NCBI GenBank assembly: GCA_017410525.1
Contig: JAFQQQ010000002.1
Coordinates: forward strand, 124,001 to 188,000
Direction: 5' to 3'
From: Bacilli bacterium
GTDB taxonomy: Bacteria; Bacillota_I; Bacilli_A; RF39; UBA660
Length of the DNA stretch: 64,000 nucleotides
Shown here: positions 1-64,000 of the stretch, in pieces
How the letters are laid out: each line of letters starts with the position of its first letter
How positions within the stretch are numbered: position 1 is the first letter of the stretch
Translations under genes and position numbers: made by a program
Notes under the pieces: model-generated
The model's database searches: none
What the model saw: only the letters and a program-made list of their open reading frames with translations
What the model was told of the DNA's origin: nothing

Positions 1-2
1 TT

Positions 3-1112
3 TATTGTGGATTAAATACTATTCAATATGATATGGCAAAAAACTTAAATATTGATTTGAAAGAGTTTTCATTGTCTAATAATTATATTGCGTTTTTTGA
101 TAAATTAGAAAAATCCAATAATGTTTATGAAAATGTTATAAATTTAGAAAATACTGATTGGGAATATATAGATAAAGAAGATATATTGCAATATTGTGTA
201 AACGAAGGTGGGCATTGGCAATGGTTTGTATCTATTGTAAATAAATATGGTTTAATACCTTATGAGTATATGCCAGATGTCTTTGAAAGTTTAAGAGTAC
301 AGAATATAACAGGCTTATTTACTGATAAAGTAAAAAAGGATTGTATTAAATTATTAAATGCAAAAAACATAAATACAAGTATTAATGAGTTAAGAAAAAT
401 AAAAGAAAAGTTTTTGGAAGAAAATTATATATTTTTATCAAAGATTTTAGGTGAACCTAAAATGAAGTTTGATTATGAATATAAGGATAAGGATTCAAAC
501 TATATAAAATATGAAAATATTACACCTTGCGAATTTAGAGATAAGTTTTTAAGTATTAATTTAGATGATTTTGTTTCTTTGGGCGATATACCTATGTATA
601 ATAAAGAATACTATAAGATATATAGAGAAAAATATCTTGGAAATGTTTATCAAAATAGTTATGTTGAATTCTTAAACTTACCTATAAATGAGATAAAGGA
701 ATTAGCAATTAAGCAACTTAAGGATAATATGCCTGTTTATATAAGAATAAATCTAAGAAAATTTAGAGATAAAAGATCAGGAGTTTTAGACACTAGAATA
801 TATAATTATAAAGATACATTTGGCTTTGATTTATTAACGAAAGAAGAAGCAATGAATACTCATGATATATATCCTCATCATTGTATGTCGCTATGTGGAG
901 TAAATCTACTCGATAATAATAAACCTCAAAGATGGAAAATAGAAGATAGTTATGGAACAAGTGAAAAAGTTAATGGTTATTATGTGATGAATGATAATTA
1001 TTTTGATGAATTTGTTTTACAGGCAATTATTAATAAAAAGTATTTATCAAAGGAACAATTAGAATTGTTAAATCAAGAAGCAGTAGAATTTGAAATCAAA
1101 GATCCATTTTAA
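3..1112 (+). CDS. pepC: Aminopeptidase C (bleomycin hydrolase family, C1B), 5' end outside the window
   Basis: Cytoplasmic cysteine aminopeptidase of the papain-like C1B family, normally about 440 residues. The frame is open to the window edge and reads CGLNTIQYDMAKNLN before the first ATG at 33. That ATG has no ribosome binding site, so about 70 N-terminal residues, including the catalytic Cys, lie upstream. Family landmarks follow in order: the SNNYIAFFDKLEKSN segment, EGGHWQWFVSIVNKYGLIP, and the HHCMSLCGVN segment with the catalytic His. At the catalytic Asn motif (usually ENSWG) this protein reads IEDSYG, so Asn is replaced by Asp. The C-terminus (YFDEFVLQAIINKKYLSKEQ) is typical. Family assignment is firm; activity is less certain because of the Asp. 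Confidence 0.88.
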   Translation, partial: YCGLNTIQYDMAKNLNIDLKEFSLSNNYIAFFDKLEKSNNVYENVINLENTDWEYIDKEDILQYCVNEGGHWQWFVSIVNKYGLIPYEYMPDVFESLRVQNITGLFTDKVKKDCIKLLNAKNINTSINELRKIKEKFLEENYIFLSKILGEPKMKFDYEYKDKDSNYIKYENITPCEFRDKFLSINLDDFVSLGDIPMYNKEYYKIYREKYLGNVYQNSYVEFLNLPINEIKELAIKQLKDNMPVYIRINLRKFRDKRSGVLDTRIYNYKDTFGFDLLTKEEAMNTHDIYPHHCMSLCGVNLLDNNKPQRWKIEDSYGTSEKVNGYYVMNDNYFDEFVLQAIINKKYLSKEQLELLNQEAVEFEIKDPF

Positions 1113-1137
1113 AAGTGCAAAAAATTGCACTTTTTTT
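1111..1137 (+). terminator. Intrinsic terminator of pepC
   Basis: Perfect 10-bp inverted repeat AAAAGTGCAA/TTGCACTTTT with a 4-nt loop, running into a T-tract. It begins at the pepC stop codon. Confidence 0.85.
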
Positions 1138-1446
1138 CTATTTGTGTAAATTTAATTTTATATCTTCTATAATAATATTCAATTCATCAATAATTCTTCT
1201 ATATTTATATTTATCTATAATTCCGTATTTTTCTAAATATGGCATCATTCTTTTTAATTCTTTTTCAAACATTAAAAGTCTATCTCTATATTTATCAAAA
1301 ATTTCAATATTTATTTTTCTAGGTTCATAATACTTTATCAAGTCTCTTATATATTTTGATTGATTTGTCCCTTTTGTTTTTTCTTGTAAAATATTATTTT
1401 CTTTATTATTTAAATAAATTGTTTTTAAAATATTTCTTTTTCTCAT
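1138..1446 (-). CDS. Small MobC-like / ribbon-helix-helix mobilization accessory protein
   Basis: A 102-residue basic protein. Its N-terminal half (KRNILKTIYLNNKENNILQEK followed by SKYIRDLI) resembles the ribbon-helix-helix part of MobC-type relaxosome accessory proteins, where a short strand is followed by two helices ending in SxYIRxLI. The C-terminal half is a charged helix. An AGAAAGGA ribosome binding site precedes the ATG. It lies downstream of a cluster of three hairpins and of a serine recombinase, which suits a DNA-binding mobilization protein. The function is inferred from this weak pattern and the context; a simple element-encoded regulator is the alternative. Confidence 0.5.
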   Translation of the reverse strand: MRKRNILKTIYLNNKENNILQEKTKGTNQSKYIRDLIKYYEPRKINIEIFDKYRDRLLMFEKELKRMMPYLEKYGIIDKYKYRRIIDELNIIIEDIKLNLHK

Positions 1447-1471
1447 TTTTTAATCCTTTCTAAATAGAGGG

Positions 1472-1540
1472 TATGGGATTTCCCATATTAGAATTTGTGG
1501 GAGTACAAATTCAGTGCTTGCTAGTACAGTTATGTACTAG
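1472..1540. other. Cluster of three perfect hairpins, candidate oriT / protein-binding region
   Basis: The gap between the recombinase stop and the MobC-like start holds three perfect inverted repeats in a row: TATGGGA/TCCCATA (1472-1487), GAATTTGT/ACAAATTC (1491-1512, loop GGGAGT) and CTAGTACA/TGTACTAG (1521-1540, loop GTTA). None has a strong T-tract. Such clusters in front of a mobC-like gene are typical of origins of transfer. No nic site could be matched, so the role is inferred. Confidence 0.45.
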
Positions 1541-1556
1541 AAAAAACGAAGTGTCC

Positions 1557-3347
1557 TTACAAATTATAGAGTTCAATTTTAGGTATTAATATTAAATTAT
1601 CAATTATATTTTTGCCATCTGTGTAAGGGCAATGAATAATTCCATCAAAGTAAAAATGGTCGTGTATTAATTCATTATAATAATCTAGTTCTTCTTTTGA
1701 ATATTCTTTATGTTCTAACTTTTCAAGAGAGAAAACGTGATAATCTTTCATTAATTCTTTTAATTTGTTTGGGCCAACTTGTTCTTTGTAAATTACTCCA
1801 ATTTCATTATCTCTTAATATTTCATAAAGATATTCTATATATCCTGTATTTGTTCTAGATATAAACTCATCAGAGAATTTTATATTTTCAATTTCAATAT
1901 TGTAATTTTCATCTCTAATAATTTCTATAGAATTTATTAATCTACTTATTAATATTTTTTTTGCTTTTCTATTTAAACTATCCCAAATGTAAGAGAAGGC
2001 TAAATTGTTTTTAAATAGTATTTCATCATTTTCTCTAGTACAATCCAACATCTTTAATAATTCTACAGAGTATTCCTTATATTCATCATCAGGATCTATT
2101 GAATCTTTTTGTTTAGTTAATTTATCAATTTCTTTTTTGATAACATCATTTTTATGATTAATAGCTTCTACATTTAAGTTAGAACTTAAATATAAATCTA
2201 CTAATCTTTTTTCTTGTAATTTTAATTTTTCAATAGCACTATCTATATCTTTTAATTCTTTTGTTTTAGTTGAGTTAGAGGTTAATATTTCGTTAGAGTT
2301 ATCATACATATATCTAGTTAGTTCATTTAATACTCTTGATAGTTTCTTTTCTATCTTCTCGGTATTGTAATGTAGTCCTTTAGATTTACAATTAGGATTT
2401 TTACAAGTTAAGTGATAATAAGTTTTTTGATTAGGTTTTCCATTATTCTTAAATGATAGTGTAGAAGATAAAATATTATTACAATCAGGACACTTAACAA
2501 CTGAAGAGAATATATGCACATATTCACCATAATTAGGGTGCTTATTCTTTTCTAGTTTAGTGCGTGTTATATCCCATAAATTTTGGTCTATAATTGGCTC
2601 ACAATAGTCTTTTACATATAAAATGTCCTGTGGCTTTCTCCTATACTTTCCAAAGGCAAATATGCCTATATAAATCTCATTTGTAAGCAGTTTATAAACT
2701 CTATCTCCAGTCCATTTACCCTGATTTAAATATGCTTTATTTTCTTTTAAATAAGAAGCAATACTTCTTGTTGATAGTCCATCTTTACAAAGTTCAAATA
2801 TTTGTTTAACTACTAAAGCTTCAATATGATTAACTTCTAAATGTCCTGTTTCTTTATTTCTTGTATATCCGTAAGGTGCTTTACTAGGGTGTACTTTTTC
2901 TAAAGCCATTTCTTCCATGGCTCTTTTAGTACGCGCTCCAATTTCTTTTCTTTCTCTTTGTCCAAATACTAAATTCATACCAAATATCATTTCACCATTA
3001 GCAGTTCCAACATCATAGGGTTCTAATATTAATTCAATTTTTACATCGTTCTGTTCACAATAGTTAAGTAGCCAAAATCCATCATAGTTATTTCTTGTAA
3101 GCCTATCAACTTTAATAGCTACTAACTTATCAATTTTTTTAGATTTAATGTCTTTCAATAATCTTTGCATTTGCGGTCTCATCAAATCTTTACCGGAATG
3201 TCCAGCATCATTATAGACATCTACAATTAAATATTCATTTTTCTCACAATATTCTTTAATCATACGAATTTGAGAATCAATAGAATATCCATTATCTCTT
3301 TGGTCGTCCGTACTTACTCTCACATATACTGCAGTTCTTTTACTCAT
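1557..3347 (-). CDS. Large serine recombinase (site-specific integrase), copy 1
   Basis: A 596-residue large serine recombinase. The N-terminal resolvase domain (about 1-150) carries the catalytic Ser in VYVRVSTDDQ and the conserved KVDRLTRNNYD segment. A recombinase DNA-binding domain follows, with GYTRNKETGHLEV and the WTGDRVYKLLTNEIYIG block. Then comes a zinc ribbon (VKCPDCN at the start, CKNPNCKSKG at the end, about 280-330), a coiled coil (about 360-410) and a long C-terminal tail. It would catalyse integration or excision of the surrounding element between att sites. The start has a TGAGGAGATGATTTT ribosome binding site. Its ~515-bp upstream region is filled with a repeat array. It is not a duplicate of the second recombinase at 8337-10202; the two are only distantly related. 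Confidence 0.92.
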   Translation of the reverse strand: MSKRTAVYVRVSTDDQRDNGYSIDSQIRMIKEYCEKNEYLIVDVYNDAGHSGKDLMRPQMQRLLKDIKSKKIDKLVAIKVDRLTRNNYDGFWLLNYCEQNDVKIELILEPYDVGTANGEMIFGMNLVFGQRERKEIGARTKRAMEEMALEKVHPSKAPYGYTRNKETGHLEVNHIEALVVKQIFELCKDGLSTRSIASYLKENKAYLNQGKWTGDRVYKLLTNEIYIGIFAFGKYRRKPQDILYVKDYCEPIIDQNLWDITRTKLEKNKHPNYGEYVHIFSSVVKCPDCNNILSSTLSFKNNGKPNQKTYYHLTCKNPNCKSKGLHYNTEKIEKKLSRVLNELTRYMYDNSNEILTSNSTKTKELKDIDSAIEKLKLQEKRLVDLYLSSNLNVEAINHKNDVIKKEIDKLTKQKDSIDPDDEYKEYSVELLKMLDCTRENDEILFKNNLAFSYIWDSLNRKAKKILISRLINSIEIIRDENYNIEIENIKFSDEFISRTNTGYIEYLYEILRDNEIGVIYKEQVGPNKLKELMKDYHVFSLEKLEHKEYSKEELDYYNELIHDHFYFDGIIHCPYTDGKNIIDNLILIPKIELYNL

Positions 3348-3360
3348 AAAATCATCTCCT

Positions 3361-3840
3361 CACTATATACCTCACTAAAATGCCAAAAGTTACCCCTCAA
3401 ATTCAATTTTTATTCTTTCATATGTTTGGCAATTTAAATTGATTTTTTTAGGGTATAAATTAATAAAAAATTCATCTTTCACTTGTTTGGCACTTTTGAA
3501 GGCATTTTACGAAGTTATATTTTTAACTCTCTATAAATAACCTCACTTAAATGCATTTTTTTCGGGTATAATTTAAATAAAATTATTTTTACTTCCACTA
3601 TATACTTTACTCAAGCACTAAATTGCAGACTAAATTTTAAATTTTCTTCCCATTATATACCTCACTAATTTGCAAAAAAACAGACTGAAAAATAATTTTT
3701 TTTACTTTTCTCATATGTTTGGCATTTTGGGATTAAAAAGTATAGTCTTAACTTAAAAAAATTTACTTCACTATATACCTCACTTAAAGTTGATTTTTCA
3801 AACTAAAATTTTAAATTTATTGATTTCTATATGTTTGGCA
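3361..3840. repeat. Array of nine ~60-bp-period degenerate direct repeats (two core types)
   Basis: Nine short motifs recur every 51-64 bp in the non-coding region upstream of recombinase 1. Type A, CACTATATACCTCACT and variants, is at 3361, 3531, 3596, 3651 and 3769. Type B, CATATGTTTGGCA and variants, is at 3419, 3480, 3712 and 3828. Spacers are AT-rich and not identical, although pieces recur, such as TTAAAAAGTRTAGTCT near 3732 and 3848. No coding gene fills the region. Possible roles are iterons or binding sites for an element-encoded protein. It does not look like CRISPR, because the repeats are too degenerate and no cas genes are present. Confidence 0.75.
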
Positions 3841-3862
3841 CTTTAAACTTAAAAAGTGTAGT

Positions 3863-4147
3863 CTAATTTTTAATTTTTATCAATATTTCTTTAATTTCTT
3901 TTAGATTATACTTTTGTTTATATTCTTTAATGTAGAAAGGTTTGTTATTTATTTCATTAACTTTATATTCGTGTATTGTAAGAGTAAAAGGTTTTATAAT
4001 TCTATATTCAGTAGGTTCTATGAATTGTAGATTTGTTTTTTCTAAATGTTTGATTTTTCCATTTTTTGTTTTGTAATTATAATTTTTAATAATTTCAATA
4101 ATTTCTTTATTAGGTTTAAGTATTTCTATAGTTTTAAATTCTAGCAT
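3863..4147 (-). CDS. Hypothetical protein, 94 aa
   Basis: I do not recognise this gene. It encodes a lysine- and isoleucine-rich 94-residue protein without a signal peptide or membrane segment. A strong AAGGAGGACATTTTTTT ribosome binding site precedes the ATG. It lies in the accessory block between the ADP-ribosyltransferase-like gene and the repeat array. A terminator hairpin sits about 85 bp upstream of its start, so expression may depend on readthrough. It resembles the 90-aa protein at 10418-10690 only in size, charge and element location. Confidence 0.6.
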   Translation of the reverse strand: MLEFKTIEILKPNKEIIEIIKNYNYKTKNGKIKHLEKTNLQFIEPTEYRIIKPFTLTIHEYKVNEINNKPFYIKEYKQKYNLKEIKEILIKIKN

Positions 4148-4224
4148 AAAAAAATGTCCTCCTTCCTAGAAAGAGAACACTTTATATATATATGTCTTCC
4201 AAGCAGATAAGGTCCGATTAAAAG

Positions 4225-4340
4225 ACAAAATAAAAACTTACGAAACCTATTGGTTCGTAAGTTGTTTTCAAATGGAGCCCTTTTGGTGGAAGTACAACAA
4301 CCACTAGGCACAAACTTTTAGGTAGTAATAACTACTAACT
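4225..4340 (-). ncRNA. Candidate ~115-nt small RNA or leader ending in an intrinsic terminator
   Basis: On the minus strand an extended -10 box (TGaTATACT, 4347-4355) is followed by about 75 nt with small stems (GTAGT/ACTAC near 4322-4336 and GTGG/CCAC near 4289-4307). A strong hairpin then pairs AACTTACGAA with TTCGTAAGTT (4235-4263) and is followed by TTTTTATTTT. Promoter plus terminator without an ORF suggests a small RNA or an attenuated leader of the 94-aa gene. The hairpin may instead be only the terminator of the ADP-ribosyltransferase-like gene upstream. Confidence 0.45.
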
Positions 4341-4346
4341 ACATTA

Positions 4347-4355
4347 AGTATATCA
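4347..4355 (-). promoter_or_regulatory. Extended -10 promoter element for the candidate small RNA
   Basis: The minus strand reads TGATATACT, the same extended -10 as in front of the nucleoside phosphorylase gene at 15960-15968. No convincing -35 box is visible. Confidence 0.4.
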
Positions 4356-4373
4356 CAAAAATTTTGATTTGTG

Positions 4374-6089
4374 CTATAAAATAGCATTAAATATCATAAT
4401 TCCTAAAGAAATTAACAATCCAACTCCAAATCCAACAAGGACAGCAATTCCTAAAGTGTGAATAAATCCACCCATAGTTAAAGTCATTTGTGGACCACCC
4501 ATTTGTGGTTGCATAGCCATTTGATTTGCTTGTTGTTGAAAAATAACTGGTTCAACTTGTTGTACTGCACTTGCTATTGTATTCGCGTATTCAGGTTCTA
4601 CATTGTTTACACTTAATACATTATTAGTTTCAGATATTGCTCTATAATCTGCTTTTTGTGAATTGTTATTTTGTGATTGTGTATTTTGTCTAGTATCAGA
4701 TGACATTATTGGGTTTCTTTCTGCAAAATCAACAATTGATGGTTCTAACATATTTTTTCTAAAATTTTCATTATAATCGAATGTTCCTTGTTGTAATGTT
4801 TTTCTTTCTTCTCCCTTGATTTGTTCTAATCGATGATTGCATTGTGGTTTTTCATCATTGCTAATAGTAAACGAAGAATGTAAAAGAGTATCTGAATCTT
4901 TTTCTTGCATATATGCTTGTGATAATGATTCTCTATATTGTTGAAATTCACTTTGTTGTTGTGCTTGTGCTTTCATTTCAATTAATTCCTCTCTTGTTGC
5001 ATTATCTAAATTAGGCATTTGTGTTGATTGTTCTTGTTCTTTTTTTAGTCCGCCAATTCCTTTATAACATTGTTTATCTTTACTTAATGCAAGAGATTTT
5101 AAAACTGTTTTTGTTCTTCCGTTTTTATCAATTACACCAGGAATAACATCTGTAATATATAAATCATTAGAATTTAATAAAACTTCTTCTTCTGCAGTTC
5201 CATAACTTGAAAAAGGTGTTATAGAAGAACCTTGAGTCCCTTTTGGTGCATAAATATCAAATACTACATCATAATCATCATACTTAGCGAAAGATGAATC
5301 GTATAAAGGAGAAGTACTTGAGTATCCATTTTCTTCAATTCTTCTTCCAACTAAATCACTTAAACTTTGTCCATCTGCTAAACGTTTTGTTAAAAAATCA
5401 CTTTTAACTGCTCTTGTTAATTTTGTAGATTCAGACAAACGTGTTTGTAATCCATCATCTAATTGAGATAATGTTTCGTCTAAATGATAATATGAATCTA
5501 AATTTCTAACAGTTGAATTTACAACAGGTTTAAATTTTTTAGGAATTTGCATTTGCTCTAGAAATTCATTTGTTGCAGTATAATTTTCGTGAACAGGTTT
5601 TTGATAATCTAAACCATTAACCATATCTTGAATTTGTGAAATTTGTGATTGTTCAAATCCGTATTCAGTAAGCCTTGAATTTAATTCAGAATTAATATTT
5701 TGCATAATGCTTTCTCTAGGAACACCCCTTTTAGCTCCTAAAATCATATTACTTCCAGAACTATATTTGTTAAGAGCTTTAACATTCTCAATAGTTAAAT
5801 CATTTTCTGATAATACATTTTTAAATGATTCTATTTTCTCAATACTAGTTCCTCTTTGTCCAATTTCATCAAGAGTATAACCATCAGCTAAATCAGTTAT
5901 AATTCCCATATATTCTTCATTCTTAAATATTGATGGTGCAGAAGAAATTAAATCATCAGGAGAATTATATTGATGATATGAACCATTAATTATTTCATTA
6001 ATATCTGCATCAGATAAACCTTCATTTTTTAGCATTTGTGTTAATGCACTAGAATATTCTTCGCTTAAATTTAATTTATCTAGAGTCAT
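4374..6089 (-). CDS. ADP-ribosyltransferase-like protein with C-terminal membrane segment
   Basis: A 571-residue protein whose middle third carries the R-S-E signature of the ADP-ribosyltransferase exoenzyme superfamily: Arg in TKLTRAVK (about 226), the STS motif in GYSSTSPL (about 258-260), and an ExE motif in TAEEEVLLN (about 300-302). Such enzymes transfer ADP-ribose from NAD to a protein or other target. The first ~200 residues look helical and are unassigned. Residues ~340-535 are Gln/Asn-rich with coiled-coil character. The last ~30 residues are one hydrophobic segment rich in Gly, Ile and Leu, giving a tail-anchor-like topology. There is no signal peptide. The ATG at 6089 was chosen over an upstream TTG because GGAGG stands 5 nt before it and overlaps the TTG. 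It is probably cargo of the mobile element; the target is unknown. Confidence 0.72.
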   Translation of the reverse strand: MTLDKLNLSEEYSSALTQMLKNEGLSDADINEIINGSYHQYNSPDDLISSAPSIFKNEEYMGIITDLADGYTLDEIGQRGTSIEKIESFKNVLSENDLTIENVKALNKYSSGSNMILGAKRGVPRESIMQNINSELNSRLTEYGFEQSQISQIQDMVNGLDYQKPVHENYTATNEFLEQMQIPKKFKPVVNSTVRNLDSYYHLDETLSQLDDGLQTRLSESTKLTRAVKSDFLTKRLADGQSLSDLVGRRIEENGYSSTSPLYDSSFAKYDDYDVVFDIYAPKGTQGSSITPFSSYGTAEEEVLLNSNDLYITDVIPGVIDKNGRTKTVLKSLALSKDKQCYKGIGGLKKEQEQSTQMPNLDNATREELIEMKAQAQQQSEFQQYRESLSQAYMQEKDSDTLLHSSFTISNDEKPQCNHRLEQIKGEERKTLQQGTFDYNENFRKNMLEPSIVDFAERNPIMSSDTRQNTQSQNNNSQKADYRAISETNNVLSVNNVEPEYANTIASAVQQVEPVIFQQQANQMAMQPQMGGPQMTLTMGGFIHTLGIAVLVGFGVGLLISLGIMIFNAIL

Positions 6090-6239
6090 AAAAACCTCCA
6101 AACTATTTTCAATATTATTATTTCTATATTTATTTTATCATATTTTTATTTTTAATGTTTATAAATTTTAAGAAATTTTAATATATTTAACAAAATTATA
6201 TGAATTTATGTTAAAATAAAGTAGAAAGGTAGTGATAAT

Positions 6240-6935
6240 ATGCATGAATGCGTACATAATTGGATTAAAACAAATGAACGTCCTAAAATAGAAAAAGAAT
6301 GGGTTGTAAATTCAAATGATGAAAAGGTTGAAGTTTATTATAATGTTTATCAATGTTCAAAATGCAATTTAAAAAGAGAAATGCCTGAAAATGAAATATC
6401 AGCATCATCTTTCGAAGAAGGAACTTTAGATAAAATGATAAATTCATTAGTTGATTTTGATTCATTCTGGGCTCTTACAATTAAAAAATTTTTTGATTCT
6501 TTAACAATTTCATTAGATGAAAAAATAGTATTTTTAACAAAACTAGCAAATAATAAAGATATTTTTAATGAATTTACAAAAGAACTAGTTAAAGATTATA
6601 ATTCAAATACTTTATACGAAAAATATTTGAATTTAAATCAAATAAATTTAGAAAAAGAGTACAACGATAGAATAACATTAAAAAAAGGTGAAGTTACTTT
6701 TATCTCTCCAGAAGAATTACAACAAAAAATAAATATTAAATATTCCACTTTTGAAACAAATTCAAAAAATACAAATATTTCTATTTGTCCTAATTGCAGT
6801 GAACGTTTATCAAAATTAATGCCAGATGGCGCAATATTTAGTTGTAATAAATGTGGGAAATATTACAAAAATGATAATGGTAAAGTAGGTAATGAAACTG
6901 CTTCTCCATATATAGATAACACTATATTATATTAA
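6240..6935 (+). CDS. Hypothetical protein with N- and C-terminal zinc-ribbon motifs
   Basis: A 231-residue protein transcribed divergently from the ADP-ribosyltransferase-like gene, with 150 bp between the starts. The N-terminus has HECVHNW followed by YQCSKCNLKREM; the C-terminus has ICPNCSERL followed by FSCNKCGKYY. Both look like zinc-binding ribbons around a helical middle. The ribosome binding site is AGAAAGG. A TTAACA box (6187) with TAAAAT (6212) is a weak promoter candidate. It is the only gene on the + strand inside the accessory block. A regulator or a protective partner of its neighbour is possible, but nothing in the sequence proves it. Confidence 0.6.
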   Translation: MHECVHNWIKTNERPKIEKEWVVNSNDEKVEVYYNVYQCSKCNLKREMPENEISASSFEEGTLDKMINSLVDFDSFWALTIKKFFDSLTISLDEKIVFLTKLANNKDIFNEFTKELVKDYNSNTLYEKYLNLNQINLEKEYNDRITLKKGEVTFISPEELQQKINIKYSTFETNSKNTNISICPNCSERLSKLMPDGAIFSCNKCGKYYKNDNGKVGNETASPYIDNTILY

Positions 6936-6938
6936 TTA

Positions 6939-7111
6939 TTTTCATTACGAAGTTATGAAAATAAAAATATAATTTTTGCTTGGCTTTATGCCTTACTAAA
7001 ATTATGCTTAAAGGGATTTTCCCTTTTTCACACCGTTATTGGCTTTGCCAATAGCGTAGTGTGTTACTAAAATGGAATTTTAGTCTTATCACACGAGCTG
7101 TAGCTCGTTTT

Positions 7112-7113
<2 letters not shown>
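6939..7113 (+). terminator. Five consecutive hairpins ending in an intrinsic terminator
   Basis: Between the convergent zinc-ribbon gene and the relaxase gene lie TTTTCAT/ATGAAAA (6939-6961), AAAGGGA/TCCCTTT plus T-run (7010-7028), TATTGGC/GCCAATA nested in CACAC/GTGTG (7029-7063), CTAAAAT/ATTTTAG (7067-7083) and ACGAGCT/AGCTCGT followed by six T (7093-7113). The second and last look like + strand terminators. The others are unexplained and may be protein-binding or transfer-related sites. Confidence 0.65.
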
Positions 7114-10202
<3,089 letters not shown>

Positions 10203-10221
10203 TTACATCAACTCCTTTTTT

Positions 10222-10274
10222 CAAAAAAAGAGGAGACAAAAGCACTAGTTCAACTAATACCTTTGACTCCTCTT
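10222..10274 (-). terminator. Intrinsic terminator / attenuator upstream of recombinase 2
   Basis: The minus-strand transcript forms a stem pairing AAGAGGAG with CTCCTCTT (10228-10235 with 10267-10274), extended inward by short T/A pairing. Seven T follow directly, about 20 nt before the recombinase start codon. A leader ORF ends inside its loop, so translation could open the stem. Confidence 0.75.
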
Positions 10275-10312
10275 AAATAAATATTTATATGTAATTGTCT
10301 TTGTTTAATCAT
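10250..10312 (-). CDS. Putative 20-aa leader peptide of the recombinase-relaxase operon
   Basis: ATG at 10312 with the strong ribosome binding site GTGAGG 7 nt upstream, 20 codons (MIKQRQLHINIY...), and TGA at 10250 inside the loop of the terminator hairpin. The whole left arm of the stem is translated. This is the geometry of leader-peptide attenuation, where ribosome position decides termination. No amino acid is strongly over-represented, so the signal could be translation efficiency rather than one amino acid. Confidence 0.55.
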   Translation of the reverse strand: MIKQRQLHINIYLRGVKGIS

Positions 10313-10364
10313 AGTAGTACCTCACTTTCTAAAAAGCGATACTGCTTGCTTTTATTAGTTTTAT

Positions 10365-10393
10365 ACTATAAACTTTTATTTTTGATTTGTCAA
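10365..10393 (-). promoter_or_regulatory. Near-consensus sigma-A promoter of the recombinase-relaxase operon
   Basis: The minus strand reads TTGACA (10388-10393), a 17-bp spacer and TATAGT (10365-10370). It lies about 50 bp upstream of the leader ORF and overlaps the downstream end of the 90-aa gene region. Confidence 0.7.
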
Positions 10394-10417
10394 TATTTTT
10401 GTATCAGTTGTAGTTTA

Positions 10418-10690
10418 TTACGAGCAAGATTTGATATATTCTTCAAAATCTTTGAATTTTATTCTCTTTTTATAACCATTTATAAATATATCATCACAAT
10501 TATCAAATATAAGAAATTCAGTATTTTTAATTTTAACTATATGAGGTTTAACCATAGCAATATTTGTATTTTTAATACTTTTAACATTCCCATTTGTGAT
10601 AGTGTAGTCTACATAAGCAAATCTACAAATCATTTCAACCTTTCTTTTTAATTCTTCACTTATTACAAGTTCTTTAGTTTCTATTGTCAT
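10418..10690 (-). CDS. Hypothetical protein, 90 aa, last gene of the accessory block
   Basis: Not recognised. It is a 90-residue soluble protein with a mixed alpha/beta look (TIETKELVISEELKRKVEM at the N-terminus, KIKNTEFLIFDNCDD in the middle). The ATG at 10690 is preferred over a TTG two codons upstream because AGGAAAG is better spaced from it. It lies between the tRNA-Gly terminator and the recombinase 2 promoter, a position often taken by small regulators or excision factors. No helix-turn-helix is obvious. Confidence 0.6.
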   Translation of the reverse strand: MTIETKELVISEELKRKVEMICRFAYVDYTITNGNVKSIKNTNIAMVKPHIVKIKNTEFLIFDNCDDIFINGYKKRIKFKDFEEYIKSCS

Positions 10691-10718
10691 ACTCAATCAC
10701 TTTCCTTTCTTAAATAAC

Positions 10719-10776
10719 AAAAAAACTAACTATTTCTAGTTAGCATTTATTACTTAAACTCGAAAAGTTCGAGTTT
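10719..10776 (-). terminator. Two hairpins downstream of tRNA-Gly
   Basis: On the minus strand the tRNA 3' end is followed by a perfect 9-bp stem AAACTCGAA/TTCGAGTTT (10756-10776). Next comes CTAACTA/TAGTTAG (10726-10743) with seven T behind it. The second is a good intrinsic terminator for the tRNA; the element boundary must lie near here. Confidence 0.75.
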
Positions 10777-10786
10777 CCTATCAATC

Positions 10787-10860
10787 TGGAGCGGGTGATG
10801 GGAATCGGACCCACGTTATCAGCTTGGAAGGCTGGAGTTCTACCATTGAACTACACCCGC
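10787..10860 (-). tRNA. tRNA-Gly (anticodon TCC), CCA encoded
   Basis: The minus strand reads GCGGGTGTAGTTCAATGG..., with anticodon loop CTTCCAA, T-arm GGGTCCGATTCCC and 3' CTCCA. The acceptor GCGGGTG pairs with CACCCGC. It borders the accessory block with its 3' end towards it, a common integration landmark. No second copy of the 3' end was found at the other side. Confidence 0.95.
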
Positions 10861-11002
10861 AATTCGTAGACAATTAACATTATACTATTAAAAATTATGG
10901 ATGTCAACATTTTTTTGAAAAAAATTAAAATTATTAATGCTAATTTATCGTAGTACTAATGTCATTTATATATTATATGAAGAAAAATGAAAAAAGAGAC
11001 TA

Positions 11003-11263
11003 TTATTTAGCCTCTACAATTAATTTAATAGCAGTTCTTTCATCACCTTCAATTACGATATCAGTAAAAGCAGGGATGCAAACTAGGTTTTTACCACTAG
11101 GAGCGACAAATCCTCTTGCAATTGCGATTGCTTTAATTGCTTGGTTTAATGCTCCGGCACCTATTGCTTGTATTTCAACACTTCCTTTTTCTCTAAATAC
11201 ATTAGCAAGCGCTCCAGCAACTGAATTAGGATTTGACTTAGTTCCTACTTTAAGTGTTTCCAT
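11003..11263 (-). CDS. spoVS: Stage V sporulation protein S
   Basis: An 86-residue Alba-like protein that matches SpoVS along its whole length, with the conserved blocks SNPNSVAGALANVFREKG, IQAIGAGALNQAIKAIAIAR and GDERTAIKLIVE. In Bacillus it affects stage V of sporulation and septation and probably binds nucleic acid. AGAGGAAATAATT precedes the ATG. It stands alone next to tRNA-Gly and is divergent from sufU. The family also occurs in non-sporulating bacteria, so by itself it does not show sporulation. Confidence 0.95.
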   Translation of the reverse strand: METLKVGTKSNPNSVAGALANVFREKGSVEIQAIGAGALNQAIKAIAIARGFVAPSGKNLVCIPAFTDIVIEGDERTAIKLIVEAK

Positions 11264-11368
11264 AATTATTTCCTCTCTTTCTATAATAAACTTTATTCAT
11301 ATAAATGAAAAATATTCTTGCGTTTGACAATATTATTTAAATATAATATAATATATTTTGTGATTGAA

Positions 11369-11788
11369 ATGAGTGAAGAAATAAAAAGAACTATAATACT
11401 TGAGAATTATCAAAACCCTAAAAATAGAGGACTTATTGAGGATGATTCTTATGAAAAAAAAAATACCAATAGTGAAAGTTGTATTGATCAAATAGATTTA
11501 CAGATAAAAGTAGAAAATGATAAAGTAAAAGATATTAGGTTTGATGGTGAAGCTTGTGCAATATGTACTAGTTCAACATCAATATTGATTAATACTTTAA
11601 TAGGGAAAACAACGGAAGAGGCTTTGGAAATAATACATAATTTTCAAAACATGATAGATGAAAAAGAATATAATAAAAAATTACTTGGAGATGCTGTTGT
11701 ATACAGTGATATTTCAAAGCAACCTAATAGAAAAAAATGTGCACTTTTAACTTGGGAAGGAACAAAAGAAGTTCTAGAAAGAAGGTAG
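11369..11788 (+). CDS. sufU: Iron-sulfur cluster assembly protein SufU
   Basis: A 139-residue SufU-type protein, the zinc-dependent sulfurtransferase that takes sulfur from SufS for the SufBCD scaffold. The ligand residues are visible: Cys and Asp in SESCIDQ, Cys in GEACAICTSST and Cys in RKKCALLTW. The ATG at 11369 begins the family N-terminus (MSEEIKRTIILENYQNPKNRG); the longer frame adds 17 residues without homology. The ribosome binding site is weak. It is followed after 5 bp by an unknown gene and then sufB. No sufC, sufD or sufS is in the window. Confidence 0.9.
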   Translation: MSEEIKRTIILENYQNPKNRGLIEDDSYEKKNTNSESCIDQIDLQIKVENDKVKDIRFDGEACAICTSSTSILINTLIGKTTEEALEIIHNFQNMIDEKEYNKKLLGDAVVYSDISKQPNRKKCALLTWEGTKEVLERR

Positions 11789-11793
11789 TATTT

Positions 11794-12234
11794 ATGGATG
11801 AAAAATTTATAGTAACTAAAATACATATATGTCCAGTTTACAAAGTAGGAGATAGTTTTACTCCAGATATGGAATATCCTACAAGATATTGTGTTATAGA
11901 CGAAGAAAAACAAATTGCAATTGACATAAAAACAAAATTAAAATATGATTATGTAAAAACTGTTAGTCATTTGTATTTTTCAAGTCAATCAAATAAAAAA
12001 ATAAAAGGTGATAATAGAGTCGCTATTTTTCCATATACATCAATTTCATATAATGGTTGCGACATGAATGAATCAAGAAAAATAATTGAACAATTAAAAA
12101 GCAATGAAAAATTCCAAGATGGTAACGAAGTGTATGATAATAAATCATATCTAGAATTTTTAAAACAAGAAGCGTTAAGAGAAAAACAAAATATAAATGA
12201 TAAAGTAAAAGTGTTTAGAAAAAGAAAAAAATAA
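11794..12234 (+). CDS. Hypothetical protein between sufU and sufB
   Basis: Not recognised. A 146-residue soluble protein that starts at the ATG at 11794 behind AGAAGGTAGTATTT. The N-terminal half (IVTKIHICPVYKVGDSFTPDMEYPTRYCVIDEEKQ) looks like a small beta domain; the C-terminus is a basic tail ending RKRKK. The overlap with the end of a longer frame inside sufU is ignored. Co-transcription with sufU is likely given the 5-bp gap. A role in Fe-S assembly is suggested only by position. Confidence 0.7.
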   Translation: MDEKFIVTKIHICPVYKVGDSFTPDMEYPTRYCVIDEEKQIAIDIKTKLKYDYVKTVSHLYFSSQSNKKIKGDNRVAIFPYTSISYNGCDMNESRKIIEQLKSNEKFQDGNEVYDNKSYLEFLKQEALREKQNINDKVKVFRKRKK

Positions 12235-12291
12235 CACTTTTTTCTTTTTATTTACAAAAATATTTAGTATAATACTATATAGGTGAATAAC

Positions 12292-13599
12292 ATGGGAAAA
12301 AAAGGTATCAGCAAATCTAAAGTTATAGAAATATCAAAAATAAAAAATGAGCCTAAATGGATGACTGATTTTAGAATTAATTCATATCAGTGTTTTGAGG
12401 AGTTGTGTAACCCTTCTTTTGGTCCAGAACTAAAAATTAATTTTGATGATATAACTTATTATAAAAAAGTAGGTCAAAGTCAAAATGATTGGAATAAAGT
12501 TCCAAAAGAGGTAAAAGATACTTTTCATAAACTTGGTATAATAGAAGCAGAACAAAAATATTTGGCTGGCGTAGGAGCTCAAGTAGAAAGTGAATCTATA
12601 TATCACAATATGTTAAAAGAATTAACAGATAAAAACATTATATTTTGTGATACTGATACTGCTTTAAGAGAATACCCAGAAATATTAAAAAAATATTTTA
12701 ATAAACTTGTTAAATATGACGAAAATAAATATACTGCACTAAATGGGGCAGTGTGGAGTGGTGGTACTTTTATTTATATTCCACCAAATACTAAATTAGA
12801 TAGACCTTTACAAAGTTATTTTAGAATAAATAGTATTAATATGGGGCAGTTTGAAAGAACTTTAATAATTATAGATGAAGGTTCAGAACTTCATTATATG
12901 GAAGGATGTACTGCTCCTACATATTCAACAGATTCACTACATGCTGCAGTTGTTGAAATTTTTGTAGGTAAGAATGCTAAATGTAGATATACAACAATTC
13001 AAAATTGGTCTAATAATGTGTATAACTTAGTAACTAAAAGAGCTATAGTAGAAGAAAACGGATTAATGGAGTGGATAGACGGTAATATCGGTTCTAAAAC
13101 TAACATGAAGTATCCATCTTGTATATTAAACGGAGAATACGCTAAAGGAAGATGTATATCAATTGCTGTTGCTACTAAAGATCAAATACAAGACGCAGGT
13201 GCTCGTATGATTCATCTTGCGCCTCATACCTCTAGTGAAATCATAAGTAAATCAATTGCTGCCAATGGTGGAGATGCTACTTATAGGGGTAAGGTTAAAA
13301 TATCTAAGGATGCTATAAACTCTAGGAGTACTATAAAATGTGATACGATAATTTTAGATGATATATCTAGAAGTGATACAATTCCTGATAATATAGTTTG
13401 CAATGATTCATCAAATATAAATCATGAAGCAACAGTTTCTAAAATTAGTAAAGAAAAATTGTTTTATCTGATGAGTAGGGGACTTACAGAAGAAAAGGCA
13501 AAAGAATTACTAATAATGGGGTTTATAGATAGATTCAGAGAAGAACTTCCTATGGAGTATGCAGTTGAATTAAATGCTTTACTTAAAAATTATTTTTAA
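12292..13599 (+). CDS. sufB: Fe-S cluster assembly scaffold protein SufB
   Basis: A 435-residue SufB, core of the SufBC(2)D scaffold. The N-terminal [18 protein letters not shown], the middle [17 protein letters not shown] and the C-terminal [24 protein letters not shown] are diagnostic. The conserved Cys in the IVCNDSS segment matches the cluster-forming Cys position of characterised SufB proteins. The ATG at 12292 follows AGGTGAATAAC and is preferred to a GTG inside that site. A TATAAT box lies at about 12268. Its usual partners SufC and SufD are not adjacent, an unusual arrangement. Confidence 0.95.
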
Positions 13600-13633
13600 A
13601 AATGTAAAAAATTAAAATTTTTTACATTTTTTT
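13599..13633 (+). terminator. Intrinsic terminator of the suf genes
   Basis: Long A/T stem: AAATGTAAAAAATT pairs with AATTTTTTACATTT, followed by a T-run, directly after the sufB stop. Confidence 0.85.
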
Positions 13634-13747
13634 AAAATTTTACTATTTTTTCTTTTCTGTATACTCAAAACATACAGGAAACAGTAAATTGTCTGCAGGT
13701 TTTAAATTACTGCAAAAATCCTTTTACAATCAACCAAAAACGTGTGT

Positions 13748-13776
13748 TTGATTCACATTTTTGATTGTGTTATTAT
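13748..13776 (+). promoter_or_regulatory. ssb promoter
   Basis: TTGATT (13748-13753), a 17-bp spacer and TATTAT (13771-13776), 22 bp before the ssb start. Between the sufB terminator and this promoter (13634-13747) I see only a short TGCAG/CTGCA repeat and no gene. Confidence 0.65.
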
Positions 13777-13798
13777 GGTTGCGAAAGGAGGAAAGATT

Positions 13799-14122
13799 GT
13801 GCTTAATCAAGCAGTTTTAGTTGGGAGAATTGTTAAAGATCCCGAATTAAAAGATACAGAAAAAGGTAAGGTTACAAATATAACTTTAGCTGTTCCTAGA
13901 TCGTTTAAAAACACAAATGGAGAATATGATACGGACTTTATTTCTTGCGTTTTGTGGAAAGGTGTTGCTGAGAGTACTGTTGAATATTGTAAAAAAGGTG
14001 ACCTTGTAGGAATCAAAGGTCGTATTCAAACAAGAGATGTAGAACTTGAAGATGAAACACATAAAAAATATGTAGAAGTTATAGCAGAAAAAGTTACATT
14101 TTTATCTAGTAAGAAAGATTAA
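13799..14122 (+). CDS. ssb: Single-stranded DNA-binding protein, short form
   Basis: A 107-residue OB-fold SSB. It begins at the GTG at 13799 (MLNQAVLVGRIVKDPELK) behind AGGAGGAAAGATT and contains VTNITLAVPRSF, TDFISCVLWKG and GDLVGIKGRIQTR. It binds single-stranded DNA in replication or repair. It ends soon after the OB fold (FLSSKKD) and has no acidic DDDIPF-type tip, so it may be a secondary SSB or a C-terminally damaged one. A 126-bp copy of its 3' end at 15470-15595 ends differently (SSKKQEEAE), suggesting that this terminus was remodelled. Confidence 0.92.
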   Translation: MLNQAVLVGRIVKDPELKDTEKGKVTNITLAVPRSFKNTNGEYDTDFISCVLWKGVAESTVEYCKKGDLVGIKGRIQTRDVELEDETHKKYVEVIAEKVTFLSSKKD

Positions 14123-14148
14123 GAAGCAGAGAATAATCTGCTTCTTGT
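14121..14148 (+). terminator. ssb terminator hairpin overlapping the stop codon
   Basis: AAGAAGCAGA/TCTGCTTCTT (14121-14130 and 14137-14146) with a weak TTGTTTT tail. It overlaps the ssb stop and is followed after 5 nt by the ribosome binding site of the DUF1016 gene. The duplicate ssb end lacks the right arm. Confidence 0.6.
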
Positions 14149-14162
14149 TTTATAGGAGGTTT

Positions 14163-15053
14163 ATGAATTATTATAATGAAATTAGAAACGAAATAATAAA
14201 CAATGAAATAAATAGAAAAGTTAAAAATTATTCAATAAATAAAAGTGATTTGAATGCTTATTATAATGTTGGGAAAATACTTAGTGAAGCAGGTAAGCAT
14301 TATGGTGAAGGAATTATAAAAGAATATTCTCAAAAACTAAAAAATGAATTAGGTAAGAACTATAGTGTTAGGCTGTTATATAGAATTTTAAAATATTATA
14401 ATTTTATCAAAGCATCAAAATTGCCGACACTGTCGGCAAAATTATGATGGAGTCATTATGATGAAATTTTAAAGTTTGATGATATTAGCAAAATTTTATA
14501 TTATATTAATATTAGTGCACAACATAATTTATCTATTAGGCAATTAAGAGTTAGAATTAAATCCAATGAATATGAAAGATTAGATGAGAGTACTAAAAAC
14601 AAATTAATTATCAAAGAAGATTATAGTGTAATCGACTTTGTTAAAAATCCTATAATTATAAAAAATAAAAATAACTATGGAATTATATCTGAGAAATTAT
14701 TACAAAAACTAATACTTGAAGATATAGAATGTTTTATGAATGAATTAGGTAATTCATTTTGTTTTATAGGTAGTGAATATAAAATAAAAATAGGTGACAA
14801 ATATAATTATATAGATTTACTTTTGTATAATATTAAATTTAAATGTTATGTAGTAATAGAACTTAAAATAACAGAATTAAAAAAAGAACATATAGGTCAA
14901 ATACAAACCTATATGAACTATATTGATAAAAACATAAGGACAATGGAAGAAAATAAAACTGTAGGAATAATAATAGTTAGAAAAGATGATAAATATATAA
15001 TGGAATATTGTAGTGATGAAAGATTATTAACTAGAGAATATATAATTATTTAA
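14163..15053 (+). pseudogene. DUF1016 / PD-(D/E)XK nuclease gene (YhcG type) with one in-frame TGA
   Basis: A single frame of 297 codons broken only by TGA at 14445-14447. The N-terminal DUF1016 part has YYNVGKILSEAGKHYGEGIIKEYSQKL. After the stop the same frame gives WSHYDEILKFDD, LSIRQLRVRIKSNEYERL, and the nuclease core YNYIDLLLYN with the ELK of VVIELKITELKKEHIGQI. In the homologous second copy the TGA position is AGT (LSWSHY), so a Ser codon was probably lost; TCA to TGA needs one change. TGG is used for the next Trp, so recoding is unlikely. The family is a nuclease group linked to DNA processing and often found in defence regions. AGGAGGTTT precedes the ATG at 14163. A perfect palindrome lies just before the stop. 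Confidence 0.85.
14421..14439 (+). repeat. Perfect 19-nt palindrome inside DUF1016 copy 1
   Basis: TTGCCGACACTGTCGGCAA: 9-bp arms around one central C. It starts exactly on a codon (Leu-Pro-Thr-Leu-Ser-Ala) and ends two codons before the in-frame TGA. There is no T-tract. The same codons in copy 2 hold a different perfect palindrome. Confidence 0.95.
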
Positions 15054-15399
15054 ATTTTCTTACTAATTTTTTTACAAAACATTTACTTACATTTTTTCTT
15101 TTTATATTGTTTTCTAGTAACACATTTTCAAAAGAAATTAAATTGTTATCTATCATTACAAAATCTTCATTTATTTTTACATCTATTATATTTTTACTAT
15201 CTTTTAATTCTTTTTTACTATCTTCTATAAATAGATCTATAAAAGTATCATTTTCTCTTTTATAAAGTAAAGTGCGTTTTTTAAAACTTATATCATACGT
15301 TGTATTTGATAATGATAGTGGTGCAAAATGTGGTCCATAATTTAAATTAGATTTGTTTAGAGTATATATATCACCAATAAATAGTTTATTTAGTTTCAT
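15046..15399 (-). CDS. Hypothetical protein, 117 aa
   Basis: Not recognised. A 117-residue soluble protein with a good AAGAGGTGTTATT ribosome binding site and a TATAAT box at about 15425. It is convergent with and overlaps the last 8 bp of the DUF1016 gene. It lies exactly between the two copies of the ssb 3' end, so it belongs to the duplicated or inserted segment. The sequence has alternating strands (KLFIGDIYTLNKSNLNYG, KRTLLYKRENDTFIDLFI). A partner or regulator of the nuclease is possible from position only. Confidence 0.6.
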   Translation of the reverse strand: MKLNKLFIGDIYTLNKSNLNYGPHFAPLSLSNTTYDISFKKRTLLYKRENDTFIDLFIEDSKKELKDSKNIIDVKINEDFVMIDNNLISFENVLLENNIKRKNVSKCFVKKLVRKFK

Positions 15400-15469
15400 A
15401 ATAACACCTCTTTTCTTATAAATCTATTATAGCATAAAAGGATATAGTTTGTATCACCATTTGTCATTA

Positions 15470-15595
15470 GTAGGAATCAAAGATCGTATTCAAACAAGAG
15501 ATGTAGAACTTGAAGATAAAACGCATAAAAAATATGTAGAAGTTATAGTAGAAAAAGTTACATTTTTATCTAGTAAGAAACAAGAAGAAGCAGAG
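15470..15595 (+). pseudogene. Duplicate of the 3' end of ssb (126 bp)
   Basis: About 94 percent identical to 14006-14131, with roughly seven substitutions and no gaps. It encodes VGIKDRIQTRDVELEDKTHK... through FLSSKKQEEAE and a stop. It has no start and no OB-fold N-terminus, so it is a dead fragment. Its longer, acidic ending may be the original ssb terminus. It directly precedes the second DUF1016 remnant, just as intact ssb precedes the first. Confidence 0.9.
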
Positions 15596-15637
15596 TAGTT
15601 TGAAGTTGTCAACAAAAACAGACAATTAAAAAGCATT

Positions 15638-15937
15638 AATTGATAATGAAATATATTCAAAAGGAATATAAAGAGTTAAAATTTATTTTGAAATAGGGAA
15701 GGACTTTATGGAATGGGCAGTAAGTATGGTCAAAATATTATTCAAAAATATTCAGATAAATTAATGTTAGAAGTTGGGAAAAAATATAACAAAAGAACTT
15801 TATTTAGGATGAGATAATTTTATTTGTTATTTAGTAATAAAAAAGTGTCCCCATTGGGGACACAATTAAGTTGGAGTCATTATATAGTTTTGATGTCAAT
15901 AAAAGATATAAATCAAACTAATTATATTTTAAAATAA
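15638..15937 (+). pseudogene. Decayed, C-terminally truncated second DUF1016 gene
   Basis: Recognisable pieces in order: LIDNEIYSK, then YFEIGK after a frame change, SKYGQNIIQKYSDKLM and LEVGKKYNKRTLFRMR. A TAA follows at 15815, and the same frame then gives FYLLFSNKKV, SPLGTQLSWSHYIVLMSI and KDINQTNYILK. It has at least one frameshift and stops, and lacks the whole nuclease domain. Where it overlaps copy 1 it differs clearly in sequence, so it is a separate family member rather than a recent duplicate. Confidence 0.85.
15845..15863 (+). repeat. Perfect 19-nt palindrome inside DUF1016 copy 2
   Basis: GTGTCCCCATTGGGGACAC: 9-bp arms around one central T, in the codons that align with the palindrome of copy 1. 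It is flanked by AAA before and AATTA after, as in copy 1. It encodes Val-Ser-Pro-Leu-Gly-Thr, just before QLSWSHY. Confidence 0.95.
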
Positions 15938-15959
15938 TATATTAAAATACAAATTATTG

Positions 15960-15968
15960 TGATATACT
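15960..15968 (+). promoter_or_regulatory. Extended -10 promoter of the nucleoside phosphorylase gene
   Basis: TGATATACT, followed 7 bp later by the AGGTGATAGT ribosome binding site, giving a very short leader. Confidence 0.55.
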
Positions 15969-15984
15969 TATTATAGGTGATAGT

Positions 15985-17259
15985 ATGACAATTATAGATA
16001 TTATAAATAAAAAAAGAAATAGAAAAGAATTGACTAGAGAAGAAATAGAGTATGCAGTTAATGGATATTTAGATGGGTCAGTTAAAGATTATCAAATGAG
16101 TTCACTTTTAATGTCTATTGTATTAAACGGAATGACAGCTAGAGAAACTATAGATTTAACAGATATAATGATAAAAAGTGGGGATGTTTTAGACTTAAGT
16201 AAAATAGATGGAATAATTGTTGATAAACATTCAACAGGTGGCGTAGGAGATAAAGTAACACTAGTACTTGGACCGCTTCTAGCTTCACTTGGAATTAAGA
16301 TAGCTAAAATGAGTGGTAGAGGATTAGGTCATACGGGTGGAACTATCGACAAATTAGAGTCAATAGAAGGATTTAATACAAAAATATCTGAAAAAAAATT
16401 TATAAAACAAGTAAACGATATAAATATTGCTTTAGTTGGTCAAACTGCTGATTTAGTTCCTGCAGATAAAAAAATATATGCTTTAAGAGATGTTACGGGT
16501 ACAGTAGAATCTTTGCCTTTAATCGCATCTAGTATTATGTCTAAAAAGATTGCTAGTGGTGCTGATATAATAATGATAGATGTTAAAGTAGGTAATGGAG
16601 CTTTAATGAAAAATATAGATTCTGCAAAAGCACTTGCTAGATTAATGGTTAAAATAGGTAAAGCTTATAGAAAACCGACAATTTGTTTAATAACAAATAT
16701 GGAGGAACCTTTAGGTAATGCAGTTGGAAACGCTTTAGAAGTTAAGGAAGCTATTGATACATTAAAAGGTAATGGTCCAAGTGATTTACTTGAAGTAGTA
16801 ATTACTCTTTGTTCAATAATAATAGGTGCTATAAATAAAATATCTAATGATGAAGCTAAAAACTTATTATTTAAACAATTAAATAATGGTGAAGCTTATA
16901 AGAAATTTGAAGAACTTGTAAAAGCACAAGGTGGAAAAATAAATAGTTTAAAAACATCTGATAAAGTATTTTCTATAAAAAGTGATAGAGAAGGGTATAT
17001 TAATAATATAGATACTCTTCATATAGGTGAGATTGCTAAAAAGATAGGTGCTGGTAGAAATGCGTTAGATGATAAAATAGATTATGAAGTAGGTCTTGTT
17101 TTGAATAAAAAGGTAGGAGACTATGTAGAAAAAGAAGAAGAGTTGATTAAAGTTTATTTGAAAGATAAAGATATTAGTATTAGTGAAATATTAGAGTGTT
17201 TTACTATAGAAGAAGAATTAAAAAGTAATCCTAAATTAATATTAGATATAATAAAGTAA
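15985..17259 (+). CDS. pdp: Pyrimidine-nucleoside phosphorylase
   Basis: A 424-residue nucleoside phosphorylase II family enzyme that splits uridine, deoxyuridine or thymidine with phosphate into base and (deoxy)ribose 1-phosphate. The signature SGRGLGHTGGTIDKLESI, the phosphate site KHSTGGVGDKVT and the C-terminal domain with ALDDKIDYEVGLVL are present. Whether it is thymidine-specific (DeoA) or broad (Pdp) cannot be decided by eye. It starts with ATG behind AGGTGATAGT. It lies upstream of rpoZ and close to a purine nucleoside phosphorylase, suggesting nucleoside salvage. Confidence 0.93.
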   Translation: MTIIDIINKKRNRKELTREEIEYAVNGYLDGSVKDYQMSSLLMSIVLNGMTARETIDLTDIMIKSGDVLDLSKIDGIIVDKHSTGGVGDKVTLVLGPLLASLGIKIAKMSGRGLGHTGGTIDKLESIEGFNTKISEKKFIKQVNDINIALVGQTADLVPADKKIYALRDVTGTVESLPLIASSIMSKKIASGADIIMIDVKVGNGALMKNIDSAKALARLMVKIGKAYRKPTICLITNMEEPLGNAVGNALEVKEAIDTLKGNGPSDLLEVVITLCSIIIGAINKISNDEAKNLLFKQLNNGEAYKKFEELVKAQGGKINSLKTSDKVFSIKSDREGYINNIDTLHIGEIAKKIGAGRNALDDKIDYEVGLVLNKKVGDYVEKEEELIKVYLKDKDISISEILECFTIEEELKSNPKLILDIIK

Positions 17260-17355
17260 TGTAAAAAAATGTCAAGTTTTAGACTTTTGCTTGAACTTGA
17301 AAAAAATATGTTATATGCTAAATACAGAGGTTATAATAAAAGGATGGTGAATAAT

Positions 17356-17550
17356 ATGATATATCCTTCAATAGATAAATTATTAAATGTTGTAGGTTCT
17401 AAATTTTTGCTTGTCAATATAGTATCAAAAAGAGCTAAACAAATGGAAGATGCAGATTATTATCAATTAAGTGAATACAAATCACATAAAAATATAGGTA
17501 AAGCACTAGAAGAAGTTTCAAAAGGATTAGTACATATAAAAGAAAAGTAG
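17356..17550 (+). CDS. rpoZ: RNA polymerase omega subunit
   Basis: A 64-residue omega subunit: MIYPSIDKLLNVVGSKFLLVNIVSKRAKQM followed by YKSHKNIGKALEEVSKG. It supports assembly of the beta' subunit. The ATG at 17356 fits the family start and has GGTG 6 nt upstream; the longer frame adds 29 unrelated residues. Confidence 0.92.
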   Translation: MIYPSIDKLLNVVGSKFLLVNIVSKRAKQMEDADYYQLSEYKSHKNIGKALEEVSKGLVHIKEK

Positions 17551-17556
17551 GATTGT

Positions 17557-18375
17557 ATGAAAAAAATAAAATTTTATTTTAAAAGATTATATGAAATAAT
17601 AATGACACCAAGCATGTCGTATTTACCAGGAAATATAGCATTTTTCTTGGTTCTTTCGATTTTCCCTATATTAACATTGATAGGTGTTATAGCGTCTAAG
17701 TTTTCTTTAGATTTATCAACGATAATAGATTTAGATGAAATTGTTTTACCTAGTAATTTATCAGAGTTATTAGCATCCTTTATTCAAGGTAAAGGGTTTG
17801 ATAGCAATATAGGTATATTTATGCTTATTGGTTTCTTTTTAGCGAGTAATGGAGCAGATGCTATAATACTAGCAAGTAATAATTTATATGGTTTTCCTAA
17901 TTCGGATTATTTAAAAAGAAGAATAAAAGCTATGTTTGTAATTGTGCTTATAATATTATTGTTTATATTTATGATGCTATTCTTAGCTTTCGGAAATAAA
18001 ATAGTTACGTTATTACTTAACTATATAAATGACCCAACACTTGTTAAACTTATATATAATTTATTTGTAATATTAAAATGGCCATTTGCATTATTTATAA
18101 TATTCTTTAATGTTAAATTGATATATACAATAGCGCCTGATTGGAAGATTATGAGTAAACATACAACTAAAGGAGCAATATTTACAACAATAAGTTGGAT
18201 ATTAGTTGTACAAGTATATTCTTTCTGGGTAAATCATTTTTCTAATTATGACTTATTTTATGGAAGTTTATCTAATATAATTATACTTATGTTAATGATA
18301 TATATTATTTCGTATATATTGGTAATAGGTATAGCAATTAATGTTAAATCTTATGAATATAAGATAGAAGATTGA
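17557..18375 (+). CDS. YihY/BrkB family inner-membrane protein
   Basis: A 272-residue protein with about six membrane segments. The N-terminal MTPSMSYLPGNIAFFLVLSIFPILT is the hallmark of the YihY/BrkB family (formerly tRNA-processing RNase BN). The biochemical role is unsettled; transport has been proposed. It follows rpoZ by 6 bp, so the two are probably co-transcribed. Confidence 0.87.
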   Translation: MKKIKFYFKRLYEIIMTPSMSYLPGNIAFFLVLSIFPILTLIGVIASKFSLDLSTIIDLDEIVLPSNLSELLASFIQGKGFDSNIGIFMLIGFFLASNGADAIILASNNLYGFPNSDYLKRRIKAMFVIVLIILLFIFMMLFLAFGNKIVTLLLNYINDPTLVKLIYNLFVILKWPFALFIIFFNVKLIYTIAPDWKIMSKHTTKGAIFTTISWILVVQVYSFWVNHFSNYDLFYGSLSNIIILMLMIYIISYILVIGIAINVKSYEYKIED

Positions 18376-18430
18376 TTATAATAGTAATGTACTTAGTTAT
18401 CGAGTACAACAGACTACTACAAAAGGTAAC

Positions 18431-18458
18431 AAAAAAAGATATTTAAATATCTTTTTTT
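18431..18458 (+). terminator. Intrinsic terminator after yihY
   Basis: AAAAAAAGATATTT/AAATATCTTTTTTT, a self-complementary stem with a T-run, usable in both directions. Confidence 0.8.
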
Positions 18459-18477
18459 CTTATATATTAGTAAAATA

Positions 18478-18486
18478 TGGTATAAT
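18478..18486 (+). promoter_or_regulatory. Extended -10 promoter of deoD
   Basis: TGGTATAAT, 23 bp before the deoD start. Confidence 0.6.
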
Positions 18487-18509
18487 ATATTACAGAATGG
18501 AGGAATATT

Positions 18510-19211
18510 ATGACACCACATATAGAAGCACAATTAAATGAAATTGCAAAAACGGTATTAATGCCTGGAGATCCTTTAAGAGCAAAATACGTAGCTGAAA
18601 AATATTTAACTGATGTGAAATTAGTTAATACAGTTAGAAATATATTTGCTTATACAGGAAAATATAAAGGTGAATATGTAACTGTTATGGCAAGTGGAAT
18701 GGGCATGCCAAGTATAGGGATATATTCTTATGAGTTATATAATTTTTATAATGTAGAGAATATTATTAGAATAGGTTCAGCAGGTGCTTATTCAAAAGAT
18801 ATAAATTTATATGATGTAGTTTTAACTACAGAAGCATATTCTAAGAGTAGTTTTGCTAATGTACAAGGATATGATAATGAAGTTATAAATGCGAGTGAAA
18901 CTATAAATAATAAAATAAAGGAAGTAGCGCTAAAAACAAATAAAAAAATTATTGAAGGTAGAATTCACTCATCAGATGTTTTTTATAGTAATGTTGATAT
19001 AAGTGATTTATATAACAATAAAAAATGTTTATGTGTAGAAATGGAATCTTTTGCGCTTTTCTATAATGCATTAAAATTAAATAAAAATGCTGCCTGTTTA
19101 TTAACAATCTCAGATAATTTAGAAACAAAAGAAGAAACAACATCCTTAGAAAGACAAAACTCATTTAATGAAATGATAGAGCTTGCTTTGGATACTGCAA
19201 TAGAGTTATAA
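18510..19211 (+). CDS. deoD: Purine nucleoside phosphorylase DeoD type
   Basis: A 233-residue hexameric-type enzyme for phosphorolysis of purine (deoxy)nucleosides. Key segments are TVLMPGDPLRAKY (phosphate site), GSAGAY, the nucleoside-binding VEMESFALF and the catalytic Asp in LTISDNLET. GGAGG precedes the ATG. Together with the pyrimidine phosphorylase 1.2 kb upstream it forms a salvage pair, though the intervening terminator separates the transcripts. Confidence 0.95.
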   Translation: MTPHIEAQLNEIAKTVLMPGDPLRAKYVAEKYLTDVKLVNTVRNIFAYTGKYKGEYVTVMASGMGMPSIGIYSYELYNFYNVENIIRIGSAGAYSKDINLYDVVLTTEAYSKSSFANVQGYDNEVINASETINNKIKEVALKTNKKIIEGRIHSSDVFYSNVDISDLYNNKKCLCVEMESFALFYNALKLNKNAACLLTISDNLETKEETTSLERQNSFNEMIELALDTAIEL

Positions 19212-19254
19212 AAATTAAATATAAACACATACTAAAATGGATAGAGGTGATATC

Positions 19255-20541
19255 ATGAAATATAAAAAAATAAGTACTTATTCATATAATCTGCACATCA
19301 TTAAAACTAATAAATTTAAAACAGTAACTGTGCAAGTTAATTTTAAAAGAAAATTAAAAAAAGAAGAAATAACTTATAGAAATATGATTGTAAATATGTT
19401 ATGTGAATCTAATAGTATTTATCCTAGCAAAAGACTTATGACTATTCAAACCGAAAACTTATATGATCTAGGTTATAGAGGTATGAATTATATATCTGGT
19501 AAATATAATGTTATGAATTTTGCTGCTACTTTCTTAAATGAAGATTATACAGAAAAAGGATTGCTTGATGAGTCTATTAAGTTTTTATCTGACCTAATAT
19601 TTAAACCTAATATAGAAAGAAAAAGAAATGAAATAAGTTTTAACAATGATAATTTTGAGCTAGCTTATAATTTATTAAAAGATAATATAATATCTCAAAA
19701 AGAAAATCCAGATGCATATTCTAAAACAAGAATGTTAGAATACTTGGAGCCTAATTCTTGTCATTCCTATAGATCAGTTGGGTATTTAGAAGATTTGGAA
19801 AAAATAGATAGTAAAAAATTATATAAATATTATGAATCAATATTAAATAGTGATATATTAGATATATTTGTTATAGGTAATATAAATGAAAGACATATAA
19901 AGAAAGTAATAGAAAATAATTTTTCTAACATAAAGACATTTAAGAAACCATCGGAATCCCATTTTATCACACCTAAAAAACATAGATTAATACCAAAAGT
20001 AGTAAGAGAACAACAAAAGATAAATCAAAGTAAATTGGTTATTGGATATAAAATAGATAAGATGACTAATTTTGAACTTAGATATGTTTTAACTGTTTAT
20101 TCTTATATTCTTGGTGGCGGTCCTGATTCAAAATTATTTAAAACAGTAAGAGAGGATAATAGTTTGTGTTACTATATATCATCTGTAACTTATCCTTTAA
20201 ATAGTATTATGACTATTAGGGCAGGTATAAATAAAAAAGATTTTAAAAAGACCATTTCCCTAATAAAGAAAGAAATAATAAATATGAGAAAAGGTAGATT
20301 TACTGATGACGATATAATTAAAGCTAAAATTACTTATATAAATAGTTTAAAAGAATTAGAAGATAGTCAAGATAGTTTAATAAGTTTATATGCAGGTATT
20401 GAATATTTAGGTAGTGATAATTTAGATAACAGATTTAAAAAAATAAATAAAGTAACAAAAGAAGATGTAATTAAGCTAGCTTCAAAAATACATTTAGATA
20501 CAATATATTTATTAGAGGGTGAAGATAATGAAGAAGAGTAG
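19255..20541 (+). CDS. ymfF: M16 family peptidase-like protein without zinc motif (YmfF type)
   Basis: A 428-residue M16-fold protein without HxxEH, as is usual for the inactive partner of such pairs. The family blocks NMIVNMLCESNSIYPSKR, LYDLGYRGMNY and YILGGGPDSKLFKTVREDNSLCYYI are present. In Bacillus the YmfF/YmfH pair is linked to modification of elongation factor P. The ATG at 19255 follows GAGGTGATATC. Its end overlaps the next gene by 14 bp, so the two are translationally coupled. Confidence 0.85.
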   Translation: MKYKKISTYSYNLHIIKTNKFKTVTVQVNFKRKLKKEEITYRNMIVNMLCESNSIYPSKRLMTIQTENLYDLGYRGMNYISGKYNVMNFAATFLNEDYTEKGLLDESIKFLSDLIFKPNIERKRNEISFNNDNFELAYNLLKDNIISQKENPDAYSKTRMLEYLEPNSCHSYRSVGYLEDLEKIDSKKLYKYYESILNSDILDIFVIGNINERHIKKVIENNFSNIKTFKKPSESHFITPKKHRLIPKVVREQQKINQSKLVIGYKIDKMTNFELRYVLTVYSYILGGGPDSKLFKTVREDNSLCYYISSVTYPLNSIMTIRAGINKKDFKKTISLIKKEIINMRKGRFTDDDIIKAKITYINSLKELEDSQDSLISLYAGIEYLGSDNLDNRFKKINKVTKEDVIKLASKIHLDTIYLLEGEDNEEE

Positions 20542-21802
20542 TTTAGAAAAATTAGATTTAGAACTATATGAAGAAACATTGGATAATGGACTTAGAGTTT
20601 TTATAGTACCTAAAGAAAATGTAAATGGAATATATGCTACTTTTTCAACTAAATTTGGTTCTATAGAAACTGAGTTTGTTCCTAATAACAAAAAGAAAAT
20701 GATTAAAGTGCCACTTGGTGTAGCTCATTTTCTAGAACACAAAATGTTTGAGCAAAAAGATGATATAGATCCATTTACTTTCTATAGTGAAAGAGGATGT
20801 GATTCTAATGCCAATACATCAAATACTAAAACAACATATCTATTTAGTGGAGCTAATTCATTTGCAGAAAATATAAATTATTTACTTGATTATGTACAAG
20901 AACCTTATTTTACAGATGAAAATGTAGAAAAAGAAAAAGGTATAATAGAGCAAGAAATAAACATGTATGATGACGATCCTTTCTTTAAAATGTATGATGG
21001 AATAATTTATAATTCATTTATAAAACACCCAATAAAATATCCAATAGCTGGTACAGTTAAATCAGTTAAATCAACAACCAAAGAAGATTTATACAATTGT
21101 TACAACACGTTCTACCACCCATCAAATATGTTTCTAGTAATAACTGGTAATGTAGATCCGAAAGAAACTATAAATCTTATAAAAATAAATCAAGAAAAGA
21201 AAAAGTTTGATAAGTTTACTGGTATAGAAACAAAAGTGTATGATGAGCCAAATAAGGTAGAAAAAAAACAAGAAACAACTACTATGGATATAGAAATATC
21301 TAAATTTGGAATAGGTTATAAAATAGATTGTTCTAAAATAGACAAACCGATTGCTGATATAAAAACTTATATAAGTTTGTTATTTGATTTAAAATTAGGT
21401 AGCACATCAATTATAAATGAAAAATTAAAAGAGTTAAACTTAATAACTCATGATGTTGATTATACAATATTAAATACAGATAAACATATATTAGTTATTG
21501 TTGTGGTTGAAACTAATGAAACTAAAAAAGTTCAAGAGTTAATAGAGGAAGAATTAAAAGATTTAACTATTTCTGAAGAAGATTTAGAAAGAAAGAAAAG
21601 AGTAAGAAAAAGTGGATGTATTTATAGAAGCGATAGTATATATTCTATAAATAATAAAATAATGAATAATATAATAAATTATAACAAAGTTATATTAGAC
21701 GATTATAAAAAAATAGATTCTTTAAATATTAAAGATATGCAAAAAATAATAAAACATATAAATTTAGATAATAAAACAGTATATATAATAAATAAATCTT
21801 GA
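20528..21802 (+). CDS. ymfH: M16 family zinc peptidase (YmfH type)
   Basis: A 424-residue M16 peptidase with the zinc motif HFLEH (VAHFLEHKMFEQ) and the downstream Glu of EKEKGIIEQEINMYDD. It is the catalytic partner of the preceding protein. The ATG at 20528 lies behind GAGGGTGAAGATA; a GTG three codons upstream sits inside that site. The Bacillus pair also lies close to membrane and cell-shape genes; here secG follows. Confidence 0.88.
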   Translation: MKKSSLEKLDLELYEETLDNGLRVFIVPKENVNGIYATFSTKFGSIETEFVPNNKKKMIKVPLGVAHFLEHKMFEQKDDIDPFTFYSERGCDSNANTSNTKTTYLFSGANSFAENINYLLDYVQEPYFTDENVEKEKGIIEQEINMYDDDPFFKMYDGIIYNSFIKHPIKYPIAGTVKSVKSTTKEDLYNCYNTFYHPSNMFLVITGNVDPKETINLIKINQEKKKFDKFTGIETKVYDEPNKVEKKQETTTMDIEISKFGIGYKIDCSKIDKPIADIKTYISLLFDLKLGSTSIINEKLKELNLITHDVDYTILNTDKHILVIVVVETNETKKVQELIEEELKDLTISEEDLERKKRVRKSGCIYRSDSIYSINNKIMNNIINYNKVILDDYKKIDSLNIKDMQKIIKHINLDNKTVYIINKS

Positions 21803-21850
21803 TTTATACTGTAATTTATGATAAATTATTTATTGTTAGGAGGACATAAA

Positions 21851-22057
21851 ATGACTACATTGTTAGTAATAGTATCAATATTATTAATTGCTATAGTACT
21901 TTTACAAAGTGGTAAAGCTGAAGGTGCTTCTTCAATTATTACTGGTGGAAATAGTGATTTATTTAAAAATAGAAAAGAAAGAGGAGGAGAGTTAGTAGTT
22001 ACTTATACAACTGCTATACTTGGAGTTATCTTCTTTATACTTTGTATTTTTGTATAA
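21851..22057 (+). CDS. secG: Preprotein translocase subunit SecG
   Basis: A 68-residue protein with two membrane segments flanking the conserved loop LQSGKAEGASSIITGGNSDLF. It is the accessory subunit of the SecYEG channel. The ATG at 21851 follows TTAGGAGGACATAAA. Confidence 0.93.
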   Translation: MTTLLVIVSILLIAIVLLQSGKAEGASSIITGGNSDLFKNRKERGGELVVTYTTAILGVIFFILCIFV

Positions 22058-22061
22058 TATT

Positions 22062-22087
22062 AAGATTGATTTTTCAATCTTTTTTTT
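22062..22087 (+). terminator. secG terminator
   Basis: AAGATTGA/TCAATCTT with a TTTT loop and a T-run, just after the stop. A TATAAT box for the next gene lies only about 7 bp before that gene's ribosome binding site. Confidence 0.85.
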
Positions 22088-22110
22088 GTAGAATTATAAT
22101 AGGTGGTAAA

Positions 22111-23052
22111 ATGAAAAAGATAGTTAAAATAGCTTCAGTAATTGTTTTATTAATTTCAATAACTTTATTATCTTTTAAATATATAGAAAATATAGAAGCA
22201 GATAGTGGATGGGATTCTAGTTATGATAGTGGCGGTAGTTGGGATTCTGGATCAGATTGGGGAGGTTCTAGTTGGGATAACGATTATGATCGGGATAATG
22301 ATTATGACTATGATTATTCAGGTGGAAGTGGTTATAGTGGTAGTTCCTGTGATACAACAGAGTGTAAAGTTGGAGCTTTTATTGGGATTCTAATAACAAT
22401 GGGAATGTTTTGGGGTATTCCAATATTATTAGTAGTTTTATCTACTAAAAATTCAAAAATCAGAAGACAAAGAAAAGAACAAGAAATAAAAGAATTGTTT
22501 AAACCAATGAATCAAGAAGTAGTGAATCAAATAATACCTAATTTTAATATAGAAGAATTTAATTTTAAAGCATATCAAATATTCTATGATGTTCAAATGG
22601 CTTGGATGAATTTTGAATATGATAAATTAAAGGAATTATTAACTGATGAACTATATAATAATTATGTAATGCAACTAGATGCTTTAAAATTAAAAAATCA
22701 TAAAAATACTATGAAAGAATTTGAATTAATAGAAATTTGTCTTAATAATTTAAAAGAAGAAAATGATAGGTATATTGCTGAAGTATATTTAAATGTTAAA
22801 TTTTATGACTATGTAGAAAATATCAAAACAGGTATGATTTTAAGAGGAACACCAAATCGAAAATTAAATAATATTTATAAATTAACATTTATAAGAACAA
22901 AGGATGAAACAAATAACGTAAATGAATGTCCACAGTGTGGAGCGCCTGTCCATGGTAATTCTAATGGTATTTGTGAATACTGCAAATCAAAATTAGTAAA
23001 CGATAATTACGATTGGATAATGTCTAAGAAAGAAATAGTTAGACAAAAATAA
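22111..23052 (+). CDS. Membrane protein with Tim44-like domain and C-terminal zinc ribbon
   Basis: A 313-residue protein. An N-terminal hydrophobic segment (about 4-20) is followed by a low-complexity stretch rich in Trp, Asp, Ser, Gly and Tyr (about 30-80) that lies outside the membrane. A transmembrane helix (about 92-112) comes next, then a Tim44-like domain (about 150-275, with FYDVQMAWMNFEYDKLKELL) and a zinc ribbon NECPQCGAPVH...GICEYCKSK. The Tim44-like/zinc-ribbon combination is known in Firmicutes membrane proteins of unknown function. AGGTGGTAAA precedes the ATG at 22111. Confidence 0.75.
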   Translation: MKKIVKIASVIVLLISITLLSFKYIENIEADSGWDSSYDSGGSWDSGSDWGGSSWDNDYDRDNDYDYDYSGGSGYSGSSCDTTECKVGAFIGILITMGMFWGIPILLVVLSTKNSKIRRQRKEQEIKELFKPMNQEVVNQIIPNFNIEEFNFKAYQIFYDVQMAWMNFEYDKLKELLTDELYNNYVMQLDALKLKNHKNTMKEFELIEICLNNLKEENDRYIAEVYLNVKFYDYVENIKTGMILRGTPNRKLNNIYKLTFIRTKDETNNVNECPQCGAPVHGNSNGICEYCKSKLVNDNYDWIMSKKEIVRQK

Positions 23053-23055
23053 AAG

Positions 23056-23079
23056 TTCAAATTTAATTTGAATTTTTTT
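23056..23079 (+). terminator. Intrinsic terminator
   Basis: TTCAAATT/AATTTGAA with a one-base loop and seven T. Confidence 0.8.
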
Positions 23080-23132
23080 AATTTGAATGAAAAAAAATAA
23101 TGATTTGTGTTATACTATAACTGGTGGATAAT

Positions 23133-24815
23133 GTGAAGAAAAGAAGATTTAGAAACATAAAAAGAATACCTTTAATATTAATAGTTATATTATTAATTTC
23201 TTTAATGATTTTATTATTGTTAGATAAGAAAAAAATAAAAGAAGAAATTAATAAAAATTATATATCAAGTGAAGTTGTTAATGTTACTTTATATGATTTA
23301 GACTATAAAGAATCTATTAAAATAAACAGAGGTGAAGAAGTAGATACATATAAATTTAAAGAACAAAAAGAAGATGATATATATATTAAAATAAAATATA
23401 AAGATAAATTTTATTTAATTAATGAAAATAATTTAACTATAAAAAAAGAGGAAATAATTAAAGAAAAGGAATTATTTGTAAGAACTAATTTAACTGTTTA
23501 TAAGAATAGTGATTCTTCTGAGATATTATCTTATATAAAAAAGGGAGAAAGAGTAGAAATACTGGGATATGATAAACTTGAAGAAGGTAAAGTTAATAAA
23601 TATAAAATTAAATATAATGATATAGAAGGTTATGTATATAGTAAATATTTAGTTAGTACTTTAGAAGAAAGTCTTAAAGTATATGATAATAATGGTCTAC
23701 AAGAATATATGTCTAAAATGGGAGATACTTTAAATGGTGGTAATGCTAATAATTTAGATTATTATCCATATGAGAAAGCTAACTTTGAAGATAATGTTAT
23801 GCCTAAGGAAGTTAGAAGTTTATATATAAACAGTAGTTCAGTTAAAAATATTGATAAATATATTAGTTTTGCTAAAGAAAATAATATTAATGCATTTGTT
23901 ATGGATATTAAGGATAACACTTCACCTGCATATAATTCTCCTGTTATGAAAGAATATTCGCCAACAAATTACAATAAGGCAATTAATGAATATAAAGATT
24001 ATAAAGAATATGTAAAAAGAGCAAAAGATGCTGACATATATGTAATAGGCAGAATAACTGCTTTTAAGGATTCATATTTTGTTAATGATCATTTAGAAGT
24101 AGCAATAAAAAATAGTAATGGAGAACCATTTAGTCATAATGGATCTTATTGGCCAAGTGCTTATAATAGACTTGTATGGGAATTTGTTGTAGAATTAGGT
24201 AAGGAAGCTATTACTGATGTAGGATTTAATGAAATACAGTTTGATTATGTTAGATTTCCAGATAGAACAACTAAATTAGAAAAAGAAGGTGTAATAACTT
24301 TAAATAATACTTATAATGAAGAGAAAGCTCAAGCTCTCCAGTCTTTTGTTATGTATGCTTGTGATGAAATACATGGTGTTGGCGGATATGTATCAATAGA
24401 TGTTTTTGGAGAGAGTGCTTCTAATTATGTAACTGCTTATGGACAATTTTGGCCAGCTATATCAAACGTCGCTGATGTAATAAGTGGTATGCCATATCCA
24501 GATCATTTTAATAAACACGATTATGGTATTAAAGAAGTTGTTTGGACGGTTCCGTATAAACTTTTAGATGCTTGGAGTAAGTATGTTGTTTCTAAGCAAG
24601 AAATAATTCCAACTCCAGCAATTGTTAGAACTTGGATTCAAACTTACAACACTACTAAACAACCTAGTGTAGTTTATGATGATGTAAAAATATCCGAACA
24701 AATACAGGCTTTATACGATAATGGATTAAATGGTGGATATATGACTTGGAATTCTTCTTCAAATCTGGTAAAATATAAAGAGGTTAGTTATGCATTTAGG
24801 AAGGTGTACGAATGA
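23133..24815 (+). CDS. Membrane-anchored putative glycoside hydrolase (DUF4015) with SH3-like domain
   Basis: A 560-residue surface protein. A membrane anchor (about 12-32) is followed by an SH3b-like region (about 115-180, LFVRTNLTVYKNSDSSEILSYIKKGERVEIL...GYVYSKYL). The catalytic TIM-barrel-like domain (about 225-555) contains NINAFVMDIKD, YVIGRITAFKD, FNEIQFDYVRFPD and ISGMPYPDHF, as in the DUF4015 glycosyl hydrolase-like family. It probably acts on a cell-wall or extracellular polysaccharide; the substrate is unknown. The GTG at 23133 was chosen because GGTGG lies 5 nt upstream. Its stop overlaps the next start (ATGA). Confidence 0.82.
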   Translation: MKKRRFRNIKRIPLILIVILLISLMILLLLDKKKIKEEINKNYISSEVVNVTLYDLDYKESIKINRGEEVDTYKFKEQKEDDIYIKIKYKDKFYLINENNLTIKKEEIIKEKELFVRTNLTVYKNSDSSEILSYIKKGERVEILGYDKLEEGKVNKYKIKYNDIEGYVYSKYLVSTLEESLKVYDNNGLQEYMSKMGDTLNGGNANNLDYYPYEKANFEDNVMPKEVRSLYINSSSVKNIDKYISFAKENNINAFVMDIKDNTSPAYNSPVMKEYSPTNYNKAINEYKDYKEYVKRAKDADIYVIGRITAFKDSYFVNDHLEVAIKNSNGEPFSHNGSYWPSAYNRLVWEFVVELGKEAITDVGFNEIQFDYVRFPDRTTKLEKEGVITLNNTYNEEKAQALQSFVMYACDEIHGVGGYVSIDVFGESASNYVTAYGQFWPAISNVADVISGMPYPDHFNKHDYGIKEVVWTVPYKLLDAWSKYVVSKQEIIPTPAIVRTWIQTYNTTKQPSVVYDDVKISEQIQALYDNGLNGGYMTWNSSSNLVKYKEVSYAFRKVYE

Positions 24816-25099
24816 TAGAAATAGAAAATGTTAAATATAAAATAATTGAAGAATATAAAGATGGTTATGATGAGACTGCTTTTAAAGAAAAATATACTGA
24901 TTATTTTGAACCTTATGATTATATAATAGGTGATTGGTCATACGGTAAACTTAGATTAAAAGGTTTTTGTAATAGACTAAATAAAATATGTAATAAAATA
25001 AATGATATTAAGTTTAAAGATGATTATATAAAAAATTTATGCAGTTATGAATGTAGATATTTTATATTAGAAAAAGTAAGAGATGTAAACTCTAAGTAA
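24812..25099 (+). CDS. yutD: YutD family protein
   Basis: A 95-residue protein with the YutD (DUF1027) hallmark FEPYDYIIGDWSYGKLRLKGF and a Cys-containing C-terminus (LCSYECRYFILEK). Function unknown in the family. The start overlaps the preceding stop as ATGA. Confidence 0.85.
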   Translation: MIEIENVKYKIIEEYKDGYDETAFKEKYTDYFEPYDYIIGDWSYGKLRLKGFCNRLNKICNKINDIKFKDDYIKNLCSYECRYFILEKVRDVNSK

Positions 25100-25107
25100 A
25101 GTAAATG

Positions 25108-25144
25108 AAAAGAATAAGTAAATAAGTATTACTTATTCTTTTTT
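25108..25144 (+). terminator. Intrinsic terminator after yutD
   Basis: Fourteen-bp stem AAAAGAATAAGTAA/TTACTTATTCTTTT with a 7-nt loop and a T-run. Confidence 0.88.
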
Positions 25145-25176
25145 CTATGATACAATGTAGTAAAGTAGGTGATTCT

Positions 25177-26148
25177 GTGAATAGTAAATGTCCTAAATGT
25201 AGTGCTGAATTAATTTTAGATAATAAAAATAATAAATTAAAATGTGAATATTGTAGATCTGCTTTTGATTTAGAAGAAAGTAAAGAACAAATATATATTT
25301 GTTCTTGTGGTGCTGAAATAATTTCAAGTGTTGAATTAAAAAAATGTATATATTGCAACAGTAAACAAATAACAAATAAGGCATTTAAATCAAAACATAA
25401 TATAGATTATATAATACCATTTGAAAAAACTAAGAAAGACGCAATTAATGCATTTAAAAAATTATGTAAAGATAAATGGTTTATGCCTAAGTCATTTAAT
25501 ATAAATAAAAAATGTAGGGAAATTAAAGGTCTATATATTCCGTTTATGATATGTGATTATGATACAACTGGAGTGTTTGAAACAGAGTGCGATGATATTA
25601 GTACTTGGAATAGTGGTGGATATAAATATACAAAAATAGACAAATATAAAGCAATAAGAGGTGGAAATATTTCTTTTGAAAATATATTAGTAAATACATC
25701 TAATAATTTTACAGATGAAATATTAGAATCAATAAAACCTTATAACTTTAAAGAAGTAAAACCATTTGATAAAGATAGTTATAAGGAATATTTAATTGAA
25801 AAAAATAATAAAAGTCAAGAAGAATTAATAAAAGAAGCGAATGAAAAAACAAAAAAATATTTTAAAGAAGAAATGAAAAAAGATATAAAAGGATTTAATA
25901 AAATAAAAGAAATAGATAGTTCTATTAACTTATATAATTTAAAGGTCTCATTTGTTTTATTACCAATATGGTTTTTGAATATAAAATATAAAAATAAAAC
26001 TTATATGTTTGTGATGAATGGACAAACAGGTAAAATAAATGATAATACTCCAATAGATAAAAAAAGAATAGTATTTTTATGGATAAGTACTTTCATAATA
26101 ATATTTGCCTTATTATTTTTATTAAATTTGTTTAAGGTGATATCATGA
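25177..26148 (+). CDS. Zinc-ribbon membrane protein
   Basis: A 323-residue protein beginning at the GTG at 25177 (AGGTGATTCT ribosome binding site). Two zinc ribbons open it: KCPKCSAEL...LKCEYCRSAF and YICSCGAEI...KKCIYCNSK. A long alpha/beta middle follows (DYIIPFEKTKKDAINAFKKL...FMPKSF). One transmembrane helix (about 296-318) ends it. The IPFEKTKKDAxxAF block is shared with Firmicutes zinc-ribbon/TFIIB-like proteins of unknown function that often neighbour TPM-domain proteins, as here. The stop overlaps the next start. Confidence 0.72.
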   Translation: MNSKCPKCSAELILDNKNNKLKCEYCRSAFDLEESKEQIYICSCGAEIISSVELKKCIYCNSKQITNKAFKSKHNIDYIIPFEKTKKDAINAFKKLCKDKWFMPKSFNINKKCREIKGLYIPFMICDYDTTGVFETECDDISTWNSGGYKYTKIDKYKAIRGGNISFENILVNTSNNFTDEILESIKPYNFKEVKPFDKDSYKEYLIEKNNKSQEELIKEANEKTKKYFKEEMKKDIKGFNKIKEIDSSINLYNLKVSFVLLPIWFLNIKYKNKTYMFVMNGQTGKINDNTPIDKKRIVFLWISTFIIIFALLFLLNLFKVIS

Positions 26149-26837
26149 AGTATTTAAAAAAAATATTTATAATATTATTATTGATTATTGGGGTAAATAG
26201 TGTTGAAGCAACTACAGAAAGAACTTTTGATACTACAATTAAAATATATGATTATGCACAAGTACTAAATGAAAAAGAAGAAAATGATTTAAAGAAAAGC
26301 GTGGATAAATATATTAAAAAACATAATATAGATATGGTACTTGTTACTATTAAACATTATAATCAAAATACATTAGAAGAGTACATGGAATTATTTTATG
26401 ATACTAATAAATTTGGTGTAGGGGATAACAAATCAGGTATAATGTTTACAATGGATTTTAAAAAACAAGATATTGGTATAAAAACATATGGATTAGCAAC
26501 TGATTTATATAGTGCGAATGAATTAAGTAAAATAATAAACAAAGTAGAAAAAAAGGATAATAATAAAGATAAATTATCAACATTTATAAAGTATTCAAAT
26601 AAATACATAAATGAGTATGAAAATGAATGTTTTGATGAGAATGTTTTAATACAAATAGATTGGATAGGTATTTCAATTATTTCACTAATATTATCAATAA
26701 TGATGGTTTTTATAGGAATATTAAAATCTAAAAATAAGAATCTAAATAAAACAGAAGATAACTGTGTTAAAAGTTTAATTATCACAATAAAAGAAGATTG
26801 TTTCATAACAACAAACACAAAAAAAAGAAAGAATTAA
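26145..26837 (+). CDS. TPM-domain membrane protein
   Basis: A 230-residue protein with a signal-like N-terminus (about 4-20), a TPM domain (about 30-160: IKIYDYAQVLNEKEENDLKKSVDKYIKKHNIDMVLVTI, GVGDNKSGIMFTMD) and a transmembrane helix (about 173-193). It ends in a short basic cytoplasmic tail. TPM domains occur in secreted or membrane proteins; phosphatase activity is reported for some. It is translationally coupled to the zinc-ribbon gene. Confidence 0.82.
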   Translation: MKYLKKIFIILLLIIGVNSVEATTERTFDTTIKIYDYAQVLNEKEENDLKKSVDKYIKKHNIDMVLVTIKHYNQNTLEEYMELFYDTNKFGVGDNKSGIMFTMDFKKQDIGIKTYGLATDLYSANELSKIINKVEKKDNNKDKLSTFIKYSNKYINEYENECFDENVLIQIDWIGISIISLILSIMMVFIGILKSKNKNLNKTEDNCVKSLIITIKEDCFITTNTKKRKN

Positions 26838-26853
26838 AAAATCTTTCTTTTTA
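26822..26853 (+). terminator. Intrinsic terminator
   Basis: AAAAAGAAAGA/TCTTTCTTTTT around the TPM gene stop. Confidence 0.8.
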
Positions 26854-27009
26854 TATAATTATTAAAAATAAAAAACATATAATGTAAAGTTTTATCCTTT
26901 ACCCAAACTATTAACTTTATAGCTAATAGTCTTTCAAAAAAAGGCATAATAAGTGTCTTTTTATTTTATTATTTCAAAAAGTGTAGTATAATTAGAATAG
27001 GTGATGTTC

Positions 27010-30000
27010 ATGAAGATAATAAAAACTATAGATGCGAATGAAGCATGTGCTGCTGTTTCGTATATATTTACTGAGCTTGCAGGTATTTATCCAATAACAC
27101 CTTCAAGTCCTATGGCAGAACATATGGATGAATGGAGTAGTAATAATAAAATTAATATATTTAATGATAAAGTTAAGATAGTAGAAATGCAAAGTGAAGC
27201 TGGGGCTGCGGGATTTATACATGGAACTTTACAAAATGGGGTACTTGCTACAACTTTTACAGCGAGCCAAGGATTACTTTTAATGATACCAAATATGTAT
27301 AAAATGGCTGGAGAAATGTTACCATGTGTTATGCATGTTGCAGCTCGTTCTTTATCTACTCATGCGTTAAGTATATTTGGTGATCATCAAGATATATATG
27401 CAGCAAGAAGTACAGGTTTTTGTATGCTTGCATCATCTTCGGTACAAGATAGTGCTTATCTAAGTGGTATTTCTCATCTATCTGCTATAGACGCTAGTTT
27501 ACCTTTTATGCACTTCTTTGATGGTTTTAGAACAAGTCATGAAATAAACAAAATAGAGATGCTAGAAATAGAAGACTATAAAAAATTATTAAATTATAAT
27601 GCATTAAATAAGTTTAGAAATAGATCAATAAATCCTAATAATCCTAATACAAGGGGTACTGCTGAGAATGATGATGTTTATTTTCAAGCTACAGAAATAA
27701 GAAATATATTCTATGATAAAGTTCCTGATATTGTAAATAGTTATATGGAAAAAATAAATAATATAGCCGGCACTAATTATAAACCTTTTAATTATTATGG
27801 AAGTAAGAATGCTAAAAAAGTAATAGTTGCTATGGGGTCAGTGTGTGAAACTATAAAAGAATATATTGATTCTACAAATGAAGAAATAGGTTTAATAGAA
27901 GTTCATTTATATAGACCTTTTAGTGTTAAATACTTATTAGATGTATTACCTGAAAGTGTTAAAAATATTGCTGTACTTGATAGGACTAAAGAGTTTGGAT
28001 CTAATGGAGAACCACTATACTTAGATATTGTATCTAGTTTAAAAGATAAAGATATAAATATAGTGGGTGGTAGATATGGTTTATCTAGTAAGAATACAAC
28101 ACCTTCACAAATAAAATCGGTTTATGATATGTTAGACAATCCTAAAAATAACTTTGTTATAGGGATTGTTGATGATGTAACTAATTTAAGCTTGGAAATA
28201 TCAGATTATAATATAAAAACAAGTAAAGAAATACTTATATATGGATATGGTTCTGACGGAATGGTAAGTGCTTCTAAATCTATAATTAAATTAATAGGTG
28301 ATAATACTGATAAATATGTTCAAGGATATTTTCAATATGATTCTAAAAAGAGTGGTGGAGTAACTACTTCTCATTTGAGAATAAGTGATAATAAAATAAG
28401 AAGTACTTATTATGTAGAAAATCCAGATATAGTAGTGGTATCTAAAGATAGTTATTTTAACGAATTTGAAATACTTAATAAAATAAGTGCAAACTCTATA
28501 ATGCTTATAAATACTACTAAAATTGAAGAAGAATTAAAAAACAGTTTAAGTAATAAATTAAAAAATTTATTACTTAAAAATAATACTAAAATATATACAA
28601 TAAATGCCTATGATATAGCAAGCAAAGTAGGTCTTGGTAATAAAATTAGTATGATTATGGAGTGTGCTATTCTTTACTTAACTAATTTAATTGATTATAA
28701 GTTTGCTAAAGAAGAACTAGTTAATTATATAAAAGATAAGTTTAGTAAAAAAGGCGATGATATAGTAAATGCTAATATAACTGCTTTAGATATGACAGAG
28801 GCAAATGTTAAAGAAATAAAATTAGATAATAATATTGATGTTGTAGAAAACAGATATATGGATTTATATGAAGCAATGTTTAAAAGAGAAGGTAATAGTT
28901 TACCAACTTCAGCATTTCTATCAATGCCAAGTGGTATATTTAAACCTGGAACAACTAAATTAGAAGAAAAAAATATAAGTGAAATAGTCCCACATTATAT
29001 AACTAATAATTGTATTGAGTGTAATCAATGTTCGTTTGTTTGTCCACATTCAGTAATTAGACCTTATTTACTTGATGAAGAAGAGTACAATAGTGCTCCA
29101 CAAGAAGTGAAGAACAGATGTAAAAAGGCTATGGGATTAGAAGGTTATTACTTTACTGTTGGAATTAGTATTAAAAACTGTACAGGTTGTGGGCTTTGTA
29201 TTAAGACTTGTCCTGGAATGAAAGGTGAGAAAGCTTTAACTTTTAATTCTTTAAGTGATGAGTTAAAAAATAAGGAACAAGAAGTATTTGATTATTTAGA
29301 TTCTAATATTAAAAATAAGAACAAACATAATGAATCTACAATAAAAGGATTACAGTTTAATAAACCTAAATTTGAATATTGTGGAGCATGTGCTGGATGT
29401 GGTGAACCATCTTATATTAAAATACTTACTCAACTTTATGGAGATAATTTAGTAATAGCTAATGCTACTGGGTGTTCATCTATATATGGTGGATCCGCTC
29501 CATCAACTCCATATAATATCCCTTGGGCAAGTTCATTATTTGAAGATAATGCTGAATATGGGTATGGTATGCTTATAAGTAACAATTTAATTAGAAATAG
29601 AATTAAAAATATAATGCAAAATAACATGGATAATTCTAATAGTGAATTATTTAAGTCTTGGTTAGAAAATTATGATAATTACGAAATAACTAAAAATATT
29701 TATGATAATTTAACTGATGATATTCCAAATGAATTAAAAGATTTAAAGGAGTATATTCCATCTAGAAATTATTGGTGTATAGGTGGAGATGGATGGGCAT
29801 ATGATATAGGTTTTAGTGGTATTGACCATGTGTTAGCAAGTAATGATAATATAAATATCTTAGTACTTGATACTGAAGTTTATTCTAATACTGGTGGTCA
29901 ATCAAGTAAGTCAAGCAATGCTGGATCTATTGCATCCTTTACTACAAGTGGTAAAAGAACATCTAAAAAAGATTTAGCTCGTATCGCAATGTCTTATAAA

Positions 30001-30399
30001 AATGCTTATGTAGCCCAAATTTCATTAGGTGCTAATATGATGCAAGTAATTAAAACATTAAAGGAAGCAAATGATTATCCAGGACCATCCATAGTAATTG
30101 CTTACTGTCCTTGTATATCACATGGTATAAAAGGAGGTATGAGTAATAGTGTAAGTATGGAAAAACTTGCTGTAGATTGTGGATATTTCCCAACATTTAG
30201 AAGGCATCCAATAAATGGATTTACTCTAGACAGTAAGAGAGTAGATTTTGAATTATTTGAAGAGTTCTTAAATTTGCAAACAAGATATTCAATGCTTAAT
30301 AAAGTAAATAATAATTTTAAAGAGTTATTAGAACAAACTAAAAACGACGCTATAGAAAGATATCAATACTATAGTAGTTTACAAAAGGTTGACAGTTAG
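27010..30399 (+). CDS. nifJ: Pyruvate:ferredoxin (flavodoxin) oxidoreductase
   Basis: A 1129-residue single-chain PFOR that oxidises pyruvate with CoA to acetyl-CoA, CO2 and reduced ferredoxin, the key step of anaerobic pyruvate fermentation. Domain I begins with TIDANEACAAVSYIFTELAGIYPITPSSPMAE. A two-cluster ferredoxin domain has CIECNQCSFVCPHS and CTGCGLCIKTCPG. The TPP domain has CGACAGCGEPSY, which ligates the third cluster, and GGDGWAYDIGF. Length and order are normal. ATG at 27010 behind AGGTGATGTTC; TATAAT at about 26987. The ~170 bp before it hold the previous terminator and an imperfect ACTATTA/TAATAGT hairpin. Confidence 0.97.
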   Translation: MKIIKTIDANEACAAVSYIFTELAGIYPITPSSPMAEHMDEWSSNNKINIFNDKVKIVEMQSEAGAAGFIHGTLQNGVLATTFTASQGLLLMIPNMYKMAGEMLPCVMHVAARSLSTHALSIFGDHQDIYAARSTGFCMLASSSVQDSAYLSGISHLSAIDASLPFMHFFDGFRTSHEINKIEMLEIEDYKKLLNYNALNKFRNRSINPNNPNTRGTAENDDVYFQATEIRNIFYDKVPDIVNSYMEKINNIAGTNYKPFNYYGSKNAKKVIVAMGSVCETIKEYIDSTNEEIGLIEVHLYRPFSVKYLLDVLPESVKNIAVLDRTKEFGSNGEPLYLDIVSSLKDKDINIVGGRYGLSSKNTTPSQIKSVYDMLDNPKNNFVIGIVDDVTNLSLEISDYNIKTSKEILIYGYGSDGMVSASKSIIKLIGDNTDKYVQGYFQYDSKKSGGVTTSHLRISDNKIRSTYYVENPDIVVVSKDSYFNEFEILNKISANSIMLINTTKIEEELKNSLSNKLKNLLLKNNTKIYTINAYDIASKVGLGNKISMIMECAILYLTNLIDYKFAKEELVNYIKDKFSKKGDDIVNANITALDMTEANVKEIKLDNNIDVVENRYMDLYEAMFKREGNSLPTSAFLSMPSGIFKPGTTKLEEKNISEIVPHYITNNCIECNQCSFVCPHSVIRPYLLDEEEYNSAPQEVKNRCKKAMGLEGYYFTVGISIKNCTGCGLCIKTCPGMKGEKALTFNSLSDELKNKEQEVFDYLDSNIKNKNKHNESTIKGLQFNKPKFEYCGACAGCGEPSYIKILTQLYGDNLVIANATGCSSIYGGSAPSTPYNIPWASSLFEDNAEYGYGMLISNNLIRNRIKNIMQNNMDNSNSELFKSWLENYDNYEITKNIYDNLTDDIPNELKDLKEYIPSRNYWCIGGDGWAYDIGFSGIDHVLASNDNINILVLDTEVYSNTGGQSSKSSNAGSIASFTTSGKRTSKKDLARIAMSYKNAYVAQISLGANMMQVIKTLKEANDYPGPSIVIAYCPCISHGIKGGMSNSVSMEKLAVDCGYFPTFRRHPINGFTLDSKRVDFELFEEFLNLQTRYSMLNKVNNNFKELLEQTKNDAIERYQYYSSLQKVDS

Positions 30400-30411
30400 T
30401 TAACCTTTTTT
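30383..30411 (+). terminator. PFOR terminator
   Basis: AAAAGGTT/AACCTTTT overlapping the stop, followed by T. Confidence 0.8.
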
Positions 30412-30458
30412 GTTTGTGTACTTAATTTATTTGTGCTAAAATAAAAATAGGTGATGCT

Positions 30459-31445
30459 ATGAAATTTAATTTATTTAAAAATAAAAAAGAGATAGAGTCT
30501 TTAAGAACAAAACTAATAAAGCAATTAACTTATGATCATGGTTATAGTCTTCTTAGAAGTAGTAAAACAATTCAAGAAGAAAATGACTTTATTCTTCAGC
30601 TAGCTAAACAATATGATGAATATGGATATATGAGTGAAGAACTGGGTATGGAGCTTGATGGTTTATTTGAAGATAAAGATTATGTTATTGGAATACATCG
30701 TACAGGCTATAATGATATGGATCAACAAATGATAGATAATATTTTTAATAAAGGATTAATAAATAATGGTCATATTATGCAAGGTGGAATGGCAGGTAAC
30801 TTTGATATTGAAAAAACAGTATCAATATTTCCTGATTTTACAGTGTTAAATGGGCAATTAAAAGCAGCTCATGGTTATAAAGGATCACAAGGCTGTATTA
30901 TTGTTAAAATACCTAAATCTTATTTAGGAAAAAGTGATGGACCAATAGAACCAATTTATTATAAACATGATAATGTAACAAAATTATTACCTGAATTTGT
31001 TTATGGATATGTACCTGTTGATAAGGAAGGTAGATTAGGAGATCTTAATAGAAATCCTAATTATAAGGATATTCACAACTTAGATAATCCAAATTTAATG
31101 TATGAAGCAAGTGCGGTATATAAAGCAAAAAGGGAGGGTAAAAATTTAGAAAAACAGAATTTAGCGCCCGTTTTAAAGTATCAAATAATAGAAGATGCAT
31201 ATAAAGATACATTAAATAAGTATGGAAATTATCAAGCTGAACAAGCTTTACTTCATTTGATAAATGAAAATGAAGTAAAATATTTTACTAAAAAAGAAAA
31301 TAGAGATAGATTAAGTAAGTATGTAATATATGGAGATGTTTTACAAATACTTTCTATTAATAATCCTAATATGAGTATTAATGAAGTTATTCAAACATTT
31401 ATGGAAAATTGTAATGAACAAGAAAAAAATAGTAAAGTAAGATAA
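30459..31445 (+). CDS. Hypothetical protein with ADP-ribosyltransferase-like motif pattern
   Basis: A 328-residue soluble protein I cannot assign firmly. The middle contains VIGIHRTGYNDMDQQMIDNI followed by FNKGLINNGH, then LKAAHGYKGSQGCIIVKIP and KLLPEFVYGYVPVD. An HxTG plus I(F)xxGL block, a beta strand, and a Glu in a PEF strand resemble the H-x-E pattern of ADP-ribosyltransferase-like folds, but this rests on pattern only. No signal peptide or membrane segment. ATG behind AGGTGATGCT with TAAAAT close upstream. It stands between housekeeping genes as a single transcription unit. Confidence 0.55.
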   Translation: MKFNLFKNKKEIESLRTKLIKQLTYDHGYSLLRSSKTIQEENDFILQLAKQYDEYGYMSEELGMELDGLFEDKDYVIGIHRTGYNDMDQQMIDNIFNKGLINNGHIMQGGMAGNFDIEKTVSIFPDFTVLNGQLKAAHGYKGSQGCIIVKIPKSYLGKSDGPIEPIYYKHDNVTKLLPEFVYGYVPVDKEGRLGDLNRNPNYKDIHNLDNPNLMYEASAVYKAKREGKNLEKQNLAPVLKYQIIEDAYKDTLNKYGNYQAEQALLHLINENEVKYFTKKENRDRLSKYVIYGDVLQILSINNPNMSINEVIQTFMENCNEQEKNSKVR

Positions 31446-31495
31446 AGAATAATTTGTAAAAAAATGTTAATTATGATTAAATATTTAAAATATTT

Positions 31496-31524
31496 TTGAC
31501 ATTTTATTACTAGAATTATATAAT
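31496..31524 (+). promoter_or_regulatory. Perfect consensus sigma-A promoter
   Basis: TTGACA, 17-bp spacer, TATAAT; about 21 bp before the start of the DUF5684 gene. Confidence 0.85.
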
Positions 31525-31545
31525 TAAATAGGAGGGAGTTGTATT

Positions 31546-32082
31546 ATGGCAAATGTTGCAGTAATCATTTTAATTTTTAGTTTTATTTTCTTTTTAATAC
31601 CAATTGGAATTGGTATATTTACAATAGTATCTTTATGGAAAGTTTTTAAAAAAGCAGGAAAAGAAGGTTGGGAATGCATTATACCTATTTATAATATAAT
31701 AGTTTTGCTTGAAATAACAGGATTACCTATATGGTATATTGCTTTATTATGTATACCAGGAGCTAATATATATGCAATAGTAAAAATATATTTAGAACTT
31801 GCTTATAGATTTAAACAATCTACTGGATTTGGAATTGGATTAATATTCTTATATCCAATATTTATAGGAATACTTGCTTTTAAAGATGAAATTACTTACG
31901 AAAGCGCACAACCTTTTGCTGAGTCATTCTGTAAGAATTGTGGTAATAAGATAAGTTCTAAAGACAAGTTTTGTACTAATTGTGGTGATGGAGTAGAAAT
32001 GCCAAAAGATATATGTTTAAGTTGTGGAAATAAAATAAAAGAAGATGCTAAATTTTGCACACACTGTGGAGCAAAATTATAA
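31546..32082 (+). CDS. DUF5684 membrane protein with two C-terminal zinc ribbons
   Basis: A 178-residue protein. Three membrane segments surround the DUF5684 signature LWKVFKKAGKEGWECIIPIYN. After the last segment come two zinc ribbons: FCKNCGNKI...FCTNCGD and ICLSCGNKI...FCTHCGAK. Function unknown; the ribbons face the cytoplasm if the topology is standard. It has a consensus promoter and a GGAGGGAG ribosome binding site, suggesting strong expression. Confidence 0.82.
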   Translation: MANVAVIILIFSFIFFLIPIGIGIFTIVSLWKVFKKAGKEGWECIIPIYNIIVLLEITGLPIWYIALLCIPGANIYAIVKIYLELAYRFKQSTGFGIGLIFLYPIFIGILAFKDEITYESAQPFAESFCKNCGNKISSKDKFCTNCGDGVEMPKDICLSCGNKIKEDAKFCTHCGAKL

Positions 32083-32183
32083 AAAGTGTAAAGTGGTAAA
32101 ATAAACTTAATAAATATAATAAAATAATAGAATATTTCTATTATTTTTTTACTTTTTATTGTATAATTGATATAGGTGTAATT

Positions 32184-33203
32184 ATGAATATTTATGGAAT
32201 AACGTTTGAAGAACTAGAAAATTATTTTATACAAAAAAATGATAAGAAGTTTAAAGCAACTCAAGTTTTTGATTGGGTATATAGGAAAAGAATTAAAAAC
32301 TTTGAAGAAATGAGAAATGTTTCAAAAGAAACTATAAATACTATGAAAGATGACTTCTATTTTGATAGATTAGAAATAATAGATAAAAGAGAAGATATAG
32401 ATGTTGCTAAATATTTATTTAAGCTTGAAGACGGAGAAAAAGTAGAAGCAGTAGTTATGTATCATGATTATGGTACTAGTATATGTATTTCCACTCAAGT
32501 AGGTTGTAATATGGGGTGTAAGTTTTGTGAAAGTGGAAGACTTAAAAAAGTTAGAAACTTGGGTGTTCATGAAATGGTACTTCAGATACTTATGGTTGAA
32601 GAAGATATAGAAATGAGACTTTCTCATATAGTTTTAATGGGAATAGGTGAACCTTTTGACAATTATGATAATGTAATTAAGTTTATAGATATTGTAAATA
32701 GTGATAAAGGGATTGCTATAGGAAGTAGACATATAACTGTATCTACTTGCGGTATTGTACCTAAGATAAAAGAATTTAGTGAGTTTGATAAACAAGTAAA
32801 TCTTGCTATAAGTTTGCACGCACCTAATAACGAAATAAGAAATAGTATTATGAATATAAATAAAGCTTATCCTATTGAAGAAGTAATAAAAGCTATAAAA
32901 GAATATATTGCTAAAACTAATAGAAGAGTAACTTTTGAATACATAATGCTTAAAGGTGTTAATGATAGTGAAATATGTGCACAAGAGTTAAGTAGATTAC
33001 TTAAAGGATTAAATTGCTATGTTAATTTAATTCCATATAATGAAACTAGTCATATAGAATATAAAAAGAGTAGTCAAGAATCTATTATTAAGTTTTATGA
33101 TGTATTAAAGAAGAATAATATAGGTGTTACGATAAGAAGAGAATTTGGTAGTAAAGTTAATGCTGCTTGTGGACAATTACGTTCACATTATGAGGAGGTA
33201 TAA
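32184..33203 (+). CDS. rlmN: 23S rRNA/tRNA adenine C2-methyltransferase RlmN
   Basis: A 339-residue radical SAM enzyme that methylates A2503 of 23S rRNA (and A37 of some tRNAs). The cluster motif is in VGCNMGCKFCESG (CxxxCxxC). The GIGEPFDNYDNV block and the catalytic Cys in NAACGQLRSHYE are present. It starts the cluster rlmN-prpC-prkC-rsgA-rpe seen in Firmicutes. TATAAT lies at about 32161, and the AGGTGTAATT ribosome binding site follows 8 bp later. Confidence 0.96.
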   Translation: MNIYGITFEELENYFIQKNDKKFKATQVFDWVYRKRIKNFEEMRNVSKETINTMKDDFYFDRLEIIDKREDIDVAKYLFKLEDGEKVEAVVMYHDYGTSICISTQVGCNMGCKFCESGRLKKVRNLGVHEMVLQILMVEEDIEMRLSHIVLMGIGEPFDNYDNVIKFIDIVNSDKGIAIGSRHITVSTCGIVPKIKEFSEFDKQVNLAISLHAPNNEIRNSIMNINKAYPIEEVIKAIKEYIAKTNRRVTFEYIMLKGVNDSEICAQELSRLLKGLNCYVNLIPYNETSHIEYKKSSQESIIKFYDVLKKNNIGVTIRREFGSKVNAACGQLRSHYEEV

Positions 33204-33204
33204 T

Positions 33205-33945
33205 ATGAATTATTATTATATAACAGATCCTGGAAAAGTTAGGGAAAGAAATGAAGATAGTGTATCAATAGTAGAAAATGGAGCAGGAGAAAAATTACTA
33301 ATAGTTGCAGATGGAATGGGAGGACATAAAGACGGAGAAGTTGCTTCTAAAATTGCTCTTAATCTTATCTGTGATAGATTTAAAAGTATTAGTAGTTTAG
33401 GTAATAAAGAAGATGCTATTAACTGGATACAAAGTACAGTTAGTGAAGCAAATGTAGAAATATTTAAATATGTTGCTGAACATCCAGAAAGTCAAGGTAT
33501 GGGGACTACTATTGTTTTATCAGTACTTACTCCTTCATATTTGCTCATTGGTAATATTGGAGATTCTTCAGGATATATTTATAAAAATAAAAAACTTCAT
33601 AAAATTACTGTGGATCACACTCTAGTAAATTTACTTTTAAAAAGTGGAGAACTTACAGAAGAAGAAGCAAAAAACCATCCTAAGAAAAATGTTCTTATGA
33701 AAGCTTTAGGTAGTAGTACGAATATAGATATGGATATATTTAATGTAGAATTAAATATAGATGGAATATTTTTATGTAGTGATGGATTAACTAATATGCT
33801 AGATGATAATCAGATTGCTAAAGTATTAAGTGAAGATTCTAGTTTACAAGAAAGATTAGAAAAACTGGTATTTAAAGCAAATAATCGTGGTGGGAATGAC
33901 AATATATCAATTGCATATTTAGTAAAGGAGGATTCTCATGATTAA
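33205..33945 (+). CDS. prpC: PP2C-type protein phosphatase PrpC
   Basis: A 246-residue metal-dependent phosphatase with the PP2C motifs TDPGKVRERNEDS, ADGMGGHKDGE, GNIGDSSGY, CSDGLTNM and GGNDNISIA. It reverses phosphorylation by PrkC. The ATG at 33205 follows GAGGAGGTATAAT, directly after the rlmN stop. Confidence 0.95.
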   Translation: MNYYYITDPGKVRERNEDSVSIVENGAGEKLLIVADGMGGHKDGEVASKIALNLICDRFKSISSLGNKEDAINWIQSTVSEANVEIFKYVAEHPESQGMGTTIVLSVLTPSYLLIGNIGDSSGYIYKNKKLHKITVDHTLVNLLLKSGELTEEEAKNHPKKNVLMKALGSSTNIDMDIFNVELNIDGIFLCSDGLTNMLDDNQIAKVLSEDSSLQERLEKLVFKANNRGGNDNISIAYLVKEDSHD

Positions 33946-35650
33946 TAAAGGGGAATTAATTGACAATCGTTATAAAATTGTTAAATCTATTGGTGAAGGT
34001 GGAATGGCTAATGTGTATTTAGCTTGGGATACTATACTTGAAAGAGATGTTGCTGTTAAGATACTTAGAGGAGATTTAGCTGAAGATGAAAAATTTATTA
34101 GAAGATTTCAAAGAGAAGCTAATTCTGCAAGTTCACTTAAACACCCTAATGTTGTAGAAATGTATGATGTAGGAGAAGATGATGGAAGACATTTCATAGT
34201 TATGGAGTATGTAGACGGTAAAACTTTAAAGAGTTTAATTAAAAAAAGAGGAGCTTTAAACTTAACGGAAGCAATAGATATAATGATGCAATTAACAAGT
34301 GGTATAGCTTGTGCTCATGATAGTTATATAATTCATAGAGACATAAAGCCACAAAATGTTATGATACTTGAAGACGGAAGGGTTAAAATAACTGATTTTG
34401 GTATAGCTATGGCATTAAATAATAATGAACTTACTCAAACTAATTCGGTTATGGGTAGTGTACACTATCTACCACCTGAACAAGCGAGTGGTAGTGGTTC
34501 AACTATTAAAAGTGATATTTATTCACTTGGAATACTTATGTTTGAGCTTTTAACTGGTAAGGTGCCTTTTAAAGGAGATAATGCAGTTGAAATAGCTATT
34601 AAACACATGAAGGATCAAATACCTAGCATATGTAATATAAATAATACAATTCCACAAAGTGTTGAAAATATAGTTTTAAAAGCATGTGCTAAAAATCCTA
34701 AAAATAGATATGAAACAGTATCTGAAATGTATGAAGATTTAAAAACATGTTTAGATCCACTTAGATTTGAAGAAAAAAGACTTGTTTATAAATATCCAGA
34801 ACACAATTCAGATAATTCTAAAACAATTACTAAGTTAGAATCAAGAGAAATTAAAAATAAAGATTTAGATTTAAGTGACACTGAAAAAAGAGACAAAGGA
34901 TTAAATATTGCTTTAATAATTGTAGGTATTATTTGTGTAAGCATAATAATAAGTGGTCTTGGATTTATACTTATTGCTAGTGGGGATAAGAAAAAGAATG
35001 TTACTGTTCCAAAAGAATTAGAAGGATTAAGCGAAAAAGACGCTTGCAAAAAAATAGAGAAAGCAGATTTAAATTGTGTAGTAGAATATGCTTATGATAA
35101 GGACTACGAAGAAGATGTTGTAATTAAAATAAGTCCTAAAGCTGATACACCACTAAAAGCTGGAGATAGGGTAACGATTACAGTATCATCTTTTGAAGAT
35201 ACTATAGAAGTAGAAGATTATACTGGGAAAAAAATTGATATAGTAAAAGCACAACTTGAAAGTTTAGGAATAAGAGTAGTAACTACTACAAAGAAAGTCA
35301 CTAAAGATGATGAAATAGAAGAAAATACTATAGTTAGTCAAAGTGTAGAAGTAGGAGATAGACTACATAAAGAGAATGGAGTTATTGAACTAACCTTTGC
35401 AACTCTTGTAACTGTATATCCAGATTTTACAGATGGATCTTATACTCAAGATTTAATACAACAATTCTGTGATGATAATGGAATTACTTGTGTATTTAAA
35501 AATGAAGAAGACAATAATTTTAAAGAAGGGGCAATAATTTCACAATCTAGAGGTGTTGGTGATGAAGTTAAGTCTAATACAAAACTTACAATAACAATCG
35601 CTACAAATAAAAAACAAGAAACTAATACAGAAGGAAATGAAGTTGAATAA
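33938..35650 (+). CDS. prkC: PASTA-domain Ser/Thr protein kinase PrkC
   Basis: A 570-residue membrane kinase. The kinase domain (about 10-270) has GEGGMANVYLAWD, VAVKIL, IHRDIKPQNVM and ITDFGIAMA. A transmembrane helix follows (about 326-350), then three PASTA-like repeats (about 357-565) that sense peptidoglycan or lipid II outside the cell. It overlaps prpC by 8 bp. The third repeat is less typical (LVTVYPDFTDGSYTQDLIQQF). Confidence 0.95.
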   Translation: MINKGELIDNRYKIVKSIGEGGMANVYLAWDTILERDVAVKILRGDLAEDEKFIRRFQREANSASSLKHPNVVEMYDVGEDDGRHFIVMEYVDGKTLKSLIKKRGALNLTEAIDIMMQLTSGIACAHDSYIIHRDIKPQNVMILEDGRVKITDFGIAMALNNNELTQTNSVMGSVHYLPPEQASGSGSTIKSDIYSLGILMFELLTGKVPFKGDNAVEIAIKHMKDQIPSICNINNTIPQSVENIVLKACAKNPKNRYETVSEMYEDLKTCLDPLRFEEKRLVYKYPEHNSDNSKTITKLESREIKNKDLDLSDTEKRDKGLNIALIIVGIICVSIIISGLGFILIASGDKKKNVTVPKELEGLSEKDACKKIEKADLNCVVEYAYDKDYEEDVVIKISPKADTPLKAGDRVTITVSSFEDTIEVEDYTGKKIDIVKAQLESLGIRVVTTTKKVTKDDEIEENTIVSQSVEVGDRLHKENGVIELTFATLVTVYPDFTDGSYTQDLIQQFCDDNGITCVFKNEEDNNFKEGAIISQSRGVGDEVKSNTKLTITIATNKKQETNTEGNEVE

Positions 35651-36486
35651 TGGTTGGAAAAATAATTAAACAAATAAGTAATGATTATACAGTAAAAGTA
35701 GATAATAAATTATATGTATGTAAAGCTAGAGGAAAATTTAGAAATATAGGTATTACTCCTTTAGTTGGAGATAATGTGGTAATAGATGAAAACAATAACT
35801 ATATATTAGAGATTATGGATAGAAAAAATGAACTTGATAGACCAAGTGTTTCTAATATAGATCAAGTAGTTATAGTAACAAGCGTTAAAATACCTGATTT
35901 TTCTTCTAATCTACTTGATAAATTATTAACTATAATAGAGTTTAATAATATAAAACCTGTTATATGCTTTACTAAATTAGATCTATTAAATGAAAGAGAG
36001 TTAGAAGAAATAAAAGAAATTATGTATTATTATAAAAAAATAGGTTATGAAGTATATAGTAATACTGATTCTAATCTAAAAGATATATTTAAAAATAAAA
36101 TAACAGTATTTGCCGGGCAAAGTGGTGCTGGGAAAAGTTCTTTATTAAATAGATTAGATAACTCTTTAAATTTAGAAATAGGTGAAGTCTCAATTGCACT
36201 TGGTCGTGGTAGGCATACAACACGTCATACTGAGTTAATAGAGGTATTAGGCGGGCTTATTGCTGATACCCCAGGTTTTTCTTCTATAGATTTTAGGGGT
36301 ATGAAAAAATCTGATATAAGAGATAATTTTATAGAGTTTAATGAATATAGAGATGGTTGTGAATACAAAGATTGTATGCACATAAATGAATTAAAATGTA
36401 TAGTAAAAGATAAAGTTAAAGATAATATAATAAAAACAAGTAGATACGAAAATTATTTGAAATTTGTAGAAAAAGGTGAATTATGA
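35650..36486 (+). CDS. rsgA: Small ribosomal subunit biogenesis GTPase RsgA
   Basis: A 278-residue circularly permuted GTPase. An OB-fold N-terminus is followed by the G4 motif (CFTKLDLL), the G1 motif GQSGAGKSSLLNRL and then G3 DTPGFSS. The C-terminal zinc site is GCEYKDCMHINELKC. It helps late 30S assembly. The start overlaps the prkC stop by 1 bp and the stop overlaps the rpe start. Confidence 0.95.
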   Translation: MVGKIIKQISNDYTVKVDNKLYVCKARGKFRNIGITPLVGDNVVIDENNNYILEIMDRKNELDRPSVSNIDQVVIVTSVKIPDFSSNLLDKLLTIIEFNNIKPVICFTKLDLLNERELEEIKEIMYYYKKIGYEVYSNTDSNLKDIFKNKITVFAGQSGAGKSSLLNRLDNSLNLEIGEVSIALGRGRHTTRHTELIEVLGGLIADTPGFSSIDFRGMKKSDIRDNFIEFNEYRDGCEYKDCMHINELKCIVKDKVKDNIIKTSRYENYLKFVEKGEL

Positions 36487-37112
36487 AAATAGCTGCTTCT
36501 TTTTTAGATATAAAAGAACCAAAAGTCGAAGAATTAAATAAATTAGATAGCTTAGATATAGATTATATACATTTAGATGTAATGGATGGAATATTTGTTG
36601 ATAATAAAACTTATACTTACGAAGAATTCTATGATATAACAAGACTTACTACTAAACCGAAAGATGTTCACTTAATGGTAAGTGATGTTAAAAAATATAT
36701 AGATGAGTTTTCTAAAATGAATCCTGAATTTTTAACATTCCACTATGAAGCAGTAAGTGAAGTTAGTAGTGTTATAAATTACATAAAAGATTTAGGTATA
36801 AAAGTAGGTATGTCTATTAAACCTTCTACTGATGTTTATGAGATTGCTAAGTATTTACCATATTTAGATTTAGTACTTGTTATGAGTGTTGAACCAGGAA
36901 AAGGCGGTCAATCATTTATAGAAGAAAGTATAAAAAAAATAGAACAATTATGTAATTTAAGAAGAGAAGAAAACTATAATTATAAAATTGAGGTAGATGG
37001 TGGTATAAATGATACTACTATAAAAAAATGTTATAAGGCAGATATATGTGTTGTAGGAAGTTTTATAACAAAACAAGATTATGAAGAAGCGTTAAGAAAA
37101 TTAAGAGATTAA
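36483..37112 (+). CDS. rpe: Ribulose-phosphate 3-epimerase
   Basis: A 209-residue TIM-barrel epimerase of the pentose phosphate pathway. Metal and catalytic segments are IHLDVMDGIFV, VHLMV, VMSVEPGKGGQSF and EVDGGIND. It is the last gene of the prpC-prkC-rsgA-rpe cluster. No clear terminator follows. Confidence 0.95.
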   Translation: MKIAASFLDIKEPKVEELNKLDSLDIDYIHLDVMDGIFVDNKTYTYEEFYDITRLTTKPKDVHLMVSDVKKYIDEFSKMNPEFLTFHYEAVSEVSSVINYIKDLGIKVGMSIKPSTDVYEIAKYLPYLDLVLVMSVEPGKGGQSFIEESIKKIEQLCNLRREENYNYKIEVDGGINDTTIKKCYKADICVVGSFITKQDYEEALRKLRD

Positions 37113-37122
37113 ACTTTTTTTC

Positions 37123-37151
37123 TTGATAATTTTAAAATTTTATTATATACT
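37123..37151 (+). promoter_or_regulatory. tig promoter
   Basis: TTGATA, 17-bp spacer, TATACT, 23 bp before the start. Confidence 0.7.
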
Positions 37152-37174
37152 AGATAGGTATTGGAGGAAGATTT

Positions 37175-38437
37175 ATGGAAAAAAATAAAAATTTAAAAGA
37201 AGTAGTTATAAAAGTAGAAGGAGAAAAATGGGAAAAAGCTTTAGATATGTCATTTAAAAAAGCAAATGAAAAAGCTAAAATACCTGGATTTAGACCTGGT
37301 AAAGCACCTAAAAGCGTATTCATAAAGAATTATGGTATAGAATCATTATTTATGGATGCTTCTAATTATGCTGTCGAAGATGCTTATAATCAAATGTTAG
37401 AAGAAAACAAAGACTTAGAAATAGCAGCTCAACCAATATTAGATATTAGAACTATAGATGAAAAATACATTGAGTATGTATTCACACTTACTTTAAAACC
37501 AGAAGTTAAACTTGGGAAATATAAAGAATTAAATGTAAAAAAAGAAGTAGTAAAAGTATCTAAAAAAGAAATAGAAGAAGCAGTAAATCATATGAGAGAA
37601 CACTACAAAGAAAATGTAGTTAAAGAAGGTAAAGTTGAAAATGGAGATATTGCCATAATAGATTTTGAAGGATTCAAAGATGGAGTTGCTTTTGAAGGTG
37701 GAAAAGGTGAAAACTATTCACTTGAAATTGGATCAAATACATTTATACCAGGATTTGAGGAACAATTAGTAGGTATGGAATTAGGAGAAGAAAGAGATAT
37801 AAATGTTACTTTCCCTGAAGATTATCATGCTGAAACCTTAAAAGGGGCTCCTGTAGTATTTAAAGTTAAAGTTAACGAAATAAAAGAAGTTAAAGTTCCA
37901 GAATTAGATAAAGATTTCTTTGAAGATTTAGGAATGGAAGGAATAGATACTAAAGAAGCACTAGAAAATCAAGTAAAAGAAAATATCAAAGCTAGTAAAG
38001 AAGCTCAAGCAGAAGATAAATATATAGAAGATTTACTTGCTGAAATAGCTAAAACTACAGAAGTAGATGTTCCAGATACTATGATAAATGATGAAACTGA
38101 AAGAATGGTAGATCATTTTGCTGAACATATTGCTATGCAAGGTTTATCTTTAGAACAATTCTATCAATTTACAAATTCTTCTAGAGAAACTTTAAAAGAA
38201 CAATATAAAGAAGAAGCAGAAAAAAGAATTAAATATAGATTAATTCTTGAAGAAGTTATTAAAGCTGAAAAAATTAAAGTAACTGATAAAGAAATAGATG
38301 CAAAAGTAGAAGAACTTGCTACTAAATATAATATGACTAAAGAAGAAGTAAAAAAACAATATGGAGATAACTTAGATTATATTAAATATGATTTAGAAGT
38401 TAGTAAAGCATTTGAAGTTATAAAGGGTGATAAATAA
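37175..38437 (+). CDS. tig: Trigger factor
   Basis: A 420-residue ribosome-bound chaperone. The N-terminal ribosome-binding domain has KIPGFRPGKAPKSVFIKNYG. The FKBP-type prolyl isomerase domain (about 150-235) has NGDIAIIDFEGFKDGVAFEGG and FIPGFEEQLVGM. The helical C-terminal domain is complete. GGAGGAAGATTT precedes the ATG. Confidence 0.96.
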   Translation: MEKNKNLKEVVIKVEGEKWEKALDMSFKKANEKAKIPGFRPGKAPKSVFIKNYGIESLFMDASNYAVEDAYNQMLEENKDLEIAAQPILDIRTIDEKYIEYVFTLTLKPEVKLGKYKELNVKKEVVKVSKKEIEEAVNHMREHYKENVVKEGKVENGDIAIIDFEGFKDGVAFEGGKGENYSLEIGSNTFIPGFEEQLVGMELGEERDINVTFPEDYHAETLKGAPVVFKVKVNEIKEVKVPELDKDFFEDLGMEGIDTKEALENQVKENIKASKEAQAEDKYIEDLLAEIAKTTEVDVPDTMINDETERMVDHFAEHIAMQGLSLEQFYQFTNSSRETLKEQYKEEAEKRIKYRLILEEVIKAEKIKVTDKEIDAKVEELATKYNMTKEEVKKQYGDNLDYIKYDLEVSKAFEVIKGDK

Positions 38438-38494
38438 TCACTCTTTTTCTTGATTTAATATTATAATTAATATATAATTTAGGTAGGTGGTTTT

Positions 38495-39127
38495 ATGAGT
38501 CAAATAATAGAATTGTTAAAGAATATTAATTATCAAGTATCTAAAGAATTATTATTTAATTATAAAAAATTAAATATAACAGATAGTGAGTTTATAATAC
38601 TTATTTATTTAATAAATCAATCTAGTACTATTTATAATCCTAAACAAATAGGTAATGATTTGAAATTAGATTTAAATAATGTATTAGAATTAATTAATTC
38701 TTTATGTGAAAAAAATATTATTAAAATAGAAATGAAGAAGATAAATAATATAAGAAGTGAAGTTATTAGTTTAGATTCTTTATATGAAAAAATAGCCTTT
38801 GTTTTAACAGAAGTAGAGGAAAAAAATGATTCTAATTTATATGGCATATTTGAAACTGAGTTTGGCAGAACACTATCTCCTATGGAATTTGAAATAATAA
38901 ATGGATGGTTAGATAATGGATATACAGAAGAACTTATAAAACTTGCTTTAAAAGAAGCTACTTATAATGGTGTTAGTAATTTAAGATATATAGATAAGAT
39001 TATATATGAATGGGGAAAAAAGGGAATAAAAACTAAAGAGGATGTAGAAAATAACAGAAAACAATTTAAAAATAATAATGCAAATAAAAATCAAGAATTA
39101 TTTGATTATGATTGGTTAAATGATTGA
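38495..39127 (+). CDS. dnaD: DnaD-family replication initiation protein
   Basis: A 210-residue protein with an N-terminal winged-helix domain (about 20-95) and a C-terminal DnaD domain (about 115-185) ending in YIDKIIYEWGKKGIKTKEDV. In Bacillus DnaD works with DnaB and DnaI to load the helicase. The last 8 bp overlap nth, the same pair order as in Bacillus. Confidence 0.88.
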   Translation: MSQIIELLKNINYQVSKELLFNYKKLNITDSEFIILIYLINQSSTIYNPKQIGNDLKLDLNNVLELINSLCEKNIIKIEMKKINNIRSEVISLDSLYEKIAFVLTEVEEKNDSNLYGIFETEFGRTLSPMEFEIINGWLDNGYTEELIKLALKEATYNGVSNLRYIDKIIYEWGKKGIKTKEDVENNRKQFKNNNANKNQELFDYDWLND

Positions 39128-39737
39128 AATAATTGATTATTTAGATAAGTTATTTCCTAATCCGAAATGTGAATTAAACTATAAAAAAGATTATGAGTTA
39201 TTAATTGCAGTTATGTTAAGTGCTCAAACTACTGATAAAAGAGTTAATATAGTAACTGATATCTTATTTAAAAAATATGATAATTTAGACAAATTAGCTA
39301 GTGCAGATATAAATGATATTGTTGATATAATAAAACCAATAGGAACATTTAATAAGAAAGCAAGTAATATTATTAGTATTGCTAAAAGTTTGATTGAGAA
39401 TAAAAATGGTATAGTTCCTAATGATAGAGATTATTTAGAAGGTTTAAACGGAGTGGGTAGGAAAACTACTAATGTAGTTTTATCTAATCTTTATGATGAA
39501 CCTTGTATAGCTGTTGATACTCATGTTTCGAGAGTTAGTAAAAGATTAGGGATAGCTAAAGAAAAAGATGATGTATTAACTATAGAAAAGAAATTAAATA
39601 AAAGATTTCCTAAAGAAAAACTTGCTAGATTACACCACCAATTAGTATTATTTGGAAGATATCATTGTAAAGCAAAAAATCCATTATGTGAAAATTGCGA
39701 ATTAAAAAACATTTGTAAAGAAAAAGGAAAGAATTAA
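39120..39737 (+). CDS. nth: Endonuclease III
   Basis: A 205-residue base-excision repair glycosylase/AP lyase. The helix-hairpin-helix LNGVGRKTTNVV carries the catalytic Lys, VDTHVSRVSKRLG the catalytic Asp, and the C-terminal 4Fe-4S ligands follow C-x6-C-x2-C-x5-C (CKAKNPLCENCELKNIC). Confidence 0.96.
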   Translation: MIEIIDYLDKLFPNPKCELNYKKDYELLIAVMLSAQTTDKRVNIVTDILFKKYDNLDKLASADINDIVDIIKPIGTFNKKASNIISIAKSLIENKNGIVPNDRDYLEGLNGVGRKTTNVVLSNLYDEPCIAVDTHVSRVSKRLGIAKEKDDVLTIEKKLNKRFPKEKLARLHHQLVLFGRYHCKAKNPLCENCELKNICKEKGKN

Positions 39738-39749
39738 ATCTTTCCTTTT
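39722..39749. terminator. Bidirectional terminator between nth and ponA
   Basis: AAAAGGAAAGA/TCTTTCCTTTT, serving the two convergent genes. Confidence 0.85.
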
Positions 39750-39752
39750 GTT

Positions 39753-42563
39753 TTAACCATTTGTAACAGGAGTATTTGATATATCGGTATTATTTCCAGT
39801 ATTTGTTGTTGGATCTTCGGGTTCAGGGATTATAACTGAATTAGATGTAACATTAACTTTAACCGATTTACCATCACTCATAGGTGCTTTATATATTGAA
39901 TATGCAGTTTTAATGATGAATGTATATTCACCAGCGATATCCATAGTAGTTTCATATGTATTTGTACTTACATAATCAAGTAATTTTAAATTATCATTAG
40001 AATCTTTTAAGTAAATGTTATAACCAATATTTCCTATATAAGTGTTGTTATAAGACAATCTATTTGATACAAACGCATTTAAATATTTTTCAGTTTCAAA
40101 TACAGTTGAATAATGTTCTTTTAAATAACTTTCTGTATTTATTTTAGGAGTTTCAACGGCATCCCACGTAAGTGTTATTTTATTATTTTCAACTGTTCCT
40201 TTTAAGTTGGATACATCACTTAATTTAGCAAATCTTGTAGAAACTGTTGTTGGTTCAGTACCTTTTATAAATAATTCTTTAATTTTTAAATTATCAGGAG
40301 TGTATGGACTAGGTAGAGAAGGTTCGACACATTCTGCTTCTACTTCTACTTCAACAACACCACTAGGTTTAGTAAAGTATGATTTATTAGTAAATACTTT
40401 CTTTCCAACTGCGTTAAATAATCTAGAATTTTGTGAACTACTAAATTTATTATAATATTTATTACTTATGTCATCATATCCATACCATACTCCAATTGCA
40501 TATTCAGTATTGAATCCAACTGTCCATAAGTCATTAACTGCATTAGAAGGTAATTTTTTGTTTTTCATAGTAACATCATCGTAGTTTGTAGTACCTGTTT
40601 TAGCCCCATATTTAATACCATTTATATTATAATATTTACCCAATGCAGAACTTGCAGTAGTGGCTAACATATCACTAATTATATAGGCTGTTTCTTCACT
40701 CATAGCTTTAGTTTTATTTATTTCATTAATAAATTCTTCACCAGAATCTTCAAATATTAACTTAGTGAATGTATATGGCTCTATATATGTACCAGAATTT
40801 CCGAATGCAGCGTAAGCAGCAGCCATAGTAAGTGGAGATTCACCGGTATACCCACCGATAGAATGAGCTTCGTGCAATGTATTTGCTTTATTAGCTTCTA
40901 CAACGTCATCTGGATTTTCCCTATTTACACAATATTTTTTCTCTAATTTATAACCTTCATTACAAGAATATATTTCAGGAGTAAGCCCTAATTTAGTAGC
41001 AAACTCAATTATATTATTTTTATTATTTTGTTTAAATGTTTTGAGCGCAGGAATATTTCTAGAACCCTTTAATGCAACTCTTATAGTTTGTAATCCTTGA
41101 AATTTACCATCCCAGTTATTGATTTTTTTACCATCCGAATAATTTACTGGTTCATCGACTATTGTTTGATAAGAACTCCAGTTCATATACTCTATAGCTG
41201 GGCCATAATCATAAATTGGTTTAGCCGTAGAACCTATTTGATTTATTTCATCAGTAGCATAATTCCAATTATCAATTCTAGAATTATCTCTAGTTCCACC
41301 TAAAGCAGAAATACTACCATCTTTAACATTTACAACAGCAATACCAGCTTTAACAACATCGTTTTCCCAATCATAAGTTTCACCGGACATAATTCCGTTT
41401 ATGTATTCTTGAAAACTTGTATCCATAGTTGTGTGTATCGTCATTGATGTAGTATATGGATTTAATCCTGTTTTATCTTTAACTTCTTCTACAACTGTAT
41501 CTATAAATGATTGATAAGGTGATACTTGACCATTTGAGTAAATGCTTTCTTCTTGTGGTATAACGATTTTTTCAACTGTCATTTCTTTGGCTATATTATA
41601 TTCATCCTCAGATATATAACCATGTCTTAACATAAGTTTTAATACTGTTTGTCTTCTTGTTTCTGTAGCTTCTGGATATTTATATGGATCATAACGTCCA
41701 GGTGCTTGAAAAAGACCCGCAATCATAGCAGCTTCTGCAAGATTTAATTCCTTTGTACTTTTTCCAAAGTAGGTAAGGGATACTTGTTCAACACCATAGG
41801 CGTTTCTTCCTAAATAAGGTGAGTTTACATAAAATTCCATAATTCTTTCTTTTGTATAATTTTTTTCAATTTTAAACATTGAAATATAAACATCTGTAAA
41901 TTTTCTTATTATACCTTCAATACCACTTGCTTCAGTAGAAGTGTGTGTGTTTTTAGAAACTTGCATAGTAAGAGTGGAAGCGCCACCTGCATCACTTTTA
42001 CCTAATAATTGATAGAAAGATGCTTTTAAGAATCTTGCCCAGTCAACACCATTGTGTTCAAAGAATCTTGAATCCTCAGTTGCAACTATTGCATCTATTA
42101 AAATCTCAGGTAACTCGTCATATGTAAGAATAATTCTGTTTTCTGTACCCAATTTAGCAATTTCTTTACCGTCTTTATCTAGTAATACAGTTGGCTCAGT
42201 TACATATAATAATTCTTCTTTAAATTCAGGAGCATTCGCGACTATATAACTAAAGAAAGCTATTACTGCAGTTATTCCTAATATAAAGAGTGTTAACACT
42301 ATAAGTAAAAATATTTTAAATCTTTTCTTTCTTCTTCTTTTCTTTTGACCTTTATTCATATTCTTTTCCTTTTTTATAATTCTTTTTCCTATAAAATAAA
42401 TTACATTTATTAAGACTAATACTATAGCAGCTTTAACTATTCCAATGAGTATTAGAGCAATTATAAATATCAGCAAACTAATTCCCGGTACAATTATATC
42501 TTTTGGATCTTTATTCCATATTTTTTTTAATTTTTTTTCTATATCCATGATAAACTTTTTCAT
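39753..42563 (-). CDS. ponA: Class A penicillin-binding protein (PBP1 type)
   Basis: A 936-residue bifunctional peptidoglycan synthase. The N-terminus has membrane segments (about 25-60) and a second one after a Lys/Arg-rich stretch (about 85-110). The GT51 domain has ATEDSRFFEHNGVD and GGASTLTMQVSKN. The transpeptidase domain has the active-site GSTAKPIYDYG, SRN and KTGTT. A fibronectin-like module (about 785-910) and a Thr/Asn/Pro-rich tail follow. The doubled membrane region before the usual anchor is longer than average. It is co-oriented with and 3 bp after recU, the Bacillus recU-ponA order. Confidence 0.95.
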   Translation of the reverse strand: MKKFIMDIEKKLKKIWNKDPKDIIVPGISLLIFIIALILIGIVKAAIVLVLINVIYFIGKRIIKKEKNMNKGQKKRRRKKRFKIFLLIVLTLFILGITAVIAFFSYIVANAPEFKEELLYVTEPTVLLDKDGKEIAKLGTENRIILTYDELPEILIDAIVATEDSRFFEHNGVDWARFLKASFYQLLGKSDAGGASTLTMQVSKNTHTSTEASGIEGIIRKFTDVYISMFKIEKNYTKERIMEFYVNSPYLGRNAYGVEQVSLTYFGKSTKELNLAEAAMIAGLFQAPGRYDPYKYPEATETRRQTVLKLMLRHGYISEDEYNIAKEMTVEKIVIPQEESIYSNGQVSPYQSFIDTVVEEVKDKTGLNPYTTSMTIHTTMDTSFQEYINGIMSGETYDWENDVVKAGIAVVNVKDGSISALGGTRDNSRIDNWNYATDEINQIGSTAKPIYDYGPAIEYMNWSSYQTIVDEPVNYSDGKKINNWDGKFQGLQTIRVALKGSRNIPALKTFKQNNKNNIIEFATKLGLTPEIYSCNEGYKLEKKYCVNRENPDDVVEANKANTLHEAHSIGGYTGESPLTMAAAYAAFGNSGTYIEPYTFTKLIFEDSGEEFINEINKTKAMSEETAYIISDMLATTASSALGKYYNINGIKYGAKTGTTNYDDVTMKNKKLPSNAVNDLWTVGFNTEYAIGVWYGYDDISNKYYNKFSSSQNSRLFNAVGKKVFTNKSYFTKPSGVVEVEVEAECVEPSLPSPYTPDNLKIKELFIKGTEPTTVSTRFAKLSDVSNLKGTVENNKITLTWDAVETPKINTESYLKEHYSTVFETEKYLNAFVSNRLSYNNTYIGNIGYNIYLKDSNDNLKLLDYVSTNTYETTMDIAGEYTFIIKTAYSIYKAPMSDGKSVKVNVTSNSVIIPEPEDPTTNTGNNTDISNTPVTNG

Positions 42564-42566
42564 AAA

Positions 42567-43124
42567 TCAACTCCTTGTATCTATTATTTTTAAATAGTCT
42601 AATCTAGGTCTTATTCCTTCTTTGATTATATAAGCTTTTTTTTCAAAATATGAAATAGGTATTGAAACTCTTTTTTCATTATTTAAAAAACTTAACAAAT
42701 CTTCTATAAAGAGTAGGTAAGTTTTATTTAATTTTGTAAATCTTACAATTATAAAACCCATTCCACCATGTTTATAAATGTTCTTTAAATGACATATTTG
42801 ATGCTTATGTATATTGCTTAAAGGAAAACTTGTTAAACTTTTAGTTTCTTTTGCTTCAAAGTCAATATATTTACCTTTATAAACACCATTATAATCTGTA
42901 GTAGATGGTATTTTAAAATGAGCTTCTTTAATTATTGCATCTTGCCTAGATTTATAATCAACTTTATTTATTGTTATGGGTGTTGGTTTTTTATAAATAA
43001 TTGCAATATCATTATATCTATAATATTCATTAGTATCATTTAAATCTGCTTCTAAATTCATGCCACGATTACTGTGTGAATTGGTATTAACAAACTCTTT
43101 TTTTATACCGTTTGGATATTGCAT
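42567..43124 (-). CDS. recU: Holliday junction resolvase RecU
   Basis: A 185-residue PD-(D/E)XK resolvase. The family blocks NRGMNLEADLNDTNEYY, STTDYNGVYKGKYIDFEAKETKS and HKHQICHLKNIYKHGG are present. It cuts Holliday junctions during recombination and segregation. AAGGTGGTTTT precedes the ATG; the minus strand has a TATAAT box at about 43145. Confidence 0.95.
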   Translation of the reverse strand: MQYPNGIKKEFVNTNSHSNRGMNLEADLNDTNEYYRYNDIAIIYKKPTPITINKVDYKSRQDAIIKEAHFKIPSTTDYNGVYKGKYIDFEAKETKSLTSFPLSNIHKHQICHLKNIYKHGGMGFIIVRFTKLNKTYLLFIEDLLSFLNNEKRVSIPISYFEKKAYIIKEGIRPRLDYLKIIDTRS

Positions 43125-43203
43125 AAAACCACCTTATATAATTATACTATATTTTTAATATTTTTTCTACTCATAATATTTATTTTAGGTTCTATTTTTA
43201 TCT

Positions 43204-43228
43204 AGTTTTGTCGAATTACAACAAAACT
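43204..43228. promoter_or_regulatory. Inverted repeat in the recU-gpsB intergenic region
   Basis: AGTTTTGT/ACAAAACT with a 9-nt spacer, between the divergent recU and the small ORF. It resembles an operator more than a terminator. Confidence 0.4.
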
Positions 43229-43265
43229 GTGTAAAGGCGTGTTAATATAAATTTGAGGTGATAAT

Positions 43266-43361
43266 GTGAATCCTAATTCTCACATTGAAAATGTATTTAA
43301 TAATATGATAAATGATGTAAGCTATATAAAACTATCTACTTACCAAATAAAGGGTAGGTAG
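43266..43361 (+). CDS. Putative 31-aa small protein or leader peptide upstream of gpsB
   Basis: The GTG at 43266 has an excellent GAGGTGATAAT ribosome binding site and opens a 31-codon frame (MNPNSHIENVFNNMIND...) ending at TAG 43359. Its last third is also the stem of an intrinsic terminator. It is not recognised. It may be a real small protein, a leader peptide or a gene remnant. Confidence 0.45.
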   Translation: MNPNSHIENVFNNMINDVSYIKLSTYQIKGR

Positions 43362-43368
43362 TTTTTAT
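43328..43368 (+). terminator. Intrinsic terminator overlapping the small ORF, upstream of gpsB
   Basis: AAAACTATCTACTT pairs with GGGTAGGTAGTTTT (several G-U pairs), followed by T. The frame ends inside the right arm. Confidence 0.7.
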
Positions 43369-43434
43369 TTGTAATGATTGACAAAGTAAGTTTTTTTTGA
43401 GATAATTACATTGAATAAGAGTGAGGTGGAAAGT

Positions 43435-43758
43435 ATGTACCGTGATCGTATAGTATTAACTAGTCGTGATATTTTAGAAAAAGAGTTTAAAATAGATACT
43501 AGAGGATATCGTCCACAAGAAGTAGATAGATTTCTTGACATGATAATAAAAGATTATGAAGAAATGAATGCTATTATAAGAGAATTAGAAAGAGAAAAGA
43601 AACAACTTGTGGAAGACAATATAAGTTTAAAACAAGATGTTAGAAACTTAAAAACTAAAATAGAAGTTTTAGCTGAATCAGATGGTGCTAGTATTACTAA
43701 TGCTGATATGTTAAGAAGAATTTCTAAATTAGAAAAAATTATTTATGGTAAAGAATAA
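43435..43758 (+). CDS. gpsB: Cell division protein GpsB
   Basis: A 107-residue DivIVA-like coiled-coil adaptor that links cell-wall synthases to division. LTSRDILEKEFKIDTRGYRPQEVDRFLDMIIKDYE is the membrane-binding DivIVA domain; a coiled coil and the C-terminal LRRISKLEKIIYG hexamer-forming helix follow. The ATG at 43435 (GAGGTGGAAAGT) fits the family start. It directly precedes rnpB, as in Bacillus. Confidence 0.93.
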   Translation: MYRDRIVLTSRDILEKEFKIDTRGYRPQEVDRFLDMIIKDYEEMNAIIRELEREKKQLVEDNISLKQDVRNLKTKIEVLAESDGASITNADMLRRISKLEKIIYGKE

Positions 43759-44104
43759 TATTTTGACAAATGCTGCATTCTTGTAATGTAGAGGAAAGTC
43801 CATGCTCACACAGTCTGTGATGATTGTAGTGTTCGTGCTAGGGGAAAAAATAACCCTAGGTAGCGATTTGCTAACGGCCCTGAAATAACCTAAGTCTTTG
43901 ATATGGTTAGATTAAGTGTAAAAGTGCCAAAGTGACGAGAAAATCAGAAATGGTGGAAGTGGAACGTGGTAAACCCCGCGAGTGAGAAACCCAAATTTTG
44001 GTAGGGGAACTCGGGCTAGGAAATAAGAACAATGCCTGGGACCGAAAGGTAGATAAATATTTGTCGCCTCTTATGAGGAACAGAACATGGCTTATAAAAT
44101 ATTA
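43759..44104 (+). ncRNA. rnpB: RNase P RNA, class B
   Basis: The universal 5' element GAGGAAAGTCCATGCTC (near 43792) and the 3' element ACAGAACATGGCTTA (near 44080) are present. So are AGAAATGGTGGAAGTGGAACG, GGTAAACCCCGCGAG and GAGAAACCCAAATTTTGG, typical of the Bacillus (class B) type. The 5' AATATTTT pairs with the 3' AAAATATT, defining the ends; a T-run follows. It catalyses maturation of tRNA 5' ends. Confidence 0.97.
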
Positions 44105-44134
44105 TTTTTTTATTAATATAGAATAGAGGTTAAT

Positions 44135-44638
44135 ATGAAAGAAATAGGTGAAAAGTTAAAAGAAGCACGTGAATCAATGGGAGTAACTATTGAAGAAGCT
44201 GCTACAGATTTAAAACTTAGACCATCGCAATTAGAAAACATAGAAGAAGGGAATAGAGAAGCGTTTAAAGACGTATTTTATTTAAAAATGTTCATAAAAA
44301 ATTATTCTAAATACTTAGGTTTAGATTATGATGAGATGGTAGAAGAATTTAATGAATATTTATTCGATTTTACTTCTAAAATATCTATAGAAGATATTAA
44401 AAAGGCTGAAAAAGAACAAAGAAAAAAAGAAAAAAAATTAAAAACAGTTAAGATTGCTTCTCCTTATACAGTAGAAAAACAACAACAAAAATCGATTCCT
44501 AGATTTTTAATAATAGGTGGAATTGCACTTGTACTTGTTATAATTGTTTATGTAGTTGTTTTATTAGTGACAAAAGAAGATGAGGAAAAAGGTGGAACTA
44601 TAGTTATGGAAGGAGTAGATTATTGTGAATTTGCCTAA
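44135..44638 (+). CDS. RodZ-like helix-turn-helix membrane protein
   Basis: A 167-residue protein with an N-terminal XRE-like helix-turn-helix (IGEKLKEARESMGVTIEEAATDLKLRPSQLENIEEG). A charged linker and one transmembrane helix (about 127-147) follow, then a very short outer tail. This is the RodZ architecture that links MreB to the membrane, but without the large outer domain. Its end overlaps pgsA by 14 bp, the same pairing as in Bacillus. Confidence 0.82.
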   Translation: MKEIGEKLKEARESMGVTIEEAATDLKLRPSQLENIEEGNREAFKDVFYLKMFIKNYSKYLGLDYDEMVEEFNEYLFDFTSKISIEDIKKAEKEQRKKEKKLKTVKIASPYTVEKQQQKSIPRFLIIGGIALVLVIIVYVVVLLVTKEDEEKGGTIVMEGVDYCEFA

Positions 44639-45227
44639 TAAACTTACAGTATCCAGAGTAGTAATGGCTGTGTTAATTATAATTATATTACTTGGTGGAG
44701 ATTATATAGTATCTTTATTTGGTGTTGATATACCAAAATTATTTGTAAATGAAGAAATAGTAGTAGATTTAAAATATATAATTGCAGGTTTCTTGTTTAT
44801 TCTTGCTTCAATTACTGATTTCTTAGATGGTTATATAGCACGTAAATATAATTTAGTTACTGATTTTGGTAAATTAGTAGATGCTATTGCTGATAAAATA
44901 TTGGTTAATTCAGTACTTATAATTTTAGCTGCTCAAGGATTTATTCATCCAATTATACCAGTAGTAGTTATAATTAGAGATAGCGTTGTTAACTCTATAA
45001 AAATGCTAGCTGCGAGTCAAGGTAAAGTTGTTGCTGCTATTAAATCAGGAAAAATTAAAACAGCATGTTTAATGGTTGGTATAGTTTTAACGCTATTCTA
45101 CAATTTACCATTTGAACTATGGAATGTCTCAGTAGGTAGTGTGTTGTTATTTATTGCTACAATATTATCTATTGTATCAGGTGTACAATACTTCACGCTT
45201 AATAAACATTTAATAAAAGATAAATAA
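44625..45227 (+). CDS. pgsA: CDP-diacylglycerol-glycerol-3-phosphate 3-phosphatidyltransferase
   Basis: A 200-residue CDP-alcohol phosphatidyltransferase with the motif DFLDGYIARKYNLVTDFGKLVDAIADK (DGxxAR...GxxxDxxxD) and about five membrane helices. It makes phosphatidylglycerol phosphate. It starts with GTG behind GGAAGGAGTAGATTATT. Confidence 0.93.
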   Translation: MNLPNKLTVSRVVMAVLIIIILLGGDYIVSLFGVDIPKLFVNEEIVVDLKYIIAGFLFILASITDFLDGYIARKYNLVTDFGKLVDAIADKILVNSVLIILAAQGFIHPIIPVVVIIRDSVVNSIKMLAASQGKVVAAIKSGKIKTACLMVGIVLTLFYNLPFELWNVSVGSVLLFIATILSIVSGVQYFTLNKHLIKDK

Positions 45228-45287
45228 TTAAATTAAAAGGATAGACAAAACTATTCTTTTTTTTATATAATATATATTGGTGATAAA

Positions 45288-46592
45288 ATGTTTGAAAATT
45301 TAGGAGATAGATTACAAAGTGCTGTAAATAAGATTAGAGGATATGGAAAAATAACTGAAGATAATATTAGTGAAGTAATTAGAGAAATTAGACTTGCTTT
45401 ACTAGAGGCAGATGTTAATTATAGAGTAGTGAAAGAGTTTATAAATAGCGTTAAAGAAAAAGCGTTAGGTGAGGAAGTTACTAAAAGCTTAAAACCAGGG
45501 GAGCAATTTGTTAAAATTCTAAAGGATGAATTGGTGGAACTTCTAGGTGGAGAAAAAGCGGATTTATATACAAATGGAAATCCTAGTATACTTATGCTTG
45601 TAGGTTTACAGGGAAGTGGTAAAACAACTACTATAGGAAAACTTGCCTTATTACTTAGAAAAAAATACAAAAAAAATCCTTTGTTAGTAGCCTGTGATGT
45701 ATATAGACCAGCTGCTATTGATCAATTAAAAACTATTGGCAAAGAATTAAATATACCTGTATATGAAGAAGGCAAGGGTAATCCTGTTGAAATAGTAAAA
45801 AATGCTATTAATTATGCTAAAGAAAATAAATATAATTATGTACTTATAGATACAGCAGGTAGACTTCATATTGATGAGGATTTAATGAATGAATTAAAAA
45901 ACATTAACAACGAAGTTAAACCTGATGAAATATTGCTAGTTCTTGATAGTATGGTTGGACAAGATGCTGTTAATGTAATTGAAGGTTTTAATGATGAATT
46001 ACCTTTAACAGGAGCAATCTTAACTAAACTAGATGGAGATACCAGAGGTGGTGCAGCTCTTTCTATTCGTCATTTAACTAATGTACCAATTAAGTTTGTT
46101 GGTGTAAGTGAAAAGATGGATGGATTAGATGAGTTTTATCCAGATAGAATGGCTACGCGTATTCTTGGCATGGGAGATATTATGTCTATGATTGAAAAGG
46201 CAGAACAGGTAATTGATCAGGATGAAGCAGAAAAAACTGCTAAGAAGATTGGGCAAGGAAAATTTGATTTAGAAGATTTTTTAAGTACATTTAAACAAAT
46301 AAAAAAAATGGGACCTTTAGAAAATTTACTTAAGATGATCCCAGGTATTCCAAAAGAACTTAAAGGAGTAAAAATAGATCCAAAAGATATGGCTCATATA
46401 GAAGCAATAATACTTTCTATGACACCACATGAAAGAAGGCATCCAGAATGTTTAAAAGCATCAAGAAAAATTAGAATAGCTAAAGGTAGTGCTCGTAGTG
46501 TAGAGGAAGTAAATAGATTGCTTAAACAATTTGAAGAAATGAAAAAAATGATGAAAATGATGAAGAATGGAAATATGAAATTGCCTTTTTAA
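45288..46592 (+). CDS. ffh: Signal recognition particle protein Ffh
   Basis: A 434-residue SRP54 GTPase: N domain, G domain (GLQGSGKTTTIGKLA, DVYRPAAIDQL, DTAGRLHID, TKLDGDTRGG) and a Met-rich M domain ending MMKMMKNGNMKLPF that binds SRP RNA and signal sequences. A TAGACA/TATAAT pair (45242-45271) is a plausible promoter. Its usual neighbour ylxM is found instead behind ftsY at 49521. Confidence 0.97.
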   Translation: MFENLGDRLQSAVNKIRGYGKITEDNISEVIREIRLALLEADVNYRVVKEFINSVKEKALGEEVTKSLKPGEQFVKILKDELVELLGGEKADLYTNGNPSILMLVGLQGSGKTTTIGKLALLLRKKYKKNPLLVACDVYRPAAIDQLKTIGKELNIPVYEEGKGNPVEIVKNAINYAKENKYNYVLIDTAGRLHIDEDLMNELKNINNEVKPDEILLVLDSMVGQDAVNVIEGFNDELPLTGAILTKLDGDTRGGAALSIRHLTNVPIKFVGVSEKMDGLDEFYPDRMATRILGMGDIMSMIEKAEQVIDQDEAEKTAKKIGQGKFDLEDFLSTFKQIKKMGPLENLLKMIPGIPKELKGVKIDPKDMAHIEAIILSMTPHERRHPECLKASRKIRIAKGSARSVEEVNRLLKQFEEMKKMMKMMKNGNMKLPF

Positions 46593-46676
46593 ATGTTTTA
46601 TGTGGAAATTCTTTAAACTTTTTATTTGTAATTACTGTGACACAAATGGAATTTCTATCTTTTTATTCAAATAATA

Positions 46677-46705
46677 TTGACAAATATTGCTTTTTGTAGT
46701 ATATT
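46677..46705 (+). promoter_or_regulatory. Promoter of the structured RNA
   Basis: TTGACA (46677-46682), 17-bp spacer, TATATT (46700-46705). Confidence 0.75.
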
Positions 46706-46711
46706 GTAGTT

Positions 46712-47059
46712 AGTTTAGAGATAGATAAAAGAGAGTAGTATTATACACTAAAAATAATTATTAGTTTATATTCATTGGTTTAACATTATATAAACATAAA
46801 TAATTATAAAAAATAATATAAATTTCAATTATCTATACTAATATCAAGTAAAAGAAATTATATAATATATAAAAATTATATAATTAAATTTTACTTGATG
46901 TTAATAGAAATACGAAAGTAATTTCTACCGCCTCTAAACATTACAATTGTAAGAAGAAAGAAAACTTCTAGGTAGATTTGTTACATTTTCCACTGATAAT
47001 GGTTAGTTGTAATTTTCTAAACTCGAAAGTAATGGTTTTATCAGGATCATTGCTTTTTT
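46712..47059 (+). ncRNA. Candidate ~350-nt structured non-coding RNA, class not identified
   Basis: A stand-alone transcription unit without an ORF. The consensus promoter is followed at the expected start by AGTTTAGA (46712-46719), which pairs perfectly with TCTAAACT (47016-47023), closing the whole RNA. Inside are an 11-bp hairpin ATCAAGTAAAA/TTTTACTTGAT (46843-46899), a CTACC/GGTAG helix, GAAG/CTTC, and two copies of CGAAAGTAAT (46913 and 47024). It ends with AAGTAATG/CATTGCTT and a T-run (47027-47059). I do not see tmRNA, SRP RNA or a riboswitch I can name. A raiA-type or 6S-like RNA should be tested. Confidence 0.62.
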
Positions 47060-47131
47060 GTTTGTTTTATAGACATTCTACCACTCCAAAAATAGTTTAA
47101 ATCATATTATAAACTAGATAGGAGGTATTAG

Positions 47132-47395
47132 ATGTTTTTTAATAGAAATTGTGGTTGTGGATGTGGAAGACAAATGCCACAAATGGAACAACCTATAATG
47201 GAACCAACTATAACAAAATGCGTTGAAAAAGAATTTCATCATGAAGTTCAACATTGCTGTCCTATACATACTCACGTAATTAATAAACATATCTATACAC
47301 ATACATATACTCCACAATATACTTGCGATGAAGAAAATGTAGTTATAAACAATGATTGTGGTGGATGCGCAGGACAAATGTTTAATAATTTTTAA
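47132..47395 (+). CDS. CotD-like spore coat family protein
   Basis: An 87-residue Cys- and His-rich protein: CGCGCGRQM at the N-terminus, VQHCCPIHTHVINKHIYTHTYTPQY in the middle and CGGCAGQMF near the end. The HCCPxHTHxxNxHxYxHxYxPQ pattern resembles CotD of the inner spore coat. Cys/His richness also suits metal binding. GGAGGTATTAG precedes the ATG. The assignment is moderate because such short repetitive proteins diverge fast. Confidence 0.65.
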   Translation: MFFNRNCGCGCGRQMPQMEQPIMEPTITKCVEKEFHHEVQHCCPIHTHVINKHIYTHTYTPQYTCDEENVVINNDCGGCAGQMFNNF

Positions 47396-47444
47396 AAGTA
47401 GTGAAAAACTACTTTTTTCGTGCTATAATTAAGTAGGTGGTAAA

Positions 47445-47828
47445 ATGAAAACTCTCACAATCAAACAACCATGGGCAAGCCTTATTATAGAAGGTTATAA
47501 AAAGTATGAGTTTAGAGGTTGGAAAACTAATTATAGAGGTAAAATTTTAATACATGCAGGACTTTCTTTAGAAAAAGATAAAGAAAGGTTTAAAGAATAT
47601 AATTTAGAATATAAATTAGGATATATAATAGGAGAAGCGGAAATAGTAGATTGTATATTAGTAGATAAAGAGTTTAATGAAAGTTTAAGAAAAATAAACC
47701 CTTTAGTATATAATAGAAGCAATCATGTAGAAACTTATGCATGGAAGTTAGAAAATATAAAAAAGTATGATGATCCAATACCTTGTAAAGGTAAGTTAGG
47801 ATTATGGAATTATGAAGGTGAGATATGA
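47445..47828 (+). CDS. ASCH-domain protein, copy 1
   Basis: A 127-residue ASCH (PUA-like) protein. KTLTIKQPWASLIIEGYKKYEFRGWKTNYRGKILIHAG is the typical start and YAWKLENIK lies near the end. ASCH domains bind RNA or modified nucleotides; some hydrolyse N4-acetylcytidine. Its stop overlaps the next start. Confidence 0.85.
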   Translation: MKTLTIKQPWASLIIEGYKKYEFRGWKTNYRGKILIHAGLSLEKDKERFKEYNLEYKLGYIIGEAEIVDCILVDKEFNESLRKINPLVYNRSNHVETYAWKLENIKKYDDPIPCKGKLGLWNYEGEI

Positions 47829-48166
47829 AACACGAAATGAAACTAAATAACAATCCGTTTAATAGTATTAAAAGTGGGTATAAAACTATTGAAATGAGAT
47901 TATATGATGAAAAAAGAAGATTAATTAATGATGGAGATATTATAGAGTTTACTAATAGAGAAACAAATGAAAAAATAGGTGTTAGTGTAATTAAGCTGCA
48001 CTTATTTAACAATTTCAAAGAATTATATAAACAATTCGATAAGATTAGTTTAGGATATAAAGACAATGATATTGCTAATCCAAATGATATGAATAAATAT
48101 TATTCAAAAGAAGAACAACAAAGATACGGAGTAGTAGGTATAGAAGTAATGTTAATTAAAGACTAA
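47825..48166 (+). CDS. ASCH-domain protein, copy 2
   Basis: A 113-residue protein of a different ASCH subfamily: MKLNNNPFNSIKSGYKTIEMRLYDEKRRLINDGDIIEF and YSKEEQQRYGVVGIEV. It is translationally coupled to copy 1, suggesting joint function. The substrate is unknown. Confidence 0.85.
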   Translation: MKHEMKLNNNPFNSIKSGYKTIEMRLYDEKRRLINDGDIIEFTNRETNEKIGVSVIKLHLFNNFKELYKQFDKISLGYKDNDIANPNDMNKYYSKEEQQRYGVVGIEVMLIKD

Positions 48167-48253
48167 AAAAATAAGTATTTAAATAATAATTAATAAATTA
48201 TTTGTTTTTTTTCTGTTTTGTAGTAAAATGGATATGATGATAGAGGTGGGGAA

Positions 48254-49222
48254 ATGGGACTTTTTGATAAATTTAAAAATATATTTAAAAAAGAAGAAAA
48301 GGAAGAAGTACAGGCTTTTGATAAAGGTTTAGAAAAAACTAGAAAAGAGTTTGTTAATAAAATAGGATTACTTAATAATAAATATAAGAAAGTTAGTAAT
48401 GATTATTTTGAAGAATTAGAAGAAATTTTAATTATGTCAGATATAGGTGTTAACACCGTTATGAATTTTATTGATAGATTAAAAAGAAGAGTAAAGAAAG
48501 AAAATATTATAAATAGTGAAGATTTAAAAGAAATTATAATAGATGAAATGTTTATAATATATGTTAATAATGATATAGTTGTAAATAAAATTAATTATAG
48601 TGAAAATGGACCTACTGTTATTTTATTTGTAGGTGTAAATGGTGTAGGTAAAACTACTACTATAGGTAAGATTGCTTATAAGCTAAAAAATGAAGGTAAA
48701 AAAGTAATGATGATTGCTGGAGATACTTTTAGAGCAGGCGCAATTGAACAATTAATAGAATGGGGTAATCGTACTGATTCTAAGGTTATATCTAGTGAAT
48801 CAAAAGATCCTTCTAGTGTAGTTTATGATGGTCTAAAAGAAGCAATAGATGAGTCTTATGATGTTGTTTTAATAGATACTGCTGGTAGACTACAAAACAA
48901 AGTTAACCTAATGAATGAATTAGAAAAAATGAATAAGGTAATTGGTAAGTTTATACTAAATGCCCCTCATGAAACTTTGTTAGTTATAGATGCGACTACT
49001 GGTCAAAATGGTATTAGTCAAGCTAAAAGTTTTAAAGAAATAACTAATATTACTGGTATTGCTTTAACTAAGTTAGACGGTACTGCTAAAGGTGGCATTG
49101 TGCTTGCTATTAAGGAAGATGTTAATATACCAGTTAAGTTTGTTGGTCTTGGTGAAAAAGAAAAGGATTTAAGAACTTTTGATATAGAAAAATATATATA
49201 TGGATTATTTAAAGATATGTAG
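48254..49222 (+). CDS. ftsY: Signal recognition particle receptor FtsY
   Basis: A 322-residue SRP-receptor GTPase with a short N-terminal membrane-targeting helix (GLFDKFKNIFKKEEKEE), then the NG domain: GVNGVGKTTTIGKIA, GDTFRAGAIEQL, DTAGRLQNK, TKLDGTAKGG and VGLGEKEKDLRTFD. It lacks the long acidic domain of E. coli FtsY, as usual in Firmicutes. Confidence 0.96.
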   Translation: MGLFDKFKNIFKKEEKEEVQAFDKGLEKTRKEFVNKIGLLNNKYKKVSNDYFEELEEILIMSDIGVNTVMNFIDRLKRRVKKENIINSEDLKEIIIDEMFIIYVNNDIVVNKINYSENGPTVILFVGVNGVGKTTTIGKIAYKLKNEGKKVMMIAGDTFRAGAIEQLIEWGNRTDSKVISSESKDPSSVVYDGLKEAIDESYDVVLIDTAGRLQNKVNLMNELEKMNKVIGKFILNAPHETLLVIDATTGQNGISQAKSFKEITNITGIALTKLDGTAKGGIVLAIKEDVNIPVKFVGLGEKEKDLRTFDIEKYIYGLFKDM

Positions 49223-49230
49223 GAGGATTT

Positions 49231-49521
49231 ATGAAAGAAAATAATGGTATGAGTACTAAAATAGTAGATTTAAAAGAATATAGTTCTAAAGAAGTAGGAT
49301 TACTTGTACAAGTGGTTTTAACTGAACTTGTACTTATATTTGGTATTATTAACTTAATAAGTGATGCTTTTATGCCTGCATTTTATGCTATATTAAGCAT
49401 GATTTTATTTACTATGGCTTATAACAATGTTAAATTTTATAAGAAAAGATATATGACGTCTATTTACATTATTATTGGTTTATTTGTTGCTATAACAACT
49501 TTAGTGGAGTATGTGTTTTAA
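49231..49521 (+). CDS. Small membrane protein, 96 aa
   Basis: Not recognised. It has three hydrophobic segments (about 20-38, 43-62 and 73-94) after a charged N-terminus. GGAGGATTT precedes the ATG. It sits between ftsY and ylxM with overlapping or tight spacing, so it is probably co-expressed with protein-targeting genes. Confidence 0.65.
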   Translation: MKENNGMSTKIVDLKEYSSKEVGLLVQVVLTELVLIFGIINLISDAFMPAFYAILSMILFTMAYNNVKFYKKRYMTSIYIIIGLFVAITTLVEYVF

Positions 49522-49805
49522 TGAATTTAAATTATTCTTATCTTTTTGATTATTATGGCGAATTATTTACAGATAAACAAAAAGAATATTTTATAGATTA
49601 TTATTTTAATAATTTAACTTTACAAGAAATAGCAGATAATAATAATGTTAGTAGAAATGCAGTTCATAAAAATTTAAAAGAAATGTTATCTAAATTAGAT
49701 TATTATGAAGAAAAATTAAATTTATATAGTAATAAACAAAAAATAGAAAAATTATTAGAAAATGTAGATGTTGATACGAAGAAAAAAATAGAAGAATTAA
49801 TTTAG
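49521..49805 (+). CDS. ylxM: YlxM-type helix-turn-helix protein
   Basis: A 94-residue UPF0122 family protein: LFDYYGELFTDKQKEYFIDYYFNNLTLQEIADNNNVSRNAVHKNLK. In Gram-positives YlxM interacts with the SRP pathway and is normally next to ffh; here it follows ftsY. The start overlaps the preceding stop (TAATG). Confidence 0.88.
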   Translation: MNLNYSYLFDYYGELFTDKQKEYFIDYYFNNLTLQEIADNNNVSRNAVHKNLKEMLSKLDYYEEKLNLYSNKQKIEKLLENVDVDTKKKIEELI

Positions 49806-49814
49806 GGTGATATT

Positions 49815-51569
49815 ATGTTTGGTAAAATAGTGTATATTAGTGGTAGTGTTGCGCACATTTCTATTCCGCAAGGCACTCCTGTAAGCATGGATCTTCTGAA
49901 TATGCATGTTGTATTTGAAGATGGGGAAAGAAAAGTATTAGGGGAAGTAGAAGATGTTTCTAAAGAAATAATTAAAGTACATTTCTTAGGAGTTATAGAA
50001 GATGGTAGGTTTGTAGGTGGAGTGCTTAGAAAACCAACTTTAGAAGCTAATATTAGAATGGTTACAGAAGAAGAATTAAATCTAATTACAGGTGCTGATG
50101 ATGGGGGGAATTTTAAATTAGGTTTTAGCCCTTTATATAATGATAAACCAATTTATGTAGATATAAATGAAATTTGTAGTAATCACATGGCTATATTTGG
50201 TAATACTGGGAGTGGTAAATCTTATGGTGTAGCAAGTTTTATACAAAGTTTATTTTATAATGAAGGTTTTAACCCTTATAGAGCTAATTATATGATTTTT
50301 GATGCATATGGTGAATATCACAATGCATTTGAAAGACTTGCAGAGGTTAATCCTAATTATCAATTTAAATATTATACAACAAACAAACAAGATAAAAATG
50401 GAGAACTTTTATGTATTCCGTTATGGTTGCTTGACATAGATGATTTTGCTTTACTTTTACAAGCAGAAAAACATTCTCAATTACAAATAATTGAAAAGAT
50501 GATAAAACTTGCTCGTATAATTTCTGCTGATACAGTAGAATCAGTAAGATTTAAAAATCATTTAATAGCTAAAGCTATACTTGATACTTTGTATACTAAT
50601 CAAACTGCATCAAGTAAAAGAAATGATATATTTACAATAATAGCTGGATGTCAAACAAATCAGTTTAATTTAGAAGCGCCTATAGAAGGTGTGGGATATA
50701 CGAGAAAATTTAGAGAGTGTTTTACAATTGATAGGAGCGGTGAATTTACTGAAAGTGTTTTGATAACTCAATACATTACTAGCTTTATAGATGATTCTTT
50801 AGATAATTATGAAGCGCCTAATGATTATGCTTTTGATTTAAACATATTACAAAAAGCATTAGATTTTACTTTAATAAGTGATGGTTTCTTGAGAAATGAG
50901 AAATTATATGATGAAGCAGTAACTTTAAAAGTTCGTTTACACTCAATAGCTATAAGTGATAGTGCTGCGTTTTTCAATTATCCTAATTATGTAGATTTAA
51001 AGGGATATGTAGCTAGTTTAGTAGCTAAAAATAATAGAAAATCCCAAATAATAAATTTCAACTTAGAAGATACGGATGATAGACTTTCCAAAACAATAGT
51101 TAAAATATACTGTAAAATGTTATTTAATTTTACTAAGAGATTGCAAAATAGAGGAGCGGTTCCATTCCACATACTTCTTGAAGAGTCTCATAGATATGTA
51201 CAAAATGATAGTGATAACTTTTTGCTTGGATATAATATATTTGAAAGAATTGCTAAAGAAGGAAGAAAATTTGGTCTCATACTTAATTTAGTATCTCAAA
51301 GGCCTGTAGAACTTTCAGAAACAGTTATTTCTCAAATTAGCAATTTCTTAATATTTAAAATGACGCATCCAAGAGATTTAGAGTATATAAAGAAAATGTT
51401 GCCTAATATGAGTGCGGAAATAATGGAAAAGCAAAAGAGTTTACAACCAGGTATGTGTGTTGCTTTTGGTAGGGCATTTAAAGTTCCTATGATAATTAAA
51501 ATGCCACTTCCAAATCCTGCTCCTCATTCAAGCAATGTTAATGTATTAAGTGTTTGGCAAGGTAGATAG
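49815..51569 (+). CDS. HerA-type ATPase (DUF87)
   Basis: A 584-residue HerA/FtsK-superfamily ATPase. The N-terminal beta-barrel HAS-like domain (about 1-95) is followed by Walker A GNTGSGKSYG (about 130-139), Walker B-like HILLEESHRYV, an arginine-finger-like region ISQISNFLIFKMTHPRDLEYI, and PGMCVAFGRAFKVP. HerA normally forms a hexameric DNA pump with the nuclease NurA for end resection; no NurA-like gene is visible here. It is tightly spaced behind ylxM. A housekeeping DNA-processing role or an unidentified partner are both possible. Confidence 0.85.
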   Translation: MFGKIVYISGSVAHISIPQGTPVSMDLLNMHVVFEDGERKVLGEVEDVSKEIIKVHFLGVIEDGRFVGGVLRKPTLEANIRMVTEEELNLITGADDGGNFKLGFSPLYNDKPIYVDINEICSNHMAIFGNTGSGKSYGVASFIQSLFYNEGFNPYRANYMIFDAYGEYHNAFERLAEVNPNYQFKYYTTNKQDKNGELLCIPLWLLDIDDFALLLQAEKHSQLQIIEKMIKLARIISADTVESVRFKNHLIAKAILDTLYTNQTASSKRNDIFTIIAGCQTNQFNLEAPIEGVGYTRKFRECFTIDRSGEFTESVLITQYITSFIDDSLDNYEAPNDYAFDLNILQKALDFTLISDGFLRNEKLYDEAVTLKVRLHSIAISDSAAFFNYPNYVDLKGYVASLVAKNNRKSQIINFNLEDTDDRLSKTIVKIYCKMLFNFTKRLQNRGAVPFHILLEESHRYVQNDSDNFLLGYNIFERIAKEGRKFGLILNLVSQRPVELSETVISQISNFLIFKMTHPRDLEYIKKMLPNMSAEIMEKQKSLQPGMCVAFGRAFKVPMIIKMPLPNPAPHSSNVNVLSVWQGR

Positions 51570-51583
51570 AAATATCTACCTTG
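51558..51583 (+). terminator. Hairpin at the end of the HerA-type gene
   Basis: CAAGGTAGATA/TATCTACCTTG with a GAAA loop overlapping the stop. The following T-tract is poor, and a TATAAT box (51588) for the next gene begins at once. Confidence 0.6.
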
Positions 51584-51607
51584 TCTATATAATAGAAGTA
51601 GGTATTT

Positions 51608-53119
51608 ATGAAAAAAATATTTTTAATTTTAACAACTTTTTTTATGCTTCAAACTATTAATGCATTAGAACTAAATTCGAAATATGTATATGTATATAAT
51701 GATACATTAGATAAAGTAATGTATGAGATGAATGCTAATGAAGAAGTTAAAGTGGCTAGTATGACTAAGATAATGACAGCTATTATAGTTATAGAAAAAA
51801 ATCCTAATTTAGAAAAAGTAATTACAATAAAAGATGAGGATTTAAGGGATATGTATGAATATACCACTACAGGTTTTCAAGTGGGACATGAGGTAACTAT
51901 AAGAGAATTGTTGTATGGAATATTGCTTAGAAGTGGCTCAGATGCCGTTAATGCTGCTGTTAGAGTTACTACTGATACTGAGGATGAATTTATTGATTTG
52001 ATGAATCAGAAAGTAAAAGAATTAAATTTAAAGAATACATATTTTTCAAATGCTGTAGGTAAAGATAAAGATAATTATTCAAGTGTGCATGATATCGCTA
52101 AAATAATGGAATATTGTTTAAAAAATCAAATATTTAAAGAAATTATTTCAACCCCCATGCACTACATAGATAGATTAGATATTCAAATAAATGGACCTCT
52201 ATATAAAAAGGATATTAATTATAATTTAGATTTATCTATAATAAAAGGTAGTAAAAGTGGATATACATCTTTAGCTAAGCATTCCTTAGTTTCATATGGA
52301 GAAAAGGATGGAATAACTTATATTGTAGTTACTGATTATGCTGATAATTATAAGGAATTATTAACTGATAATTCTAAAATTTATGAATATTTCTTTAATA
52401 ATTATGGATATAAAAAATTCAAAACATCTTTTAATATTAAAATAGAAAATAGTAAACAAGAAAAATATACAGTACATATTAATACTAATTTATATTTAAA
52501 AAATGATTATGATGAATCTTTAATAAATTATAAATATAAAGGAAAAGATAAAATAACTTATTTAAACAAAAAAGGAAGTAAACTAGGAAGTGTTTCTATA
52601 TATTATGATAATGAGTTAATAAGTAATATAGATGTTAAATTATTAGAAGATATAGAATATGAAACAAAGGCATATACAATACCAATAGTTGGAGTAGTAA
52701 TTTTTATCTTATTACTTTTGTTTGTTATAAAAAAACGTTTAAAGAAGAAAAAAATAAAAATAAAATATAATAAGGTAAAAATAGTAAAGAAAAAAATTAA
52801 AGAAGAAAAAATAGAGAATGTAGAAAAATTTATAAAAGAAGAAAATAGTTATCAAAAAAAGATAGAAATATTAAAAAATACTATAGATATTAATTTGTTT
52901 TTTGATATATTGAAGAGCGTTAGTAATGTAGATAAACAAATATTAGAAAAAGATTTAATAGATAGATGTTTTCAAAATATTAATTTTGAAAATATAGAAG
53001 ATTTAAAAGATTTATATACAAGGTTAAAATTATATAAAAATGAAATGAGTAAAAAAACAATAAATTACTATAATAAATTGTTTAAATATTGTATAGAAAA
53101 TTATATAGACAAAAAGTAA
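51608..53119 (+). CDS. D-alanyl-D-alanine carboxypeptidase-like protein (S11 family)
   Basis: A 503-residue low-molecular-weight PBP-like protein with a signal peptide (about 1-19). The active-site SxxK is ASMTKIMTA (Ser 51). Motif 2 reads LRSGSDAVNA, where SGN is usual, so the Asn is Ser. Motif 3 is KGSKSGYTSLA. A membrane helix near 357-377 is followed by an unusually long, Lys-rich cytoplasmic tail of about 125 residues. It would trim the stem pentapeptides. The tail and the altered SxN motif are uncommon. Confidence 0.85.
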   Translation: MKKIFLILTTFFMLQTINALELNSKYVYVYNDTLDKVMYEMNANEEVKVASMTKIMTAIIVIEKNPNLEKVITIKDEDLRDMYEYTTTGFQVGHEVTIRELLYGILLRSGSDAVNAAVRVTTDTEDEFIDLMNQKVKELNLKNTYFSNAVGKDKDNYSSVHDIAKIMEYCLKNQIFKEIISTPMHYIDRLDIQINGPLYKKDINYNLDLSIIKGSKSGYTSLAKHSLVSYGEKDGITYIVVTDYADNYKELLTDNSKIYEYFFNNYGYKKFKTSFNIKIENSKQEKYTVHINTNLYLKNDYDESLINYKYKGKDKITYLNKKGSKLGSVSIYYDNELISNIDVKLLEDIEYETKAYTIPIVGVVIFILLLLFVIKKRLKKKKIKIKYNKVKIVKKKIKEEKIENVEKFIKEENSYQKKIEILKNTIDINLFFDILKSVSNVDKQILEKDLIDRCFQNINFENIEDLKDLYTRLKLYKNEMSKKTINYYNKLFKYCIENYIDKK

Positions 53120-53175
53120 TTATTTACTTTTTGTTATTTTTTTATAAAAAAATAATATTATTAAGTGGTGATACC

Positions 53176-53718
53176 ATGAAAAAAAATAATATTGGGACAA
53201 TCTTTTTTATAAAATTATTGATTTCTATAGTAATAACTTTAATAATTTTAATTCTTATAAAATCTAGTAGTAATTTTAAAAATGATTTTTATAAAGAAGT
53301 TTTTGCTACTAATATATCATTTACTAAATTAAAAGGTATTTATAATAAATATTTAGGAAATTTTGATATATTTGATAAAGTAGTAAAAGAAGAAACTGTA
53401 TTTAATGAAAAATTAACTTATCAATCAAGCGAAAATTATTTAGACGGAGTTAAACTTAATATAGGTAGTAATTATTTAGTGCCTATAAATGAGAGTGGTA
53501 TTGTAGTATTTATAGGCCCAAAAGAAAATTATGGAAATACAGTAATTATACAAAGAATAGATGGTATAGATGAGTGGTATGGTAATATAGAAAATATAAA
53601 TGTAAAACTTTATGACTATGTAAGTAAAGGTGAGTTGCTAGGGGAATGTTATAATAATTTATATTTAATTTATAAGAAGGATGGAAAAGTATTGAACTAT
53701 GAAGAATATCTTAAATAA
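53176..53718 (+). CDS. spoIVFA: SpoIVFA-like membrane protein (degenerate M23 domain)
   Basis: A 180-residue protein with one N-terminal membrane helix (about 9-30) and a C-terminal M23/LytM-like fold (YLVPINESGIVVFIGPKENYGNTVIIQRIDGIDEWYGNI...GELLG) that lacks clear zinc ligands. In Bacillus SpoIVFA tethers and inhibits the SpoIVFB protease. The next genes spoIVFB-rplU-prp-rpmA match the Bacillus order exactly. The ATG at 53176 follows GTGGTGATACC. Confidence 0.82.
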   Translation: MKKNNIGTIFFIKLLISIVITLIILILIKSSSNFKNDFYKEVFATNISFTKLKGIYNKYLGNFDIFDKVVKEETVFNEKLTYQSSENYLDGVKLNIGSNYLVPINESGIVVFIGPKENYGNTVIIQRIDGIDEWYGNIENINVKLYDYVSKGELLGECYNNLYLIYKKDGKVLNYEEYLK

Positions 53719-54448
53719 AATATATATTCATCCATTATTTATAATAGCTTTATTTGTATTTGTATCGATAGGTTATTTTAGATTTTTAATTTATTTTATG
53801 ATGTTAATATTAGTTCATGAATTAGGACATATAATAATATCTTTATTATTTAAATGGAATATAGATAGAATAATAATACTTCCTTTTGGTGGACTTACTA
53901 AATATAATGAAATGATAAATAGACCTTTAATAGAAGAGTTTTTAATAGCAATATCAGGTGTTATATTTCAATTTCTTTTTTATTTATTGATAAAAGATTT
54001 CGTATACTATAAATATTTCAGTGCGATTAATTATTTTATAATACTATTTAATTTAATACCTATATATCCTTTAGATGGATCTAAGATATTAAATATATTT
54101 TTTAATTTGATAACAACATTCAAAAACAGTTTATCTTTAACTATAATAATTTCTTATATATTTATAATAATATTTAGTTTGTTGTTTTTTAATATAAATA
54201 AAATTATTGCTTTTGTAATTATTTTTTTATTGCTTGAAGTAAATAGATTATACAAAGAAAGAAAGGAATTATTTAACAAATTTTTGCTTGAAAGATATTT
54301 AAATGAATTTAAATTTAAAAAGAAGAAGACCATAAAAAGTGTCGATAAAATGAAAAAAGATTATAGGCATCTTTTTTATATAGATGGTAAATATTTAACT
54401 GAAAAATATTTTTTGAAGAAAATGTTTGACATTAGAGGGATTTTGTGA
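53699..54448 (+). CDS. spoIVFB: SpoIVFB-like site-2 intramembrane metalloprotease (M50)
   Basis: A 249-residue polytopic protein with the zinc motif HELGH (LVHELGHIIISLLF) and the third-ligand motif IPIYPLDGSK. In Bacillus it cuts pro-sigma-K in the mother cell. The start overlaps spoIVFA by 20 bp; no strong ribosome binding site is seen, so coupling is likely. The rplU promoter lies inside its last codons. Confidence 0.9.
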   Translation: MKNILNKIYIHPLFIIALFVFVSIGYFRFLIYFMMLILVHELGHIIISLLFKWNIDRIIILPFGGLTKYNEMINRPLIEEFLIAISGVIFQFLFYLLIKDFVYYKYFSAINYFIILFNLIPIYPLDGSKILNIFFNLITTFKNSLSLTIIISYIFIIIFSLLFFNINKIIAFVIIFLLLEVNRLYKERKELFNKFLLERYLNEFKFKKKKTIKSVDKMKKDYRHLFYIDGKYLTEKYFLKKMFDIRGIL

Positions 54449-54454
54449 TATTAT
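54426..54454 (+). promoter_or_regulatory. Promoter of the rplU operon
   Basis: TTGACA (54426-54431), 17-bp spacer, TATTAT (54449-54454), overlapping the end of spoIVFB. Confidence 0.75.
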
Positions 54455-54460
54455 TTTAAA

Positions 54461-54548
54461 CGTGTAGGACCTCATTCTACAACCACACAGAGAAGGTTTT
54501 AAACTATTATTAGTACCTTAATGGTGAGTCTTAGTAATTTATAAAGGA
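54461..54548 (+). promoter_or_regulatory. Ribosomal protein L21 leader
   Basis: The ~88-nt leader between promoter and rplU has the conserved-looking core CGTGTAGGACCTCATTCTAC and ACCACACAGAGAAGG of Firmicutes L21 leaders, where GTGT/ACAC and GTAG/CTAC helices form. It is thought to mediate autoregulation by L21. Confidence 0.75.
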
Positions 54549-54557
54549 GGTAAGAAT

Positions 54558-54860
54558 ATGAAAGCAGTTATAGAAACTGGTGGGAAACAATATTATGTTG
54601 AAGAAGGTACAGTTCTTTATATTGAAAAATTAGATGCTGAAGCTGGATCAAAAGTTAAATTTGATAAAGTTTTAATGGCTAATGGAACTGTTGGTATGCC
54701 TGAACTTAGTGGAGCATATGTTGAAGGTGAAGTTGTTAAAAACGGTAAAGCTAAAAAAATTATAGTTTTCAAATACAACCAAAAGAAAAATTATCGTAGA
54801 AAACAAGGACATCGTCAACCATATACTAAAGTTGAAATCAAAAAAATAGTGGTAAAATAA
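54558..54860 (+). CDS. rplU: 50S ribosomal protein L21
   Basis: A 100-residue L21: [24 protein letters not shown], then [32 protein letters not shown] ribosome binding site. It overlaps the next start by 1 bp. Confidence 0.97.
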
Positions 54861-55147
54861 TGATTAAGATAAATATAAGTAAAGATGAAATAACTATTAA
54901 GGGACATTCTGGATATTCTGAAGAAGGCTCTGATATAGTTTGTGCATCTGTATCAAGTATTAGTATTACTACAGTAAATGCTTTATTAAGCTTAGATGAG
55001 GGCTGTATAGAATATGAAGAAAATGATGGATACTTGAATATAAAAATAAAAAAACATAACGAAATAATTGATAAATTAATTCATAATATGATTAATCTAT
55101 TAAAAGAGTTAGAAAAGGATTATAAAAAATATATAGAAATTAGATAG
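54860..55147 (+). CDS. prp: Ribosomal-processing cysteine protease Prp
   Basis: A 95-residue protease that removes the N-terminal extension of L27. Catalytic His is in [11 protein letters not shown] and Cys in [11 protein letters not shown]. It is encoded between rplU and rpmA as usual, and its substrate next door carries the cleavage motif. Confidence 0.94.
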
Positions 55148-55161
55148 GGAGGTGTTCATCA

Positions 55162-55449
55162 ATGAAGTTGATGACATTAAATATCCAATTATTCGCACAT
55201 AAAAAAGGTCAAGGTTCTACAAAGAATGGTAGAGACTCTGAAGGTAGAAGACTAGGTGCTAAAGCCGCTGATGGTGAATATGTAACTGGTGGATCTATTT
55301 TATATAGACAAAGAGGAACTAGAATTTATCCAGGTGTTAATGCTGGTATTGGTTCTGATGATACTGTTTATGCTAAAATAAGCGGATATGTAAAATATGA
55401 AAGATTAGGAAAAGATAAAAAACAAGTTAGTGTTTATGAAACTAAATAA
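55162..55449 (+). CDS. rpmA: 50S ribosomal protein L27 with Prp-cleaved N-terminus
   Basis: A 95-residue L27. The extension [12 protein letters not shown] precedes the mature start [20 protein letters not shown], the Firmicutes-type Prp site. GGGAGGTGTTCATCA precedes the ATG. Confidence 0.97.
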
Positions 55450-55470
55450 GAATCGAAAGATTCTTTTTTT
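55448..55470 (+). terminator. rplU operon terminator
   Basis: AAGAATC/GATTCTT with a GAAA loop and a T-run, overlapping the rpmA stop. Confidence 0.88.
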
Positions 55471-55567
55471 GTAAATAAATATAAAGAAGTATATTTTTGT
55501 AAAAAAATACTTGTTTTTTTTTTGAGGTATAATAGTATTGTAATGTAGTTGTTAAAGGAGGATTAAA

Positions 55568-56176
55568 ATGAAAAATATAGTTATAACAATACTTGCAATG
55601 TTAGTATTAGGTTTGGGGGGATTTTTGGTTTATGATAAAATTATAGATAAGGAAGAAGAAACTCCAATAGAAAATGGAAACCATGAAAATGGTGATAGCG
55701 CTCAAGGACTTTCAACTAATTCGTATAAGAACTTTTCAAAAAAATTGAAAGAACAATTTTCAAAATATAACTTAAATAACTATAGTTATCAATATATTGA
55801 AAATGGTATAATCAAGGATGGTTATGTTGTTTATTTAGATTCTAATGGTAGTCTATTTGTAAAATATAATAATGTTGAACTTAATAATAAATATGGTAAT
55901 TATAAAATAGCAGATAATGTTTTAAGTTTTTATGCTATTAACGTTGGTCAAGATGTTGGAAATGTGTTATATTTTATAAATGCAGATGGATCTGTTGGAA
56001 GCGCAGATACTGAGTATGGTGTAGTTTTAGATAACCAACTTTTAATAAGGAAAGACTTAGGATATAAAAATATTGTAAGTATAGTAAATGGGACTTTTGG
56101 GGATGGACTTTCTAATGTGCATGGACCTATATTTATTGATATAGATGGAAACATTTTTAGCGACAATTTAAAATAA
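55568..56176 (+). CDS. Hypothetical membrane-anchored protein, 202 aa
   Basis: Not recognised. An N-terminal membrane anchor (about 4-22) is followed by an acidic linker (EEETPIENGNHENGD) and a beta-rich outer domain with DSNGSLFVKYNN, NADGSVGSADTEYG and DIDGNIF. Strong AAAGGAGG ribosome binding site and a TATAAT box at about 55530. Confidence 0.65.
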   Translation: MKNIVITILAMLVLGLGGFLVYDKIIDKEEETPIENGNHENGDSAQGLSTNSYKNFSKKLKEQFSKYNLNNYSYQYIENGIIKDGYVVYLDSNGSLFVKYNNVELNNKYGNYKIADNVLSFYAINVGQDVGNVLYFINADGSVGSADTEYGVVLDNQLLIRKDLGYKNIVSIVNGTFGDGLSNVHGPIFIDIDGNIFSDNLK

Positions 56177-56180
56177 TAAA

Positions 56181-56215
56181 AAATGTATACTTTTAGTAAA
56201 GTATACGTTTTTATT
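56181..56215 (+). terminator. Intrinsic terminator
   Basis: GTATACTTT/AAAGTATAC with a TAGT loop, followed by T. Confidence 0.8.
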
Positions 56216-56303
56216 TTAATTAAAATTATAAATATATTTTATTTATATTTAATATGTGATAAAATATATTTATAATGAGTGTTAGTGCTAGGAGTTAGAT
56301 AGT

Positions 56304-59186
56304 ATGGAATTTAATAAGAAATTCTTTAAAAATAATTTTAAGACAATTACTTTAATGGTAGGTGCTATTATTGTTTTTGCTTTGCTTAATATTTTTCTTT
56401 CTAGTAACTTTGATAAATCATTGATAGAAAAAGATTTGCCAATTAACGGTGAAGGTAAATATGAAGGTTTAGTTGTAACGGAAATAATGACATCTAATAA
56501 TGGAGCAGTCGCTAGCCCAGATGGTACTGTTTCAGATTGGATAGAAATATATAATGCGAATGATTATGAAGTTGATTTAAAAAATTATGGATTAAGTGAT
56601 ATAAATAGTAAAACTAAATGGGTTTTTCCTGAAACGACAATTAAACCTAAATCATATATAGTTGTATATTTAAGTGGAGAAACTAGGAATGGATTATATG
56701 CTAATTTTAAATTAAATGGTAATGGCAGTGAAAAACTATTCTTAGTAAATACACAAAGTGAGAGTGTAGATGCAGTAGATATATTACCTATAAAAAGCAA
56801 TGAAGTAATGGTAAGAGATTTAGAAGGTAATTGGTTTTCAAGTCAAAAAGCGACTCCAGGATATCCAAATACTTTAGAAGGATATGAAGAATATCAAAAA
56901 TCATTATTAGCCGAAAGTGATGTCAAAATAAATGAGTTCTTGCCTAAGAATGATGGTAATTTTAAAAATAGTTATGATAATTATGTTGGATATATTGAAA
57001 TAATCAATACTGGTAAAGAAAAGGTTAATTTAAAAAATTATTGTATATCTAATATAATAAATGCTCCTTTTAAATATTGTTTAGGAGATGTAATTTTAAG
57101 TAAAGATGAAGTATATGTAATATATATGGGGGATTATCACGATACTGATGAAGAGATCTATTCTAACTTTGATTTAAAATCGAAAAATGGAACTGCTATA
57201 CTTACTAATTCGAATGGTAAGATAATAGATAAGGTAGAATATAAAAATGTAGCTAATGGACTTGCTATGGTAATGGAAGATGGTAAGTTTAATCAAACAA
57301 GTAATATTTCTCCGGGATATTCTAATACTCCTGAAGGGATAAAGAAATTTTCTAAAAATAAATTAAAAACACCAGATACTTTAATAATAAACGAAATTAT
57401 GAATAATAATTATTCATATATGCCACATAATGGTAATGAGTATTATGATTGGATAGAGTTAAAAAACAATTCTAATAAAACTATTAACTTAAAAGATTAT
57501 TATTTAACTAACAGTACTAATTCAATGGAAAAATATAATTTACCTGATGTTGAATTAAAATCAGGAGAGTATTACATATTGATGGCTAGTGGGGATACTA
57601 ATTTAAGTAATAATAGTTATACACATATTAATTTTAAAATATCTGATGTAGAGTCAATATATTTAACTAAAGATAATAATATAATTGATTCAATGGTTAT
57701 TGCTAATGTTCCATTAGGACATAGTTTTGGTAGATCTAATGATTATGGATTATATTATTTCTCAAAACCAACTCCTAAAGGTGAAAATGGTTCAGGAACT
57801 TCAAGTGTCGCATATATTCCAGAGTTTAATATAGAACCTGGTGTATATAACGATAGTGATGGAATAAATTTAGAGATATCAGGAAATGGGACAATTTATT
57901 ATACTTTAGATGGTAGTGTACCTACAACTAGTTCTAAAGTATATAGTGGTCCTATTTTTCTTAATTCGACTACTGTAGTTAAAGCTGTAAGTTATAAACA
58001 AGGTAAAATAATAAGTGATGTTAAAGTAGGAAGTTATATAATAAATGAAAATCATACATTACCTGTTATGTCGGTTTCTTTAAACCCAAACAACTTTAAA
58101 AGAGTACAAAGTGATGCTTGGAATACTGAACTTGTAGTAGATGCTAATGCAGAACTATATGAAGATGGTAAAAGTTTTAATATTCCTTGTGGATTTAAAC
58201 TATTTGGTGGTTCAACAAGAGGATTACCTAAAAAAAGTTTTGCTCTTAAATTCAAGAAAAGATATGGAGAAGCAAATTTAAATTATCAAGTATTTGAAAA
58301 TAGAGATTATTCTAGGTTTAATAGTTTAATATTAAGATCAGGTTCACAAGATCAAGAATCTGCATTTATTAGAGATATACTTATGACATCTTTGGTAGAT
58401 GGTAAAGCTAATTTGAAGGTACAGGCATATAAACCAGTGATTCTATATATAAATGGTAGTTATTGGGGAGTATACAATATAAGAGAACAAGTAGATGATG
58501 ATTTTATTGCTAATAACTTTAACGTTTCTAAAGAAGGTTCTAATATAGTTAGAATAGATAACGATATAACTGTTGGTGATGGTAGAAAATATTTTGATTT
58601 ATTAAATTATGTAAGTACGCATGATATGAAAAACAGTAAAAATTATGAGTATGTTAAGAAACAGTTAAATATTGAAAGTTATGTGGACTTTTGGGTAGCA
58701 GAAAATTGGGTAACAAATAATGATATAGTAAATACTAGATTTTACTGGCACCCTAATATAGATAATGGTAGAATAAATATGATATTCTATGATTTAGATT
58801 TTGCTATGTGGAATTATTATCTTAATTATTTTAATTTTTCAGTACAACCGGAAGGTATGAGTAGATTAAAAGTATCAACTTTACTTATGAGAAGTTTAAT
58901 AGTAAATGATGAGTTTAAAAAGACATTCTTAAATAGGCTTAGTTATCAGTTAGAAAAGGTATGGGCAGAAGAAAGAGTATTAGAATATATAGATAATATA
59001 TATAATAAGTTAAAACCAGAAATGGAAAGAAATCAAAAAAGATGGGGAATGACTTATAAATCTTGGGAAGATAATGTGGAAAAATTAAGAAATTATACTA
59101 GACTTAGAAGAGATTATATAACTAAACAAGCAAAGAGTTTCTTCAATTTAAGTAATAGTGAGATGAAAGAATATTTTGGTGATTAA
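56304..59186 (+). CDS. CotH kinase family surface protein with three lamin-tail domains
   Basis: A 960-residue protein. A membrane anchor (about 15-33) is followed by three lamin-tail-like beta domains (about 50-195, 210-345 and 358-490; for example VVTEIMTSNNGAVASPDGTVSDWIEIYNANDYEVDLKNYGLSD). Then comes a chitobiase-like beta domain (about 515-580, GTIYYTLDGSVPTTSSKVYSGPI) and a CotH kinase domain (about 590-900: GFKLFGGSTRGLPKKSFALKF, VILYINGSYWGVYNIREQVD, FYDLDFAMW). CotH-like proteins are secreted-type kinases; this layout is common in Firmicutes with VTC and DUF4956 partners, as here. Confidence 0.9.
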   Translation: MEFNKKFFKNNFKTITLMVGAIIVFALLNIFLSSNFDKSLIEKDLPINGEGKYEGLVVTEIMTSNNGAVASPDGTVSDWIEIYNANDYEVDLKNYGLSDINSKTKWVFPETTIKPKSYIVVYLSGETRNGLYANFKLNGNGSEKLFLVNTQSESVDAVDILPIKSNEVMVRDLEGNWFSSQKATPGYPNTLEGYEEYQKSLLAESDVKINEFLPKNDGNFKNSYDNYVGYIEIINTGKEKVNLKNYCISNIINAPFKYCLGDVILSKDEVYVIYMGDYHDTDEEIYSNFDLKSKNGTAILTNSNGKIIDKVEYKNVANGLAMVMEDGKFNQTSNISPGYSNTPEGIKKFSKNKLKTPDTLIINEIMNNNYSYMPHNGNEYYDWIELKNNSNKTINLKDYYLTNSTNSMEKYNLPDVELKSGEYYILMASGDTNLSNNSYTHINFKISDVESIYLTKDNNIIDSMVIANVPLGHSFGRSNDYGLYYFSKPTPKGENGSGTSSVAYIPEFNIEPGVYNDSDGINLEISGNGTIYYTLDGSVPTTSSKVYSGPIFLNSTTVVKAVSYKQGKIISDVKVGSYIINENHTLPVMSVSLNPNNFKRVQSDAWNTELVVDANAELYEDGKSFNIPCGFKLFGGSTRGLPKKSFALKFKKRYGEANLNYQVFENRDYSRFNSLILRSGSQDQESAFIRDILMTSLVDGKANLKVQAYKPVILYINGSYWGVYNIREQVDDDFIANNFNVSKEGSNIVRIDNDITVGDGRKYFDLLNYVSTHDMKNSKNYEYVKKQLNIESYVDFWVAENWVTNNDIVNTRFYWHPNIDNGRINMIFYDLDFAMWNYYLNYFNFSVQPEGMSRLKVSTLLMRSLIVNDEFKKTFLNRLSYQLEKVWAEERVLEYIDNIYNKLKPEMERNQKRWGMTYKSWEDNVEKLRNYTRLRRDYITKQAKSFFNLSNSEMKEYFGD

Positions 59187-59187
59187 T

Positions 59188-59871
59188 ATGAGAAAATATA
59201 GGAATGAAATTAAATTTGTAATAAATAAAGATACTGCTGAAATATTAAAAAATAAATTGTCTCATTTAATGGATATAGATTCAAACTCTACAAGTGAAGA
59301 TAATAGTTATTTTATAAGAAGTTTATATTTTGATGATTTATATTCTAATGCATATTATGAAAAAATGGATGGAGTAGAATATAGGAAGAAATATAGAATT
59401 AGGTTATATAACTCAGATACGAGTTTTATAAGATTAGAATGTAAATATAAACATGAAAACAAAACTTCTAAAGATCAAATATTGATAGATAAAAGTATTT
59501 GTGATAAAATTATAAATGGCAATATAGAAGATTTAGATATAAGTAAACCTAGTTTACTTACTAAGTTTGTTATTGATTATAGAACAAGAAATTTGAAACC
59601 GTCTATAATAGTAGATTATAAGAGGCTTGCTTATACTTATCCTGTATCTGATGTAAGAGTTACATTTGATTCTAAAATTAGATCAGGAAGATATAATTAT
59701 AATTTATATGATGAAGATTTAACTACATATAAAATTATAGATGATAATGAAGTGGTTTTAGAAGTTAAGTTTAATGAAATATTACCAGAACAAATTGCAA
59801 TAGTCCTATCAACAGTACCAATGATTAGACAAGCATTTTCTAAATTTGCAATTTGTAGAAGTATAAAATAA
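59188..59871 (+). CDS. VTC-domain protein (polyphosphate polymerase-like)
   Basis: A 227-residue VTC domain: YRNEIKFVINKDTAEILKNKLSHLM, YFIRSLYFDDLYSNAYYEKMDGVEYRKKYRIRLY, FIRLECKYKHENKTSKDQ and VLEVKFNEILPE. It has the conserved basic and Glu residues of the tunnel fold. It may make polyphosphate or a related triphosphate reaction product. The ATG at 59188 follows GGTGATTAAT, directly after CotH. Confidence 0.87.
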   Translation: MRKYRNEIKFVINKDTAEILKNKLSHLMDIDSNSTSEDNSYFIRSLYFDDLYSNAYYEKMDGVEYRKKYRIRLYNSDTSFIRLECKYKHENKTSKDQILIDKSICDKIINGNIEDLDISKPSLLTKFVIDYRTRNLKPSIIVDYKRLAYTYPVSDVRVTFDSKIRSGRYNYNLYDEDLTTYKIIDDNEVVLEVKFNEILPEQIAIVLSTVPMIRQAFSKFAICRSIK

Positions 59872-59883
59872 AGGAGAATAGTT

Positions 59884-60555
59884 ATGAGTTTTATGGATAT
59901 GATTAAAAAAAGTGTTATTTCAGAATTTACAGGTACGATAACAATAGATAAAATATTATTATCTTTGTTAGTCGCATTTGTAATAGGGGTTTTTATAGTT
60001 TTCATTTATAAGAAAACATATAGCGGTGTAGTTTATTCTAAATCATTCTCATTATGCATAATATTGCTTGGAATGGTTACTGCTATGGTAATTAGAACAA
60101 TTAGTTCTAACCTTGCTTTATCACTAGGTATGGTGGGTGCTCTTTCTATTGTAAGATTTAGGACAGCAATAAAAGAACCTACAGATACGGTATTTATGTT
60201 TTGGAGCATAACTGCAGGTATTATGGCAGGCGCTGGACTTTATATAGTTGCAATCATTGCTTCACTTGGAATAGGTATTTTATATTTTGTAGGATATATG
60301 TTAGGTTTTAAAGCAAAACATCAATACTTATTCATTATTAAATATAATTCGGCTATAGATGAATTTATAGTTAAACAAATAAATAAATTGCCAAAGACAA
60401 AATTAAAAAGTAAATCAATATCTAAAAATATTGTAGAACTAACATTTGAATTAGAAATTAAAGATAATGAAACTAAAGTATTAGATGCATTTAAAAATAT
60501 TGAAGGAGTTCAAAGTGTTAGTGTAATAAGTTATCAAAATGATTTTGGTGCTTAA
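59884..60555 (+). CDS. DUF4956 membrane protein
   Basis: A 223-residue protein with about four membrane segments and the DUF4956 core LGMVGALSIVRFRTAIKEPTDTVFMFWSITAGIMAGAG, then a cytoplasmic alpha/beta domain (about 145-220). It is a fixed neighbour of VTC and CotH genes. It is thought to be a membrane partner; function unknown. Confidence 0.87.
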   Translation: MSFMDMIKKSVISEFTGTITIDKILLSLLVAFVIGVFIVFIYKKTYSGVVYSKSFSLCIILLGMVTAMVIRTISSNLALSLGMVGALSIVRFRTAIKEPTDTVFMFWSITAGIMAGAGLYIVAIIASLGIGILYFVGYMLGFKAKHQYLFIIKYNSAIDEFIVKQINKLPKTKLKSKSISKNIVELTFELEIKDNETKVLDAFKNIEGVQSVSVISYQNDFGA

Positions 60556-60570
60556 AGAAAAGAGGTTTTT

Positions 60571-60690
60571 ATGTCAAAAATAAAAATAAAAAAAGGGAGA
60601 ATATTTATAGTGCTTAGTATAATTTTCTTAAGTTCTTTAATGCTATATTATGGAATAAGATTAGTTTATTATTATAATTTAATGCATTAG
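60571..60690 (+). CDS. Small membrane protein, 39 aa
   Basis: ATG at 60571 behind AGAGGTTTTT; the product is a basic N-terminus (MSKIKIKKGR) and one hydrophobic helix of about 22 residues ending YYYNLMH. It is tightly spaced between DUF4956 and the glycosidase gene (6 bp to the next start), so it is probably a true member of the operon. Confidence 0.65.
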   Translation: MSKIKIKKGRIFIVLSIIFLSSLMLYYGIRLVYYYNLMH

Positions 60691-60696
60691 GATATT

Positions 60697-61947
60697 ATGT
60701 CAAAAGAAGAATTAGAAAATATAAAAAATGAATTAGATGAACTAATGAATTCTATGAAAAAAGAACAAGAAAATAATATTCCCGAAATGCCAAAAGTATT
60801 TTTTGACAATGAAAAACCTATAGTATATAAAGAAAAAACGGAAGAAGAAATAAAATTACAAGAAGAAATAGAAAAAGAAAAAAGTAATAATATAATAGAA
60901 CAAATAAAAGAAAAAAATAAAAAAAATAGAAAAAATAAAAAGAAAAGTAAAAAATGGGTATTTACATTTGCTACTTTAGATATAATCGCAATAGTTTGTA
61001 TATTTCTAATGTATGGCCCAATAACTTATTTTAGAAATCTTTGGGTAACGAGTGCGATGACAACAATGACACATAAATATCTTGCTTATATCTTTTTTGA
61101 TCAAGAGCAGATAGATGAGATTATGAGTAATAATGTTGTAATTGAAGTAGAAGATGAAACTAACCAAGAAGAAATAGAGTTTGAAGAAGAAAAAGAAGAA
61201 GTAATCGTTTATTCGTCGCCAGAAGAAGAACAAGTGTTGAAAAGAGACGAGGGTAATGATGTTTACAAAATCATAGACATTCAAGGTGACGGTTATAAAG
61301 GGCATATGTTAGTTGTTTATGATCCTTCTAAAATAAAATTAGAAAAAGTTCCAAATATGAAATATGGTAGAACTCTAGATCAGTTTATGAAAAACACTGG
61401 AGCAGTTGCTGGTATAAATGCAAGTGGATTTAGTTATAATAGTTATAGTGGTTATTCGTTTGCAGGTGTTGTTATAATAAATGGTCAAATAGTTGCGGAT
61501 AACGGATCTACTGGATGGGGTGGAGGAATTATTGGATTTACTAATGATAATGTATTGGTATTAACCAAATCGTCTGCTTATGAAGCAATCAATATGGGAA
61601 TAAGAGATGCTGTATCATTTGGACCATTCCTAATTGTTAACGGTGTGCCATCACAGTTTAGAGGTAATGGTGGATATGGTATCGCACCTAGAACAGCTAT
61701 TGGACAAAGAAAAGATGGAATTGTTTTGATGTTAGTAATAGATGGTCGAAGACCTGGGCACAGTTTAGGTGTTGATATGGTAGAACTCACTAATATAATG
61801 CTAAAGTATGGTGCTTACAATGCTAGTAACTTAGATGGTGGCGGATCTAGCACTTTCTATGCAAATGGTAAAATTCTTAGTGTAGCGGGTGGAGCTGGAT
61901 ATACAGGAGATAGATACCTCCCTAATGCATGGCTTGTATACGAATAA
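60697..61947 (+). CDS. Membrane-anchored phosphodiester glycosidase-like protein (NAGPA/DUF2233)
   Basis: A 416-residue protein. A long charged cytoplasmic coiled-coil region (about 1-85) is followed by a membrane helix (about 88-108) and an outer linker. The NAGPA domain (about 190-415) has TGAVAGINASGFSYNS, VSFGPFLIVNGVP, RTAIGQRKDGIVLMLVIDGRRPGHSLG and NLDGGGSSTFYANG. This family cleaves sugar phosphodiesters on the cell surface. Its place in the CotH-VTC-DUF4956 operon suggests envelope polymer work. Confidence 0.88.
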   Translation: MSKEELENIKNELDELMNSMKKEQENNIPEMPKVFFDNEKPIVYKEKTEEEIKLQEEIEKEKSNNIIEQIKEKNKKNRKNKKKSKKWVFTFATLDIIAIVCIFLMYGPITYFRNLWVTSAMTTMTHKYLAYIFFDQEQIDEIMSNNVVIEVEDETNQEEIEFEEEKEEVIVYSSPEEEQVLKRDEGNDVYKIIDIQGDGYKGHMLVVYDPSKIKLEKVPNMKYGRTLDQFMKNTGAVAGINASGFSYNSYSGYSFAGVVIINGQIVADNGSTGWGGGIIGFTNDNVLVLTKSSAYEAINMGIRDAVSFGPFLIVNGVPSQFRGNGGYGIAPRTAIGQRKDGIVLMLVIDGRRPGHSLGVDMVELTNIMLKYGAYNASNLDGGGSSTFYANGKILSVAGGAGYTGDRYLPNAWLVYE

Positions 61948-61961
61948 AGAAAGGCGGTATT

Positions 61962-62714
61962 ATGTTAGCACTTATTACAGGAGCAAGTAGTGGTATCGGT
62001 AGAGATATGGCAAGAGTATTAAGTAATAAAGGTTATGATTTAATACTAGTTGCTAGAGATAAAAATAATTTAAAAAAATTACAAGAAGAATTAACTACTA
62101 ATGTAGATATAATATCTATGGATTTAAGCAATGTAGAAAACTGTAAAAGTTTGTATGAACAAGTAAAAGGTAAAAAAATAGATATACTTATAAATAATGC
62201 TGGATTTGGCTCTATTGGTGCATTTAGAAAAACTGATATGAATAAGGAGTTGTCCATGATAGATTTAAATATAAAAGCGGTTCATGTTTTAACAAAATTA
62301 TTCTTAAATGACTTTGTTAAAAGGGATAGCGGATATATATTAAATGTATCTAGTGCATCAGCATTTCAGCCAGGCCCGCTAATGGCTACTTATTATTCTA
62401 CTAAATGTTATGTATATCATCTAACGCTTGCTTTATACGAAGAGTTAAGAAGAATGAAAAGCAATGTTAAAGTATCTTGTTTATGTCCGGGACCTGTTAA
62501 TACTAATTTTAATAAGGTGGCTGATTGTGAATTTAAAATAGATGCTTTAAGTAGTGAATATGTTGCTAAATATGCAATAGGAAAAATGTTGAAAAACAAA
62601 TTATTAATTATTCCGGGGTTTAAAATAAAATTATTATATTTATTTGGGAGGTTTGTTCCAAACAAATTAAAACTTAGGATAACTTATAATATTCAGCACA
62701 GGAAAACTAAATAA
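61962..62714 (+). CDS. Short-chain dehydrogenase/reductase
   Basis: A 250-residue classical SDR. The cofactor motif is ITGASSGIGRDMARVL, the NNAG motif is INNAGFG, and the active-site residues are Ser in NVSSASAF and YxxxK in YYSTKCYVY. Its substrate is unknown. It continues to IPGFKIKLLYLFGRFVPNKL, a tail seen in membrane-associated SDRs. The ATG at 61962 follows AAAGGCGGTATT. Confidence 0.9.
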   Translation: MLALITGASSGIGRDMARVLSNKGYDLILVARDKNNLKKLQEELTTNVDIISMDLSNVENCKSLYEQVKGKKIDILINNAGFGSIGAFRKTDMNKELSMIDLNIKAVHVLTKLFLNDFVKRDSGYILNVSSASAFQPGPLMATYYSTKCYVYHLTLALYEELRRMKSNVKVSCLCPGPVNTNFNKVADCEFKIDALSSEYVAKYAIGKMLKNKLLIIPGFKIKLLYLFGRFVPNKLKLRITYNIQHRKTK

Positions 62715-62717
62715 AAA

Positions 62718-62747
62718 CGCATATACTAAAATGTATATGTTTTTTTG
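62718..62747 (+). terminator. SDR terminator
   Basis: CATATAC/GTATATG with a 6-nt loop and eight T. Confidence 0.85.
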
Positions 62748-62758
62748 TGAGGTGAAAT

Positions 62759-63718
62759 GTGGAAAATATAAAAGGATTAATAGGTAATACTCCTATGATA
62801 AAAATAAGATATAGATATAAAGGTATAGAAAATTATATTTATACTAAGTTAGAATATTATAATTTAACTGGCAGTATAAAAGATAGAATTGTTTATTATA
62901 TATTGGATAAATCTATGAGTGCGGGAAAATTAAAAGATGATATGGTACTTGTAGAAGCGACTAGTGGGAATACAGGTATTTCGTTAAGTGCAATAGGTAC
63001 TTATTTAAAACATAAAGTATATATATTTATGCCTGATTGGGTAAGTAAGGAAAGAGTGGATTTAATGAAACTGTATGGTGCGAATGTGGTACTTGTATCT
63101 AAAGAAGAAGGCGGTTTTGAAAAATGTATTCAAATGGCTAAAGATTTTTCTAAAAATAATAATGGATTTTTACTTAATCAATTCGATAACATTTATAATG
63201 TAACTGCTCACTATCAAACTACAGCTAAAGAAATAATAGATAAAATAAAAGTGGATTCATTTATATCTGGAATAGGTACAGGTGGTACTTTGATGGGTAT
63301 AGGAAAAAGGTTAAAAGAAGAATATGGTAGTATGATTTATGCAATTGAACCAGATACTATGTCTATAATTAAAACTGGTAATATAACTGGACATAAAATA
63401 GAAGGGATAGGAGATGATTTTATTCCCCATATAGTAGATTTAAATTTAATAAAAGAAGTACTGCTTGTAAATGATTTAGATGCGATAAATATGAGTAAGA
63501 AGTTATCTAAAGAGCTAGGCATAGGCGTAGGTATATCTAGTGGGGCTAATATGATAGGAAGTATTTTATTAAAAGAAATGGGGTATAGTAATGTTTTAAC
63601 TATATTTCCTGATGACAATAAAAAGTACCTTAGTACAGATTTAACTAAAGATATTATACTAAAACAAAACAATGTTTCAAGTTATGTAGAATTGCTTGGT
63701 TATGAAGTTGTAAAATAA
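62759..63718 (+). CDS. Cysteine synthase family PLP enzyme
   Basis: A 319-residue beta-family PLP enzyme of the CysK/CysM type that would make cysteine from O-acetylserine and sulfide. The PLP Lys is in LTGSIKDRI (Lys 41), the substrate loop is EATSGNTGISL, the phosphate site is GIGTGGTLMG and the C-terminal IFPDDNKKYLST is typical. It starts with GTG behind GAGGTGAAAT. Cystathionine beta-synthase-like activity cannot be excluded. Confidence 0.88.
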   Translation: MENIKGLIGNTPMIKIRYRYKGIENYIYTKLEYYNLTGSIKDRIVYYILDKSMSAGKLKDDMVLVEATSGNTGISLSAIGTYLKHKVYIFMPDWVSKERVDLMKLYGANVVLVSKEEGGFEKCIQMAKDFSKNNNGFLLNQFDNIYNVTAHYQTTAKEIIDKIKVDSFISGIGTGGTLMGIGKRLKEEYGSMIYAIEPDTMSIIKTGNITGHKIEGIGDDFIPHIVDLNLIKEVLLVNDLDAINMSKKLSKELGIGVGISSGANMIGSILLKEMGYSNVLTIFPDDNKKYLSTDLTKDIILKQNNVSSYVELLGYEVVK

Positions 63719-63739
63719 CGCCTTTTTCATATTAAACTA

Positions 63740-63768
63740 TTGACATAAATAGTAGTTTGTGTTAATAT
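63740..63768 (+). promoter_or_regulatory. secE promoter
   Basis: TTGACA, 17-bp spacer, TAATAT. A small AACAC/GTGTT hairpin with T-run (63778-63800) follows in the leader and could attenuate transcription. Confidence 0.75.
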
Positions 63769-63835
63769 TTAATTGTGAACACGAAAAGGTGTTTTTATTT
63801 TAGAAAAAAATCATAAAATTAAGAGTAGGTGAAAT

Positions 63836-64000
63836 ATGAAAGCAGTAGCAAGATTTTTTGTAAATGTTAAAAAAGAAATGAAAAAAGTTAGATGGCCTAA
63901 GAAAAAAGAAATGGTTAAATTTTCAATTGCAGCTATAATTATTATTTGTTTCTTTATGTTATTCTTTGCTTTAAGTGATGGAATAATAAGTTGGATTGTG
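63836..64000 (+). CDS. secE: Preprotein translocase subunit SecE, 3' end outside the window
   Basis: Fifty-five codons without a stop up to the window edge. FFVNVKKEMKKVRWPKKKEMVKF is the SecE signature, followed by the single membrane helix. It is essential for the SecYEG channel. AGGTGAAAT precedes the ATG. The usual rpmG upstream is absent. At the usual length of about 60 residues the stop should lie just beyond the edge. Confidence 0.93.
   Translation, partial: MKAVARFFVNVKKEMKKVRWPKKKEMVKFSIAAIIIICFFMLFFALSDGIISWIV

Follow-up and report, generated by a model that had tools for sequence, protein, structure and literature searches.

Genes of the YhcG/DUF1016 family carry, within their own coding sequence, a palindrome that is under selection as a DNA dyad, and this feature is general to the family. 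The palindrome itself, the selection acting on it, its symmetry, its gene specificity, the coupling between its bases and residues of the encoded protein, and the lack of further good sites in the tested genomes are all shown at the level of sequence. Very likely, the palindrome is the DNA site recognised by the protein of the same gene; support for this is strong, and physical binding is inferred in the absence of binding data. If so, a DNA-binding nuclease and its cognate site share one coding sequence, whose letters have to serve the protein and, at the same time, fit that protein's DNA preference.

A PD-(D/E)XK nuclease was predicted for YhcG/DUF1016 in 2005, with an N-terminal domain of unknown role (PMC1189080). 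The genes described here are members of this family (Pfam PF17761 plus PF06250, COG4804), and candidate phage-defence models match them (PADLOC PDC-S02). The family literature calls the N-domain unknown and describes neither a DNA target nor an intragenic palindrome, and no function was given for YhcG/DUF1016 in the papers that we found. No paper on a DUF1016 palindrome or DNA target was found in the open-access literature, preprint servers being outside the search. The parts are of known kinds, and their arrangement fits no described system found in that literature. The present finding supplies a testable target and a testable function for the N-domain.

Palindromes in the window and in the host genome

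The window (the whole stretch of 64,000 nucleotides that was analysed) contains two DUF1016 copies (Table 1). The palindromes of copy 1, TTGCCGACACTGTCGGCAA, and copy 2, GTGTCCCCATTGGGGACAC, both have perfect 9-bp arms with a single central base, occupy identical codons in the two copies, and are flanked by AAAA on the 5' side and AATT on the 3' side. No other GC-rich 9+1+9 palindrome is present in the window, which is 26% GC. An earlier note had claimed two perfect 19-nt palindromes with 9-bp arms in the same codons of both copies; this held, and the coordinates were confirmed. The note had spoken only of two genes, not noticing that both copies are decayed pseudogenes, and it had missed that the other three DUF1016 copies of the host genome are also palindromic and that the feature is family-wide.

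Copy 1 has an in-frame TGA (14445-14447) inside its LSWSHY motif, and owing to this stop codon the Pfam domains DUF1016_N and YhcG_C are found in it as two pieces. Copy 2 is missing most of its 3' half; its palindrome recurs identically in an intact gene of another genome (L186). Within the 1.04-Mb host genome there are five DUF1016 copies with five different palindromes, four of them perfect and one with 8/9 pairs, the three copies outside the window carrying GGTGGCCCACTGGGCCACT (8/9 pairs), TTGAACCCAGTGGGTTCAA and GGTGCGACAGTGTCGCACC. Relatives have up to 17 DUF1016 copies per genome, often in tandem.

Several observations concern the neighbourhood. Ahead of each DUF1016 copy lies a duplicated 126-nt stretch of an ssb-like gene (the two are 94% identical), and the ssb-DUF1016 unit was apparently duplicated in tandem and then decayed. 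A 117-aa ORF without any Pfam match lies between both copies. Elsewhere in the window, a relaxase-like ORF adjoins a large serine-recombinase-like ORF, as judged by eye without a family search; on this by-eye evidence only, a mobilisable element beside the DUF1016 region is suggested.

Table 1. Positions of features in the window
Feature	Position	Strand	Basis
DUF1016/YhcG-family gene copy 1, pseudogene	14163..15053	+	Pfam DUF1016_N and YhcG_C; PF17761 hit with 1 TGA
Putative self-recognition site 1, 27 bp, AAAA-TTGCCGACA-C-TGTCGGCAA-AATT; core palindrome 14421-14439	14417..14443	.	Palindrome, clamps, code agreement
Predicted first HTH recognition helix codons, copy 1 (S-V-R-L-L-Y-R...); specificity residues R 14370-14372, Y 14379-14381, R 14382-14384	14364..14399	+	Covariation; helix 70-84 of a close relative's AlphaFold2 model
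Predicted second recognition helix codons, copy 1 (S-I-R-Q-L-R-V-R); specificity residues I 14535-14537, R 14538-14540	14532..14555	+	Covariation with half-site positions -3 and -2; helix 126-134
Probable PD-(D/E)XK nuclease domain (YhcG_C), copy 1	14640..15014	+	Pfam E 2e-35; near-complete conservation of catalytic E, D, K among 260 relatives
DUF1016 copy 2, decayed N-terminal-domain remnant, internal stops	15725..15937	+	PF17761 hit with 2 TAA; translation
Putative self-recognition site 2, 27 bp, AAAA-GTGTCCCCA-T-TGGGGACAC-AATT; core palindrome 15845-15863	15841..15867	.	Palindrome; same palindrome in L186; code agreement
Predicted first recognition helix codons, copy 2 (N-K-R-T-L-F-R)	15788..15808	+	Translation aligned with coupled columns
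ssb-like gene piece ahead of copy 1	14006..14131		
ssb-like gene piece ahead of copy 2	15470..15595		
117-aa ORF	15046..15399	-	
Relaxase-like ORF and serine-recombinase-like ORF	7112..10202	-	By eye

Selection for pairing across the family

The sample comprised 402 loci, taken from viral contigs and from genomes of Bacillota, Bacteroidota, Pseudomonadota, Spirochaetota, Chloroflexota and archaea, and an iterated HMM search gave 383 DUF1016 ORFs. The family is common: in one Bacteroidota class, 57 of the 129 genomes examined have a member, and E. coli K-12 does too. At least 7 of 9 positions near the site are paired in 353 of 413 aligned segments, which contain 308 distinct palindromes. When an in-frame palindrome plus clamp was sought anywhere in frame in distinct DUF1016 ORFs of at least 250 aa, 308 of 328 carried one, the chance rate for this criterion being approximately 0.1 per ORF by a hand estimate; a recognisable site is absent from about 6% of the 328.

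Synonymous codon shuffles, which preserved the protein and the codon usage, were made for 318 genes. Perfect 9/9 palindromes numbered 94 versus 0.2 expected, and those with at least 8/9 pairs numbered 207 versus approximately 6 expected, while palindromy in a control region 90-120 nt downstream in the same genes was at the shuffle level. The earlier note had proposed this comparison with codon shuffles; the excess is strong and refutes a local coincidence. The palindrome might still be regarded as a coincidence or a by-product of coding constraint, with a peptide such as xQTLSxQ giving CAGACACTGTCTG, and the loosely conserved peptide around the core (T/P-L/V-S/G) speaks for this. However, shuffles of the very same peptides yield the almost negligible number of perfect sites given above, and the encoded peptides vary widely, yet the pairing is kept; such an explanation is all but excluded.

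The consensus dyad is AAWW-N7-CA-N-TG-N7-WWTT, 27 bp including its A/T clamps, with alternative cores (CAACTTG, CAGGCTG and GGAGTCC) by subfamily. Watson-Crick pairing holds for pairs 2-8 in 94-98% of 247 distinct sites, and positions 10-12 on both sides, outside the palindrome, are nearly all A or T; these clamps are kept in AT-rich and GC-rich members alike. The site lies approximately 290 nt from the first ATG, with its centre mostly 12 nt before the L of (L)SWSHY, where it coincides with base 1 of an NTG codon. In this register, wobble bases pair with second codon positions of the opposite arm, which makes the palindrome compatible with the reading frame.

Another possible explanation is that the coding sequence specifies a hairpin of mRNA or antisense RNA, serving for instance in translational control or attenuation. 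Transcribed palindromes are able to fold, and in AT-rich members the opposite-strand poly-A flank reads like a terminator. However, the mismatched pairs are G-T in 30 cases versus A-C in 38 (p = 0.40), with no G-U tolerance on either strand, and DNA recognition is preferred to an RNA hairpin because the mismatches show no G-U preference. Moreover, the A/T clamps are conserved outside the pairing region, matching copies occur outside coding sequence too, and a hairpin leaves the HTH residue-base code described below unexplained. We consider an RNA hairpin very unlikely, and the option of an mRNA hairpin raised by the earlier note is not supported.

Several loci deviate from the single-site arrangement. 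In L156, L316, L348, L373 and E. coli yhcG (L403), two to three palindromes are present in an expanded loop, with units of approximately 30-50 nt repeated in frame, which might be duplicated or added sites. In one subfamily (KEYSYKIPWSHN; L173, L197, L396 and L021), the coding-sequence site has apparently been lost, with no matching site nearby. Pseudogene fragments with stops or frameshifts (L178, L410, L412, L413, L416, L417 and L426) retain 8/9 or 9/9 palindromes; pseudogene age was uncontrolled, and this retention, which may reflect only youth, is not counted as evidence.

Coupling between predicted recognition helices and half-sites

For the covariation analysis, protein pairs were compared at matched overall identity, column differences being set against half-site differences. 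The coupled columns are S-x-x-N-L-x-x (-24 to -18), +3/+6/+7 and +31/+32/+35, and the columns co-varying with the half-site fall in two predicted HTH recognition helices. Arg at -22 goes with G at -7 in 125 of 126 cases, K or Q at -22 going with C; Glu at -19 goes with C at -8 (24/24), K/R at -19 with G, and W/Y/F/M at -19 with T at -8 (80/80); R at -18 goes with C at -5, and N/Q with A; K/R at +31 goes with C at -3 (65/67), and V with A; and Arg at +32 is always accompanied by C at -2 (203/203). These residue-base tables are near-deterministic and constitute a chemically classical HTH-DNA code, learnable from hundreds of natural protein-site pairs, since every protein carries its own site along. 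In practice, this could provide mutually orthogonal DNA-binding domains whose sites are known.

Among 128 phylogenetically independent sister pairs, the coupled column ranked first of 264 at all seven half-site positions tested (p from 1e-4 to 3e-14), column +35 being second for base -4. With whole 60%-identity clusters held out, bases -8, -7, -5, -4 and -3 were predicted with 79-93% accuracy versus a baseline of 45-54%, and positions -6 and -2 showed little gain over baseline. These cross-validation accuracies are somewhat optimistic, as the coupled column pairs were chosen on the full dataset. When palindromes were ranked from the helices under the same hold-out, the own palindrome fell in the top 2% (median), and paralogues of the same genome favoured their own site in 198 of 230 contests. 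Only about 5% of pairs at 60-70% protein identity share a half-site. In the window, the half-site of site 1 fits the code with the residues of copy 1 at five positions (R-22/G-7, Y-19/T-8, R-18/C-5, I+31/A-3 and R+32/C-2), and site 2 fits copy 2 at the three positions still present (R-22/G-7, F-19/T-8 and R-18/C-5).

In E. coli K-12, yhcG has three tandem palindromes, at approximately codons 105, 118 and 131, all with CAGAC-N-N-TGTCTG-like cores; in O157 it has one perfect palindrome, CGCCAGACAGTGTCTGGCG; and the O102 allele carries GTGCAGACACTGTCTGCAC, its helix changing from SAKNLRQ to STRNLWQ. Relative to K-12/O157, K to R at -22 accompanies C to G at -7, and R to W at -19 accompanies G to T at -8: helix and site switch together, with the substitutions that the family code demands. 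If both substitutions (K to R at -22 and R to W at -19) were made in K-12 YhcG, its code-expected preference would change from CGCCAGACA to GTGCAGACA, an inference made without binding data. Beyond the coding sequence, a conserved site is found 28 nt past the yhcG stop codon, and some strains also have one just after gltD.

The sites are specific to their own genes. A search of each locus with its own palindrome gave 45 further copies (up to 2 mismatches), versus 3 when palindromes were swapped between loci. Such second copies either keep an offset that is fixed within a subfamily (-108 nt for several YhcG genes of Bacteroidota, +183 nt for genes of the SWTNN type, -54 nt elsewhere) or lie directly beside the gene, and clamped sites occur at 136/Mb within 300 nt outside genes versus approximately 10/Mb further off. 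One gene, L319, has no coding site; a site approximately 45 nt upstream of its ATG fits its own helices. Across 20 related genomes, one class of sites had exact matches in DUF1016 genes only (7/7), the two other matches having 2 mismatches each and not being palindromes. When 3 mismatches were allowed against the palindrome of copy 1, all 7 places that matched in 11 genomes coincided with DUF1016 genes. No other good sites were found in the genomes tested. One option put forward in the earlier note, a recognition or self-control site for the encoded nuclease, is strongly supported by the covariation code, the second copies and the symmetric A/T clamps.

Alternatively, a mobile palindromic element, similar to REP or Rickettsia palindromic elements, might have been inserted repeatedly at one point of the gene. 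Such elements are alike in placing a palindrome inside a reading frame, and some DUF1016 genes hold two to three site units in inserted stretches. However, related-genome searches give exact matches in DUF1016 genes only, and the sequences differ per gene, tracking the protein helices; unlike those elements, DUF1016 sites are short and undispersed, and co-vary with the protein of the host gene. This alternative is very unlikely. The swapped palindromic insert, also suggested earlier, fails as a dispersed element in view of the matches in the 20 genomes, and may describe only local site duplication within some genes, such as yhcG of E. coli K-12.

A viral target class for DUF1016 palindromes was also considered. 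A search of IMG/VR with three palindromes returned 19 contigs, with 5 sites in DUF1016 genes bearing A/T clamps; the remaining 14 contigs gave no DUF1016 hit, and their clamps were mostly missing. As the matches outside DUF1016 are mostly unclamped, there is no sign of such a class. Upstream of L387 and downstream of L346, several clamped DUF1016-type palindromes with differing half-sites lie within approximately 250 nt of a single gene. These may be what is left of other DUF1016 genes, or may serve other family members.

Protein domains and possible roles of the site

In an AlphaFold2 model of a close relative (pLDDT 91 for the whole and 90 for the N-domain), the predicted recognition helices span residues 70-84 and 126-134. 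The residues encoded by the palindrome fall between both HTH units, in a loop that is modelled with lower confidence. The top 14 Foldseek hits of the N-domain were all ParB/Noc/Spo0J, and these matches were weak (E ~1, TM 0.3-0.5); DUF1016_N might resemble the ParB/Noc DNA-binding fold, as far as a predicted model and a weak match can tell. There was no Pfam match to a ParB-type N-terminal CTP-binding domain, the N-domain model (residues 1-158) being all helical, and a PDB search by sequence for a structural homologue returned none. A few residues switch the specificity of ParB/Noc for parS/NBS (Jalal et al. 2020, PMC7383237). DUF1016 proteins may be like ParB/Noc in their N-domain fold, as far as the weak match to the predicted model goes, and in a palindrome that would be read by a recognition helix plus a later helix. 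They are unlike ParB/Noc in the nuclease fusion, in having no CTPase domain in Pfam, and in having the site within their own gene; moreover, DUF1016 sites differ from gene to gene and change quickly, whereas each ParB/Noc family keeps its parS/NBS specificity. For the C-domain, Foldseek gave a match to EndoMS/NucS, and the catalytic residues are kept in the aligned relatives (E in 258/259, D in 255/255 and K in 252/252). Judged by its E...D...(E/D)xK residues, this domain is very likely a PD-(D/E)XK nuclease, although nuclease activity is inferred.

Our preferred reading, likely when taken as a whole, is that the palindrome is the cognate DNA-binding site of its own gene's protein and serves autogenous control; binding, dimerisation and repression are inferred. 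In this reading: the DUF1016/YhcG protein would act as a dimer, as inferred from site symmetry; its ParB/Noc-like N-domain, with two recognition helices per subunit, would read the 27-bp dyad, composed of A/T clamps, two 7-nt variable half-sites and the CA-N-TG core; the dyad, about 290 bp inside the gene, would encode a surface loop that lies between the HTH units and is little constrained in protein sequence; helices and site would evolve together, giving each paralogue its own address; the site would tether the PD-(D/E)XK nuclease to its own gene; the dimer would block or roadblock transcription of that gene, keeping a dangerous nuclease scarce; and an operator in the coding sequence would travel with the gene when it moves between genomes.

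Autogenous control is the most likely use of the site, as inferred without expression data; it is favoured because sites lie just upstream of some genes and no other good sites are known from the genomes tested. The site at each gene matches the specificity of that gene's own product, as an autogenous operator should. Like autogenous operators, for example those of restriction-modification controller proteins, the DUF1016 arrangement has a palindrome at the very gene that encodes the DNA-binding protein, in some cases just upstream. Unlike such operators, the one proposed here is usually within the coding sequence and is family-wide, and the regulator is itself a nuclease. Several points speak against autogenous control: most sites lie deep in the coding sequence and not in a promoter, which is unusual for a repressor; specificity diverges faster than simple autoregulation needs; and the nuclease is kept throughout. 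The weak fold match to ParB/Noc and the approximately 6% of ORFs without a recognisable site also count against the preferred reading as a whole.

The main rival, kept beside autogenous control and judged clearly less likely than not, is self-target cleavage, in which the nuclease would cut the site in other copies of the same allele (a sister copy, an incoming mobile element or a paralogue). This would give allele exclusion, gene conversion or homing-like spread, driving fast divergence of specificity. It is favoured by the fast change of specificity, by the constant retention of the nuclease, with essentially invariant catalytic E, D and K, and by the position of most sites far inside the coding sequence. 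Further points in its favour are: the up to 17 copies per genome and the tandem arrays; the quick divergence of half-sites; the clustering of extra sites at gene ends; the truncation of E. coli B yhcG and the IS1 junction of F5505-C1 at the third palindrome; and the listing of the family by PADLOC as a candidate defence system. However, an intact site in its own gene would make cutting suicidal unless blocked, genes with two to three own sites exist, and within-genome avoidance of identical half-sites is a trend that did not reach significance, some genomes having two paralogues with the same half-site. Homing endonucleases are likewise sequence-specific nucleases from mobile, multi-copy genes, but a homing gene interrupts its own target, whereas a DUF1016 gene contains an intact one.

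A bolder reading, which we can only call possible, is a self-recognising nuclease gene whose protein polices copies of its own allele. The protein would be harmless while anchored at its own gene's site or titrated by it, and would attack other copies with the same address, in incoming mobile elements or in paralogues, or be released on loss or degradation of the gene. Specificities would then diversify by negative frequency dependence, which could account for the speed of co-evolution and for arrays of paralogues whose addresses mostly differ.

Turning to the yhcG disruptions of E. coli B and F5505-C1 (L404 and L405), the gene of E. coli B is truncated a few nucleotides past the third palindrome, and in F5505-C1 an IS1 junction lies at the start of the third palindrome. 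Either a preference of the IS for palindromes or repair after cleavage could explain the truncation and the junction.
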